Below, in pieces: positions 1 through 51,843 of a DNA stretch of 51,843 nucleotides; the first letter of the stretch is position 1; each line of letters opens with the position of its first letter. The position numbers were made by a program, and so were the translations under genes. The notes below the pieces were generated by a model. That model searched no databases and was not told the DNA's origin. It saw only the letters and a program-made list of their open reading frames with translations. The DNA is from Oscillatoria sp. CS-180 (lineage in GTDB: Bacteria > Cyanobacteriota > Cyanobacteriia > Phormidesmidales > Phormidesmidaceae), in the NCBI RefSeq assembly GCF_028330965.1, contig NZ_JAQMUB010000086.1, positions 1-51,843 on the forward strand. Direction: 5' to 3'.

Positions 1-134
1 GCGCTGGAGAGGTTGGCGCGGTAGAGGTAGGCGCTGGAGAGGTAGGCGCTGGAGAGGTTGGCGCGGTCGAGGTAGGCGCTGTAGAGGTTGGCGCGGTAGA
101 GGTTGGCGCTGTCGAGGTTGGCGCGGTCGAGGTG
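1..134. repeat. 15-bp tandem repeats encoding the pentapeptide array
   Basis: About nine near-identical 15-bp units (gcgctggagaggttg and variants) run head to tail. Each encodes one pentapeptide of the protein on the minus strand. The units differ at only a few positions, so recent expansion or gene conversion is likely. The array continues beyond the window edge. Confidence 0.85.
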
Positions 135-2639
135 GGGTCCGACCGTTTGGGCAAAGGTTGCTGTACCAAGCGCATCGGCGTAGTGAATGATTTTGAGCAG
201 TTGGTCTGCGTCAAAAGTCTCTGTCTCCGGTTCACCACAGGGATGAAACTCGATGTCAGGGCGGGGCGCATCTGCAGGTAGGTTGGGGTAGCCTTCGGGT
301 TGAGCCGCAGCGTGGAGTTTGAACAGAATAATCATTACGTTGAGTCCCGCAAAGACATCTACCTTCTTTAGCCCTGACGGAATATCCTGATCGAGTAGCT
401 GCAACAGTTTTTTCTGGGGCAAATTCTCATTGGGGGGCGCGTCCAAAAAGTCGCTCTGGCACCAGCACCGATAAAACCCGTGGAGCCGCTTGAATAGCCG
501 CGCCCGATCAATCTCACTTTCGTCCAGTAGCTCCCACAGATAGGCGACAATCTCTTGGGTTAGGCCGCCATAGCCAAACACATCGTAAATCTGTTCATTG
601 AGCGCCCGTTCATCCAGCCGAGGTTTTTCCCTCCCTCTTTCTTTATCAACCTTGGTCCAAATTTCAAAGGCCGCAATCAGTCGCTCGGCAAATAAATATT
701 CGCCAAAGCTCTTGTGGGCAAATTCCACCGACCCGCGCTTATCCCCTTCTCCTGGTTTCAGGTAAAAGGTGGTGAGCAAATTATTCAGCGCCTTGTCTTC
801 CGACTGTCCGGTGGCTCTCTGAGCCTGCTTCATCAGCTCAGCAATGGGGTTACTGCTGGTCGTAAACCGCTGCTTCACCATGTCCAGCCGCGCCGTTTCA
901 TTGCCCGACTGCACCACACAGAGCGCCGCTTCTTGCAACACTTCCCGCAGATCTTCCAAGTCGTTTAATCCGGATAGCCGCAGGTTTTCATCCTGCCGCT
1001 GTTTCTCCAGCACCCAGTTCACCGATGCTTGATAAATCCGCAGCTTGGCCTGCGTTTCTTGATTGGCCCCCGTTGGGGTATCCGCAAACATATCCTCGGT
1101 GAGATGACCTTCCCGATTCAGCCGCGCCAGCAAATACAGCAGCAGCGGCTCCCGGGCCAAGCTGTCGGTAATATCGTTAGGACAAGCCTTGAGAAACTGA
1201 CGAAATGCGGTAACCGTCTCCTCCCCAAAAAGCGTTTGCCAGTTGGACAGCCATCGCTCCCGCAGTTCATCCTTCATGGGTTCCAGCCGCACCCGCTCCA
1301 GGTCTTTGTTCTGGGTAATCAGCCGATCAATACCCTGTAAAGCCAACGGCCTGCCTGTCACCAACAGCTGATGATGGCTGCGCCGCTGAAAATCTGTCAC
1401 CTGCTGCAAAAACTCCTTTAATCCCCCCGTGGCCCGCCCCTCTAGTAGCAATTCGTCAAAGCCATCCAAAACAATCAAAAAGCGCGTGTTTTTATCAGTT
1501 AGCCAGTCCGCTTCTCCCCGCACAAATCGGACCTGCTCTAAATCCGGGCAATCTTCCAAGGTCTCGGTTAGGTTATTCGCCAGTTTTCGCACATTCCGCA
1601 GTGGAATCCGTAGGGGGATGAAGGCATCACCAAACTCTTCCATCGTGCAGTTGGCAATCATGCGGCAAAACACCGATTTTCCCCGTCCCGCTTCTCCTTC
1701 AATGAACATCACCTTGCGGATTGAGTCCATTGGCTGCTCTAAAATCTGCCGCGTCCAGTCGTGGCTACAAACGGGTTCGGCATACTCTCTGACCTCACCA
1801 TCCTGGGTTAAGGACTGCACCTCTAGCCGCACATAGATATCTTTGAAGCACACCTTGGGATTTTCTTCATCGAACACCTGCTCCAGCGGTAGCGGCGCAA
1901 TCTGCGTTTTCAAATAGTCATCAATACTAGCGTAGCGTTCTTGCTCCTGCTGGCCTCCCGTACGGTAAAACTCCGCTAGCGGGACCACGCTTTCCCCAGC
2001 GTCCGCGATCGCCTGATGAAAATAGCGATGGCTGCCCCATATCACCTGCTCCACCAGCCGTTGCGTTTGACGCTTTGCCAAACCAACCTGCTGCAGCTGC
2101 TTCTTCAGAGCGGCACCAAACTCCTGGGCCAACACCGATTCTCGAAACTGGGTCGTGACGTTCTTGGCCTGAGCCGTGGTCAGTTCTGTCGTGTCCAGTT
2201 GGGTCAGCTGTCGCTCCACCACGTCCCTGAGCGATAGCCGCTTCAGTTTTGCTTTAATAGCTTCATCTTGGAGCCGCTCCAGCACTGTTTCTAAACTCTG
2301 GAGATAGGCCAGCTGAGCAACAATCGCGACTGAACTTTCAAAGGTGGGGTCTACTTTGGCCAGTGTCAGCCCCAGTTTGAGCACGCTGATGCCAATGGAG
2401 ACGAAGGGCAATCCGGCGAAGGCTAGCTCGGCCACTGGCTGATCCAGCGTTTTGATCAGCGGTTCTGCCTTTTGCACGTAGGGAGCCAGCTGTTGGATTT
2501 GGTCGGCGTTGTCCTGCCACGCTTTCGAGGCGTCTGGGAGAGTGGTGATGGCTGAGATACCCTGATCAGCCACCTCTCCCCAGGGGATATCTTTTACATC
2601 AGTGTTAAGCAGCTGCCAAAATCCCTTGAGCGCTTTCAT
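1..2639 (-). CDS. NACHT-type STAND NTPase with C-terminal pentapeptide repeats (3' end outside window)
   Basis: An uninterrupted reading frame runs from an ATG at 2639 to the window edge, at least 879 residues, with no stop seen. Residues 1-300 are helical and carry no family I recognise. A P-loop GEAGRGKS lies at 315-322 (Lys321), and a Walker B LIVLDGFDEL with Asp392 follows; the DGFDE form is typical of NACHT NTPases. The middle is helical, as in STAND proteins. From about residue 827 the protein turns into A(N/Y/D)L-x-x pentapeptide repeats (such as RANLSSAYL), which fold as a right-handed beta-helix. Cyanobacteria encode many such proteins, and relatives in other bacteria act in signalling or antiphage defence. 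What this one senses or does is unknown. It reads leftward, away from the cta operon, and has no obvious operon partner inside the window. Confidence 0.85.
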   Translation of the reverse strand, partial: MKALKGFWQLLNTDVKDIPWGEVADQGISAITTLPDASKAWQDNADQIQQLAPYVQKAEPLIKTLDQPVAELAFAGLPFVSIGISVLKLGLTLAKVDPTFESSVAIVAQLAYLQSLETVLERLQDEAIKAKLKRLSLRDVVERQLTQLDTTELTTAQAKNVTTQFRESVLAQEFGAALKKQLQQVGLAKRQTQRLVEQVIWGSHRYFHQAIADAGESVVPLAEFYRTGGQQEQERYASIDDYLKTQIAPLPLEQVFDEENPKVCFKDIYVRLEVQSLTQDGEVREYAEPVCSHDWTRQILEQPMDSIRKVMFIEGEAGRGKSVFCRMIANCTMEEFGDAFIPLRIPLRNVRKLANNLTETLEDCPDLEQVRFVRGEADWLTDKNTRFLIVLDGFDELLLEGRATGGLKEFLQQVTDFQRRSHHQLLVTGRPLALQGIDRLITQNKDLERVRLEPMKDELRERWLSNWQTLFGEETVTAFRQFLKACPNDITDSLAREPLLLYLLARLNREGHLTEDMFADTPTGANQETQAKLRIYQASVNWVLEKQRQDENLRLSGLNDLEDLREVLQEAALCVVQSGNETARLDMVKQRFTTSSNPIAELMKQAQRATGQSEDKALNNLLTTFYLKPGEGDKRGSVEFAHKSFGEYLFAERLIAAFEIWTKVDKERGREKPRLDERALNEQIYDVFGYGGLTQEIVAYLWELLDESEIDRARLFKRLHGFYRCWCQSDFLDAPPNENLPQKKLLQLLDQDIPSGLKKVDVFAGLNVMIILFKLHAAAQPEGYPNLPADAPRPDIEFHPCGEPETETFDADQLLKIIHYADALGTATFAQTVGPHLDRANLDSANLYRANLYSAYLDRANLSSAYLSSAYLYRANLSS

Positions 2640-2672
2640 GGCTGATCCAGATGGTCAAAAGTCTACACAATC

Positions 2673-2702
2673 ATAGCCGCCGGAACTGGCGACGGCTATA
2701 CG
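2673..2702. repeat. Short palindromic copy of the CGGCTATA repeat family
   Basis: An imperfect palindrome begins atagccgcc and ends ggcgacggctata, between the NACHT gene start and the cta terminator. Its right half matches the end of the repeat seen at 37921-37940, 38487-38509 and, inverted, 42183-42200. It may be a remnant of a small mobile element. Confidence 0.45.
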
Positions 2703-2717
2703 ATCCCCAAAACGCAA

Positions 2718-2757
2718 AATTGCGTAGGGACATGACGTGTTGAGTCCCTACGCAATT
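2718..2757 (-). terminator. Terminator-like hairpin of the ctaCDE operon
   Basis: A perfect 14-bp inverted repeat (aattgcgtagggac and its complement) encloses a 12-nt loop, 24 nt past the ctaE stop codon. Read on the minus strand it is followed by TTTTGCGTTTT. This fits a Rho-independent terminator, although the T tract is interrupted. Confidence 0.7.
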
Positions 2758-2780
2758 AATTGTTGTTATGGGAGCGATCG

Positions 2781-3401
2781 CTACAGCAGCGTCAGCAAGT
2801 AGATCAGCGCAAACAGAACGATCCACACGATATCGACGAAGTGCCAGTAGATTTCAGCCATCTCGACACCCGTGTGCTTCTCAGCGCCATAGTGACCTTC
2901 ACGGCGCGATCGCCACAACACGCCCAAGATCAACAGCAAGCCGATAAATACGTGAAGACCGTGAAAGCCCGTCATCAAGTAGAAACAGTTGCTGAACAGG
3001 TTGGTGGTGAGACCATATCCCAAGTTCAAATACTCATAGATCTGACCGACCAGGAATACGGCTCCCATCGCAGCGGTAATGGCATACCACTTACGGAGAC
3101 CCTTAACGTCTCCTTGTTTAATTGCGGTATCGCCATAGTGAATGACAAAACTGCTAGAAACCAGAATGACCGTGTTGATCGCAGGCAACAGCAGCTCAAT
3201 TTCAGTTTCCTCTGGGGGCCACTCCGCCGCCGCCGAGCGATAAACCAAAAAGAGGACGAAAAAGCCCGCAAACATCAAAAATTCTGAGGCCAGAAAAGTC
3301 ATCAAACCAATGACTCGCAAATCTTGATGTTCGCCATGACCCGCTTCTACAGCATGGCCGTCAGCCGTGGTTGTCTGAGTAGATTCGATTGCGCCTTGCA
3401 T
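2781..3401 (-). CDS. ctaE: Cytochrome c oxidase subunit III
   Basis: Heme-copper oxidase subunit III, 206 residues, an integral membrane subunit that supports subunit I and contains no redox metal. After a short His-rich leader there are about five hydrophobic helices, with family-typical stretches such as FLASEFLMFAGFF (helix I), FYLMTGFHGLHVFIG and YWHFVDIVWIVLF near the C-terminus. The length fits the five-helix bacterial form. It is the last gene of ctaC-ctaD-ctaE. The 185-nt gap to ctaD is unusually wide for this operon because it holds a copy of the MITE-like repeat described at 3438-3551. A terminator hairpin follows at once. Confidence 0.95.
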   Translation of the reverse strand: MQGAIESTQTTTADGHAVEAGHGEHQDLRVIGLMTFLASEFLMFAGFFVLFLVYRSAAAEWPPEETEIELLLPAINTVILVSSSFVIHYGDTAIKQGDVKGLRKWYAITAAMGAVFLVGQIYEYLNLGYGLTTNLFSNCFYLMTGFHGLHVFIGLLLILGVLWRSRREGHYGAEKHTGVEMAEIYWHFVDIVWIVLFALIYLLTLL

Positions 3402-3437
3402 AACTTTAGGGATAAGGATGAGGGACAGTTGAAGGGA

Positions 3438-3551
3438 CTAGTACCGCTACGCGGAATTCAAAATTCGAAATTCAAAACTAAGGCAAACAAGCTTTTCCAG
3501 GATTTTGAAGGGTGAGCCTATGTCTGCCGTAGCGTAGAGGTATTGCCTAGT
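3438..3551. repeat. MITE-like element, copy A (inside the cta operon)
   Basis: It starts ctagtaccgctacgcggaattc, continues with an A/T-rich stretch and a conserved core (aaggcaaacaagctttt ... ggtgagcct), and ends ctgccgtagcg followed by a diverged tail ending cctagt. It lacks the internal block found in copies C, D and E. It sits between ctaD and ctaE. No ORF is evident. Confidence 0.65.
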
Positions 3552-3586
3552 CCCCATGAGCCGTGGGACTGCGATCGCGATCGCAC

Positions 3587-5227
3587 TTAAGAAGACACCT
3601 CAGCAGGTTCAGGTTCCTCGCCATAGGCATAAGGCCCTTCAGTCATCACGGGCAGAACCTCCCAGTTTTCAATAATGGGCGGGGAATCCGTAGTCCATTC
3701 CAGAGTCTTGGCATCCCAAGGATTACCAGACGCCTTAGGTCCGTTGCTCCAGCTCCAAATGGCGTTAACCAAAAACGGCAGAATGGAAATTCCCAGCAAA
3801 AATGCACCAATCGTACAAATCACATTGATGTACTGAAACTGAGGATCATACATGGCAACCCGTCTTGGCATCCCTTTCAGACCCAGTTCATGCATGGGCA
3901 GGAAGGTCAGGTTAGTGCCAATGAAGGTCAGGATAAAGTGCACTTTACCCAATGGCTCATTCAGCATCCGACCTGTGATTTTGGGGAACCAGTGATACAG
4001 ACCGGCATAGATACCAAAGACAGACCCCCCAAATAGGACGTAGTGGAAGTGAGCCACAACGTAATAGGTATCATGGACATGAATATCTACAGGCGCTGTT
4101 CCCAAAGTTACGCCACTGAGACCCCCCAATACAAACATCGCCAGCAGTCCGATGGCAAACAACATGGCGCTGGTGTAGCGAATCTTTCCGCCCCATAGCG
4201 TGGCAACCCAGCTGAAAATTTTCACGCCTGTAGGCACCGCCACAATCAGCGTAGACACCGTGAAAAACATCCGCATCCACGGTGGTGTGCCACTGGTGAA
4301 CATGTGGTGGACCCAGACAAACAGACCGACAAGGCAGATCGTGAGGGAGGAATAGGCGATCGCCTTATAGCCGAAAATGGGCTTCCGAGCGTGAACCGGA
4401 ATCACTTCCGACATGATGCCGAAAATGGGCAGGATCATCAGATATACAGCCGGGTGGGAATAGAACCAGAACAAATGCTGGTACATCACCACATCGCCCC
4501 CCGCTTCTGGACGGAAGAACGATGTCCCAAAATTGATATCAAAGAGCAGCAAAATCAGACCGGCAGCCAATACCGGAGTGGAAAACAGCGCTAGGACAGA
4601 CGTGGCCATGATGGCCCAGCAAAACAAGGGCATATCGTTCCAGCCCATGCTGGGGACTCGCATCTTCCAGATGGTGATGATGAAGTTCACCGCGCCCAAA
4701 ATGGAAGACGTTCCTGCGAGCACAATCGCTAAAATCCACATCGACTGAGCCGTGTTCGCAGTAATCAAGCTCAAGGGCGGATAGGATGTCCAACCGGCCT
4801 GAGCCCCCCCAAAGAAAAAGCTACCCACGATGAGGAATCCCGCAGGAACCGTCACCCAGAAAGCTAATGCATTGAGTTTTGGAAAGGCCATATCTCTTGC
4901 CCCAATCATGAGGGGAACAAGATAATTGCCAAATCCCCCAATGGCCCCCGGCACGATCCACAAAAAGATCATGATGGTGCCGTGGTTAGTCAAAAGAGCG
5001 TTGTAAAAATTGGGGTCTAGAAGATCAGCATCAGGAGTCGCCAATTCTGCTCGCATAGTCAGTGCCATGGCACCGCCGATGAGATAGAAGATGAACGAAG
5101 TCACCAAATACTGAATTCCAATGACTTTGTGGTCAACGTTGAACGTGAAGTAGTGATACCACTTCCATTTGTCAGGATGGGGAAAAGTGCTCCCCACCAT
5201 ATCACCTGTGATATTTGCTTGTGCCAT
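3587..5227 (-). CDS. ctaD: Cytochrome c oxidase subunit I, A2-type signature
   Basis: Catalytic subunit of the aa3-type terminal oxidase, which reduces O2 to water and pumps protons; 546 residues with about 12 membrane helices. A heme a ligand is visible at His82 (LLTNHG). The CuB/tyrosine motif of helix VI reads YSHPAVY (256-262): His258 with the cross-linked Tyr262. The Glu of the usual HPEVY is Ala260, and a Tyr-Ser pair precedes the His. That pattern is the A2 subfamily, where the Tyr-Ser pair replaces the D-channel glutamate. The CuB histidine pair is in WVHHMF. It lies 53 nt downstream of ctaC. Confidence 0.97.
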   Translation of the reverse strand: MAQANITGDMVGSTFPHPDKWKWYHYFTFNVDHKVIGIQYLVTSFIFYLIGGAMALTMRAELATPDADLLDPNFYNALLTNHGTIMIFLWIVPGAIGGFGNYLVPLMIGARDMAFPKLNALAFWVTVPAGFLIVGSFFFGGAQAGWTSYPPLSLITANTAQSMWILAIVLAGTSSILGAVNFIITIWKMRVPSMGWNDMPLFCWAIMATSVLALFSTPVLAAGLILLLFDINFGTSFFRPEAGGDVVMYQHLFWFYSHPAVYLMILPIFGIMSEVIPVHARKPIFGYKAIAYSSLTICLVGLFVWVHHMFTSGTPPWMRMFFTVSTLIVAVPTGVKIFSWVATLWGGKIRYTSAMLFAIGLLAMFVLGGLSGVTLGTAPVDIHVHDTYYVVAHFHYVLFGGSVFGIYAGLYHWFPKITGRMLNEPLGKVHFILTFIGTNLTFLPMHELGLKGMPRRVAMYDPQFQYINVICTIGAFLLGISILPFLVNAIWSWSNGPKASGNPWDAKTLEWTTDSPPIIENWEVLPVMTEGPYAYGEEPEPAEVSS

Positions 5228-5280
5228 ACGAAATTTAAGAGAGCTTATTCGATGAGGAAAATCAGCTTGAAGTGAAAAGG

Positions 5281-6264
5281 CTATTCAGAAAGATGAGCTA
5301 TCAGATTGGGCTCAATACCGATGTCATTGCTGTAAGGGGCCAAATACTCTTCATCCGAGAGATCGGCAGGGTTTGCAGCGATCGCCTCGTGAGCGCCAGT
5401 GTCAGCTTGAGCCGTTCGCTGCTCTAGCCAATTATTGAAATCTGATGGATTGTGCACAATCACTTGCGTTCTCATAGCACCGTGATAGCCCCCACACAAT
5501 TCAGCGCAGACCACTGGATAAGTTCCGACTTTGGTAGCAACAAATCGAAGTTCAGTGTTTTTGCCAGGAATGGCGTCTTGCTTCAGGCGAAACTGCGGTA
5601 CCCAGAAAGAATGGATCACATCGTTAGCTGAAATATTGAGCTTAACGTCAGCATTGACAGGAACATGCAGCTCACCATCCACGATTCCCGTTTCAGGATA
5701 GGTAAAAATCCAGGCGTACTGCATACCCGCTACGTTCACTTCAAAGTCAGCCGATTGACCTTCCTTTTCTAAGGGTGCTCCAATGCCATAGACCGCTTTC
5801 GCCAAAAGCGTTTCATCCCCTTCTTCGGCCTGTGTAAAATCTCCCACAGTGACCTCGGATGAGTGAGCCAGCCTGGTGCCGTGATCATAAACAGCATCAC
5901 CAGGCGTAAAGCCTCCCATATCCTGAAATATCTGAACACTGTAGATGCCCAGGCCAATGACGATAACCGCAGGAATTGCTGTCCAAAAAGCCTCCAAGGG
6001 CAAATTACCCTCAATCGGCAGTCCATCAGTATCATCCCCTTTACGACGGCGAAACTGAATCATGCAGTACACAATCGTTCCTTCTACGACTAGAAAGAGC
6101 GCAGTACCAATGACCACCATCACGTTGAAGAAGTTATCTACCAGAACGGATTGGGCAGACGCCTGTTCGGGCAGCCAATCGTTGTTGAAGCCAAGCCAGA
6201 GGCTAATTAGGGTGACTACAACCCCAATCGTCAACGTCCATAAAGGTGCGGGAATTTGTTTCAT
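5281..6264 (-). CDS. ctaC: Cytochrome c oxidase subunit II (CuA subunit)
   Basis: Subunit II accepts electrons from cytochrome c or plastocyanin and passes them through the binuclear CuA centre to subunit I. There are two N-terminal membrane helices (roughly residues 7-25 and 45-70) and a large lumenal/periplasmic cupredoxin domain. The CuA motif CAELCGGYHGAM is complete near the C-terminal third, with the upstream His in VIHSFWVPQF. I chose the ATG at 6264 (MKQIPAPL) because GGGAG lies 8 nt upstream of it; an in-frame ATG at 6279 would add five residues. First gene of ctaC-ctaD-ctaE. Confidence 0.96.
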   Translation of the reverse strand: MKQIPAPLWTLTIGVVVTLISLWLGFNNDWLPEQASAQSVLVDNFFNVMVVIGTALFLVVEGTIVYCMIQFRRRKGDDTDGLPIEGNLPLEAFWTAIPAVIVIGLGIYSVQIFQDMGGFTPGDAVYDHGTRLAHSSEVTVGDFTQAEEGDETLLAKAVYGIGAPLEKEGQSADFEVNVAGMQYAWIFTYPETGIVDGELHVPVNADVKLNISANDVIHSFWVPQFRLKQDAIPGKNTELRFVATKVGTYPVVCAELCGGYHGAMRTQVIVHNPSDFNNWLEQRTAQADTGAHEAIAANPADLSDEEYLAPYSNDIGIEPNLIAHLSE

Positions 6265-6439
6265 AGCGATCGCTCCCATCGGGAGTCAGATTCATAAGTA
6301 CCAACTATTGCCTTGACACAATGTTGTCGATAACCATCCTAAGCAGCTCAGCCCCAAGCGTGGGGTAAACTTTTGATTTGCTTCAACTGAGGGAAAAGCA
6401 AGCGGCGAAAGCGTTACATAACTCAATATGAAGCGGATG

Positions 6440-7327
6440 TCAGGACTTAGGGTGGGGCTGGAAGGGAAGTTTGAGAACTTGATTGGCGATCGCCGTTCCC
6501 AACAAGACTAGCGCTCCACCAATAATCATCGGTAACGTAATGGCTTCCTTCAAAATCAAAGTTCCCCACAGCATGGCAAACAGCGGGATTAGATAGGTCA
6601 CGGTTAGAGCACGAGTTGAACCAACCGCATGGATCAGTCGAAAGTAAAGAATATAGGCCAGGGACGTACACAGGATTGCCAGCCCCACAACGGCCAATAC
6701 AGCCTTGAAGGAGGGTGGGTGTTCGGGTTGGGTGAACGGCATCAGCGGTAGGAGTACTAAGGCAGCACTGAGCTGACTGCCTGTGGCGATGACCAGAGAA
6801 GGCGCTTCCTGCAAGTTCAAGCGAATAAAGGGAGCACAAATGGCATACATGAGGGCCGCACAAAGTCCGGCGGCGATCGCTAGCAGGATAGCCGGCGTCA
6901 GGGCTGTTTCGCGCAAGCCCACCAACACAACAACGCCTGCAAATCCCAACAGCAAACCGATAATACGACTGAGGAACAGTCTTTCATGAAGCCAAACATA
7001 GGCCACTAGAACGCCAAAAAAGGGCACCGTACCGTTCAAAATGGACGTTGTGCCAGCGGGTAGTGACAAGGTGGTAAATGCCAGCAGTGAAAAAGGAATG
7101 GCTGAGTTGAGAATACCGACAACCATGACGGGCATACGATAGGTCCAGAGCTGTTGTCTCAGACCTCGCATCAGCAGCAGTGGCAGTAGCGTTAGACCAG
7201 CCAGCAAAACCCTGAACTCAATGAGCCAAATCGGACCTAATTCAGGAGCTGCTATTCGCATGAAGAGAAACGAAGCTCCCCAGACAGCTGCAAGGGTGAG
7301 CAATTCGACAATTTGCAAAGGTTGCAT
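6440..7327 (-). CDS. EamA/DMT-superfamily permease
   Basis: This 295-residue protein is almost wholly hydrophobic, with about ten predicted membrane helices in two repeated halves. That is the EamA (drug/metabolite transporter, RhaT-like) fold. Family signs include AAVWGASFLFMRIA at the N-terminus and YLIPLFAMLWGTLILKE in the second half. Members export amino acids, metabolites or drugs; the substrate cannot be read from sequence. GGAG lies 5 nt before the ATG at 7327. It stands alone: the cta genes on one side and the repair genes on the other are separated by gaps of 175 and 220 bp. Confidence 0.9.
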   Translation of the reverse strand: MQPLQIVELLTLAAVWGASFLFMRIAAPELGPIWLIEFRVLLAGLTLLPLLLMRGLRQQLWTYRMPVMVVGILNSAIPFSLLAFTTLSLPAGTTSILNGTVPFFGVLVAYVWLHERLFLSRIIGLLLGFAGVVVLVGLRETALTPAILLAIAAGLCAALMYAICAPFIRLNLQEAPSLVIATGSQLSAALVLLPLMPFTQPEHPPSFKAVLAVVGLAILCTSLAYILYFRLIHAVGSTRALTVTYLIPLFAMLWGTLILKEAITLPMIIGGALVLLGTAIANQVLKLPFQPHPKS

Positions 7328-7548
7328 AGAAGCTCCATGTGGGTTTCAAAAAGCAGAATTAACGGTCACGCGATCGTTGTGAACACAGTAGACTCTTGCA
7401 AATACGCTATTTTGCCCGCCCAATGCAATTGGCCTACATCCAATTTGTTTGGGTTGCAGTTAACAGCACAAAAATTAGTACTTTTCGGTCTCTGGATTTG
7501 GCCTGGAGCTTATAGTGCTTTACCTAAAATCGCAATTCTACGCCAGCT

Positions 7549-8097
7549 CTAGAGAGGAAGCACTGTCTGTTGAAAACGCTCAGCCTCTTTAACATTGGGC
7601 CCTTCAACATTAAAATTACTGCGACCTTGCTCATGTTTCAGTAACCAGCGCTTTCGATCCAGTCCCCCGGCATAGCCCGTCAAGCTCTGGTTGGCTGCAA
7701 TGACCCGATGACATGGCACGACGATCGAAATAGGGTTACGACCATTAGCGGCTCCGACCGCACGGGAAGCGGAAGGCATGCCAATCACCTGAGCCAGCGT
7801 ACCGTAACTGATGGTGGTGCCAAATGTAATGTCAGACAGGGCCTGCCAAACACGCTGTTGAAAATCTGTGCCCGTGGGTGCCAGCGGCAAATCGAAGGTT
7901 TGACGCTGATGGGCAAAATACTCCTCAAGCTGCGTTTGAGCGTGGGACAGCACATCTAAGTGACGATCTGCGAGCCAAGTCTGAGTCATCTGAGGGTAAT
8001 ACTTTTGCCCTTCCAGATAAAGACCCGTCAGCGATCGCCCATCCGACGTGAGTAACAGTTGCCCCAATGGACTTTCGAGATGGTGGTAGTAGATCAT
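7549..8097 (-). CDS. ogt: Methylated-DNA-[protein]-cysteine S-methyltransferase
   Basis: A suicide repair enzyme that moves the alkyl group from O6-alkylguanine to its own cysteine. From the ATG at 8097 it has 182 residues. The active-site motif IVVPCHRV contains acceptor Cys129; the Arg finger is in SRAVG (Arg112); YG in ISYGTLA is also conserved. A longer frame reaches 8148, but the 8097 ATG forms a 4-nt ATGA overlap with the stop of the upstream alkA, the usual sign of translational coupling. The protein has only the Ogt half: the Ada N-terminal domain sits on the upstream gene, so the two together supply the functions of E. coli Ada plus AlkA. Confidence 0.95.
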
Positions 8098-9539
8098 GGT
8101 GTTGACTCCAACGAAGACCAAAGACACATCGCGGCGTAAGCTCGCCACGGTCGCCAGCGTTCAGCCGCCTGCAGCACATCCGTAGGTTTATCAATCTGTA
8201 GCGCCCTACGAAGAGCTAAATCGCCATGGGGGAAAGCATCAGGATAGGCTAGGACGCGCAGCGCAATATAGTGTGCGGTCCAGTCGCCAATGCCGGGCAG
8301 TGCTGTGAGCTGAGCGATTGTGACCGCAGTGTTGGAGTAGGGAACAAGCTGGAGTTCTCTATTTTCTACGGCTTGAGCGAGCGCGATAATCGAGCGAGCA
8401 CGCCGCTTGATAATGCCCAACGACGCTAGCTGCTCCGGTGAGGCTTGGGCAATTTGAGCGGACGTCGGCGTTAGATAATTGAGTCCTGTGCTTGGCCCTG
8501 TGCTCGGCGACATCGGCGTACCAAACGCTTCTACGACTCGGCCCATTAGCGTCGTAGCTGCCTTAACGCTGACCTGCTGACCTAAAATGGCCCGCATTGA
8601 GACCTCAAATCCGTCAAACGCTCCGGGTACTCTAATCCCTGCAAATGGCATCATCAATTCGCCTAAGCAATCAGCAATCAGGGTTGGATCGGCTCCTAAA
8701 TCAAACAGAGACTTCACTCGCGTCAAAATAGGCAAAATAACAGCAATCAGGGAAGTCGAAATTTGAACCCGCAATTTGTTGTGGGATCGGGCAGGAGAGA
8801 CAGCTATCCAACCCCGATGAGGGCCTATTTGCACCGTCCGTTGGTAGCGATCGTCGTCAATCACTTCAACACCCGTAACCGCTCGCTGGCGTAAGAAGCT
8901 CAGAAGTCTCTGCCAATCAAACGGGGGACGATAGGCTAGCTCACAATACAAACTATCTTGGGTCATCCCTTGAGGTGTTTTAGCAGCTTTGCGTCGTAAA
9001 GCTGTTGGGCTGAGGTGATAGCGGTCTTTGAACAAGGTATTCAGCCGTCGCACGCTGGAAAAGCCGCTCGCAAAAGCAATATCGGCGATAGATAAATGAC
9101 TATCGGTGAGTAGACGCTTCGCCAGCAGCAAGCGTTGCGTTTGCGCCAGCTGAATTGGCGACACACCAAATTCTTGCTGGAGCACTCGGCGCAAATGGCG
9201 ATCGCTAATTCCCAAACGATTCGCCAGCTCACTGACGGAATACTGGGTCAGTACTCCGCTCTCAATTTGATTTGCTGCTGCTGCTGCCAGCCGACCAATA
9301 GCATCCGTTTTGGCTCGTCCAGGAGCTAGCTCAGGACGACAGAGTAAACACGGACGATAGCCAGCTCGTTCCGCCGCCGCTGCACTTGGGTAGAATGTAC
9401 AGTTCTTTCGATGAGGAGATTTAGCCTTGCATATCGTGCGACAGTAGATGCCTGTGCTCGAAACGCCAACAAAAAAGATACCGTCAAAGCGCGGATCTTT
9501 GCTGAGGAGGGCTTGATAGCGCTGATCATCTGTCAACAT
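8094..9539 (-). CDS. alkA: AdaA-AlkA fusion: methylphosphotriester sensor/AraC regulator with 3-methyladenine DNA glycosylase
   Basis: Three modules lie in order in 481 residues. Residues 1-75 are the Ada zinc domain, with Cys33, Cys37, Cys64 and Cys67 spaced exactly as Cys38/42/69/72 of E. coli Ada; the first would be the methyl acceptor. Residues 90-180 form an AraC-type double helix-turn-helix ([22 protein letters not shown]). Residues 190-481 are AlkA N-terminal plus HhH-GPD glycosylase, with the hairpin LPGIGDWTA and catalytic Asp440 in FPHGDLALR. Methylation of Cys33 is expected to turn the protein into an activator, probably of its own operon with ogt. Comparable AdaA-AlkA fusions with a separate Ogt are known in actinobacteria. 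Confidence 0.95.
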
Positions 9540-10487
9540 GATTCCGTTCTGATTGGTTTCAGCGAGACAGCCTCAGCATAAAAGATCCCCCTGTGCCTGT
9601 CTCGCCATTTTCGGACGTCAGATTTCAGGCACTAGGTTCATAGATAATTTAATTCCACAGGATGCGGGCAGCAGCACCTTTCAAATCTATGAGTTGCCCA
9701 TCCTAAGAAAAAGTCATAAAGTTTTGGTTCGTTTTTTGCCGTTCAAGTTCAAACACTCTTGAGCAAGCTTGATAGGGAGCGGCAACAGTTTCAACCGCAA
9801 AATCTCTTATTACCCATCCATAGCTCTCTAAAAAACAGGCCTTGTTTTTAAACAGCGAAGGACGTTCCTTTAAGGTCTTAATGAAATCGCATTGGCAAAA
9901 TCTGAAGCCATTACTGTTGCCACAATCTAGAGCTTTTCTTAGATAAAGTATGAGCTTCTAAGAAGCGGCAATCAATATTAGCGATCGCCTCCCAGAGAAA
10001 AGCTGATCGTGCAATTTGTGATTCAACAACCAATTTTGAGCTCACTAATATATCGCCAACTTATTTGAAGCAGAATAAGCTGATGAAAAACTTAACCTCT
10101 AAAAAATCCTGTAAATTTCATGCATGAGAGACGTTCTAAAACACAAACTGGCTGTTATATTCGGAAACCATAAATACAGCGCTGTATGCATAAACATAAT
10201 TAACCTTCAAGGTTTAAAGAGCGCTAGGGAAAAATTATCAAGAGTGTTAAAAGCTTTCGATAACTGGTCAGCAGTTGCGGTCTCAAAATCAACTTACTTA
10301 TCCGAGGGACGACGAATTACTGACAAGTTTTCTTTGATACCAAGAGGGTGACCCGAACTATGGAATGGTCACTGAATCAGCAGAAGGCCTATCTAAAAAG
10401 CACCGTAGTCGGTTTTTAGGCCATTTTAAGGATACCTGGTATGATACGCCTGATATTGGTGTGGTGTGGCACGTTGAGGAGTATAAG
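9540..10487. other. Long A/T-rich intergenic region between alkA and murC
   Basis: About 950 bp with no convincing gene. The short open frames here (9553-9762, 10124-10351) have no recognisable composition or ribosome binding site. It holds the divergent promoter space of alkA-ogt (left) and murCB (right). A small A/T hairpin (aaaaaca ... tgttttt, about 9832-9850) is visible. Confidence 0.5.
10437..10445 (+). promoter_or_regulatory. Putative extended -10 promoter of murC
   Basis: TGGTATGAT matches an extended -10 element (TGnTATAAT with one mismatch), 42 nt before the chosen murC ATG. No clear -35 is present, as is common with extended -10 promoters. Its position downstream of the longer in-frame ATG (10365) supports the shorter protein. 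Confidence 0.4.
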
Positions 10488-11990
10488 ATGCTGAATTCTG
10501 TCGATTTCAGCGGTAGGCCCTTCCATTTCATTGGAATTGGAGGGATAGGCATGTCTGCGTTGGCCTATGTTCTGACGCAGCAAAGACTACCGGTTTCAGG
10601 GTCAGATTTAAGATTGAGTCATATAACTCAGCGATTGCAAGAGGCTGGAGCGCATATCTTCTGGCGACAGGAGGCTGACAATCTAAGTTTCTTTGAACAA
10701 GGATTTGAACAAGGCTTAACTGCCAACTACAGTGACCATTCTCCCGTCAAGCTTGCAGCACGACAAACCGTCAATCTTCCTCAAGTTGTTTGTTCGACTG
10801 CTATCAACGAGAGCAATGATGAATACCGAGCAGCTTTAAAGATGGGTTGTCCCATCTTTCATCGCTCAGATCTTTTAGCCGCGCTGATGAAGCAGTACAA
10901 AAGCATTGCCGTAGCAGGGACCCATGGCAAAACAACCACCAGCAGCATGATGGGCTATGCCCTGCTAGAAGGTGGCATTGATCCAACTATGGTGGTTGGA
11001 GGCGAGGTTTCCGCTTGGGAAGGCAATGCCCGTCTTGGCATGAGCAATTGGTTTGTGGCCGAAGCAGACGAATCGGATGGATCGCTCGTCAAGCTGACGC
11101 CTGAAATAGGCATCATTACCAACATTGAGTTAGATCACCCTGATCACTACAACTCTCTTGAAGATGTGGTTGACATCTTCCGACAGTTTTCTCAGCAAAC
11201 GAAAACGGTAATTGCGTCCATCGATTGTGCAACTGTACGGTCTTTTTTGAACCCTGATATTACCTACAGTGTAGAGGTGGGCAACCCAGCCGACTATACC
11301 GTGACTGATGTTGTCTACAGTGCTACGGGTACACGTGCAGCCGTTTGGGAACGGGGTAATCATTTAGGCGTTTTGAGATTAGCAGTTCCTGGCAAACACA
11401 ATCTTAGCAACGCACTGGCCGTGATTGCGGCTGGTCGATGTGTGGGCGTTGATTTTGATGCCTTGGCAGCTGGATTGGCTCAGTTTGAGGGAGCACGTCG
11501 AAGATTTGAGCGTCGTGGGTTCTACAGTGGCATTCAGTTCGTTGATGACTATGCTCATCATCCCAGTGAGATCAAGGCAACGCTATCAACAGCCCGGTTG
11601 CTGAAAGAAGCAGACGTGCGATTGGGTCACGGTGTGAAGCGCATCTTTGCGATCTTTCAACCCCACCGCTACAGCAGAACGGCAGCCTTTTTAGATGATT
11701 TTGCTCAGGCTTTCAATGATGCCGACGAGGTCATCATCACAGATGTCTATGGAGCAGGAGAGGAAAAACCAAAAGGCTTTTCTGCTCAGGTGGTGGCACG
11801 GGCGATCGCCGAATATCATCCCCACGTCCAATATTGTTCGACTTTGGAAGCCGTAAGCGCTGTTTTGACCGAGCGCTTGCAACCCGGTGACATGGCCCTC
11901 TTTTTGGGAGCTGGCAATCTCAATCGCATTATCCCAGAGGTGATGGAACCGTTTGTAAATGCAGAAATCCAGGCTGTTCAGCAGGCATAG
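10488..11990 (+). CDS. murC: UDP-N-acetylmuramate-L-alanine ligase
   Basis: ATP-dependent cytoplasmic ligase that adds L-Ala to UDP-MurNAc, the first amino acid of the peptidoglycan stem. From 10488 it has 500 residues, near the family norm. Domains in order: N-terminal Rossmann [20 protein letters not shown]-binding loop [15 protein letters not shown], central domain with [10 protein letters not shown], and C-terminal domain with [15 protein letters not shown] and FQPHRYSRT. An in-frame ATG at 10365 would add 41 residues with no family match; the ATG at 10488 has GAGGAG 7 nt upstream and a likely promoter just before it. murB follows after 11 nt. Confidence 0.97.
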
Positions 11991-12001
11991 CCAGTGGTTC
12001 T

Positions 12002-12946
12002 ATGACTCAGTCGAGATCGAATAGCGCTTTCTCTCTCAAAGCTGATGGCGATGCTGAAGCTGGGGCGTTCCCATTGCAGCAGCAGGTGTCTCTATCAGCG
12101 TTTACCTCCTATCGAGTTGGTGGTGTAGCCGACTGGTTTAGCTTGCCAAAAACACCCATTGACATTCTGGCTAGTTTGCAGTGGGCACAGCAAAAGGGGC
12201 TTCCTATTACGCTGTTGGGAGCGGGGTCAAATCTGTTGATCAGCGATCGCGGTGTTCGGGGTTTGGTTATCTGCACTCGTCATTTGCGGGGCGCTCACTT
12301 TGATGATGCAACTGGACGCTTAACTGTGGCGGCTGGAGAACCCTTACCCAACTTAGCCTCGAAGGCAGCTCGTCGGGGCTGGCGAGGAATGGAATGGGCG
12401 ATCGGGATTCCGGGCACAGTGGGCGGTGCAATCTTTATGAACGCGGGTGCTCACGGCTCTTGTACTGCGGAAACACTCTTAGAGGCCCAAGGCGTAACGC
12501 TTTCAGGAGAGCATATTACCCTCTCTCCTGAAGCGCTCCAGTTCGCCTATCGCACATCCAGCTTGCAGTCAGATCTTCGTTTAATCACTGAAGCCACCTT
12601 TCAGCTTGAGCCAGACCACGATCCCAAACAAGTTACGACCGACACCCAAAACGCCTTAGAAAAAAGGCGTTCTACTCAGCCGTATCATCTTCCCAGTTGC
12701 GGTAGCGTTTTTCGCAATCCCCCGCCTTACACAGCAGGGTGGCTGATCGAACAAACGGGTCTCAAGGCATACAAAATTGGCCAGGCCCAAGTCTCCCCTA
12801 TGCATGCCAACTTTATCGTCAACGTTGGTGGAGCCACGGCCCAGGATGTTTTACGTCTGATTCGCTCTGTACAAGACCAAGTCCACGAGCAATGGGATGT
12901 TCATCTGCATCCAGAGGTTCGTTTGCTAGGGACCTTCAATCCCTAA
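12002..12946 (+). CDS. murB: UDP-N-acetylenolpyruvoylglucosamine reductase
   Basis: FAD- and NADPH-dependent enzyme that reduces UDP-GlcNAc-enolpyruvate to UDP-MurNAc, the substrate of the murC product just upstream. It has 314 residues. The FAD-binding segment contains [22 protein letters not shown] and [18 protein letters not shown]. The C-terminal substrate domain contains CGSVFRNP (catalytic Ser region), [12 protein letters not shown] and a late Glu in LHPEVRLLG, so it is of the type I class. The 11-nt spacing from murC implies one transcript; reversal of pathway order (C before B) is usual in cyanobacteria. Confidence 0.97.
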
Positions 12947-13084
12947 GCCCATGCTGGTATAGACCTGTCGACTTTGTTCGATGTCTTTTAGCGGCATCGG
13001 ATTTCCCTATTCCATGAAACCCTGCAAAGCACTGTAAGATCAGGTAGCTTTACCGTTTACTCACCGTAGGAGAGAAATACCCAA

Positions 13085-13432
13085 ATGTCACAAGGGCAAG
13101 GATTTGGATTTGGTCTCGGCAAGATGAGAGAGCTAGCCGATGCCGTTAAGAAGGCTCAGCAAATTCAAGAAGGGGCCAAGCAACTTCAGGAAGACCTGGA
13201 GAGTATGGAAATTGAAGGACAAGCCGGAGGCGGTCTGGTCAAAGTGATTTTGACTGGCAATCAGGAGCCTCGACGAGTTGAAATTTCTCCTGAAGCGCTG
13301 AATGAAGGTGCGGAAGTTTTATCAGACTTAGTTAGCACTGCAATGAAAGATGCTTACCAAAAATCGACTGAGACTATGCGCGAGCGCATGGAAGACTTGA
13401 CGGGTGGCTTGAACTTACCTAATCTGGGATAA
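13085..13432 (+). CDS. YbaB/EbfC family nucleoid-associated protein
   Basis: A small DNA-binding protein of 115 residues. Family features: a Gly-rich N-terminus ([11 protein letters not shown]), a long helix ([19 protein letters not shown]), and the conserved strand region [23 protein letters not shown]. It works as a dimer that binds DNA and probably shapes the nucleoid. AGGAGA lies 9 nt before the ATG. It is 138 bp downstream of murB and has its own terminator at 13534-13559, so it may be separately transcribed. Confidence 0.93.
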
Positions 13433-13533
13433 TTTTTTGGGGTTGGAAAATAAACCGCTTCAGCCCCTTGATAAGTGGGTAGACCAGGCGCAATAATGCT
13501 GATGCTTAAAGCATCTGTACTGACCCCATGATG

Positions 13534-13559
13534 TGCCCTAGCAATAGGGCAGTATTTTT
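13534..13559 (+). terminator. Rho-independent terminator of the YbaB gene
   Basis: Stem TGCCCTA/TAGGGCA (7 bp) with loop GCAA, followed by GTATTTTTG. A second small hairpin (gatgctt a aagcatc) lies at 13501-13515. Confidence 0.7.
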
Positions 13560-13624
13560 GTTGGGAACTCGGCTTCTATCCCTTAACCTGTTAAGCCCTT
13601 CTTTGCTGATGCTGATGGAGTACT

Positions 13625-14113
13625 ATGACGATTCAACTGCTGTTTGTCTGCTTAGGTAACATTTGTCGATCGCCCTCCGCAGAAAACATCATGAACCACT
13701 TACTCCAGTCGCGTCAGTTAGCTGACCAAATCACCTGCGACTCAGCAGGTACTTCCAGCTATCACATCGGTAGTGCTCCTGATCGACGCATGGCGCAGGC
13801 AGCGCGGGCAGAAGGAATTACGCTTGCGGGTCAAGCACGTCAGCTTCAGGCAGCCGATCTGGAAAACTTTGACTGGATTTTGGCCATGGATGACGACAAT
13901 TATCGAGACATTCTGCGCTTAGATCCTGACGGACGTTTTCATCATAAAGTTCGCAAAATTTGTGATTTTTGTCGTCACCATACCGACAAAGAGGTTCCGG
14001 ATCCGTATTATGGGGGTGAGGCTGGCTTTAAATACGTCATTGACCTGTTATTGGATGCTTGTGAAGGGTTTTTGGAGTTTTTGCTGCAAGAATCTGCTTC
14101 TAGCAGTGTGTAG
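13625..14113 (+). CDS. Low-molecular-weight protein-tyrosine phosphatase
   Basis: Cytoplasmic phosphatase of 162 residues with the complete P-loop CLGNICRS (nucleophile Cys9, Arg15) close to the N-terminus and the general-acid loop DPYYGG (Asp126). It hydrolyses phosphotyrosine or small aryl phosphates. Cyanobacterial homologues have been linked to control of photosystem or phycobilisome phosphorylation; the substrate here is unknown. The gene stands alone, about 65 bp after the YbaB terminator. Confidence 0.94.
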   Translation: MTIQLLFVCLGNICRSPSAENIMNHLLQSRQLADQITCDSAGTSSYHIGSAPDRRMAQAARAEGITLAGQARQLQAADLENFDWILAMDDDNYRDILRLDPDGRFHHKVRKICDFCRHHTDKEVPDPYYGGEAGFKYVIDLLLDACEGFLEFLLQESASSSV

Positions 14114-14387
14114 TTACAAATCACTCTATTTTTCGAGAGATGCCAGGAAACGTTTTCTGGATCTTGGCTACATTCAAAAATGAATAGGCTTGCTCTTAAT
14201 TGGTGACATAACAAGGTTTCTAAAGGTGCGTCAGGGTTGAGCATACTTCTTTGGGACAAATTATTGGCATGAAAGTGCAGTTCAGAACAAGTAGGGCTTA
14301 CGTAATATTTCACTAGTTATGGCCAACCGGTTGAACAAAACTTAAGCGGACTTAAGCTGGTCGCGAAACAGCAGTTCTAAGACTGAA

Positions 14388-14401
14388 AGACCGACCGGTC
14401 T
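14388..14401. promoter_or_regulatory. Inverted repeat resembling a TetR-family operator
   Basis: AGACC-GACC-GGTCT, inverted arms of 5 bp round a 4-nt centre, only 13 nt before the ATG of the DUF1400 hydrolase. AGACC/GGTCT arms are typical of operators bound by NemR-like TetR regulators. No TetR gene is in the window, so this is suggestive only. Confidence 0.35.
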
Positions 14402-14413
14402 ATCAAAACCTCT

Positions 14414-16129
14414 ATGATTAACCTAAGAGTTGTGTCGCAGATGTTGAGGCGTTGGCGGTTCGGTCAGGTAGGCACTGCGATCGCGCTCGCACTGTTGGGT
14501 CTATCAGCAACAGCGCCATCCTCTCGCAGTGCCGAGCAAATTATCATTACCTACGGCTTCTTCGAACGCACAGTCGACATTGCAGACCTCGAAGCTTTTG
14601 CCCAAGGGGAAGAGTTGAGTGAACAGCTCTCTAAGTACGCGAATAGCTTTGGCCTCAGTGACACAGACTTAGAATCCATTCGAGAAATTTTGGTCCAGAA
14701 AGCTGATTTTGATGAAGTTGATGTGGCCCGATTTCTCTACACGACTCAAGGGACACGGCTGCTGCGATCTATCAAAGACATCGTGCAGACCCCCTCGCGT
14801 CAACCCGGAATTGTTGCCATTCGCAGTGGACTGATCTTGGCAGCGGCGGATGACGAAGGCCTGACCCTGCTCAACTTTTTGAAGCAATATCCGACTCCCG
14901 CCATTCGGATTGACGTCGGCGCTGGACTAGACATTGCTGCTACCGTGGCCGAAACCTTAAGAGCATCAGAACGAGCGATCGCCTTTATAGAAACCCTGTC
15001 CGCCGAGGCTGCACAGCAACCGCAAGGGAGGCTGCAAGCCGTACGTCAACTGGTCTACGAGATTCCCGCCTATGAGGCCTCCAGGATTACTTTAAGGCTT
15101 CCATTTCGCGATGTGGATGCAGCCCTTTACCTGCCTGAACCGAAATCAAGAGCCTTGCAGTTGCCCAACGAAATCCCGGTCATCGTTATTTCTCACGGTT
15201 TAGGCGATGAAGGACGGAGTTATCTCTACTTGGCAGAATTCTTAGCTGAACGGGGATTTGCGGTGGCCACCCTGGATCATCCTGGCAGCGATGGCGAGCA
15301 AGTTTCTCGTCTCTTTGCAGGGCTTTCAGACAACATTGTTGATGAGCGTGAATTTCTCAATCGTCCAGAAGATGTTTCTGCACTGCTGGATGAAATAGAG
15401 GACTACATCCTAAATGACCGGGAGCTGCGATGGCGTGTCGACACACGCAACGTTGGCCTAATTGGGCAATCGTTTGGCGGCTATACCGCACTGGCACTGG
15501 CAGGCGCGACTTACAATACTGAAACACTTCAAGCAGCCTGCGGACCCCGGGAGATTTACTTTAATCTATCGCTGCTGCTCCAATGTGAAGCAGACTTTGA
15601 AGCTGCCGATCCCTCAGCGCTCAAGGACGATCGCGTTCAGGCAATCTTGACGGTTAATCCTATTGGCAGTCAGATTTTTGGACCATCAGGTTTTGGCGAT
15701 GTTGATGTTCCGGTCATGATTGTCGCAGCTACGGCAGACACGGTTGCGCCCGCGCTACCCGAACAAATCGAACCCTTTACCTGGTTACAAACCGAATATC
15801 GCTATCTGGCGGTAGCTCAGGGCACAACTCACTTCTCCGTCATCAAGCTTGGCAATGGCACCATGCCGTCAATTCCAGTACCCGTATCGATGTGGGGAGA
15901 TAGCCCCGAAATTGCCCAAGACTATCTAGAAATTTTGAGCCTGATGTTTTTTCAGCGGCATCTGCGTCAGGATACACGCTATGACAGTGGTCTGACAGCT
16001 TGGTTTATTGAGGAACAGGTGGAACGCGCCCCTCTAGAGCCTCTGAGTCTAATTCAAACACTTAATCCAGAGGCCCTAGAACAGGCGATCGCAGGGGAAG
16101 GGGTTACCGAGCAGGAATCGCAGCAGTAA
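14414..16129 (+). CDS. DUF1400-containing alpha/beta hydrolase, exported
   Basis: This 571-residue protein begins with an N-terminal signal-like segment (GTAIALALLGLSATAPSSRSA). Residues about 40-180 match the DUF1400 region typical of cyanobacteria (YGFFERTVDIADLEAFA ...). The alpha/beta-hydrolase domain follows: oxyanion region VIVISHGLGDEGRSY, nucleophile elbow GQSFGG with Ser353, and a late His473 in GTTHFS. The architecture resembles dienelactone hydrolase/PAF-acetylhydrolase-like esterases, so it probably cleaves an ester or lipid outside the cytoplasm; the substrate is unknown. A TetR-like operator lies just upstream. The gene is convergent with the universal stress gene, 28 bp away. 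Confidence 0.88.
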   Translation: MINLRVVSQMLRRWRFGQVGTAIALALLGLSATAPSSRSAEQIIITYGFFERTVDIADLEAFAQGEELSEQLSKYANSFGLSDTDLESIREILVQKADFDEVDVARFLYTTQGTRLLRSIKDIVQTPSRQPGIVAIRSGLILAAADDEGLTLLNFLKQYPTPAIRIDVGAGLDIAATVAETLRASERAIAFIETLSAEAAQQPQGRLQAVRQLVYEIPAYEASRITLRLPFRDVDAALYLPEPKSRALQLPNEIPVIVISHGLGDEGRSYLYLAEFLAERGFAVATLDHPGSDGEQVSRLFAGLSDNIVDEREFLNRPEDVSALLDEIEDYILNDRELRWRVDTRNVGLIGQSFGGYTALALAGATYNTETLQAACGPREIYFNLSLLLQCEADFEAADPSALKDDRVQAILTVNPIGSQIFGPSGFGDVDVPVMIVAATADTVAPALPEQIEPFTWLQTEYRYLAVAQGTTHFSVIKLGNGTMPSIPVPVSMWGDSPEIAQDYLEILSLMFFQRHLRQDTRYDSGLTAWFIEEQVERAPLEPLSLIQTLNPEALEQAIAGEGVTEQESQQ

Positions 16130-16157
16130 AGCGATTTCACCGATCAATCGCGAGTGC

Positions 16158-17015
16158 CTAATTCACCGCCATGCGCGTCAGCAGGACGGGACAGGGCGTG
16201 TAGACACGCACATAATCCGATAGGGATTCTCCCAGGAGTCGATCTAAGTCGGGCATCCCTTTGGCGATCGACGGACGGCGATCAGGAGAGCCCAAAATCA
16301 TCAAATCGACGTTTTTGTCTTCCGCTAGCTGACAAATGCGTCGGCCAGGTTTGCCTTCAGGAGCCGAGAGAATAGTCTTGATGCCGTACTGTTTAGCCTT
16401 TGCTGCTGCCTCAGTCAAGATAGGGTCTTGATTGGGATCAGGTGCCGTTTCATCGAAAGGACTCTTTTTCAAATTGGCGATAGTGTGAACTAACAGGAGT
16501 TCACTATCTTTGATGTCCCGCAGCAGATTGATGGCAACCTTCAATCCCTCTTGAGCTGAGTCTGATTTATCCATAGCAACCATGACTCGCTTGATAGGCC
16601 GGATGCTGTACAGATCATCTTTTACCAGCAGCATCGGTCGCGAAGACAGCTGAAAGACATATTGACTCACAGAATTTTCCAAGATGGCTTTCAGTCCCTG
16701 TAGCCCTCTTGAACCCATAATGACAAGATCAGCATCAATTTCATTGGCAACGTTGATGACAACGTCTTTAGGATCTCCCTCTCTCAGCATCGCCGTAACA
16801 TTCGCGGGATCCAGCGAGAGGGAGCTGATAGCTTCTGCTAAAGTTCGCCCCCCTTCTTCCCACTTGGCTGTCATCTCTTCTGCAGAAATCTGAGAAGGCA
16901 CAACATGTAGCACGGTAATCGAAGCGCGTTGAATTAAAGGAATATCCATCAAAACCTTCATCATGGCTCTGGTATTACCTGTACCAGAATCCGCAAGAAG
17001 AATTTTTTCGATCAT
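16158..17015 (-). CDS. Universal stress protein, two tandem Usp domains
   Basis: Two Usp folds occupy 285 residues: about 1-140 and 141-285. Each starts with a hydrophobic strand (KILLADSG; KRVMVAMDKSD). The first keeps the nucleotide-binding pattern GSRGLQGLKAI...NSVS; the second has a related but longer LGSPDRR...GESLSDYV version. Tandem Usp proteins bind ATP and help survival under stress or starvation. GAGG lies 7 nt before the ATG at 17015. Monocistronic. Confidence 0.92.
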   Translation of the reverse strand: MIEKILLADSGTGNTRAMMKVLMDIPLIQRASITVLHVVPSQISAEEMTAKWEEGGRTLAEAISSLSLDPANVTAMLREGDPKDVVINVANEIDADLVIMGSRGLQGLKAILENSVSQYVFQLSSRPMLLVKDDLYSIRPIKRVMVAMDKSDSAQEGLKVAINLLRDIKDSELLLVHTIANLKKSPFDETAPDPNQDPILTEAAAKAKQYGIKTILSAPEGKPGRRICQLAEDKNVDLMILGSPDRRPSIAKGMPDLDRLLGESLSDYVRVYTPCPVLLTRMAVN

Positions 17016-17415
17016 AGTGACCTCGTTAATTAAAAGTTGCAGCTGCCTGGCTCAAAAGACGCAGTAAATCTGAATGATCTGGGTCTGGAGACAACACGGC
17101 TCACTTTTGCACCGTATTCAGTCAACTGGCTTAAAGATGAGTTGAATAAGTCCATAGGACCAATGCAAACGAGCTGTTTAGACGCTGAGGATTGAGACAA
17201 GGTATGCCTATCGGCAAGCATCCAACACAGGTCGTCCCTGTCAATAAAGCTTTAAAGGAAAGCCTTATATGACGAGGTTTTACGCTTTATTTCAATAATA
17301 GACACCGGATTTCACACAGGTTTTCACGGTTTCATAATTCGTAGTAAGTCAACTGCTGCTGAGGGAGGCAGAGAGCCTGTTAATGTAGTCGAGATCTGTC
17401 GATGTGTGTCTATCC
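17016..17415. other. Intergenic region between the universal stress and thioesterase genes
   Basis: About 400 bp holding the two divergent promoters. No gene, tRNA or strong hairpin was seen. The short frame at 17030-17221 has no recognisable features. Confidence 0.4.
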
Positions 17416-17859
17416 ATGAGTGAACCTGCGATCGCTCCCGAATCTGCTTTTGAATATCCGATTCATGTCTACCCCCATCACACGGACTATGCCGGAATCG
17501 TATGGCACGGCACATATATTAACTGGATGGAGGAAGCGCGGGTCGCCTGTCTGCAATCTCAGGGCGTCAACTTTGCCGATTGGATCGAGGCAGGTGTCGA
17601 TTTGCCTGTGGTGGATCTGTCTGTGCGCTATCGGCGTTCATTGGTGATGGGTGTAGATGCGATCGTGAAGGCTTGGGCTGTTCCACAAAAGAGCGTGCGC
17701 ATCGTTTGGCAATACGACATTCAAGAGCAGACCACTCGTGAGTCTTGTGTGATCGGCACAGTAACGCTAGCGCCCATTGATCGCGCGTCGCGCAGGGTTC
17801 TGCGACGGTTACCTGAACCTATGAAGTCTGATTTGGCGCGGCTGTATGGTGGAGGTTGA
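17416..17859 (+). CDS. Hotdog-fold acyl-CoA thioesterase (YbgC/FadM type)
   Basis: A 147-residue single-domain hotdog enzyme that hydrolyses acyl-CoA thioesters. The 4-hydroxybenzoyl-CoA thioesterase signature is clear: HHTDYAGIVWHGTYINWMEEAR, with the catalytic Asp in TDYAG. The start at 17416 (MSEPAIAP) is preferred to one 12 nt upstream, which adds MCLS. Cyanobacteria need such an enzyme for DHNA-CoA in phylloquinone synthesis, but this protein looks like the general FadM/YbgC group, so the substrate is left open. Confidence 0.88.
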   Translation: MSEPAIAPESAFEYPIHVYPHHTDYAGIVWHGTYINWMEEARVACLQSQGVNFADWIEAGVDLPVVDLSVRYRRSLVMGVDAIVKAWAVPQKSVRIVWQYDIQEQTTRESCVIGTVTLAPIDRASRRVLRRLPEPMKSDLARLYGGG

Positions 17860-18056
17860 AAGGCGAGTCTGTATTGGTTGGTGCCTTGTTTGGTGCCCCA
17901 ACGAAAAGTAAAAACGTAGTTTAATTATTCCTTGAAAAAATCTAATAACGGTTATCGCATGAATGTTGGATGCTAAAAATAGCCTGCGATTTTGAAGCAG
18001 TAACTCAGTCTTTCGATCAGACAAAAAATTTGCCTTTCCCTCATCGATTTAATACC

Positions 18057-18419
18057 CTAAATTTCCTCGACGGGCACTAAAAAGCATCCGGCAATACGCC
18101 AGTCCTTGGAGGGTTGTTGCTGCATTAAGTAGATAGCCTTGACGATCTCGCCCTCTTGCGCCATCAGAAAAACGGATTGAGCCGGAAATCCCTGCATCTC
18201 AGTTAGCTCACCAAATATCACCCCTCTGGGACGATAAACTGCGGGGTATGAACTGCGGACCATCCGCATAAAATTGCCAACGCTTTTAAATTGCTGTCGA
18301 ATAGCCGGTGCTGCATAAAGAAAGGCCTGAATACCGTCATCACACTGAAAGGCTTCAATTTGAGCAGTAATTACTTGACGAATCGCATCTCTTTCCGTAT
18401 CTGCAAGTTCCTGAGACAT
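18057..18419 (-). CDS. DUF4864 domain protein
   Basis: A 120-residue protein that looks like the small DUF4864 family: an N-terminal helix (DAIRQVITAQIEAFQCDDG), then AFLYAAPAIRQQF and FMRMVRSSYPAVYRP, and a C-terminal beta portion ending WRIAGCFLV. The fold is probably cystatin/NTF2-like. No function is known. Start at 18419 (MSQELAD), with GGGAG 11 nt upstream; a longer frame begins at 18446. It is divergent from the ABC ATPase gene. Confidence 0.8.
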   Translation of the reverse strand: MSQELADTERDAIRQVITAQIEAFQCDDGIQAFLYAAPAIRQQFKSVGNFMRMVRSSYPAVYRPRGVIFGELTEMQGFPAQSVFLMAQEGEIVKAIYLMQQQPSKDWRIAGCFLVPVEEI

Positions 18420-18540
18420 TACATTATGGCTCCCTGACCGCACCATCCAACATCATAGAAAAGGGTATACGGTCTATGCTGTTGCATAGATACCACCTTG
18501 AACAGATTTATTTTTGGAGTAAGAGGCTTTCTTCTTCAAC

Positions 18541-19524
18541 ATGCCCATTATTGACGTTCACGCACTCAAAAAAATTTATCCCGTGGCAATTAAAGAACCG
18601 GGACTAAAAGGCACACTGCGCCACTTCTTTAAACGCACTTATCGCAATGTTGAAGCCGTGCGTGATATCTCCTTTCAGATTGAACCGGGAGAAGTGGTCG
18701 GCTTTTTAGGGCCGAATGGAGCAGGCAAGACCACGACTTTGAAAATGCTCACGGGTCTTATTCATCCATCGAGTGGGCAAGTGGGCGTCGCTGGGCAAAC
18801 CCCTTTCAAGCGATCGCCCACCTTCTTGAGGCAAATTACGCTAGTGATGGGGCAAAAGCAGCAGCTGCTGTGGGATCTGCCCGCGCTAGATTCCTTACGA
18901 ATTAACGGAGCCATTTATGGGTTAGACGATCGCACCTTTCGCGATCGCGTTTCTGAGCTAGCTTCGATGCTCGATATCACCGATAAGTTGACCCAACCCG
19001 TCCGCAAACTGTCATTGGGTGAACGCATGAAAGCAGAAATGCTGGCCGCCCTAATTCACCGTCCCAAGGTCCTTTTTTTAGACGAGCCCACTCTGGGACT
19101 AGACGTTAATGCCCAAGTCGCGGTGCGGGAATTTTTGCGCGAATACAACCATCGCTATCAGGCCACAATTTTGCTCACCAGCCACTACATGGCGGACATC
19201 ACAGCGCTTTGCGATCGCGTGCTGCTGATTTACCAAGGATCGCTGATCTATGACGGCAGCTTGGACGGACTGCTAAATCGGTTCGCGCCCTATCGAGAGG
19301 TCAAAGTGGAACTGTCAAGCCACGCTGATGCCAGTAAGCTATCCCTCTACGGAGATATCGAAAGCCTAGACGGCTGTTCTGCCAGCCTCATCGTGCAGCG
19401 ATCGGAGCTAACGACAACGGTGTCCCGCATCCTGGCAGACCTGAAAGTCCAAGACTTAACCGTCACCGATCCCCCTATCGAGGAAGTCATCGGGCGCGTG
19501 TTTCAAACGGGAACCGTTGCTTGA
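18541..19524 (+). CDS. ABC transporter ATP-binding protein (ABC-2 exporter type)
   Basis: Cytoplasmic ATPase of 327 residues. The N-terminal extension (residues 1-45, with KGTLRHFFKRTYRNVEAV) is typical of ABC-2 ATPases paired with YhbB-like permeases. Walker A is GPNGAGKTT, the signature is LSLGERMKAE, and Walker B with the catalytic Glu is VLFLDEPTLGLD; the switch His is in LTSHYM. The C-terminal 80 residues are the usual accessory domain. ABC-2 permease genes normally follow, but the next gene encodes a Uma2 protein, so the permease must be elsewhere in the genome. Confidence 0.92.
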   Translation: MPIIDVHALKKIYPVAIKEPGLKGTLRHFFKRTYRNVEAVRDISFQIEPGEVVGFLGPNGAGKTTTLKMLTGLIHPSSGQVGVAGQTPFKRSPTFLRQITLVMGQKQQLLWDLPALDSLRINGAIYGLDDRTFRDRVSELASMLDITDKLTQPVRKLSLGERMKAEMLAALIHRPKVLFLDEPTLGLDVNAQVAVREFLREYNHRYQATILLTSHYMADITALCDRVLLIYQGSLIYDGSLDGLLNRFAPYREVKVELSSHADASKLSLYGDIESLDGCSASLIVQRSELTTTVSRILADLKVQDLTVTDPPIEEVIGRVFQTGTVA

Positions 19525-19602
19525 TTTTAGAGTGTAGATTTGCGATTTTGGATTGGAAACCCGCCACAGCGATCGCAAACGTTCTTTCTGAGGGCCTTGA
19601 AG

Positions 19603-20163
19603 ATGGTTCAAACCCCTGCCACCCCCCTCACGCTGGAAGCCTTTTTGCAATTGCCCGAAACAGAGCCTGCTAGCGAATATATTGATGGGCGCATTTTTCA
19701 AAAACCGATGCCACAAGGAGAGCACAGCGCCATCCAAACCGAACTGGCCCCTGCGATCAATCAAGTCGTACGGCCCAGTCAAACGGCACGGGCGTTTACT
19801 GAACTTCGCTGTACATTTGGCGAACGCTCAACAGTCCCAGATATTGCAGTCTTTCTCTGGCATCGAATTCCACGCAAAGAGAACGGCAGTATTGCTAATG
19901 TGTTTAATCTTGCTCCTGACTGGACCCTTGAAATCCTCTCACCCGATCAGAGTCAAACTAGGGTTACCAAAAATATCTTGCACTGCCTTAAATACGGCAC
20001 TCAAATGGGATGGCTCATTGACCCTGCTGAACGAACAGTGTTGATCTATCTGCCGGATCAGCCCATTGCCATCTACGACGAACCAGAAACGCGGTTGCCA
20101 GTCCCCGAATTTGCGAAAGATTTCAATTTGACTGTTGCAGAGTTGTTTAGCTGGCTTCTATAG
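19603..20163 (+). CDS. Uma2 family (DUF820) putative endonuclease-fold protein
   Basis: A 186-residue member of a family greatly expanded in cyanobacteria. It has the restriction-endonuclease-like fold with a candidate PD-(D/E)xK core: PDIAVF, EILSPDQS, and GTQMGWLIDP. No function is established for the family. The start at 19603 (MVQTPATPL) has GAGGG about 8 nt upstream and matches the usual Uma2 N-terminus; the frame opens at 19540. The sequence before it (gattttagagtgtagatttg) is A/T-rich. Confidence 0.88.
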   Translation: MVQTPATPLTLEAFLQLPETEPASEYIDGRIFQKPMPQGEHSAIQTELAPAINQVVRPSQTARAFTELRCTFGERSTVPDIAVFLWHRIPRKENGSIANVFNLAPDWTLEILSPDQSQTRVTKNILHCLKYGTQMGWLIDPAERTVLIYLPDQPIAIYDEPETRLPVPEFAKDFNLTVAELFSWLL

Positions 20164-20292
20164 GTTCTCGCATCACTCAAAAGATCTCGAATGGGCTCTA
20201 TATATAGCCCTTTCAGGGCTCTTAAGGCCCAACCCAGAGCTTCCTGGAGATGATCGACGCTCAAACGGAGTTCAGCACCAAGCTTCAATAAA

Positions 20293-20323
20293 GCCCCCTC
20301 AACGTGAGTAACATCGAGGGGGC
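20293..20323 (-). terminator. Putative terminator of the pst operon
   Basis: GCCCCCTC/GAGGGGGC arms (8 bp), extendable with mismatches round a short loop. On the minus strand it is followed by TTTATTG. It lies 160 nt past the pstB stop; on the plus strand no T run follows. Confidence 0.55.
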
Positions 20324-20483
20324 AGTGAGTGGAATATATCTGGGACGTCGTTGGCCGAACGTTTAGGCAGTGGTGGCAGGAGCGATCTCGTCTTTATCTA
20401 GTTTTCACGATATCCAAGCTCTCACGACGCAGTTGGTGATAAGTGGAATTAGATTGTACAGACGGAGCGATGCCACGCTCAAA

Positions 20484-21299
20484 CTAACCGAAGCGTCCCG
20501 ATACATAATCCCGAGTAGCGTGACTTTGAGGATGATTGAAGATGTTTTCGGTTGTGTCGTATTCTACCAAGTAGCCAACTTTGCCAGCAGAATCCGTCTG
20601 TTCAGCGTTAAAAAAGGCGGTTTTATCCGATACTCGCGTCGCCTGCTGCATGTTGTGGGTCACGATGATGATGGTGTAGTTCTCTTTCAGCTGATGCATT
20701 AGCTCCTCAATCTTCAGGGTAGAGATCGGGTCTAGGGCTGAGCAGGGTTCATCCATCAAAATCACCTCAGGCGCGATCGCGATCGCACGGGCAATGCAAA
20801 GACGCTGCTGTTGTCCCCCCGAGAGGGAAAGCCCACTGTCTTTCAGCTTATCCTTGACCTCTTCCCAAAGGGCCGCTCGTCGCAGTGACTTTTCGACTAG
20901 CTCATCCATATCGCCTTGATAGCCGTTAATGCGGGCCCCATAGGCAACGTTGTCATAAATCGGCTTAGGAAAAGGATTGGGCTTTTGGAACACCATGCCA
21001 ATGCGGCGGCGGAGTTCTGTCGGGTCTACCCCCTTGCCGTAAATGTCTACCCCTCGGTAAGCAATGCGACCTTCGATGTGCGCCCCTGGAATTAAATCAT
21101 TGAGACGATTAAAGCAGCGTAAAACGGTGCTCTTTCCGCAACCCGACGGCCCAATCAAGGCCGTAATCTCGTGACTAGCAATATCTAGAGTGACACCGCG
21201 CACCGCCTTAAACGAGCCATAGTAGTAGCTCGTATCCTCGACCGTAAAGACAGAGTCAGTTTTAGTATTTGCTGTTGAAGCAGATGTTTCAGGTTGCAT
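20484..21299 (-). CDS. pstB: Phosphate ABC transporter, ATP-binding protein
   Basis: Cytoplasmic ATPase of the high-affinity Pst phosphate importer, 271 residues. Walker [11 protein letters not shown]-loop [16 protein letters not shown] (a PstB hallmark), signature [16 protein letters not shown], Walker [14 protein letters not shown] and switch VTHNMQQA are all intact. It is the last gene of pstS-pstC-pstA-pstB, 39 bp after pstA, and is followed by a terminator-like hairpin at 20293-20323. Confidence 0.97.
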
Positions 21300-21338
21300 A
21301 GACCGATGCTGTAGGGTTGAGCTGAGACTGAAGAAAAA

Positions 21339-22262
21339 CTAGCGAGAATTCTGAAAACGGTTGCGCACGAAAATCGCCGTCGCGTTCATCGCTAGCAGCA
21401 CCATCATCAGAATGATAATGGCCGAGGCCGCGATCGTGTGGAATTCTTCTTGGGGGCGACTCACCCAGTTAAAGATTTGAATCGGCATTGCTGTAAACGC
21501 GGGTTCCTGCAGCCCCTCAATCGAGAACTCAGGGGCAAAGGGGACAAACGCCGCCGCACCAACCGCAATAATCGGTGCGGTCTCACCAATCGCCCGAGAC
21601 AGCGCCAAAATCGTACCGGTCATAATGCCAGGAATGGCCTGGGGTAACACATGATTCCGCACGGTCTGCCACTCAGTGGCCCCGAGTGCCATACCCGCTT
21701 GTCGGATGCTGTCAGGCACAGCCTTTAGAGACTCACGGGTGGCAACAATAATCACTGGCAAAATGAGTAGCGCCAAAGTGAGTCCGCCAGACAAAACGCT
21801 GCGTCCACCCGTGATAGCACTCAGCAAGCGGGCAAATACAAACAGCCCTAACAAACCATAGATAATGGAGGGTACTGCCGCCAGGTTGCTGATGTTGACC
21901 TCGATGACTTTAGCCAATTTGTTTTCGCGGGCAAACTCTTGCAAAAAGATGCCTGAGCCAACCCCGATGGGAAAAGAGACTGCCCCAGTAATGAGGACCA
22001 GAAAAATCGAGCCTAGAAATGCTGGCCAAACTCCGGCTCGCTCAGGTTGCCGAGACGGCGGAGATGTCAAAAAATCAAAGCTGAGCGTGGGCAGCCCCTG
22101 AGAGAGTATCCCAATAATCAAAATGGCTAGAACAAGAATTCCAGAGAAAGTTGCGACCCAACTAATCGCCTGGAAAATTCTGTCGATGTTGTAGCGCTTA
22201 CCCAGCTGAGTTTTGAACTGTTCGTCACTTGATGGCGGCAAGGTTTGAACTTCAGACTTCAT
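21339..22262 (-). CDS. pstA: Phosphate ABC transporter permease PstA
   Basis: Inner-membrane subunit of the Pst importer, 307 residues from the ATG at 22262. It has six hydrophobic helices and the permease loop ATEWQTVRNHVLPQAIPGIMTG that docks on PstB. A longer frame opens at 22295, but the 22262 ATG overlaps the stop of pstC by 4 nt (ATGA), which indicates translational coupling. Confidence 0.96.
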   Translation of the reverse strand: MKSEVQTLPPSSDEQFKTQLGKRYNIDRIFQAISWVATFSGILVLAILIIGILSQGLPTLSFDFLTSPPSRQPERAGVWPAFLGSIFLVLITGAVSFPIGVGSGIFLQEFARENKLAKVIEVNISNLAAVPSIIYGLLGLFVFARLLSAITGGRSVLSGGLTLALLILPVIIVATRESLKAVPDSIRQAGMALGATEWQTVRNHVLPQAIPGIMTGTILALSRAIGETAPIIAVGAAAFVPFAPEFSIEGLQEPAFTAMPIQIFNWVSRPQEEFHTIAASAIIILMMVLLAMNATAIFVRNRFQNSR

Positions 22263-23212
22263 TCGTACTTCTCCTGATACTTGCGCACAAACCAAAAACT
22301 AAAGATATTCAAAATCAAAGTGATTACAAACAGCGTCATGCCCACGGCAAAGAGCGTTTTGAACTCGATAGTGCCATAGGGGGCGTCCCCTTTCGTCACT
22401 TGCACAATGAAAGACGTCATGGTCTGAACAGAGACCCGCGGGTCTAGGGTCAGAGTGGGACTTTGTCCGGCTGCCAGCGTGACAATCATCGTCTCGCCCA
22501 CGGCCCGCGCCACCCCCAAAATGATGGAGGCCACAATGCCTGACAGGGCAGCGGGTAAAACGACGCCCGTAATCGTCTCGCGCTTAGTCGACCCCAATGC
22601 GTAGGAACCCTGTCGCAGACTACTCGGCACTGCAAAAATGGCGTCTTCGCTCAAAGAGGCGATCGTCGGCAGAATGGCAAACCCCAACACAATGCCGGCA
22701 CTGAGCGCATTAAAAATAGACATATCTGGGATGAATGACCGCAGAAATGGCGTTACCAACAGCAACGCAAAATAGCCAAACACCACTGTTGGGACACCCG
22801 CTAGCAGTTCTAGCGCTGGTTTCAGGATCTTTCTGAGCGATCTGGGCGCATACTCGCTTAAGCAAATGGCTGAGAGTAGCCCGAGTGGAATAGCAATTAA
22901 CAACCCAATGACAGAGGTCAAAAAGGTGCCGCACATTAACACCATGACGCCAAACTCAGGGTTGGCAAATAGAGCCGTCCAGCGAGTTGCGGTAAAAAAC
23001 TCAATGGGAGAAACTTCGCGAAAAAACTCGATAGTCTCGAACAGCAGCGTGAAAATGATACCAAAGGTGGTGAACACCGATACCATCGCAAACGCCCCAA
23101 ACAGAATGACGATCGCTTTTTGCGAAAGTTTACTCGCCGAGCGATTGGGTTGCCAAAGGCTACTTCGGTTAGCGCCCTCAGACGCTGAATCTTTATAGAC
23201 GCTTTCAGTCAT
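22259..23212 (-). CDS. pstC: Phosphate ABC transporter permease PstC
   Basis: The other membrane subunit of the Pst channel, 317 residues, with six helices after a polar N-terminus of about 30 residues. The docking loop is LGSTKRETITGVVLPAALSGIVA, followed by GVARAVGETM as usual in PstC. It is separated from pstS by 257 bp containing a hairpin (23415-23440), a possible point for differential expression of pstS. Confidence 0.96.
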   Translation of the reverse strand: MTESVYKDSASEGANRSSLWQPNRSASKLSQKAIVILFGAFAMVSVFTTFGIIFTLLFETIEFFREVSPIEFFTATRWTALFANPEFGVMVLMCGTFLTSVIGLLIAIPLGLLSAICLSEYAPRSLRKILKPALELLAGVPTVVFGYFALLLVTPFLRSFIPDMSIFNALSAGIVLGFAILPTIASLSEDAIFAVPSSLRQGSYALGSTKRETITGVVLPAALSGIVASIILGVARAVGETMIVTLAAGQSPTLTLDPRVSVQTMTSFIVQVTKGDAPYGTIEFKTLFAVGMTLFVITLILNIFSFWFVRKYQEKYE

Positions 23213-23414
23213 AGCAACAGTTTTTGCAATGGGCTCATAGAAAAGTCAGGCAGTATCGTGCAATGGGGCTGAAGGCTCAATTACCCAGACAGATACGCGC
23301 TTGGTAGATACTCTCAGACAGGCGAGTCTCAAAGCAACTCGCGATCGCTTAGCCGTACGCCGCATCAGAAATTCGAGTCTGCTCAGCGTTTCTAAAAGGC
23401 TCATATCGTGAAGC

Positions 23415-23440
23415 GGGGCTTTGCTTGAAAGCATCACCCC
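23415..23440 (-). promoter_or_regulatory. Intercistronic hairpin between pstS and pstC
   Basis: GGGG/CCCC outer and TGCTT/AAGCA inner pairs round a 2-nt centre, with a small internal loop. No run of Ts follows on the minus strand. It could protect the pstS message or attenuate readthrough; binding proteins are normally made in excess of permeases. Confidence 0.4.
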
Positions 23441-23469
23441 ACCTGCACACTAAGCCTCAGTCAACAAGC

Positions 23470-24486
23470 CTATTCGGCAGACTTGATTTCGCCACCCTTG
23501 ACCGCAGCCAGAGACTCATCGTACTTTTCGTCAGACAGAGGCACATAGCCGGTGGCCGCTACGAAATCCTCATTAGCCGGGTCTAAGTAGAAGTCAACGA
23601 AGGCCTGCACAGCAGGATCTTCTTCGTACGCCGCCGCATTGACATAGATGAAGAGCGGTCGTGAGAAGGGCGTATATTCTCCGGCTAACACCGCTTCTTG
23701 GGTAGGAGCAACACAGTTGCCTGAGCCGTCATCGATCTCGACTGACTTCATCCGGTCTTGGTTCTCGAAGTAGTAGGCATAGCCGAAGTAGCCCGTAGAA
23801 TTGGCGTCGCCCTCAACCCCTTGCACCAGCACGTTGTCGTCTTCACTGGCGGTGTAATCGCCTCGGCTGGCCCCCTCTTCACCATTGACCACCTCGGTGA
23901 AGTAGTCGAACGTACCGGAGTCAGTACCCGGACCATAGAGCACCAATTCTGCATCAGGAAAACTGGGATCAACCTGATTCCAGTTCGATACAGTCCCTTC
24001 AGACTCTGGGCTCCAGATGGTACTGAGCTGGTCAATGGTCATACAGGCTGCCCAGTCGTTGTCGTTGTTTACCACGACTGTCAGGGCATCCGTGGCAACG
24101 GGCACTTCAATCATTTCGATGCCTGCTTCGGCACAGGCGGCGAGTTCCTCTTCGGAAACGCCACGGGAAGCATTGGAAATCTGAGATTCCCCATTGCAAA
24201 ACTTCTCAAAGCCACCGCCTGTACCGGAAGCGCCCACAGTGATGCGGACACCGGGGTTGGCGATTTGGAATTCCTCAGCCATTGCTTCGGAAATTGGGAA
24301 CACAGTACTGGAGCCATCGACGGTGATGGTCCCTTCCAGTTCAGAGCCAGATTCGGTGTCAGTTGCCACTTCCTCACCTTCAGTGGGGGTCGTATCAGCG
24401 GTGTCAGTAGCCGAGCCGCAGGCCACCAGACCACCCAGCAAGACCACCAGTGAAAAAGAATGGGCAAATCGTTTGGCCGACATCAT
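23470..24486 (-). CDS. pstS: Phosphate-binding lipoprotein PstS
   Basis: Periplasmic receptor of the Pst system, 338 residues. It has a lipoprotein signal peptide with lipobox LVAC (lipidated Cys23), then an acidic Ser/Thr-rich linker to about residue 52. The binding domain carries the family motifs [17 protein letters not shown] and [13 protein letters not shown], which grip phosphate. It belongs to the SphX-like group common in cyanobacteria. It is the first gene of the operon, and phosphate limitation via SphS-SphR is the expected control; a candidate site is at 24552-24570. Confidence 0.96.
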
Positions 24487-24535
24487 CTAAAAACCTCCCT
24501 CTCAGCGGATATTCAATGTTCCGCAGTTCTCCCCT

Positions 24536-24570
24536 GGAATATACCGAGTAGACATGAAGATGAGGTTAAA
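24536..24570 (-). promoter_or_regulatory. Candidate pstS promoter with Pho (SphR) box
   Basis: On the minus strand TTTAACCT-CAT-CTTCATGT (24570-24552) gives two imperfect 11-nt-spaced units like the cyanobacterial Pho box (consensus CTTAACCT). A TATATT -10 follows at 24543-24538. Only the first unit is a good match, so this is tentative. Confidence 0.35.
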
Positions 24571-25269
24571 AAACAAATGTATTTAAGGGCGAACTTTGCG
24601 AAGTTGAGTGCGCAGAGTGTGTTCATCCTTTTTGATCCTTCCGTATCAGGAGTGGGCAAGGAATGCAACACATTATCCAAACCCAAATGCCACCGCATCT
24701 ATTGGTCGGTGGGTGCTACAGCAAGCTTGTCAGCAGCCAGCCGAATGGCATATCGATTTACTGAGGCCGTTAACCTTAAATCAGCATCAATCTTTGTGCT
24801 CAAGATTTGCAACGGGCTGACCTGATTGAGCAGAACGATCAGGTCTTAGCGCAGACCGGGGTGCCGGATCGGCCATCGCGCTAGAAATTACCGAAAGTTA
24901 TGTTGATCAAAGAGATTGATCAAACTATTGGTTTACGCTTTAATGCGTGCCCAGTCTGGGTACTCGTAGTGGCGTTCTTTGCCCATGCGATCGCACCATT
25001 CACGATCACATAGTCAATTCCACTGGCTGGCTGAGTCGGTTGTTTGATACGACTTGGCAAACTTTGATTAGAGAAAAAGTTAGGTCATTTACTCAACTGA
25101 GTCTCCAGAGCGATGATGAATGCTAAGGGTAGCGGAGGCTAAAGACATGATGTTTCCCATGATCGGCATTGCCAGCAGGATTCACCAAGGCCTATCGGCG
25201 TATCGCAATTTGTTTTCGCGTCAATCGGCCTTCGAGCATGTGGACCGCTCCTTGCCAATGCGCGGCATC
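24571..25269. other. Intergenic region with a possible gene remnant
   Basis: About 700 bp without a convincing gene. On the minus strand near 25190-25260 a short frame reads WQGAVHMLEGRLTRKQ before a stop, which looks like the C-terminus of a zinc-dependent or quinone oxidoreductase. It could be a decayed gene. The rest holds promoter space for pstS. Confidence 0.3.
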
Positions 25270-25746
25270 CTACTCGGGTGAATCGATCAGTCCTGGGTGG
25301 TCTTGGGGGCGGGGGGCATCGTGGGGCCAAAAGAAGCGACGATCGCTTTCAGTAATGGGGCGATCGTTGATGCTGGCTTCCCGTCGCTGCATCAGACCGT
25401 TGCCGTCGAATTCCCAATTCTCGTTGCCATAAGCTCGATACCACTGCCCCGCATCGTCGCGCCATTCGTATTGGAATCGAACAGAGATGCGATTTTCGCC
25501 AAAGGCCCACATTTCTTTAATGAGGCGGTAGTCCAATTCTTTATCCCACTTGCGGCGAAGAAACGCGCGAATGGCGTCCCGGCCCTGAAAAATCTCAGAT
25601 CGGTTGCGCCAGAAGCTATTTTCGGTATAAGCCATTGACACCCGATCCGGGTCGCGGCTGTTCCAGGCGTCTTCTGCCATACGCACTTTTGCGATCGCAT
25701 TCTCTCGCGTAAAAGGAGGCACTAATTTCTTTACCGATGCAGTCAT
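25270..25746 (-). CDS. NTF2-like protein of the DUF1348 family
   Basis: A 158-residue single-domain protein: [41 protein letters not shown], and [24 protein letters not shown] mark the DUF1348 branch of the NTF2-like (SnoaL-type) cone fold. No enzymatic role is established. Start at 25746 (MTASVKKLV), with GGAG/AGGA 7-12 nt upstream. It follows cynS on the same strand after 108 bp and may be cotranscribed, but nothing ties it to cyanate metabolism. Confidence 0.88.
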
Positions 25747-25854
25747 AAGTCCTACTCCAGAAAAAAGGCTACCGGCCCGACCGCCAGCAGCCATACTTGA
25801 TTCACTTACTTAACCGAACAGTTGTGATGAGTAAGGTGTTTTAGGCGTTTTGGG

Positions 25855-26298
25855 CTACCACTTTTTGTAGGGCAGGAACTTGCCACACATGATCACCTTG
25901 ACGCGATCGCCTTTGGGGTCCTCCTCCTTTTCAACGTCGATAGTGAAATCGATAGCGCTCATGATGCCGTCGCCAAATTTTTCGTGAACCACCGTTTTCA
26001 CAGGCAGACCGTAAACCTGCATGATCTCGTAGAAACGGTAGATTAAGGGATCGGTTGGGACAACCGGGTCCAGGGATCCCTTCATGGGGCATTCTGTCAA
26101 CGGTTCAATGAGTGAAGGATCGCCACCAATCGCCTCGATCATTTTGGTCGCCTCTTCTTTGGAAGCACTGGCCTGACGGTAGAACACGGACGCAATCCAA
26201 ACTTCATCACATCCCACTTTGGCCTCCAAGTCAGCAAACGTAAGACCTGCCGCTTTCTTGGCCGCCAAAAGCTTTTCGGTAATTGCTAGAAGTGACAT
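25855..26298 (-). CDS. cynS: Cyanase (cyanate hydratase)
   Basis: Catalyses cyanate plus bicarbonate to carbamate and CO2; carbamate then gives ammonia and CO2. It has 147 residues, close to the E. coli enzyme (156). The N-terminal helical domain precedes the catalytic C-terminal domain, in which Arg88, Glu91 and Ser114 correspond to E. coli Arg96, Glu99 and Ser122 with a constant offset of 8. The C-terminus [10 protein letters not shown] is canonical. The ATG at 26298 has AGAGGA upstream; the longer open frame reaches into cynD and is not real. Last catalytic gene of cynA-B-D-S. The product ammonia feeds nitrogen assimilation, and the CO2 can feed the RuBisCO encoded nearby. Confidence 0.97.
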
Positions 26299-26359
26299 AT
26301 TATGATCCTCTTGAAACTTCAAAAACGTGCAGAAAATCTGAAATTCAAACAACGGCTGC

Positions 26360-27247
26360 CTAGCGACCGCTAATTCTGGCGGCTTCCACGGCTCGGGTCT
26401 CCCTAAAGAGATGACTTTCCATCTCAGCCTTGAGGTCGTGATAGGCCGGATGCTGATCCAAGGTCTCGCGGTTGCGGGGACGAGAGAAGGGCACCTCCAG
26501 AATTTCGTCAATGTGGGCGGCAGGGCCACGGGTCATCATGACGATGCGATCAGACAGCAGCAGGGCCTCTTCAATGCTGTGAGTAATCATGATGACGGTC
26601 TTGCGCTGCTGCTCCCAAATGCGCTCAATTTCGTCCTGTAGAAAGCCACGAGTCAGGGCATCCAGGGCACCAAACGGCTCATCCATAAGCAGAATTTGGG
26701 GATCAATGGCCAAGGCTCTGGCAATGCCCACCCGCTGCCGCATCCCGCCTGATAACTCATGGGGATGCTTCTTTTCGGCTCCCGTTAGCCCAACCAGCTG
26801 AATGTGCTCCTTAATGGTGCGCTGAATATGCTTAGCAGTCAGCCTGGGATGCACCGTTTGCACCGCGAACTGCAAATTCTCTTCAACCGTCATCCACGGC
26901 ATCAGCGCATAGTTCTGAAACACCATGCCGCGATCGGGTCCAGGCCCTTTGATGGGCACATCATTGAGCAAGATCTCTCCAGCGGTGGTGGGAGCAAGCC
27001 CAGCAATCATGTTCAGCAGCGTCGATTTGCCACAGCCAGAAGGACCAATGATGCTGACAAAGGTGTTCGGCTCGATATCCAAACTAATGTCCTCGATCGC
27101 AATAAAGTCGGTAGACGCTTTACCCGAGAGGCGGCTAAAGACATCCTTCTTGCCGTGGAAAACCTTAGTGACGTTGCGGACCGATAGCTGAGCCGAGGGA
27201 GAAAACGTATCCTTCGGAATACCTTGATTCACAGGAGCAACACTCAC
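26360..27247 (-). CDS. cynD: Cyanate ABC transporter ATP-binding protein
   Basis: Cytoplasmic ATPase of the NrtD/CynD/TauB group, 295 residues. Walker A is GPSGCGKST, the Q-loop [13 protein letters not shown], the signature [16 protein letters not shown], Walker [13 protein letters not shown] and switch [11 protein letters not shown] chose a GTG start at 27247, which overlaps the cynB stop by 4 nt (GTGA); the open frame to 27367 overlaps cynB by 124 nt and is unlikely. The assignment to cyanate rather than nitrate comes from cynS next door and the absence of the longer NrtC-type ATPase. Confidence 0.93.
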
Positions 27248-28083
27248 GACTTGCGACCAAACGCGACAAATTTTTCTAACGCAGCAAACAAGCTGTCTAG
27301 AATCAGCCCAACGAGACCGATGATGAAGATAGCAACCAAAATATTCGGGATATAAAGGTTGTTCCACTCATTCCAGATGAAATAGCCCAACCCAGTTCCC
27401 AGCAGCATTTCTGCCGCCACAATCACCAGCCACGCAATCCCCATACTGATTCGCAATCCCGAGACAATATTGGGCAGTGCCGCCGGAATGATCACCTTAA
27501 AAATGGTCCTCAAGCGAGACGCTCCCAGCGTTTTAGCAACGTCAAGATAGTCTCGATTTACATTTGCCACTCCAAAAGCAGTGTTAATCAAGGTGGGCCA
27601 AATGCTGGAAATAAAGATGATAAAAACGCCCGTTTTTTCTGAATCCCTGAACACATAGAGACCGAGAGGCAACCAAGCCAAGGGAGAAATGGGCTTAAGA
27701 AGCTGGATATAAGGATTGAAACCCCGTTTGGCAATGGGAGAAATGCCAATCAAGATGCCCAGTGGCACAGCTATCAGGGACGCCAAGGTATAGCCGATCG
27801 CCACCCGCCGCAAACTAATCAACAGATTCCAGCCGATGCCCAAATCATTGGGGCCATTGTTGAAAAACGGATGGGTTAGCCACCACCACAGTTCCTCAAT
27901 GGTTTTAGAGGCTGTGGGAAACCCTTTGGCAAAGATGCCAGCTTTTGCCCCCAACTCCCATAGCAGGAGAAAAGCAACCAAAGAGCCCACAAATAACAAA
28001 AAGGCCCGAACGTTTTCGTTGAAATAAAGGGATTCGCGCTCTCCACCATAGAACCGAGTCCCTGTCGATTTACTCACTGCCAT
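27244..28083 (-). CDS. cynB: Cyanate ABC transporter permease
   Basis: Inner-membrane permease of the NrtB/CynB/SsuC class, 279 residues with six helices. The docking loop is [23 protein letters not shown], and the C-terminal helix is [18 protein letters not shown]. An AGGAGG ribosome site lies 8 nt before the ATG, the strongest in the operon. It begins 23 nt after cynA, and its stop overlaps the start of cynD. Confidence 0.94.
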
Positions 28084-28106
28084 GTAGAAACCTCCTCGCG
28101 ATATGA

Positions 28107-29762
28107 CTAGACGCCATATTCATCGATTTGCTGTTGGACATACGCCTGCGGATCTGCCGGGTCAAACGTATCGAACATCAGTTCTTCAACGCGGTAAATT
28201 TCTTCAGGCGGATCTTGACCGAGTTCTTCGGCCAACTCACGAGCCAAGTCAGTTAGGAACACGTCTTTGCCAACCGTGTCATACCCCTCCTCAGGAATGG
28301 CTTTAGGCGCTAAGCCATCTCCCTGCAAGTCCCATCGCACGAGCTGAGAGGAAATCCAGTTGGCGAAACTCTGCCAGGGATACGGATCGAAATCGATGCG
28401 ATCGGGAATGCTCAGGGTATTGCCGTTGCCATCCTCAAAGTTGCCTGTCAGCACGGCCTCAACCACCTCCACAGGCTGATTCAAAAACGCCCGCTCAGAG
28501 ATAGCTTCGGCAATTTCAACTCGGTTAGCTGGATCGCTGGCGTAACCTGCGGCCTCAATAATGGACTTGTTGAGGGCTCGGAAGGTATTGGGGTTCTCGT
28601 TGATCCACTGGTCGCTAGCCGCAAAAGCACAGCAGGGATGCCCCGGCCAAAGATCCTTCGTCAGCATGTGAATAAAGCCAGCGCCTTCATAAACCGCTCG
28701 TTGATTGAACGGATCAGGCATGAGATAGGCGTCAATATCGCCAGCCACAAGCTGAGCAATGCTGTCGGGCGGGGGAACAGGACGAATCTGCACATCGACA
28801 TCGGGGTCAATGCCCCCCGTTGCGAGGTAGTAGCGCAGCAGCAGATTATGCATCGAATAGGGGAACGGCACGCCCATTGTGAAGCCTTTGAAATCGGCAG
28901 GACCGTTGATCTGGCCTTTGTACCGCTCGGCCACGGTAATCGCCTGACCGTTGATGTTTTCAATGCTGGCAAGCTTAACGCCGAAGGGCGCTGACCCTAA
29001 TCCAAGCGTCATCGCAATCGGCATGGGGGCCAACATGTGATAAGCGTCGAGTTCGCCCGCGATCGCCGAATCTCTGACCGCACCCCAACTCGGCATCTTC
29101 ACCACTTTGGCCGTAAAGCCGTATTTCTCATAAAACCCGAGTGGCTCCGACATAATGATGGGCGTCGCGCAGGTAATCGGAATAAACCCAATTTGGAGTT
29201 CTGTCTTCTCCAGACCCTCTGCCGAAACAGGTTCATCGGATATGTCTTCCGTGGCAGCAGGTTCATTACCACCACTAGCACAACCCGCCAGGGTCACCAG
29301 AGCGGCACCAACCGCCATATTGCGGAGAAATTCTCGACGCCCTGTCTGACTGCTCCGTACAGCATCCCCAAAGAAGCGCCCCGCTTGGGGACCAAAAGCA
29401 GCCGCAAACGCATTATCCAAACCACCGGCCTGCTCACACAGGGCCAAGATCAGCTTTTCCCGTTTTGGATTGTTACGGCCTACACGCTTCAGAAACAGTG
29501 CTTTTCGCAATTCATAGGCATTCACAGAGTCAGCTGCCTTGAGCTGATTCTCTTGGTAAAGCCCCATCTTGACCATGTCATCAACCAGTTCTACTGGATC
29601 TTGCGGCATCGTCTGCATGAATTCCCAGTGAACCATACTGGAATGCTGCTGCCCGCAAACATTGCATAGGGGCTGGAAGTTAGACAGTTTTCTAGACTCG
29701 TAACCAGAACTTTTTAGGTTCTGGAACATCTCTGCTGCCGAAGTCAAAACCATAGCTCTCAT
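28107..29762 (-). CDS. cynA: Cyanate-binding ABC transporter protein with N-terminal extension before a Tat/lipoprotein signal
   Basis: Periplasmic receptor of the NrtA/CmpA/CynA family. The C-terminal 370 residues (from ELQIGFIPITCATPIIMSEPLG) are the bilobed solute-binding domain. A twin-arginine motif GRREFLRNMA (Arg142-Arg143) and lipobox LAGC (Cys161) mark a Tat lipoprotein signal. Oddly they come after about 140 residues; relatives normally start with the Arg pair. The extension has a CNVCG motif (33-37) and looks helical (PVELVDDMVKM, NAYELRKALF). Translation could begin later (Met49 has GGGA upstream), but at least 90 extra residues would remain. The 551-residue frame is unbroken. First gene of the operon. 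Confidence 0.88.
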   Translation of the reverse strand: MRAMVLTSAAEMFQNLKSSGYESRKLSNFQPLCNVCGQQHSSMVHWEFMQTMPQDPVELVDDMVKMGLYQENQLKAADSVNAYELRKALFLKRVGRNNPKREKLILALCEQAGGLDNAFAAAFGPQAGRFFGDAVRSSQTGRREFLRNMAVGAALVTLAGCASGGNEPAATEDISDEPVSAEGLEKTELQIGFIPITCATPIIMSEPLGFYEKYGFTAKVVKMPSWGAVRDSAIAGELDAYHMLAPMPIAMTLGLGSAPFGVKLASIENINGQAITVAERYKGQINGPADFKGFTMGVPFPYSMHNLLLRYYLATGGIDPDVDVQIRPVPPPDSIAQLVAGDIDAYLMPDPFNQRAVYEGAGFIHMLTKDLWPGHPCCAFAASDQWINENPNTFRALNKSIIEAAGYASDPANRVEIAEAISERAFLNQPVEVVEAVLTGNFEDGNGNTLSIPDRIDFDPYPWQSFANWISSQLVRWDLQGDGLAPKAIPEEGYDTVGKDVFLTDLARELAEELGQDPPEEIYRVEELMFDTFDPADPQAYVQQQIDEYGV

Positions 29763-29885
29763 CCACCTGAAACAAACTGATAAAACTCCAACACAGCCTC
29801 AAAACCATTGAGTCAACCGTCGTGTTGATGAGAACTTTATCAATCCTCTTTGTTCAGGTCATTGGATCATTTTTGGGAAAAAGTA

Positions 29886-29920
29886 GGATTTTTTTTAGGA
29901 ATTAACCATTCAAAAAATCC
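29886..29920. promoter_or_regulatory. Inverted repeat between the response regulator and cynA
   Basis: GGATTTTTT and AAAAAATCC arms (9 bp) are separated by 17 nt. It lies between the stop of the response regulator (29999) and the cynA start (29762). It may be an operator, or the regulator's terminator, since TACTTTTT follows on the minus strand. No NtcA site (GTAN8TAC) is seen in this gap. Confidence 0.4.
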
Positions 29921-29998
29921 CAGCCAAAAACTGGTCAATCTTGATACAGAACCTTAGAGACCAACCGATTACTCACGCTCAAATCATGTTGCGAAAGC

Positions 29999-30787
29999 TT
30001 AATTCCCATATCGGGATTTGGACTGCTGCCGCCAAATTTGAGGTGATGCACCGTGGAGTTGGCGAAATTGTCGGGTGAAGTAACCAGCATCGACGTAACC
30101 CGACAACTCAGCAATTTGTTTGATCGGTTTAAGGGTAGATTTCAGTAACTTTCTGGCCTCAACCATGCGCCGCTCAATAATCCAACGCTTAATACTTTGT
30201 CCGGTTTGTTCTTGAACTAAATTAGTCAAATAGGCAGGAGAATAGCCTGCTGCTTGAGCAACATCTTTTAGATTGATTGCTTCGTCAAAATGGGCTTCGA
30301 TAAACTCAAAAACAGCTGAAAGTTTTGAATGTTCGGGAAATATTGTTCCGGTGTTGACAATTTCTGAAGGGTTCCCTGAAGTTGACTGTAACCTTTGGCT
30401 TGAGCGCCCCAACAGTTCATCATGACGCTTGAGACGGGCCGCGATCGCAGTCAAAAACTGTTCCACCGTACAGGGCTTAGTCAAATAGTCATCAGCCCCC
30501 AACTCCATCCCTCGTCGAAGGTCGTCCATGGTGATTTTTGCTGTCAAAAAGATGAGTGGAATAGACATCGTTTCCTGACAACGGCGCAAAATTGAAAGTA
30601 CCGAATATCCATCCATATCTGGCATCATGATGTCGCAGACAACTAAGTCAGGTCGACATGTCTTAGCAAGTTCTATGCCTTCTAAACCATTGCTAGCTCC
30701 TCTTGCATAGAATCCTTCAAACTCCAAACATTTCAAAAAAACGTTGCGAGTTTGGGTCTCATCCTCAATGACAAGCACTGTCCTCAT
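29999..30787 (-). CDS. Response regulator with AraC-type DNA-binding domain
   Basis: A 262-residue two-component regulator. Receiver domain 1-120: acidic pair Glu8/Asp9, phospho-acceptor Asp52 in VVCDIMMPDMDG, Thr82 region FLTAK, Lys104 in YLTKP. Linker about 121-155. AraC double helix-turn-helix about 160-255, with INLKDVAQAAGYSPAYLTNLVQ and IKQIAELSGYVDAGYFTRQF. It is divergent from the histidine kinase at 31135 and directly upstream of cynA on the same strand, which makes the cyn operon its most likely target. This is inferred from position. Confidence 0.92.
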   Translation of the reverse strand: MRTVLVIEDETQTRNVFLKCLEFEGFYARGASNGLEGIELAKTCRPDLVVCDIMMPDMDGYSVLSILRRCQETMSIPLIFLTAKITMDDLRRGMELGADDYLTKPCTVEQFLTAIAARLKRHDELLGRSSQRLQSTSGNPSEIVNTGTIFPEHSKLSAVFEFIEAHFDEAINLKDVAQAAGYSPAYLTNLVQEQTGQSIKRWIIERRMVEARKLLKSTLKPIKQIAELSGYVDAGYFTRQFRQLHGASPQIWRQQSKSRYGN

Positions 30788-31134
30788 GATGAATTTTCAA
30801 ACCCCTCTTCCAGAGCAGGCTAATTTGACTTTCGAAAAAAGCAAAGCAACCTTTATTCCTCTGGCTTAAGACTATTCAACAAAACGCTGTATTATCAAAA
30901 CAATTTGCATTGCAACAAGCTGCTACTGGCTTACTTTGAGTCGTTCGCTGCGCGATGAAAACACGAACTGATGAATAACTGCTGCCAATATTTATTTTTA
31001 GTAAGCCTTAAGAGACAGTTATGGAGTGTCGTAAATTACATTTTTCAGAAGAATACTGGCGTGAATCCGGTTCTTCTTGTTGGCATTTTGCTGATAGCTT
31101 TCTTTAAATTCGACCTATTAGTTACGGTTTTGCC
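30788..31134. other. Divergent promoter region of the two-component pair
   Basis: A 347-bp A/T-rich region between the oppositely oriented response regulator and kinase genes. No ORF, RNA gene or clear operator was recognised. Confidence 0.4.
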
Positions 31135-32382
31135 ATGACCCATTTTTACTGGGTGTCAAGTTCTGACGACGCGCTAGTTCCGTCTTCTCAGCAGCCTGTA
31201 GCCCAAGCTCTGGAACAGCTACGCCGACAGCAGCAACTCATTCTGAACGCTGTGGGAGAAGGCGTTTATGGGCTGGATTTAGAAGGCAAGGTCACATTTG
31301 TGAATCCAGCCGCCGCCGCCATGATTGACTGGCCGATTGAAGAACTAATTGGCAAATCGATGCACGTAGTGCTGCACCATTCCCATGCTGACGGCAGTCT
31401 CTACCGTCGAGAAGATTGTCCAATCTATGCAGCATTTCAGGATGGCAGTACCCGACGGGTCACCAATGAAGTCTTCTGGCGCAAAGACGGCAGCAGCTTT
31501 CCAGTTGAATACATCAGCACCCCAATGCGAGATGAAGACGGCAATCTCATCGGCGCAGTGGTTACGTTTCAGGACATCACGAAGCGACGATGGGCAGAGG
31601 AGGTCTTGCAGCGAACGAATGAAGAACTAGAGCAAAAAGTTCAAGAGCGCACCGCAAAACTTCGCGAGGCCAACCAACAGTTGCAGAAGTTGAATGACAT
31701 GCGATCGCGCTTTGTTTCGATGGTCTGCCACGAATTCCGCAATCCCCTCAACAACATTGCTCTATCAGTCACCTCGCTGAATCGCTACGATACTAAGCTC
31801 AGTCTCGAAGAGAAAGTCGATTATCTGATTGCCATTAAAGAGAATGTCGAACGCATGGCTCAGATGATTGACGACATTTTAGTCATCGGCAAAATCGAGG
31901 CTAAAGTTTTGGAAATCAACCCGAGATCGCTCGACCTCCTTCATTTTTGCCAAGTACTGCTGACGGAACGAGAGTATCAAAGGGCCTCTGCCCCGATTCA
32001 ACTCCTCTGTCGTAGTCGCCAGATGATCGTAAGCTGCGACGAACGACTACTGCGCTCCATCATCAGCAATTTATTGTCTAACGCAATTCGATATACGCCC
32101 ACCCACAATGCCATTCGGCTGAAGCTAGCAAAACGCCAGCAGCAGATCATCATTCAAGTTCAAGACGAAGGGATGGGCATTCCTAGGGAAGACAAGCGTT
32201 ATCTCTTTGAACCGTTTCATCGAGGGCGAAATGTCAGCAACATTCCGGGGACAGGGCTGGGTCTGAGTATTGTCAAGCAGTTCGTAGAGCTTCAGCGTGG
32301 CACCATTGACGTGAGCAGCAAGGTGGGCAAGGGAACCACATTTACTATCCGACTGCCAATCAACTCCCGACAACAAGACTAG
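31135..32382 (+). CDS. PAS-domain sensor histidine kinase
   Basis: A cytoplasmic kinase of 415 residues without membrane helices. PAS domain about 30-155 (NAVGEGVYGLDLEGKVTFVN), ending ITFQDITKR-like as VTFQDITKR. A coiled-coil linker (EELEQKVQERTAKLREANQQL) follows, then HisKA with phospho-accepting His199 in CHEFRNPL, and HATPase with N-box NLLSNAIRYTP, G1 DEGMGIP and G2 GTGLGLSIV. It is divergent from the AraC-type response regulator, its likely partner. The end of the gene abuts MITE-like copy B. Confidence 0.93.
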   Translation: MTHFYWVSSSDDALVPSSQQPVAQALEQLRRQQQLILNAVGEGVYGLDLEGKVTFVNPAAAAMIDWPIEELIGKSMHVVLHHSHADGSLYRREDCPIYAAFQDGSTRRVTNEVFWRKDGSSFPVEYISTPMRDEDGNLIGAVVTFQDITKRRWAEEVLQRTNEELEQKVQERTAKLREANQQLQKLNDMRSRFVSMVCHEFRNPLNNIALSVTSLNRYDTKLSLEEKVDYLIAIKENVERMAQMIDDILVIGKIEAKVLEINPRSLDLLHFCQVLLTEREYQRASAPIQLLCRSRQMIVSCDERLLRSIISNLLSNAIRYTPTHNAIRLKLAKRQQQIIIQVQDEGMGIPREDKRYLFEPFHRGRNVSNIPGTGLGLSIVKQFVELQRGTIDVSSKVGKGTTFTIRLPINSRQQD

Positions 32383-32388
32383 TGCCGC

Positions 32389-32464
32389 TACGCGGAATTC
32401 AAAATGCAAAATTTTAGAATTCAAAATTAAGGTCGGTTTGCCTTCTGGCAGAGTAGTCCAACTT
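32389..32464. repeat. MITE-like element, copy B (short, diverged)
   Basis: It begins ctagtgccgctacgcggaattc only 7 nt after the kinase stop codon and includes the A/T-rich stretch. The core is degraded (aaggtcggtttgcc), and it ends ctggcagagtagtcc. It is the shortest of the five copies. Confidence 0.55.
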
Positions 32465-32720
32465 TAGCAAGGGAAAAGTAGTGACGGCTATAACGTCTAG
32501 CGATCGAGCAACGCAGACAATCGCCTCCCCTATCTATAAGACTTAGGCGCATCGAACTCACTGCTTTGAAGATGGATGCTGCCTTCTGCCAGCTCACTTA
32601 TGCTTAAGACTTTGTGTGAAAAGCAAGAACCCGCCAAAACCCTTGCCATTATTATCTCGGAGACAAAAATAGGTTCTCTACCGCTTTTACCGCCTCATCA
32701 ATCAGTGGATTTACATAGTG

Positions 32721-32748
32721 AGACATCACGCAAAGCTGTGTGATGTCT
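32721..32748. promoter_or_regulatory. Inverted repeat upstream of rbcL
   Basis: A perfect 9-bp inverted repeat, agacatcac/gtgatgtct, has a 10-nt loop and is followed by TTACATAATTTTTATT on the plus strand. It could be a weak terminator for upstream transcription or a dyad operator about 290 bp before rbcL. Confidence 0.5.
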
Positions 32749-32965
32749 TTACATAATTTTTATTTATGTTTCTAAACAGAACTTCCAAAACTAAACTTAT
32801 TGGATCGCTGATAGTATTCTTAAGGCATAGGGTAATGCAGGATACCCACAATCCAGTTCTGGAACCCGTTTGAGGCACACGATGTCTGTGGGTCGCTGGA
32901 ATGCTTAATTGAAGTGCCACCTGCTTCGGGGCTAGATAACAGTCTTCGACACAAGCAGCCGATGG

Positions 32966-32996
32966 ATTATCCGCGTTGCAGCGCAACGGGGATAAT
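32966..32996 (+). promoter_or_regulatory. Strong hairpin in the rbcL 5' leader
   Basis: Arms attatccgcgttgc and gcaacggggataat (14 nt each, a single G/G mismatch) flank a 3-nt loop AGC. The hairpin ends 35 nt before the rbcL ATG, and no T run follows, so it is not a terminator. If the message starts upstream, this would be a stable 5' structure able to protect the RNA or control translation. Confidence 0.65.
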
Positions 32997-33031
32997 GTGG
33001 TGTCGTTACGAAACCTCACAGGAAGGGAGAT

Positions 33032-34462
33032 ATGTCTTACTCGCAGACGACGACTCAGTCAAAATCTGGATATCAGGCCGGGGTCAAAGATTACAAACTG
33101 ACCTATTACACTCCGGACTACACTCCAAAGGATACCGATATCTTGGCAGCGTTCCGGATGACACCGCAGCCCGGTGTGCCTCCTGAGGAATGTGCCGCCG
33201 CAGTTGCCGCAGAATCCTCTACTGGTACTTGGACAACGGTATGGACGGACTTGTTGACCGATCTGGATCGCTACAAGGGCCGCTGCTACGACCTTGAGCC
33301 TGTTCCTGGTGAGGATAACCAGTACATTGCTTACGTCGCTTATCCTCTGGATTTGTTTGAGGAAGGCTCCGTCACCAATATGCTGACGTCTATCGTCGGT
33401 AACGTATTTGGCTTTAAGGCACTACGCGCACTGCGTTTGGAAGACTTACGGATTCCCGTTGCTTATCTAAAGACCTTCCAAGGACCACCTCACGGCATTA
33501 CCGTTGAGCGCGATCGCCTCAACAAATACGGTCGTCCACTACTGGGCTGTACGATTAAGCCTAAGCTTGGCCTATCTGCGAAGAACTATGGTCGTGCAGT
33601 CTATGAGTGTCTGCGCGGTGGTTTGGACTTCACGAAGGATGACGAGAACATTAACTCTCAGCCTTTCCAGCGCTGGCGCGATCGCTTCTTGTTCGTCGCT
33701 GACGCGATTCACAAGTCTCAGGCAGAGACAGGTGAAATCAAAGGTCACTACTTGAATGTGACAGCTGCTACCTGCGAAGAAATGCTGAAGCGGGCCGAGT
33801 ACGCTAAAGAGCTCGACATGCCTATTGTCATGCATGACTTCCTCACCGGTGGCTTTACTGCTAATACGACGTTGGCTCACTGGTGCCGCGACAATGGCGT
33901 ATTGCTGCACATTCACCGAGCAATGCACGCAGTTATCGACCGTCAACGCAACCACGGTATGCACTTCCGCGTATTGGCGAAGTGTTTGCGGCTGTCGGGT
34001 GGTGACCACATTCACACCGGCACCGTTGTAGGTAAGCTAGAAGGCGATCGCGAAAGTACCCTCGGCTTTATCGACTTGCTGCGTGAAAATTACATCGAGC
34101 AAGACAAGTCTCGCGGTGTTTACTTCACTCAAGACTGGGCTTCCATGGGCGGCGTTATGGCTGTGGCTTCCGGCGGTATCCACGTTTGGCACATGCCCGC
34201 TCTGGTGGAAATCTTTGGTGATGACTCCGTACTCCAGTTTGGTGGTGGTACATTGGGTCACCCCTGGGGTAACGCACCTGGCGCCACCGCGAACCGGGTT
34301 GCTTTGGAAGCGTGCGTTCAAGCTCGTAACGAAGGTCGCAACTTGGCTCGCGAAGGCGGAGACATCATTCGTGAAGCCGCGAAATGGTCTCCTGAATTGG
34401 CCGCAGCTTGCGAACTTTGGAAGGAAATCAAGTTCGAATTCGAGACGATGGACAAGCTCTAA
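33032..34462 (+). CDS. rbcL: RuBisCO large subunit (form IB)
   Basis: Carboxylates or oxygenates ribulose-1,5-bisphosphate in the carboxysome. It has 476 residues. The active-site motif [10 protein letters not shown] contains the carbamylated Lys and the Mg-binding Asp/Glu; [19 protein letters not shown] and [10 protein letters not shown] complete the site, and the N-terminal TYYTPDY segment is present. [12 protein letters not shown] is characteristic of the cyanobacterial/plant form IB. AGGAAGGGAG lies just upstream of the ATG. First gene of rbcL-rbcX-rbcS. Confidence 0.99.
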
Positions 34463-34471
34463 GGCTATTTT

Positions 34472-34497
34472 TCGGGAGGGGTTACGGCTTCTCCCGA
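34472..34497 (+). promoter_or_regulatory. Hairpin between rbcL and rbcX
   Basis: TCGGGAG/CTCCCGA (7 bp) with a 12-nt loop starts 9 nt after the rbcL stop. No T tract follows. It may act as a processing or stabilising structure that gives more rbcL than rbcX message. Confidence 0.45.
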
Positions 34498-34628
34498 TGC
34501 CTGGGTGCTTTAGTTGCCTGAAGAATCTGCAACCAAGAACACCAATTGGTTTTAGGGTATCGGGTTCAATGGAGCAAATTTAGGTATTTCCGTCAGGGAA
34601 GTACTCAACTCGCGGCACATTGTACGTA

Positions 34629-35036
34629 ATGGACATCAAGCAGATAGCCAAAGATACGGGCAAAACGCTGACTAGCTATTTGACGTATCAGGCTGTGCGG
34701 GTAGTTATGCACCAACTCCGAGAACTTGACCCTCCGTGTGGCTACTGGTTCAACGCATTTGCCACGAGCCATGACTTGCAGAATGGAGAAGCCTTCATTG
34801 CTGCGCTTCTGGAGGAGAGATCTGATCTAGCGATTCGAGTCATGACAGTGCGACAGCATTTGGCGGATGAAATTGCTGAATATCTCCCTGAAATGCTGAC
34901 TACGGGTATGCAACAGGCGAACATGGAGCACCGACGGACCCATCTCGAACGAATCACCCAAATTTCGAGTACCGATCTTGTTGGTGAATCGGAATCTTCT
35001 CAAGACCTTGAGTCAAAAGGCGATCAGTCGAGTTGA
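34629..35036 (+). CDS. rbcX: RuBisCO assembly chaperone RbcX
   Basis: A homodimeric helical chaperone that binds the C-terminal tail of RbcL during L8 core assembly. It has 135 residues from the ATG at 34629 (MDIKQIAKDTGKTLTSYLTY), the conserved N-terminus. The helical body includes VVMHQLRELDPPCGYWFNAF. The C-terminal 30 residues are Ser/Glu-rich and variable, as in the family. It sits between rbcL and rbcS as in other cyanobacteria. Confidence 0.97.
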   Translation: MDIKQIAKDTGKTLTSYLTYQAVRVVMHQLRELDPPCGYWFNAFATSHDLQNGEAFIAALLEERSDLAIRVMTVRQHLADEIAEYLPEMLTTGMQQANMEHRRTHLERITQISSTDLVGESESSQDLESKGDQSS

Positions 35037-35119
35037 GCAGTGTCAAACCGCACTGACTTAATTGTGACCTTCCAGCTCAAAGTTCTCTAATAATCACTAG
35101 AAATTCTGTTGAGGAAATC

Positions 35120-35461
35120 ATGAAGACTTTACCTAAAGAGCGTCGTTATGAAACGATGTCTTATCTGCCCCCTCTCACGGACGCGCAGATTGAAAAGCAG
35201 ATCGCATACATCTTGAAAATGGGCTTCATTCCTGCGATTGAGTTCAACGAGGACTCTAATCCTGAAGCTTATTACTGGACTATGTGGAAGTTGCCTCTGT
35301 TTAATGCGAACTCCACTCAGGAAGTGCTGAGCGAAATCCAAGCTTGTCGCTCTGAATATCCCAACTGCTTTATTCGAGTTGTTGGTTTTGACAACGTTAA
35401 GCAGTGTCAGATTCTGAGCTTCATCGTTCACAAACCCGGTGCTAACACTTATCGCTACTAG
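35120..35461 (+). CDS. rbcS: RuBisCO small subunit
   Basis: A 113-residue small subunit that caps the L8 core. The conserved features are [15 protein letters not shown] at the start, [13 protein letters not shown] in the middle and [20 protein letters not shown] near the end. GAGGAAATC precedes the ATG at 35120. It is 83 bp downstream of rbcX and ends just before a strong terminator. Confidence 0.98.
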
Positions 35462-35491
35462 AGTAATCGAACAGTCAATTCAATGATTTGG

Positions 35492-35517
35492 GAGGGGGCG
35501 ATCGCCCCCTCTTTTTT
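35492..35517 (+). terminator. Rho-independent terminator of rbcLXS
   Basis: A perfect 20-nt palindrome, gagggggc-gatc-gccccctc, is followed by TTTTTT. Its centre is the HIP1 octamer GCGATCGC. Located 31 nt after the rbcS stop. Confidence 0.93.
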
Positions 35518-35615
35518 GTGCCATCCCTACTGTCTATGACGGATTTCCATTCCTGGCAATTGACCAACAATCGCTCACAATTAAAATATCACCTCTGATA
35601 ACTGAGATTTTGCGA

Positions 35616-36017
35616 ATGCCCGTAACAGATTTTCCTCAAACTGCTGAATCCTTTAACGGCAAAGGCTGTGCGCTCTGTGAGCAAAGCCAGTTTAACGCCG
35701 CACTCTCTGCCTTCGAACAAGCTCTGAACCTAGCTCCTGATTACTGCACGGCCTGGAACAATAAAGGAAATGCTTTGTGTGGTTTAGGCCGCTCTGCCGA
35801 AGCACTTTCTGCCTACGACAAAGCCATCGCACTTAATCCTCACTATCATCAAGCTCATTTCAACCGTGGCAAACTCCTTGCTGAAATGGGTGCCTATGGC
35901 AATGCGCTGGCAGCCTATGAGCAGGCGATCGCCCTTAAACCAGAACCCCACTATCTTCATGCTCGCGAAGATATTTGGCTGAAGAACAAGCTCTTCGCAG
36001 ACAGTAGAATGATTTGA
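35616..36017 (+). CDS. Small TPR protein
   Basis: A 133-residue protein made of three tetratricopeptide repeats: about residues 9-42 (AESFNGKGCALCEQSQFNAAL), 43-76 (TAWNNKGNALCGLGRSAEALSAY) and 77-110 (HQAHFNRGKLLAEMGAYGNALAAY). It begins at the ATG at 35616 (MPVTDF). TPR proteins serve as protein-binding scaffolds; the partner is unknown. It is cytoplasmic, with no signal peptide. Confidence 0.85.
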   Translation: MPVTDFPQTAESFNGKGCALCEQSQFNAALSAFEQALNLAPDYCTAWNNKGNALCGLGRSAEALSAYDKAIALNPHYHQAHFNRGKLLAEMGAYGNALAAYEQAIALKPEPHYLHAREDIWLKNKLFADSRMI

Positions 36018-36103
36018 GCGATAGCCCCAAACCATCTTCCCTGCCCTTTTATGTTCCTTTGGCAAATGTCGTAAGCTGTTAGACAAAATACGGCCAAACC
36101 GCC

Positions 36104-36565
36104 ATGACAAAAACACCGCTCCATCAATGCATCACTATTCCTAGTGGCGTCCTGCGGGGAATTCATCACATTGCCTTGAACGTAAAAGATATGGCAGCGT
36201 CTCGCCATTTCTATGGCAACGTTCTTGGACTGCATGAACTGCGTGGTGAAGAGGTTCCTGAAACACTCAAACAATTAGTCGCTGACGGCAAAGTTGCAAA
36301 TTTTCGGACCCCTGACGGCACGATTCTAGATCTGTTTGGAGAACCGGACTTATATCCCCCCAGCGATGACCCGACCCAGCAATTTACTCGCGCCAATCAT
36401 TTTGCCTTTGATATTGCTGCAGATCTCTTCGATCAGGCTGTTACCACACTTAAGCAATCAGGCATCCAGATTGATCACGGTCCTGTCAGTCGTCCGACAG
36501 GCCGAGGAATCTACTTCTATGACCCTGACGGATTTTTATTAGAAATTCGCTGTGATCCGGCCTAG
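36104..36565 (+). CDS. VOC family (glyoxalase/bleomycin resistance fold) protein
   Basis: A 153-residue protein with two beta-alpha-beta-beta-beta units. The metal ligands typical of the fold are visible: His in RGIHHIALNV, His in RANHFAFDI, and Glu in DGFLLEIRC. The closing YFYDPDGFLLEI is the usual VOC signature. It may be a lactoylglutathione lyase-like or dioxygenase-like enzyme; the substrate cannot be fixed. It stands alone. Confidence 0.88.
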   Translation: MTKTPLHQCITIPSGVLRGIHHIALNVKDMAASRHFYGNVLGLHELRGEEVPETLKQLVADGKVANFRTPDGTILDLFGEPDLYPPSDDPTQQFTRANHFAFDIAADLFDQAVTTLKQSGIQIDHGPVSRPTGRGIYFYDPDGFLLEIRCDPA

Positions 36566-36739
36566 CGCAACAGCAACAGATGAATTGCTATTGGGATTTT
36601 ATCGATAGGACTGCCTCAAAATTCAATCGCCATCAGAGAAATACCTGAAATTTCCTGATTTTTTCCCTATGGCAGGTAAAGAGTGCCGTTGGCTTTAATC
36701 AAGCTAGCCTCATTGCAAAGCTCTACCTCAGGTTTAACT

Positions 36740-36937
36740 ATGGATTTCCTGATTGCCCCGCTATTCATGCTGGTTCTTCTGATGATCGCAGGCTCCTCAT
36801 CCGATTCAAAGAGCAGTACCCAGCAGAACTCTTCCTCCTCGAAAGAAGAGAATGAGTCTACCATCAGCTTTCAGATCTCCACAAAAGATGCAGAAGCGAT
36901 CGTAGAACAGTTCGTTAAATCTGATAAGAACAAGTAA
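36740..36937 (+). CDS. Small single-pass membrane protein, uncharacterised
   Basis: A protein of 65 residues from the ATG at 36740 (MDFLIAPLFMLVLLMIAG). One N-terminal membrane helix is followed by a Ser-rich linker (SSSDSKSSTQQNSSSS) and an acidic/charged C-terminus (FQISTKDAEAIVEQFVKS). It could also be a secreted protein with an uncleaved signal. The frame is open from 36683. No family is recognised. A palindromic hairpin follows at once, supporting a real gene. Confidence 0.55.
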   Translation: MDFLIAPLFMLVLLMIAGSSSDSKSSTQQNSSSSKEENESTISFQISTKDAEAIVEQFVKSDKNK

Positions 36938-36938
36938 T

Positions 36939-36961
36939 TTAAGAGACATGATGTCTCTTAA
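36939..36961 (+). terminator. Palindromic hairpin after the small membrane protein
   Basis: Perfect TTAAGAGACA/TGTCTCTTAA arms with the 3-nt loop TGA, starting just after the stop codon. Only a weak T content follows, so it may act as an RNA 3' end or bidirectional signal. Confidence 0.55.
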
Positions 36962-37051
36962 CGCTTACCGCTCTGAATGCTGCTAACGCTTTGTCGAAGC
37001 TAGAAATATAGTTTTTATCATCCAACTTACAAAACCAAGCCTGGCAGACCA

Positions 37052-37184
37052 CTAACACCGCTACGCAGAATTCAAAATTCAAAATTCAGAATACTCTGCG
37101 AGAAGAGCAAAGCTCTACAAAACTAAGGCAGATAGGCTTTCCCAATGTTTTGAATGACGAGCCATTTCTGCCGTAGTGGACTAG
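37052..37184. repeat. MITE-like element, copy C
   Basis: Full-length copy: left end ctaacaccgctacgcagaattc, internal block actctgcgagaagagcaaag, core taaggcagataggctttccc, right end ctgccgtagtggactag. The right end is an imperfect inverted copy of the left. No ORF. Confidence 0.75.
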
Positions 37185-37300
37185 GGGGTGTATGGTCTGA
37201 TTCCAGGCGGCAGATTCCCCATTGCCCCTTGAAAGGGGGTCTACCCATAGGCTGGCTTAGACTTGGGGAGTCGACCGTCTGGATATTCATCTACGAGCTA

Positions 37301-37648
37301 CTAAAACTGTTCCGCCGTTTCGATAGCATCTTTGTCCAGGTTTTCGCGGCGGAGACGGTCAAAGTCAATCTTGCCATCTTCCTTCTCCAGATTCTCGTTG
37401 CGAAGCTGGTCACGGTTTACGGCATCCTTGTCCAAGTTTTCGCGGCGGAGACGGTCAAAGTCAATCTTGCCGTCTTCCTTCTCTAGATTCTCGTTGCGAA
37501 GCTGGTCACGGTTCACAGCATCCTTGTCCAAGTTTTCGCGGCGGAGACGGTCAAAGTCAATCTTGCCGTCTTCAGCTGCTTGGGAGGGCAGGGTTGTACT
37601 TACCATTAAGGTCGCTGTAGTGAGTAATGAAATTACCAAACCTTTCAT
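37301..37648 (-). CDS. Secreted protein built of 32-residue tandem repeats
   Basis: A 115-residue protein with an N-terminal signal peptide (MKGLVISLLTTATLMVSTT, cleavage near SQAA). From residue 26 the mature part is 2.6 copies of a highly charged 32-residue unit (EDGKIDFDRLRRENLDK and DAVNRDQLRNENLEK), each made of two related 16-residue halves. The pattern resembles amphipathic helices but is not a known domain. AAGGAG lies 6 nt before the ATG at 37648. Its function is unknown. The DNA repeats (96 bp) are almost identical, so the copy number may vary between strains. Confidence 0.7.
   Translation of the reverse strand: MKGLVISLLTTATLMVSTTLPSQAAEDGKIDFDRLRRENLDKDAVNRDQLRNENLEKEDGKIDFDRLRRENLDKDAVNRDQLRNENLEKEDGKIDFDRLRRENLDKDAIETAEQF
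37341..37575. repeat. 96-bp tandem repeat within the secreted protein gene
   Basis: The landmark ttttcgcggcggagacggtc recurs at 37341, 37437 and 37533, exactly 96 bp apart, with a few silent differences. The repeat is in frame. Confidence 0.9.
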
Positions 37649-38028
37649 AAGAGTCTCCTTTTATCTGTCAGAGGTCATTGGATAACGCCAGAAGCAAATA
37701 CGCCTGACGTCCATGAGCATTACCCTAAGCAGCAAAAGAGAAAAAGCCGTGCAGCAATGGGGAAGCGATCGGGAAAACTGGTGAAAGGAGGAGGTCGACA
37801 GATCAAAGGACACAAGAGCCGTGATTCGTAACATTAAAGCTTTAGTCACCCAGTCTTATGCACCAAAAGCATCCGGGTGCTTGGCCCATAGCCAGATGGC
37901 TCGCCGTCTTGTTCTAACCGAATTGGCGACGACTATAATCGCATTTTCTTGAGTAACGGCTTAATGAACGAGCGGATGCAATCGACTTAGGGCTAGCCTA
38001 AGAATGGGTGGCTAGCAGGTGAATAGAA
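37649..38028. other. Intergenic region with a copy of repeat family 2
   Basis: About 380 bp with no convincing ORF. It holds the repeat at 37867-37940; the rest is promoter space. Confidence 0.5.
37867..37940 (+). repeat. Repeat family 2, copy 1
   Basis: agcatccgggtgct...catagccagatggctcgccg...cttgttctaaccgaattggcgacgactata is present in inverted orientation at 42183-42256. The end motif gaattggcgacg...ctata also recurs at 38487-38509 and in the palindrome at 2673-2702. Confidence 0.65.
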
Positions 38029-38331
38029 ATGACTGGTCTTGGAGATATTTTTTTTCGGGCAAACGATCGCTGCCGTCAAAAGGCTTACCAACGTTGGCAT
38101 CGAGGTCAACGCAAACAACAGATTTTGCGATCGCAAATTGGATTTACAGCCTTGTCTAGCTCGCGCCCAGCAGCGTGCATCGGCTGCGCGAACTATCATG
38201 GCCACGCCTATGGCTTACAGCGAGAGCAGCGCGTCACGCTAGTTTGCGGAATTCATCCTTACGGCTGGCACACAAACTTATCCTGTCCAGACTGGCGAGC
38301 CGAGCCTGCAGAAAACGCAACCTCATCGTAA
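38029..38331 (+). CDS. Small cysteine/histidine-rich protein, conserved hypothetical
   Basis: A 100-residue protein. The first 40 residues are basic (RQKAYQRWHRGQRKQQ). The C-terminal half has a compact Cys/His cluster, CIGCANYHGHAYG (Cys50, Cys53, His57, His59) then LVCGIHPYGW and LSCPDW (Cys73, His76, Cys86), which looks like a metal (zinc)-binding fold. The HPYG...CPDW pattern recurs, as I remember it, in small unnamed cyanobacterial proteins. AGGTG lies about 8 nt before the ATG. Function unknown. Confidence 0.75.
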   Translation: MTGLGDIFFRANDRCRQKAYQRWHRGQRKQQILRSQIGFTALSSSRPAACIGCANYHGHAYGLQREQRVTLVCGIHPYGWHTNLSCPDWRAEPAENATSS

Positions 38332-38486
38332 CGTAGCGCCAGTTCGGGTCAACCCGTTACTTTCTCCTCCAGGGCTATCGTTCCACACAAATTGCTCTAC
38401 GGATGACATATCAAAGGTTTCACAAACCGGGTGTAGAAGAGTAAAGGAGTTGAACCGACAGACAAGCCCAAAGCTTGAGAAGACTC

Positions 38487-38509
38487 AACGGAATTGGCAA
38501 CGGCTATAC
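38487..38509 (+). repeat. Repeat family 2, terminal fragment
   Basis: aacggaattggcaacggctatac matches the 3' part of the copies at 37867-37940 and 42183-42256. The rest of the element is absent here. Confidence 0.45.
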
Positions 38510-38533
38510 ATCCTCGTACACAAAAACGAATAA

Positions 38534-38567
38534 GCCCCCCGTACCTAAGGTACGGGGGGCGGTTTTT
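38534..38567 (+). terminator. Strong Rho-independent terminator
   Basis: Perfect 12-bp stem gccccccgtacc/ggtacggggggc with a 3-nt loop (TAA), then GGTTTTT. It ends transcription from the left, either of the Cys/His gene or of a small RNA between 38332 and 38533. The other strand has TTATTC. Confidence 0.9.
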
Positions 38568-38964
38568 CATAGGGAGTAAGGCATAACCGAACAAGTGAAA
38601 GCGTCCTATGTGGACATTACTAAGATGCCTGAGATATCCGAGAAAGGAAAGCGAAAAGCTACTAGATTTATCGAACACTAGAAAACTCCTCAACTTCAGT
38701 AAACTCCCTGTAAAGTGTGCTGATCTTGCTTTCAGATCGTCCTACCCTATGCGGTTATCACTGTAAATGTTGTTGAATTACTGCAAAACCGCAAAGTGTG
38801 AGCGCGCTCACGCTTTGTTTTCTCCGGTTCTTCCCGTTTGCTTTCTATTCTCCAATCATCAGTTGAATTCGATGGCTCACGTTTTCTTGGCGGCTTAGAA
38901 AGTCCAATCAAGTCACTTGAGATCATCGCACCCGACACCTAATCACTTACACAGGAGTCCCATC

Positions 38965-39144
38965 ATGCAACTCTCTTTTCTCGGCCAACCTTATGAAGCT
39001 TCTTTGCCCACTGTTGAAGCGACTGAAACCAGCGAAACCGCGACCTTTCTGGGTCAGCGCTATGCCCGCAAGCAGTTCAACATAAGCCAACGGCAGCAGT
39101 CAGCGATAGAACTAACCTATCGCGGTATTCACTACAACCGATAA
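38965..39144 (+). CDS. DUF4278 domain small protein
   Basis: A 59-residue cytoplasmic protein. It starts at 38965 (MQLSFLGQPYEASL), with AGGAGTCCC upstream, and ends YRGIHYNR. The F-L-G-Q-x-Y and Y-R-G-I-x-Y repeats are typical of DUF4278, a small protein family abundant in cyanobacteria with no known role. A terminator follows at 39195-39222. Confidence 0.88.
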   Translation: MQLSFLGQPYEASLPTVEATETSETATFLGQRYARKQFNISQRQQSAIELTYRGIHYNR

Positions 39145-39194
39145 AGTTCGGCATCCTTTCCTCTTAGATTTCAGGTAAAACAGCAATCTCCGTT

Positions 39195-39222
39195 CCCCTT
39201 GCCGCATGGTGAGGGGTTTTTT
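39195..39222 (+). terminator. Terminator of the DUF4278 gene
   Basis: CCCCTTGCC/GGTGAGGGG arms (nine pairs counting two G-T) with loop GCAT, then TTTTTTG. It overlaps the polA 3' boundary, so the convergent genes are separated by it. Confidence 0.8.
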
Positions 39223-39224
39223 GT

Positions 39225-42125
39225 TTATTTCGCTTCCATCCAGTTGGGGCCTGCACTGGCTTCGACCACTAAGGGCACTTTCAGCTGAACAGCTGACTCC
39301 ATCGTGTCAGTAATTTTTGTGTTTAACTCGTCCCATTCGTCCGGCGGCACTTCAAAGACAAGTTCATCGTGGACCTGCAACAGTAATCGAGTCTGATAGT
39401 CCTGCAGCAGTTCATGCAGGTGAATCATGGCGACCTTAATAATATCGGCGCTGGAGCCTTGAATGGGGGCGTTGGCTGCCGCCCGAAGCAGTCCCGCATC
39501 GTAGCCATTAATGCGCTTCAGCTTATCGAGTTCGATCGCTTCGGGGTCGCTATCCTGAAGTCCCCGTAGCTGACTGCTGGTAAAGTTGAAATAACGGCGG
39601 CGGCCCATCAAGGTCTTTACATAGCCGTGGGCGATCGCCTCTCGCTGCATTTGTTGCAGGTATTCAAAGACATTAGGGTAGCGATCGTAGTAGCGATCAA
39701 TAAAAGTCTTGGCCTCACTACGGCTGACGTTGGCCTCCCGCGCAAATCGAGTCGCACCCATCCCATAAATGACGCCGAAGTTGATAACCTTACCTAACTG
39801 CCGTTCTTCCGATGAAATCTCATCCTTTTCAAAGAGCAGGCGAGCCGTCAGGGCATGAACGTCTTCGCGGTTATTGTAGGCCTCAACGAGAACAGGTTCC
39901 CCACTTAAGTGCGCTAAAATTCTTAGCTCAATCTGAGAATAGTCGGCAGAAACCAGCTTCCAACCCAATTCCGGCACAAAGGCAGCGCGAATCTGGCGGC
40001 TGAATGCGGTGCGAATAGGAATATTTTGCAAATTGGGGTTGGATGAAGAAAGACGCCCCGTCGCAGTGATGGCCTGGTTGAAATCCGTGTGAACCCGATG
40101 GCTGTCCTGCCGCACCAATTCTGGTAGGGCATCCACGTAAGTGGACTTGAGTTTGGACAGAGTGCGGTTTTCGACAATGAGGTCCACTACCGGATGATCG
40201 CCTTGTAGCTTCTCCAGCGTAGCCGCATCGGTAGAATAGCCCCCGGACTTGTTCTTACGCGATTTTCGTTTGTCCAAGCCCAGCTTTTCAAACAGCAGCG
40301 TGCTTAACTGCTTGGGTGATCCGAGATTAAAGGTTTCACCTGCCAACTCATAGGCCTGCTCCTCAATTTTTTTAAGGTCAGTTTCCAGTTGCCGCGAAAA
40401 GTTGGCAAGGTAGTCAGAGTCAATGCGGACCCCTTCATACTCCATTTCGGCAAGCACCGGTTCCAGAGGCAGCTCAACATCCGTGAAAAGCCTTTCTAGA
40501 TCGGGATAGTCGGCCAATTCTGATTTCAGAAGAGGTGTGAGGCGATAAGTGGTATGGACATCACCACCGCAGTAGTCTGCCACATCAGCAATCGGCAGGT
40601 CAGCAATACTCTTACCCTTAGGCACCAAGTCGGTGTAGCTCTGGGCAGTGACATTGAGGTAGCGCAACGCCAAGTCGCTAAGATTATGGTTAGTTTCAGG
40701 ATTGAGGACATAGCTTGCCAACATCGTGTCAAAAACGACGCCAGCGAGGGTGATGCCCTGAGATCGCAACACGAGGCGATCGTATTTAGCATTTTGCAGC
40801 ACCTTAGGATAGTCAGCGCTCTCCAAAATTGGCCGCAGGGCATCTAGCACCATCTGAGTCCCCAGCTGATCCCCTGCCTTGTGCCCCATAGGAATATAAG
40901 CCAGATCAGACAGTCCCTCTCCCCAACAGCAGCCAATGCCAACCAATTCTGCATCCCGAGGCGTGAGAGAGGTCGTCTCGGTATCCCAGGCAACAGGATT
41001 GGCCGGGTCGGTCTTTTCCCCCAGCAGATCCAACAGTTCGTACAAATCAGCTTCTTGGGTGATGATCCGAGGAACAATTTCGACAGGCTTCATCCGCTGC
41101 GCCTGATCCGTTTCCTCGGCTGAGAAAAAGGCCAGGTCTGGATCTTCGAAAAACGCCTCTTTGGACGCTTTGGCCTCTTTCGCAACGGGTGCTTCTCCCC
41201 CCAATGATCCTTTGATGTAGGGCAAGCGGTTAATGAACTGCTGAAACTCCAATCGCTTCAGCTTCTCAGTCACAGCCTCATCATCAAAGCCTTTAAGCTG
41301 ACAAGTTCCCAGATGAGCCTCTAATTCCACATCGGTAACAATTTGAGCCATGAAACGAGAATGATAGGCGTTCTCTTTGCCTTCCGTCAGCTTTTTCTGA
41401 GTGGCTCCCTTAATGTTGGCCAAGTCGGCGTAAATAGCATCCAAGTTGCCATACTGGTTCAATAATTTCGCTGCCGTTTTGGCACCAATGCCTTTCACAC
41501 CAGGGATGTTGTCCGAGGTGTCGCCACACAATGCTTTGTAATCCACGACTTGGGACGGCAAAATATCGAGCTTGTCTTTGACCTGCTCTGCCTGAAATTC
41601 TCGTGCTCCAGACTTACCTGGTCCTTTAGCAAAAATACTGCTGAGATAAAGGACTGACACCAACTCCTTATCTTCATCAATCAGCTGAAAGAGATCTTGG
41701 TCACCACTCAGGATTTTGACCCGATAGCCCTCCGCCTTACCCAAAGTTGCCAGCGTGCCGATGACGTCATCAGCCTCGTATCCTGGCGCCGTCACCACGC
41801 AAAGCCCCATGGCGCAGAGTAGGTCTTTCAAATTCTCTACGTCTTCTCGAAAATCTTCAGGGGCCTCGGGACGACCCGCTTTGTAATCATCTGCTTCCTC
41901 ATGGCGAAAGGTCGGCTGATCAAGATCAAAGGCAACGGCGGCATACTGCGGCTTCTCGGCCTCCATGGTATCTAGCAGTGATTTCAAAAAGCCGTAGCAA
42001 ACGCTGGTGGGAATCCCCGTCGAGGTTCGCAGACCACCTTCAGCTCCTTTGGTATGAGCATAGTAGGAACGGAAGGCCAGAGAGTGCCCATCAACGAGCA
42101 TCAGTAGGGGAATTTGGTCAGCCAC
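39225..42125 (-). CDS. polA: DNA polymerase I
   Basis: A 966-residue repair and Okazaki-fragment polymerase. Residues 1-300 form the 5'-3' exonuclease (LMLVDGHSLAFRSYYA, GYEADDVIGT, KGIGAKTAAKLL). The middle 3'-5' exonuclease region retains the acidic motif WDTETTSL and the rest of the fold (DVHTTYRLTPLL), so proofreading may be kept. The C-terminal polymerase has motif A SADYSQIELRILAHLSGE, motif B RQLGKVINFGVIYGMG and motif C LLQVHDELVFEVP. It reads leftward alone; the upstream gap to 42464 contains a repeat of family 2. Confidence 0.98.
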   Translation of the reverse strand: MADQIPLLMLVDGHSLAFRSYYAHTKGAEGGLRTSTGIPTSVCYGFLKSLLDTMEAEKPQYAAVAFDLDQPTFRHEEADDYKAGRPEAPEDFREDVENLKDLLCAMGLCVVTAPGYEADDVIGTLATLGKAEGYRVKILSGDQDLFQLIDEDKELVSVLYLSSIFAKGPGKSGAREFQAEQVKDKLDILPSQVVDYKALCGDTSDNIPGVKGIGAKTAAKLLNQYGNLDAIYADLANIKGATQKKLTEGKENAYHSRFMAQIVTDVELEAHLGTCQLKGFDDEAVTEKLKRLEFQQFINRLPYIKGSLGGEAPVAKEAKASKEAFFEDPDLAFFSAEETDQAQRMKPVEIVPRIITQEADLYELLDLLGEKTDPANPVAWDTETTSLTPRDAELVGIGCCWGEGLSDLAYIPMGHKAGDQLGTQMVLDALRPILESADYPKVLQNAKYDRLVLRSQGITLAGVVFDTMLASYVLNPETNHNLSDLALRYLNVTAQSYTDLVPKGKSIADLPIADVADYCGGDVHTTYRLTPLLKSELADYPDLERLFTDVELPLEPVLAEMEYEGVRIDSDYLANFSRQLETDLKKIEEQAYELAGETFNLGSPKQLSTLLFEKLGLDKRKSRKNKSGGYSTDAATLEKLQGDHPVVDLIVENRTLSKLKSTYVDALPELVRQDSHRVHTDFNQAITATGRLSSSNPNLQNIPIRTAFSRQIRAAFVPELGWKLVSADYSQIELRILAHLSGEPVLVEAYNNREDVHALTARLLFEKDEISSEERQLGKVINFGVIYGMGATRFAREANVSRSEAKTFIDRYYDRYPNVFEYLQQMQREAIAHGYVKTLMGRRRYFNFTSSQLRGLQDSDPEAIELDKLKRINGYDAGLLRAAANAPIQGSSADIIKVAMIHLHELLQDYQTRLLLQVHDELVFEVPPDEWDELNTKITDTMESAVQLKVPLVVEASAGPNWMEAK

Positions 42126-42182
42126 AGGTGGTTCTCAATTCTTAGAAGGTGGAGCGCGATCGCGCAGTCTATTTAGCCTATT

Positions 42183-42256
42183 GTATAGCCGTCACAAATT
42201 CCGTTAGGACAAGACGGCGAGCTATCTGGCTATGCGCTCAGCACCCGGATGCTACT
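42183..42256 (-). repeat. Repeat family 2, copy 2 (inverted relative to copy 1)
   Basis: gtatagccgtcacaaattcc...gttaggacaagacggcgagc...tatctggctatgcgctcagcacccggatgct is the reverse complement of the repeat at 37867-37940, with about one difference in six. It lies between the divergent polA and Uma2 genes. Confidence 0.65.
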
Positions 42257-42463
42257 GGATACACTAACCTAAGCAATTTTAGATTTGTGGATCAGAAAGC
42301 CTTTAGCATCGTCCTATATGGCTTCAGAAAAACTCAACGGTTGCCGACCCCGATACAATAGGAGCACAATTCGGTAAAGACTATACCGCTTTGATTGTTA
42401 GCTCTACTAATAGGGACACTGCAACTCGCAGTTTCAATCCAAAATTGTCAATCGAAATACATC

Positions 42464-43030
42464 ATGACCCAACGTGCTGATCTACGTGTGCGATGGACAA
42501 CAGCTGACCTCGCTCTGCTCCCTGAGAGCAGTAATCGCTATGAAATTATTGACGGAGACCTGCTCGTGACCAGAGCGCCGCACTGGGGTCATCAAAAAGC
42601 CTGTGGCAATACCTATGCAGAACTAAGAAACTGGTCAATCACAACAGATTTGGGTGAGGCGGTCGCGACTCCTGGCATCATTTTTAGTGACGCAGATAAT
42701 GTCATTCCTGATGTCGTGTGGATTAGCAAAAAGCGTCTTATAGCCTCTTTGGATGACGCTGGACATTTGACAGCTGCCCCAGAACTGGTGGTGGAAGTCC
42801 TGTCTCCGGGAAACGACAATGAGCAGCGCGATCGCACAACTAAACCAAAGCTCTATGCCAATCGAGGCGTCCAGGAATATTGGATTCTGGATTGGCGTTT
42901 GCAGCAGCTTGAAGTTTATCGACGTCAGGCAGGACTGCTTCAACTTGTGAGTACTCTGTTCCCCGGCGATACATTGACTTCGCCGTTGCTACCCAATTTT
43001 GCCTGTGACATAGAGCGCTTGTTTTTATAA
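42464..43030 (+). CDS. Uma2 family (DUF820) putative endonuclease-fold protein
   Basis: A 188-residue member of the same family as the gene at 19603. It begins at 42464 (MTQRADLRV). The core is complete: NRYEIIDGDLLVTRAP, IPDVVWISKKR, APELVVEVLSPGNDNEQRDRTTKPKLYANRGVQEYWILD; the Asp, Glu and Lys residues of the PD-(D/E)xK fold are in PDVVW, EVLSP and the following KLY. No function is established. It is convergent with another Uma2 gene. Confidence 0.9.
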   Translation: MTQRADLRVRWTTADLALLPESSNRYEIIDGDLLVTRAPHWGHQKACGNTYAELRNWSITTDLGEAVATPGIIFSDADNVIPDVVWISKKRLIASLDDAGHLTAAPELVVEVLSPGNDNEQRDRTTKPKLYANRGVQEYWILDWRLQQLEVYRRQAGLLQLVSTLFPGDTLTSPLLPNFACDIERLFL

Positions 43031-43088
43031 CCCATGCAAAAGCCATTCCGAAAGCCACAAGAGGATTGTTGAGAAACACTTTTGAAGC

Positions 43089-43868
43089 TTATTCAGGAAG
43101 TTGGTCGGGGTCAATACCTTGCGATCGCAGATATTCTGCCAAACGATCAGCGCGTGCTCGTTCTTGCTCCGCTCGTTCCTGCTCCCGCTCTGCCCGTTCT
43201 TGCTCCCGCTCCGCTCGTTCTTGCTCCCGCTCCGCTCGTTCTTGTGCTTGAGAAGCGTGTTCGTCTCCTGTTAGCAAAATGTTGCCTTCGGCATCTCGCC
43301 AACGTAACCAAGTTGTTTGGCGCCCCTCAAAGTCGCCTTCCCAGATAACAAGCCCTAGATTCACCTGCTCTAGCCAAGCGTCCGACAGTTCGCTGTATTG
43401 CCTACCGCGTAGTTCAAACAGGCGCAAAGGGCGATCGCTCAGCTGCAAACTGGGATCATAGACGACGTAATAGCTAACCCGAATTTGTTCATAGATAGCA
43501 CGTTTATCGGTTAGTTCGTTACCAGCTTTATTGGAAACAATTTCAATCGCGATTTCCGGTGCCTTGCCAAAGTTCCAGACCATATAGCAGCGATTCTGCT
43601 TATCCCACCAGTTCTCAGGCACTTGAACATCGAAACTGACAAACACATCCGGCACGATTGGGGGCAGGTTGGGCGAATGGTAAATACCAACATTGGCCTC
43701 CCCAAGAAATATTGAGCCTGACAATCCGCTGTAAAGAGAACTGACTAAGAGGCGTTGCTGTTTAGCAGATGCAAAATTATCCACTGGGGTGTCGTCCTCA
43801 GTGACTAGCTGACTCACGTCTGGAGCCGTAACTTCAACTTCTTCTTGAACGGCAACCCGGTCAACCAT
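43089..43868 (-). CDS. Uma2 family protein with C-terminal charged repeat helix
   Basis: A 259-residue protein. The Uma2 core (about residues 40-200) includes PPIVPDVFVSFDVQVP, PEIAIEIVSNKAGNE and YVVYDP. From about residue 205 there is a Glu/Arg/Gln-rich coiled-coil repeat, ERAEREQ repeated about four times, then a tail, ADRLAEYLRSQGIDPDQLPE, seen at the end of many cyanobacterial Uma2 proteins. The coil probably mediates assembly. Start at 43868 (MVDRVAVQEE). Confidence 0.9.
   Translation of the reverse strand: MVDRVAVQEEVEVTAPDVSQLVTEDDTPVDNFASAKQQRLLVSSLYSGLSGSIFLGEANVGIYHSPNLPPIVPDVFVSFDVQVPENWWDKQNRCYMVWNFGKAPEIAIEIVSNKAGNELTDKRAIYEQIRVSYYVVYDPSLQLSDRPLRLFELRGRQYSELSDAWLEQVNLGLVIWEGDFEGRQTTWLRWRDAEGNILLTGDEHASQAQERAEREQERAEREQERAEREQERAEQERARADRLAEYLRSQGIDPDQLPE
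43155..43245. repeat. Tandem 21-bp repeats in the Uma2 coiled coil
   Basis: The unit cgttcttgctcccgctc(t/c)gct recurs several times with few changes and encodes the EREQERA heptads on the minus strand. Confidence 0.7.
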
Positions 43869-43934
43869 GACAGCCCTCCGATGGGACAGAAGTGGTTCTA
43901 TTGTACTTGAGAGTGCTTCGACTGAGGAAACCTT

Positions 43935-45338
43935 TTAACGAGAGCTGCTCGCCATGAGTTGACTCTCAAGTTCCTGACGGAGACGGGAAACAGTAGATTC
44001 GGAGTCGATTTGCTTCAAAATGTCCTTCATGACGGCTTTAACGCCATTAGGTCCCCAGGTGCAGCCCTGTTCTAAGTAGACTTGCGCGGCTTTACCCACA
44101 GCATAGGTACCATAACCAGATGCACCTGCCTGAGCCGCCATGACGCTGATCAAAGCAGAAAAGCCTCCCGCACTATCGAAGGCGCTCCAAATTGCGGCAG
44201 CGCCTTTACCGGTGCCCAGAAGCAGACCGGTACCCACTTCACTAAGGAGGAGGGTACCAGAACTTTTAGCGATCGCCTGCCACAGTTTCCGGGCTTCATG
44301 CTGGGTAATCGGTAAGCCATAAAGCTTCGCTAGGGAACGAATCATCACCAGGTCTGTCAAGAAGCCCCCCGCTAAATCGAGCACCGCAATGGGATTCAGC
44401 GCGACAGCGAGAGCCTTGTATTTAGCGAATTTCCAGATCAGCTCTTCGGCCTCTTCGCGATGGAGCGCGATCGCTCTTCGAGCAATGTCGGTCTCCAGCG
44501 TATCCGCTTCTCGCAGCGCATTCAAAGCAATGAGAGCCGTTCCATCCTGGCGGGCAATAGTCAATAAAGCGTGTTTCAAATCATCAATTTGCGGCGGCAG
44601 CTTCTCCCATTCATGGGTAATCCGGCCATCAGGCCATTCCACCCGCACCTGCATGGGCATCGGATCCGCCGCGATCATCACAATATCGTCCACAGCCAAA
44701 GCAGCATTGGGTTGACGGCTACCAGAAGCACGCCACAGCTGGGTTAGCACATCGTAAATTGCCTGCTGATCGGTGTCGGGATAGAGGTCAATTTTGTTGA
44801 ACACCAGCAGCAAGGGTTTCCGGGCCTCCTGCAATGTGGTGAGCGCATCGTACTCCGTTCGAGTGATGTCTCCGGCCACGACAAACAGGATCAAGTCGGC
44901 TTGGTGAGCCACCTCCTGCGCCATTGAACTCCGAACTTCACCATCCACTTCGTCCAGACCAGGAGTATCAATTAGCTCAATTTGGGGCAGTTCGTCGAGG
45001 TCATGTACGGCATCAATAGAGGGTTGCCAGTACACTGATCGCGGCCAGCGAGTAACACCATGAAGCGGTCCCGTCGGCAGCACATTTTCCCCCAACAGCG
45101 CATTGATAACCGCCGACTTGCCCCGACTCACCAGGCCAAAGACAGCCATTCTTAAAACCGGTTTGGCCAAACGAGCATCAAGGGCACTTAACGCATTGAC
45201 ACCGTCCTGAACTGCAACCTTCTGACCGTGTTTATTCTCATTCTGCAAAGGCTTCTGGAGCGTGGGCGTATAGCGATGCACAGTCTGCTGCAAGACTTGA
45301 CGCACACGCTGAAACCGAATTTTTGCGGGGGTTGGCAC
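43935..45338 (-). CDS. DUF697-type GTPase (Era-like dynamin/TrmE superfamily)
   Basis: A 467-residue protein with an N-terminal G domain: G1 GLVSRGKS (68-75), G3 DTPG (124-127) and G4 NKID (181-184) are all present. The C-terminal half (about 310-440) is hydrophobic and Gly/Ala-rich (LNPIAVLDLAGGFLTDLV, LLLSEVGTGLLLGTGKG), matching the membrane-linked DUF697. It may associate with the inner or thylakoid membrane. Its role is unknown; such GTPases are widespread in cyanobacteria. A second related gene lies 41 bp upstream, likely cotranscribed. Confidence 0.88.
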   Translation of the reverse strand: MPTPAKIRFQRVRQVLQQTVHRYTPTLQKPLQNENKHGQKVAVQDGVNALSALDARLAKPVLRMAVFGLVSRGKSAVINALLGENVLPTGPLHGVTRWPRSVYWQPSIDAVHDLDELPQIELIDTPGLDEVDGEVRSSMAQEVAHQADLILFVVAGDITRTEYDALTTLQEARKPLLLVFNKIDLYPDTDQQAIYDVLTQLWRASGSRQPNAALAVDDIVMIAADPMPMQVRVEWPDGRITHEWEKLPPQIDDLKHALLTIARQDGTALIALNALREADTLETDIARRAIALHREEAEELIWKFAKYKALAVALNPIAVLDLAGGFLTDLVMIRSLAKLYGLPITQHEARKLWQAIAKSSGTLLLSEVGTGLLLGTGKGAAAIWSAFDSAGGFSALISVMAAQAGASGYGTYAVGKAAQVYLEQGCTWGPNGVKAVMKDILKQIDSESTVSRLRQELESQLMASSSR

Positions 45339-45379
45339 GGTAGGGAAATCTCAAAACAGCAAAGGACTATCGGCAAATC

Positions 45380-46978
45380 TCAAAGGGGTTCTCCAGAAGG
45401 CACCGTCTCAGATTGAACAGTCTCAGATTGAATCGTAATCGTCTTCGGGGGATCCTGAGGCAGTTTAACCGCTGGTGCTTCACTGGACGATAAGACCGGT
45501 GATGAGGTCGGCGTCAGTTTTTGAATACCCTGCACAACCAGCGTTTGCAAAAACTCCATACGCTGAGTGCGAGGCAAGAGTGCCTGAAGTTTTTGACTAA
45601 TGGCATCGGCTGATAAAGCCATCTCGGCCTGACCCGATAAAGCCCGCTCTTCAAAATAGGCCATCAGGCTTTCGCCACAGAGTCGCGTTAGATAGGCAGC
45701 ACTGAATGCCTGTACGCTTCCCCCCACCACAAAGGTTGCTGTGTGGCTCTTCAGAGCAGTCGTCAGCAATTGGCTAGACACTTCGACAATCCCAAGTTTG
45801 ACCACGATCGCCGCCAACTCCGACGCGATTGTCTTGGCCTGGTCCAACGCTAAGGGTTGTTGATAAACCCGACCCAAATCCATCACGAGCTGTCCATTGA
45901 TAGCGATCGCAGCCAATAAATCTAGCGAGGGAACTGGACTTGCAAACGCCGTTGCCGCTGCCGTCCACTGCAACTGCTCCACAACTGGCAGTGCCTTCTG
46001 ATGACGCGCCTGGTTCAAATTGGCCTGAATATCCTGCCGCAGTTGCTGCACCTGCCGCATCACCGTTTGAGCCACTAAATGAGGCACCTCGGTTTCCAGC
46101 CAACGATCAACCGTTGAAACAATAGGCGCAACCTCAACTGTCCCCGCTTCAATCCGCTCGGACATCTGACCGTCAGCGTCATAGGTTCGCACCTTAATCG
46201 GTTTAGGAGCCGTAGCGATCACCACGCCTGTCACAGCTTGGGGCAGCGATCGCAGCCTCGACTGAATCTGTTCGAAAATAGCTTCCCGGTCTTCCGGCAG
46301 AAAGTTGTCCTGTTTATTAAGCGCTACTATCACCCGCTGCCCTGCCGCTGTTAGCAGTCGCAGATCAGCCAAGGCAGATTCCGTTAGGTCTTCTGTAATT
46401 AAATAAATGACGGCATCTTGATTGAGCAACAATTCCTGCATCAGCTCAGGATGAGCCGTCTCAGCCGTGAGGGCGATTTCCGTTAGCGTACTGTGTGAAT
46501 CGTTCTCCGAAGTGGTGGAAGGCTTCAGGTGATGGGCTAAGGATGACTTACCCGAGCGAGGATATCCCGCGATCGCAATTTTCAACTGAGCGCGAGACAA
46601 GTCCTGTTGCAAAGCTTGCCGCTGACTGTCAAGAGCGGTAATTATTTCTTCTGCAGAATCAGAACCCAGCGCTTCTAGCTCCTGCTGAAGAACGTCTAAA
46701 TCAGGCTGAAGTGCAGCGATCGCTGTCTCCACCGTTTCTCGCTCAACGGGCATGGCCGGCTTCAGATCTGGCAGCTTAGTGACTGGACTTTGACGCCGCC
46801 ACCACCAAACACCGACTCCAGCAGCAATCAAACTCGCTAGGGTCGTACCATCGGTGGCGATGCTTTCCAGACCGCCAACCAGACCTAGACTTGCTGCTAA
46901 CCCCAACCCACCCACTAGAATTGGGCGCTCAGATAGCAGTTTTCGAACCACGGCCAACCCCCGCAAATGCCACCACAC
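45380..46978 (-). CDS. DUF697-type GTPase with N-terminal membrane segments and diverged G3
   Basis: A 532-residue protein. Two hydrophobic segments lie near the N-terminus (about 18-58), followed by a coiled region and a G domain with G1 GYPRSGKS (138-145) and G4 NKQD (221-224). The G3 DxxG motif is not seen where expected, unlike the neighbouring GTPase, so hydrolysis may be weak. The C-terminal half resembles DUF697. A GTG start at 46978 is assumed; a GTG nine codons later (46951) has a better GGGGG site. It is divergent from the Ser/Thr kinase gene and in series with the GTPase downstream. Confidence 0.85.
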   Translation of the reverse strand: MWWHLRGLAVVRKLLSERPILVGGLGLAASLGLVGGLESIATDGTTLASLIAAGVGVWWWRRQSPVTKLPDLKPAMPVERETVETAIAALQPDLDVLQQELEALGSDSAEEIITALDSQRQALQQDLSRAQLKIAIAGYPRSGKSSLAHHLKPSTTSENDSHSTLTEIALTAETAHPELMQELLLNQDAVIYLITEDLTESALADLRLLTAAGQRVIVALNKQDNFLPEDREAIFEQIQSRLRSLPQAVTGVVIATAPKPIKVRTYDADGQMSERIEAGTVEVAPIVSTVDRWLETEVPHLVAQTVMRQVQQLRQDIQANLNQARHQKALPVVEQLQWTAAATAFASPVPSLDLLAAIAINGQLVMDLGRVYQQPLALDQAKTIASELAAIVVKLGIVEVSSQLLTTALKSHTATFVVGGSVQAFSAAYLTRLCGESLMAYFEERALSGQAEMALSADAISQKLQALLPRTQRMEFLQTLVVQGIQKLTPTSSPVLSSSEAPAVKLPQDPPKTITIQSETVQSETVPSGEPL

Positions 46979-47256
46979 TCACCCCAATACAAATCGAATC
47001 GAAACACTTATATTCTAAGGGCTTAACCCAGCTCACTCATTACGGAAAACCAGTCTCCCCTAGAGAAATTACGCAAGGTTACATAAAGTCATTAACCTCT
47101 ATTGCTGATTCCCTACTTTCAGCTTTCGATAGCCCTATTCCTTTATCCCCCCTCTCCCAATCTTCCGTCCGGACACTCTACAATCATTAAAATCGAGGCG
47201 GCAGGCTATGGTTATTGAGTTATGCTTGCCCGTGGTTATATCCAGAAGAATTGGCT
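46979..47256. other. Divergent promoter region between GTPase and kinase genes
   Basis: About 280 bp without a gene. It must carry the promoters of the GTPase pair (left) and the kinase-bioD pair (right). No clear operator was recognised. Confidence 0.4.
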
Positions 47257-49221
47257 ATGTATCCTCCGCTTCCTCCCGGCACAGTACTTCAGTCTCGCTA
47301 CCGAATTCTTAAGTCCCTTGGACAAGGCGGCTTTGGGCGGACTTACCTGGCAGAAGACCAGGGCCGATATCAAGAGCACTGCGCGGTGAAGGAGTTTTCG
47401 CCGCCCCATGGGGAAGACGTTTTTTCAAGCAAAGCGACGGAGTTGTTTCAACGAGAAGCCGCCATTCTCTATCAAATTCAGCATCCTCAAATTCCGAAGT
47501 TCAGGGCCACCTTCGAGATTGAACGTCGGCTTTTTCTGGTGCAGGATTATGTTGAAGGACCGTCCTATCGAGATTTACTGAATCAGCGTCGATCGCAAAA
47601 CACGACGTTTTCCGAAGCCGAAGTTCGCCAGTTTTTGCGGCAGATACTGCCTGTGCTAGCTCACATCCATGCGAAAGGCATTATCCACCGAGACATCAGT
47701 CCCGACAACATTCTGCTACGAAATCGCGATCGCCTGCCTGTTCTGATTGATTTCGGCGTTGTCAAAGAAGTTGTCACGCGCGTGCAGATGGCAGAGACCA
47801 CCTATCACGCGACAACCGTCGGCAAACCAGGGTACGCTCCTAGCGAACAAATGCAGTCAGGACGGGCCTATCCCAGTAGTGATCTATATTCCTTGGCGGT
47901 GACCGCGATCGTGCTGCTAACAGGCCGAGAACCCCAGGACATTTTTGATGATGTGAACCTAACGTGGTCTTGGCAACAGTACACCAGCATTAGCCCCGGT
48001 TTGGCACAGGTATTAAGTAAAGCCACTAACTATCGACCCGGCGATCGCTATCAGTCTGTCAGCGAAATGGCACAGGCGTTAGGCGCAGCAGGCAACCTTG
48101 CTTCTCCCGTGATGCCCCCCATTGCCTATCCTCAGCAGCCCTCTCCACAACCTGCGCCACCGTCCTCGCAAATGCGCACAGTTGCCGTTGGGCGCCCCCC
48201 TCAGTCGACCACAATGGTCGGACCCGAGGCTCCCAGAACGTCCCGCTTGCCGACTCCCTCCGTATTAGACGACAATGACAGCTCCGTTTGGGAAAATCCG
48301 TTTGCTATAGGCGCATTGGCACTGATACTAGCCCTAGTTGCTGGACTAGGCGGATGGGGCATTGTGAATGCCCTGAATCGTGGTCCGGCTCGCGATCCAG
48401 CAGCTGAGACACCCACGATTGAGATTGAGCCAGAACGACCGGTCATCACACCCTCGCCTGAACCGGAAACAACGCCTGAACCTGTCGAGCCGGAACCCGT
48501 TGAATACAATCAGACACTGGGCATTCGGGCTGGAGAATCGACCACAGTTGAAGGCACCTTGCAGGACAACGAGACGGTCAATTATGTATTGGAGGGTCGC
48601 GAAGGCGAAACGCTCACGGCTCAGCTAGAGGGTGAAGGCGTTTTGATGACTGTTTTAGCCCCCAATGGCAATCCGCCTGATGCTCGCTCCAGACGAGTTT
48701 TAGGGTGGACTGGACCCCTAGAATTCACTGGGCAATACACGCTTCAACTCAGTCCTGTAGAAGGTGTTGAGCAGAGCAATTATTCCCTGGAAGTGGCTCT
48801 TGCCCCAGATGAAGCCTCAGATGAACCGGATGAATCCGCAATCCCAGACGAAGACGAACCGGAAACCCCAACCGAACCGGAACAGCCGGATGAAACTCCG
48901 GATGAACCTATAGAACCCTCGATTGTTTCTGAACAGAGAGTTCGCTTCCCAGAGGGGCAAGACAGCATTCTGGTTGCCAACAGTGCTGGCCCCGGACGGG
49001 TACGTCGGTACGTCGTCAATCTGCAAGCAGGGCAGGTTCTCTCGGTAGAAATCTCAAACTCAACTGGACCCACCACTTTCAGCGTTTTGCTCCCCACTGA
49101 CGATCCGCTAGCGTCGTCCGTTCAGCTTTGGGAAGAAGCCGTCCCTGTTGGCGGAGACTATGCCATTGATGTGATCGCTTCTGAAGATTCTGAATTCACG
49201 TTGAGATTTGGAGTTCAGTAA
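47257..49221 (+). CDS. Membrane-bound serine/threonine protein kinase with PPC-like sensor region
   Basis: A 654-residue Hanks-type kinase. Kinase domain about 14-280: Gly loop LGQGGFGRTYL, Lys45 in CAVKEF, catalytic loop HRDISPDN (Asp146; Ser replaces the usual Lys), DFG as DFGVVKE. A Pro-rich juxtamembrane stretch leads to a single helix (about 349-371, FAIGALALILALVAG). The outer part has two beta domains resembling PPC repeats (about 425-520 and 560-650), joined by a Pro/Glu/Asp-rich spacer. This suggests sensing outside the cytoplasm. The ATG at 47257 is preferred; a TTG at 47215 would add 14 residues. bioD follows after 2 nt. Confidence 0.9.
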   Translation: MYPPLPPGTVLQSRYRILKSLGQGGFGRTYLAEDQGRYQEHCAVKEFSPPHGEDVFSSKATELFQREAAILYQIQHPQIPKFRATFEIERRLFLVQDYVEGPSYRDLLNQRRSQNTTFSEAEVRQFLRQILPVLAHIHAKGIIHRDISPDNILLRNRDRLPVLIDFGVVKEVVTRVQMAETTYHATTVGKPGYAPSEQMQSGRAYPSSDLYSLAVTAIVLLTGREPQDIFDDVNLTWSWQQYTSISPGLAQVLSKATNYRPGDRYQSVSEMAQALGAAGNLASPVMPPIAYPQQPSPQPAPPSSQMRTVAVGRPPQSTTMVGPEAPRTSRLPTPSVLDDNDSSVWENPFAIGALALILALVAGLGGWGIVNALNRGPARDPAAETPTIEIEPERPVITPSPEPETTPEPVEPEPVEYNQTLGIRAGESTTVEGTLQDNETVNYVLEGREGETLTAQLEGEGVLMTVLAPNGNPPDARSRRVLGWTGPLEFTGQYTLQLSPVEGVEQSNYSLEVALAPDEASDEPDESAIPDEDEPETPTEPEQPDETPDEPIEPSIVSEQRVRFPEGQDSILVANSAGPGRVRRYVVNLQAGQVLSVEISNSTGPTTFSVLLPTDDPLASSVQLWEEAVPVGGDYAIDVIASEDSEFTLRFGVQ

Positions 49222-49223
49222 GC

Positions 49224-49910
49224 ATGGTCCACTGTGTCAAAAATGCTCTGTTCATTACGGGTAGCGATACAGAGATTGGCAAGACTGTGATAACAACAGC
49301 GCTGGTTGCTTATTGGCAGCGTCATTATGCTAAACAGGCTTTGGGGTTGATGAAACTCGTGCAGTCGGGAGTAGGGGATTTCGAGCAGTACACTCGGCTA
49401 TTTGACCTCAATCAGGCCCCTGAAGCGATCGCCCCTCAACGTTTCACAGCTCCCCTAGCCCCGCCTTTGGCAGCCGCTCAAGAAGGCAAGACGGTCGATC
49501 TCACCATTGTCTGGAATGCCCTTAGTCAGCTTTTAGAAGAGCGGCAGTTCGTATTCATTGAAGCGTTGGGCGGTCTTGGCTCACCAGTGACCGATGAATG
49601 GACCGTGGCTGACGTGGCAGCAGCATGGCGACTGCCCATTGTTATCGTAGTACCCATAAAGCTAGGGGCGATCGCTCAATCAGTTGCCAACGCAGCGCTT
49701 GCCAGACAGCATCAGCTCACTATCCGAGGCATTATTCTCAATTGCACATCACCTCTGACGCCTGAGCAACAGCAAAACTGGGCACCTGTTGATTTGATTG
49801 AACGGCTGACTCAGCTCCCGGTTCTGGGCCATATGCCGTATATGGAAGACCCTGACGATATCGAGGCGATCGCAACTGCAGCCAGCAATTTCTCGTGGCA
49901 GCCCTCTTAA
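49224..49910 (+). CDS. bioD: Dethiobiotin synthetase
   Basis: ATP-dependent enzyme that closes the ureido ring of dethiobiotin from DAPA and CO2, the next-to-last step of biotin synthesis. It has 228 residues. The P-loop region FITGSDTEIGKTVITTAL is the family signature; MKLVQSG and EALGGLGSP are the substrate-binding motifs (here EALGG, where most have EGAGG). IILNC is typical of the C-terminal part. The start at 49224 is 2 nt after the kinase stop, with GGAG 11 nt upstream, so expression is probably coupled to the kinase. No other bio gene is in the window. Confidence 0.92.
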   Translation: MVHCVKNALFITGSDTEIGKTVITTALVAYWQRHYAKQALGLMKLVQSGVGDFEQYTRLFDLNQAPEAIAPQRFTAPLAPPLAAAQEGKTVDLTIVWNALSQLLEERQFVFIEALGGLGSPVTDEWTVADVAAAWRLPIVIVVPIKLGAIAQSVANAALARQHQLTIRGIILNCTSPLTPEQQQNWAPVDLIERLTQLPVLGHMPYMEDPDDIEAIATAASNFSWQPS

Positions 49911-49952
49911 ACGGTACTTTTTGAGGCGATCGCAGCTCAAAATTTTCGGACT

Positions 49953-50112
49953 CTAGTACCGCGACGCGGAATTCAAAATGCAAAATACTCTACTCTTCGA
50001 GAATGCCAAAGGCGAACGAGAAGAGCAAAGCTCTACAGAATTCAAAAAACTAGGGCAGATAAGCTTTCCCAGTGTTTTAGACGGTGAGCCTCTTCCCGTC
50101 TTAGTGTATTAG
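49953..50112. repeat. MITE-like element, copy D
   Basis: The longest copy: left end ctagtaccgcgacgcggaatt, an enlarged internal block (actcttcgagaatgcc...ggcgaacgagaagagc), core tagggcagataagctttccc, right end ccgtcttagtgtattag. The right end is shared with copy E (TTAG at 50109-50112). Confidence 0.75.
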
Positions 50113-50235
50113 TACCGCTACGCGGAATTCAAAGTTTAAAATACTCTGCGAGAAGAGCAAAGCTCTACAAAACTAAGGCGGACAAGCTTTCCCAATGTTT
50201 TGAATGGTGAGCCTATTTCCACCGTAGTGAACTAG
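50109..50235. repeat. MITE-like element, copy E (tandem with D)
   Basis: ttagtaccgctacgcggaatt ... ccaccgtagtgaactag. Its left and right ends are imperfect inverted copies (12 of 17 matching). The internal block is nearly identical to copy C. It ends 53 bp before the RsbRD kinase ATG and may provide its leader. Confidence 0.75.
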
Positions 50236-50288
50236 TGAGATGCGATCGCTCCCTTCAACAAGAACCAGCCTACTCTACATGGACAAAG

Positions 50289-51479
50289 ATGGATTTCAGC
50301 ACTATTTTGAATCAAAAGCGCGAGCTGATTATCGAAAAATGGATCAAGGAAGTCTTTAAGGATAACCAGATTGAGGCAACTCAAGAATTGACGTTTAAGG
50401 CAGTGCGCAATAGTTTACCTGAGGTGCTGGAGTCCCTTGCTGCGATGCTGGCGGACGATCAGCAAGAAACATTCCAAACGATTGACCAAGCTAGCTTAAA
50501 GCATGGCATTATTCGCGCTGAACAGGGCTTTGAGCCAACGGAAATTGCCCGAGAATATCGCTTATTACGATCAGTCATTTTTTCTGAACTGGAAACTGAT
50601 TTAGTCCATGCACCTCCTAAAGACATTCTGCGAGCAACCCGGCTGATTGATACGGTAATTGATGAAGCGATCGCTCACTGCTTCGATAGCTATACCCAAA
50701 GCCGTATCGAAGAATTTAAAAGCCTAAAAACCCAACTTCAGCTGACCAATCAAGAACTGACTCGCTTGGTCAGAGCAAGCCAAAACGACATTGCGCAATT
50801 GACTCACGAGCTAAAGACCCCCCTCACTTCGATTATTGGTTATGCTGATTTCTTTCTAAAGCGACAAAAACAGCAAAGCTCTGAAACTTCCGATATCCAC
50901 ACCGAAAGCATTGAGCGGGTTTTACGAAGCGGACGCTTACTGCTACAGCTGATCAACAATACCCTGGAACTTCAGCAAGGAGACAGACGGGTTAGGCTGA
51001 ATATCACCTCTGCTGATCCTAAGCAGACGATCCAGTCAGTCATTGAAATTATTGAACCCTTGGTTCGAAAAAAGGGCTTGGAGCTGAACGTGGAGTGCGA
51101 TCGTGCTCCCCAGCAAATTCAAACTGACCCGCTGCGGCTACAGCAAATTTTGACGAATCTCCTCAGCAATGCTATCCGCTACACCGATAGCGGCTACATC
51201 ACAATCATCGCTAACACCTCAGAACCTCAGCACTGGTCAATCGTCATTCGTGACAGTGGTATCGGCATCCACCCGGACGATCAAAAACACATCTTCGAAC
51301 CCTACTTTCGGACACGAAATGCGACCCTCCCCAAAGATGAGCAAGGCACAGGGCTAGGGTTGGCCATCGTGGCTCAGCTCGTAGAGCTGATGCAGGGCAA
51401 GATTCTTGTCTCCTCTGAAGTCGGTCAAGGATCAACCTTCACAGTGACCTTTCCCATTGACTATCCTGCAGAGACCTAA
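50289..51479 (+). CDS. Soluble sensor histidine kinase with RsbRD N-terminal domain
   Basis: A 396-residue kinase with no membrane helices. Residues about 5-150 resemble the RsbRD N-terminal sensory domain (LIIEKWIKEVFKDNQ; FEPTEIAREYRLLRSVIF). HisKA has His173 in LTHELKTPLTS. HATPase: N-box NLLSNAIRYTD, G1 DSGIGIHPDD, F-box FEPYFR, G2 GTGLGLAIV. The ATG at 50289 (MDFSTILNQK) fits the family; the frame opens at 50235, inside the repeat. No response regulator is adjacent, so it is an orphan kinase. Confidence 0.9.
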   Translation: MDFSTILNQKRELIIEKWIKEVFKDNQIEATQELTFKAVRNSLPEVLESLAAMLADDQQETFQTIDQASLKHGIIRAEQGFEPTEIAREYRLLRSVIFSELETDLVHAPPKDILRATRLIDTVIDEAIAHCFDSYTQSRIEEFKSLKTQLQLTNQELTRLVRASQNDIAQLTHELKTPLTSIIGYADFFLKRQKQQSSETSDIHTESIERVLRSGRLLLQLINNTLELQQGDRRVRLNITSADPKQTIQSVIEIIEPLVRKKGLELNVECDRAPQQIQTDPLRLQQILTNLLSNAIRYTDSGYITIIANTSEPQHWSIVIRDSGIGIHPDDQKHIFEPYFRTRNATLPKDEQGTGLGLAIVAQLVELMQGKILVSSEVGQGSTFTVTFPIDYPAET

Positions 51480-51514
51480 CATTCCTCACCATTTAATCCC
51501 TCACGTAGACAAAG

Positions 51515-51542
51515 AAAAGGCCCCCCGCGCTTAAGCACGGAG
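51515..51542 (-). terminator. Terminator of psbA
   Basis: On the minus strand CTCCGTGC-TTAA-GCGCGGGG (8 pairs including two G-T) is followed by GGCCTTTTCTTTG, 32 nt past the psbA stop. The convergent RsbRD kinase gene ends at 51479. Confidence 0.75.
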
Positions 51543-51573
51543 AGCACTCAGGTCAAAGCAAAGTCAGAGAGAA

Positions 51574-51843
<270 letters not shown>

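Follow-up and report, generated by a model that had tools for sequence, protein, structure and literature searches.

A CTAG-flanked MITE family carrying 24-nt two-hairpin repeats in a cyanobacterial genome, with a probable IS630-type mobiliser

Results

Five short elements in the window

The window, that is, the whole stretch of 51,843 nucleotides analysed here, makes up contig 29 of a host genome of 6.53 Mb in 102 contigs and contains five copies of a short, non-coding, dispersed element (A to E; Table 1). Copy A sits between a COX3-like and a COX1-like gene, and the left CTAG of copy B contains the TAG stop codon of a PAS/histidine kinase open reading frame. At up to three mismatches, the window has five matches to the common left end, CTAGTACCGCTACGCGGAATT, a number reached in none of 100 shuffles (mean 0), and a profile HMM made from 80 genomic copies, including window copies A, C, D and E, returns the same five places at E ≤1, all on the + strand, and no further copy in the window. 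An earlier note on this DNA had read these places as a MITE-like family of five non-coding copies sharing a left end, a reading with which the alignment of the ends across the 80 genomic copies agrees. Its positions stand for the copies at 3438, 37052, 49953 and 50109, but copy B starts at 32379 rather than 32389. The inverted right end, ascribed to all five, is complete in C, D and E; copy A shows GCGTA-GAGG where the family has GTGTA-CTAG, and copy B matches the HMM only to position 89 of 131.

Table 1. Position and character of the repeated elements and associated features in the window
Feature	Position	Strand	Remarks
MITE copy A	3438–3540	+	without 24-nt block; right end decayed (GCGTA-GAGG); right CTAG lost
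PAS/histidine kinase open reading frame	31135–32382		TAG stop within left CTAG of copy B
MITE copy B	32379–32467	+	right side truncated/diverged
MITE copy C	37052–37184	+	complete; left CTAA, right CTAG; one 24-nt block at ~37094–37117
Repeat X	37835–37937	+	window copy of a dispersed repeat of ~104 bp
Repeat X	42184–42271	-	window copy
MITE copy D	49953–50112	+	complete, 160 bp; double (nested) block
Outer 24-nt block of copy D	49988–50035	+	interrupted: CTCTA ... CGAGAAGAGCAAAGCTCTA
Inner 24-nt block of copy D	49993–50016	+	CTCTTCGAGAATGCCAAAGGCGAA; inserted within the outer block's first hairpin
TTAG common to copies D and E	50109–50112	+	one decayed CTAG target for both elements
MITE copy E	50109–50235	+	complete, 127 bp
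24-nt block of copy E	50144–50167	+	CTCTGCGAGAAGAGCAAAGCTCTA

Family members measure ~90–165 bp, and a typical one reads CTAG-TACCGCTACGCGG-AATTCAAAA(TTCAAAA)n-(24-nt block)m-CTAAGGCAGATAAGCTTTCC..TTTTGAATGGTGAGCCTATTTCTGCCGTAGTGTA-CTAG. Its two arms, TACCGCTACGCGG-AATTCAAAA(TTCAAAA)n on the left and TTTTGAATGGTGAGCCTATTTCTGCCGTAGTGTA on the right, are near-palindromic, and the terminal inverted repeats CTAGTACCGCTACG / CTAGTACACTACG are offset by 1 nt. A typical copy with a single block (L002) forms an end-to-end fold of -40 kcal/mol (z -4.0), equalled by none of 200 shuffles; the fold of copy D, with two blocks, is no better than that of its shuffles (z -1.0; 36/200 as good). The length of the left arm equals 18+7n+24m in 67 of the 80 copies, with 13 off this grid: on-grid lengths are 18, 25, 32, 39 or 46 nt without block, 42, 49, 56 or 63 nt with one, and 80 or 87 nt with two blocks or the nested form.

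Copy number in the host genome

Genome-wide, the left end yielded 89 matches (≤2 mismatches in 17), the right end 63 (≤3 mismatches in 30) and the core 89 (≤3 mismatches in 21), as compared to 0, 0 and 1 for the respective reversed-pattern controls. The expectation of very many copies, for which five in 52 kb would extrapolate to ~630, was thus overstated: with 89 left-end matches in 6.53 Mb, about a hundred copies overall and a density of ~1 copy per 60–75 kb across the genome, the window represents a local cluster. In the retrieved host DNA, 107 core matches (≤6 mismatches) divided into 80 copies with both ends, 6 with the left end only, 6 with the right end only and 15 with neither. Median pairwise identity among the 80 is 0.825, so the majority of copies cannot be called recent.

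A recognised right end is missing for 22 host left ends, window copy B included. Inspection of 19 of them revealed decayed or unrecognised right ends, members of a second subfamily, or truncations; two loci first scored as left end only (L060 and L065) proved to have a right end upon later core-based pairing, and a double left end (L075) is a 72-bp local repeat and no shared-CTAG tandem. The second subfamily (L134, L126, L156, L159 and L078) has a left end identical in type, the core AAAACTGCCTCATAGTGGG and a right end of approximately GTCGAGTACTAG.

Flanking CTAG, unfilled sites and movement

Aligning the copies, as the earlier note had proposed, placed CTAG on the left of 53 and on the right of 51 of the 80 copies with both ends. 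The 27 left and 29 right departures (some of the latter stemming from misplaced ends) are uncorrelated, with both 4-mers being equal and non-CTAG in only 1/80, while the outer C is kept in 72/80 and the outer G in 67/80 copies.

Unfilled counterparts were sought by joining 72 pairs of flanks over a single 4-mer and comparing them with other loci of the host genome. With tandem and self matches excluded, ten of the joined flanks had a spanning match elsewhere, and in seven of these (E3, E13, E26, E32, E33, E42 and E52) the match to at least one unfilled copy is gap-free at or next to the target bases. The same applies to E66 if its right CTAG is set one base earlier; E27 shows a 5-base gap one base off the site, and E14 a gap that spans it. 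All cases except E14 (9/10) are MITEs inserted in one other repeat, repeat X (TATAGCTTTAGCC..GGCGACGGCTATA), at four or more of its positions, with the unfilled copies being only ~71–84% identical to the filled ones. Unfilled sites hold one CTAG-like 4-mer and filled sites two. These 4-mers fit either a 4-bp duplication of CTAG or a duplication of TA only. E3, E26 and E52 have CTAG on the right and a different 4-mer on the left, a state that a plain 4-bp duplication does not predict and that may be due to later mutation. Repeat X itself (~104 bp, TATAGCTTTAGCC...GACGGCTATA, with inverted TATAGC ends) appears MITE-like and is a frequent landing site of the family.

Beyond the host, we followed a 901-bp piece from a related genus that holds a related MITE with the same ends and another core. 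This element was found in two of the 26 genomes searched (G053 and G028) and is missing from all six others that aligned (G099, G023, G016, G038, G035 and the more distant G032). Three further genomes outside the alignment (G046, G097 and G043) have both flanks, which lie much closer together than at the filled site; in the other 15, one flank or none aligned. The intergenic DNA at this locus is too diverged for an exact reading of the empty site. Together, the unfilled repeat copies and the presence or absence of the related MITE among these genomes support mobility of the family.

CCGC-TAC-GCGG hairpins such as that of the left end, next to a tetranucleotide target, recall the ends of IS200/IS605 elements or REP repeats. 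Might the family then be a single-strand element of this kind? The subterminal hairpin CCGCTACGCGG, the preferred 4-nt target on the left and the departure of the left 4-mer in E3, E26 and E52, with CTAG kept on the right, are what one could cite in its favour. However, IS200/IS605 and REP elements lack inverted ends and have a one-sided tetranucleotide, whereas the present ends are inverted, a typical copy pairs from end to end, CTAG stands on both sides with about equal decay, and the ends are common to IS630 elements (see below). One-sided asymmetry of the 4-mer was tested directly and is absent (27/80 left vs 29/80 right departures). We consider this origin highly improbable.

Structured RNAs or transcription terminators, conserved rather than mobile, would likewise account for the strong fold. 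They could also account for open frames that stop at the flanks: frames of at least 100 codons end at the flanking TAG in 10/114 MITE flanks vs 22/1087 other CTAG strand-sites (Fisher P 4e-4). Since this control is unmatched for gene position, the excess may reflect nothing but the loss of insertions within genes. No Rfam family was found in the window at gathering thresholds, and both the presence or absence of the related MITE between genomes and the insertion in repeat X at several positions speak against such a role, rendering it very improbable as compared to mobile DNA.

Tandem copies share one CTAG

Copies D and E, whose common TTAG the earlier note had interpreted as insertion at an existing copy, form one of two host pairs—the other being at L009—that each share a single CTAG-like 4-mer. 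At five loci of Nodosilinea sp. P-1105 (L284, L285, L290, L294 and L315), a copy is joined to the end of some other MITE-like element through a single CTAG. The shared CTAG is accounted for by a new copy landing on the CTAG that flanks an older one, which bears the interpretation out; with 120 CTAGs in the window, some insertions at a flanking CTAG are expected without any special preference.

The internal block is a separate 24-nt repeat

The internal block that had been taken to define subtypes C, D and E is indeed present in these three copies, but it is a separate 24-nt repeat of two small hairpins within the TTCAAAA heptamers, of which copy D holds two units, one nested in the other. Its sequence is CTCTNCGAGAAGAGCAAAGCTCTA, or a variant with CCC/GGG and GGGC/GCCC. 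Across all 39 distinct block sequences, 96.8% of cells are paired. Changes on both sides of a pair concern 28 cells as compared to a mean of 9.8 in 500 shuffles, and the covariation score is 0.262 vs 0.154 (0/500 shuffles as high for either measure), falling when the partner is slid. Two of the five measures, the number of pairs with a double change (2; 404/500 shuffles as high) and the number of pair types (500/500), do not exceed the shuffles, because the variation is carried by two pairs: columns 6–12 and 17–25 switch T-A/C-G and A-T/G-C. Relatives show mixed states, with T-A in the first hairpin and G-C in the second.

There are 57 matches to the block in the host genome. Among the matches listed, it occurs in 25 of 95 genomes, the host included (reversed control 0), 24 of which belong to the window's family and one of which lies outside. 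At the inspected loci of relatives, the block lies in heptamers or in other sequence, with the MITE left end absent within 80 bases; one locus of G012 (L031) has the block inside a MITE. At loci of relatives (L329, L335, L336 and L338) we noticed that ATCCCCCAACCCCTT often follows the block, which hints at one more composite repeat.

Could the block be an original part of the MITE that was lost from some copies? In the host genome, 31 of 32 blocks of the CTC type lie at a distance of 6 bases from the core, as such a history would leave them. Yet the CCC type stands at the opposite end of the heptamer array, 9 bases past the left end, in 11/11 host cases, and both types coexist in 4/80 copies, so that at least two insertions are the simplest reading. 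The occurrence of the block in other contexts in relatives, the 24-nt steps in arm length and eight copies, D included, whose first hairpin contains another, similarly built unit (CTCTTCGAGAACGCCAAAGGCGAA) likewise count against loss of an original part, which we regard as unlikely.

Distribution and known relatives

At E 1e-6, DNA matches were obtained in 19 of 95 genomes (host included; best 9 candidates per genome), most of which cover just the left end or just the block; within that same selection, G012 is the one relative with copies that extend along the element (77% and 72% identity). The exact 32-base left-end pattern retrieved 19 stretches from public genomes, namely of Nodosilinea sp. 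P-1105, Tildeniella, Phormidium tenue and two Leptolyngbya records, 14 of which reach a right end at 96–111 bases. The phage records searched gave no match, and none of the matches listed in the open PMC literature is, by title, a publication on this MITE.

MITEs on Nostoc plasmids (UHCC 0870, TCL26-01 and the Peltigera cyanobiont N6) share the left end CTAGTACCGC..GCGGAA, the right end GTACTAG and a similar size; their middle is unlike that of the host MITE, and the 24-nt block is absent from the three copies read. By description rather than by end sequence, the family also resembles other cyanobacterial MITEs, such as those of Anabaena sp. 90, which excerpts of two papers portray as short elements with many intergenic copies, inverted ends and a hairpin fold and with no matching IS in the genome (PMC3542288; the review PMC10969869). 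What distinguishes the present family is a length that moves in 7- and 24-base steps.

Transposases of the host genome

The mobilising transposase had been expected outside the window. Searches of the host genome for three DDE families yielded a single hit below cut-off for PF13546 and six hits each for PF13358 and PF01609, all of them on contigs other than that of the window. Comparison of all 13 transposase loci, the six DDE_3 loci included, with the MITE ends gave no match. Clear inverted repeats are present at L211 (TATAGCGGTATGCA, TA flanks), L212/L213, L217, L219, L220 and L222, none of them like the MITE ends; at the remaining loci, inverted repeats are absent or short only. The search for an IS with matching ends, as suggested in the earlier note, thus failed for these three DDE families of the host; in other cyanobacteria, it led to IS630 elements with similar ends (see next section).

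As a separate observation, L211 (G000:C76, ~1396–2434) is an IS630-type element, and stretches similar to its ends, TATAGCGGCATGCA, occur close to the MITE copies of L005 and L096, which suggests that the host has a second MITE family together with its partner.

At C21:380-3050, a MITE copy lies between two copies of an IS630-type element, in the order CTAG-IS-CTAG-MITE-CTAG-IS-CTAG. Their transposase pieces score at E 5e-35 and 1.2e-21 against the NCBIfam IS630 models, and CTAG-TGSTSAGTCAA is exact at three of their four ends, with one change in the fourth. Resident IS630 elements of the host hence use CTAG too, as the MITE does. The bases following CTAGT differ from those of the MITE, and these elements were ruled out as its partner.

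IS630 elements with similar ends elsewhere

In Nodosilinea sp. P-1105 (G051), the MITE ends gave 24 left-end and 44 right-end matches, of which we read all 24 left-end and 30 of the right-end loci. Paired ends are ~90–150 bp apart, with few wider pairs, one of them at 356 bp without an open reading frame of ≥90 aa. A scan of nine open reading frames beside unpaired ends uncovered an IS630 remnant (L309; G051:C1, ~310–1521): a DDE_3 gene (E 1.5e-20), its 5′ part missing, whose stop codon falls at the start of AATGATAGACTCATTTCTGCCTTAGAGTACTAG, where 25 of 33 bases equal the MITE right-end consensus. By eye, this remnant comes after a tRNA-like stretch, its frame fused 5′ to unrelated sequence. 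Also by eye, an IS1-like frame on NODE_120 of the same genome starts inside a MITE copy (L224); we take it as an insertion.

A tblastn search with the L309 protein matched 335 plasmid records, the top ten listed being all cyanobacterial, and eight of these best ten were compared for their ends. Seven are complete elements of 1295–1346 bp with CTAG and inverted ends on both sides. Identity to the MITE consensus, out of 33 bases at the right and left end, respectively, is 25 and 26 for both the Calothrix plasmid element and that of Brasilonema pBOCT1, 21 and 24 for the Oscillatoria element (on two plasmids), 23 and 20 for Brasilonema pBOCT2, 22 and 22 for Chroococcidiopsis, and 21 and 19 for Nostoc C052; the eighth locus, in Nostoc edaphicum, has 25/33 at the right and no left end. 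Shuffling the consensus 200 times with CTAG kept, against the right-hand regions of the eight loci only, gave a maximum of 21 and a mean of 17.5. By this measure, four of the seven complete elements exceed the control maximum at the right end and three (Calothrix, Brasilonema pBOCT1 and Chroococcidiopsis) at both ends; the Oscillatoria right ends, the left end of Brasilonema pBOCT2 and both Nostoc C052 ends do not. All five proteins tested (Calothrix, Brasilonema pBOCT2, Nostoc C052, Nostoc edaphicum and L309) gave scores that identify them as pieces of IS630 transposases. In sum, these cyanobacterial IS630/Tc1/mariner elements (Calothrix PCC 7716, Brasilonema, Chroococcidiopsis, Oscillatoria PCC 7112 and Nostoc C052) have CTAG flanks and inverted ends that resemble those of the MITE, most closely in Calothrix and Brasilonema pBOCT1, but are ~1.3 kb long with the transposase in two reading frames, and the MITE left end, CCGCTACGCGG, differs by an offset.

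Discussion

What moves these elements? The L309 remnant and the plasmid elements raise the odds of an IS630 transposase, and, judging from the similar ends, it is very likely that one of this type moves the MITE. ISY100 inserts at TA and duplicates it, according to an excerpt of PMC2170065, and a preference of IS630 for TA within CTAG has been published under a title cited there. A different class of transposase, similar to IS5 or IS701 and making a true 4-bp duplication of CTAG, would explain the one CTAG-like 4-mer of unfilled and the two of filled sites equally well as duplication of TA does. IS5 and IS701 use CTAG-like sites, and the IS4/IS5 type (PF01609) is represented by six hits in the host genome. 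However, the PF01609 loci lack matching ends and the IS701 type (PF13546) gave no hit above cut-off, whereas other cyanobacteria do have IS630 elements whose CTAG-flanked ends resemble those of the MITE, and a liking of this enzyme family for TA in CTAG is on record (title cited in PMC2170065). A mobiliser of the IS5/IS701 kind is thus improbable, and we favour the IS630 type.

Under this explanation, the MITE would be a non-autonomous DNA transposon of ~90–165 bp that inserts at CTAG and then has CTAG on both sides. It is very probably a shortened relative of IS630 elements whose ends are of the CTAG-TACACAACGGCGGAAAT type, and the transposase of such an element very probably acts on it in trans, presumably duplicating the TA within CTAG. 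Insertion at the flanking CTAG of an old copy would yield a head-to-tail pair with a single CTAG, such as D/E. The length subtypes, in turn, would arise from gain and loss of TTCAAAA heptamers, and from the separate 24-nt two-hairpin repeat inserting in the heptamer array and, as in copy D, in itself. Taken as a whole, a well-resolved cyanobacterial MITE family with a CTAG target, very probably of the IS630 type and carrying SDR-like 24-nt units, is with high confidence the best explanation of the data.

How the block itself might spread is a more speculative matter. Elhai and colleagues reportedly described in 2008 the SDRs of Nostoc punctiforme, dispersed repeats of 21–27 nt that are said to lie in heptamers or minitransposons, to nest in themselves and to be paired with compensatory changes. 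Going by this description, the block is alike in its size of ~24 nt, its heptamer and MITE setting, its self-nesting and its compensatory pairing; the SDRs belong to a host of the Nostocales, however, and the block to one of a Nodosilinea-type family. Tentatively, and with the balance of probability somewhat against it, the block may be mobile in its own right, as one of the smallest such units known, which was repeatedly inserted in the heptamer arms of the MITE and in itself by a mechanism that does without a long-ended transposase, perhaps via RNA, and which rides on the MITE.

The family records, within one small element, three nested processes, namely transposition at CTAG, gain and loss of heptamers, and insertion of a 24-nt unit. 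It ties a widespread type of cyanobacterial MITE to IS630 elements by similar ends. Moreover, the discrete step lengths, along with relatives that have the block but not the MITE, make the movement of tiny repeats testable outside Nostoc.
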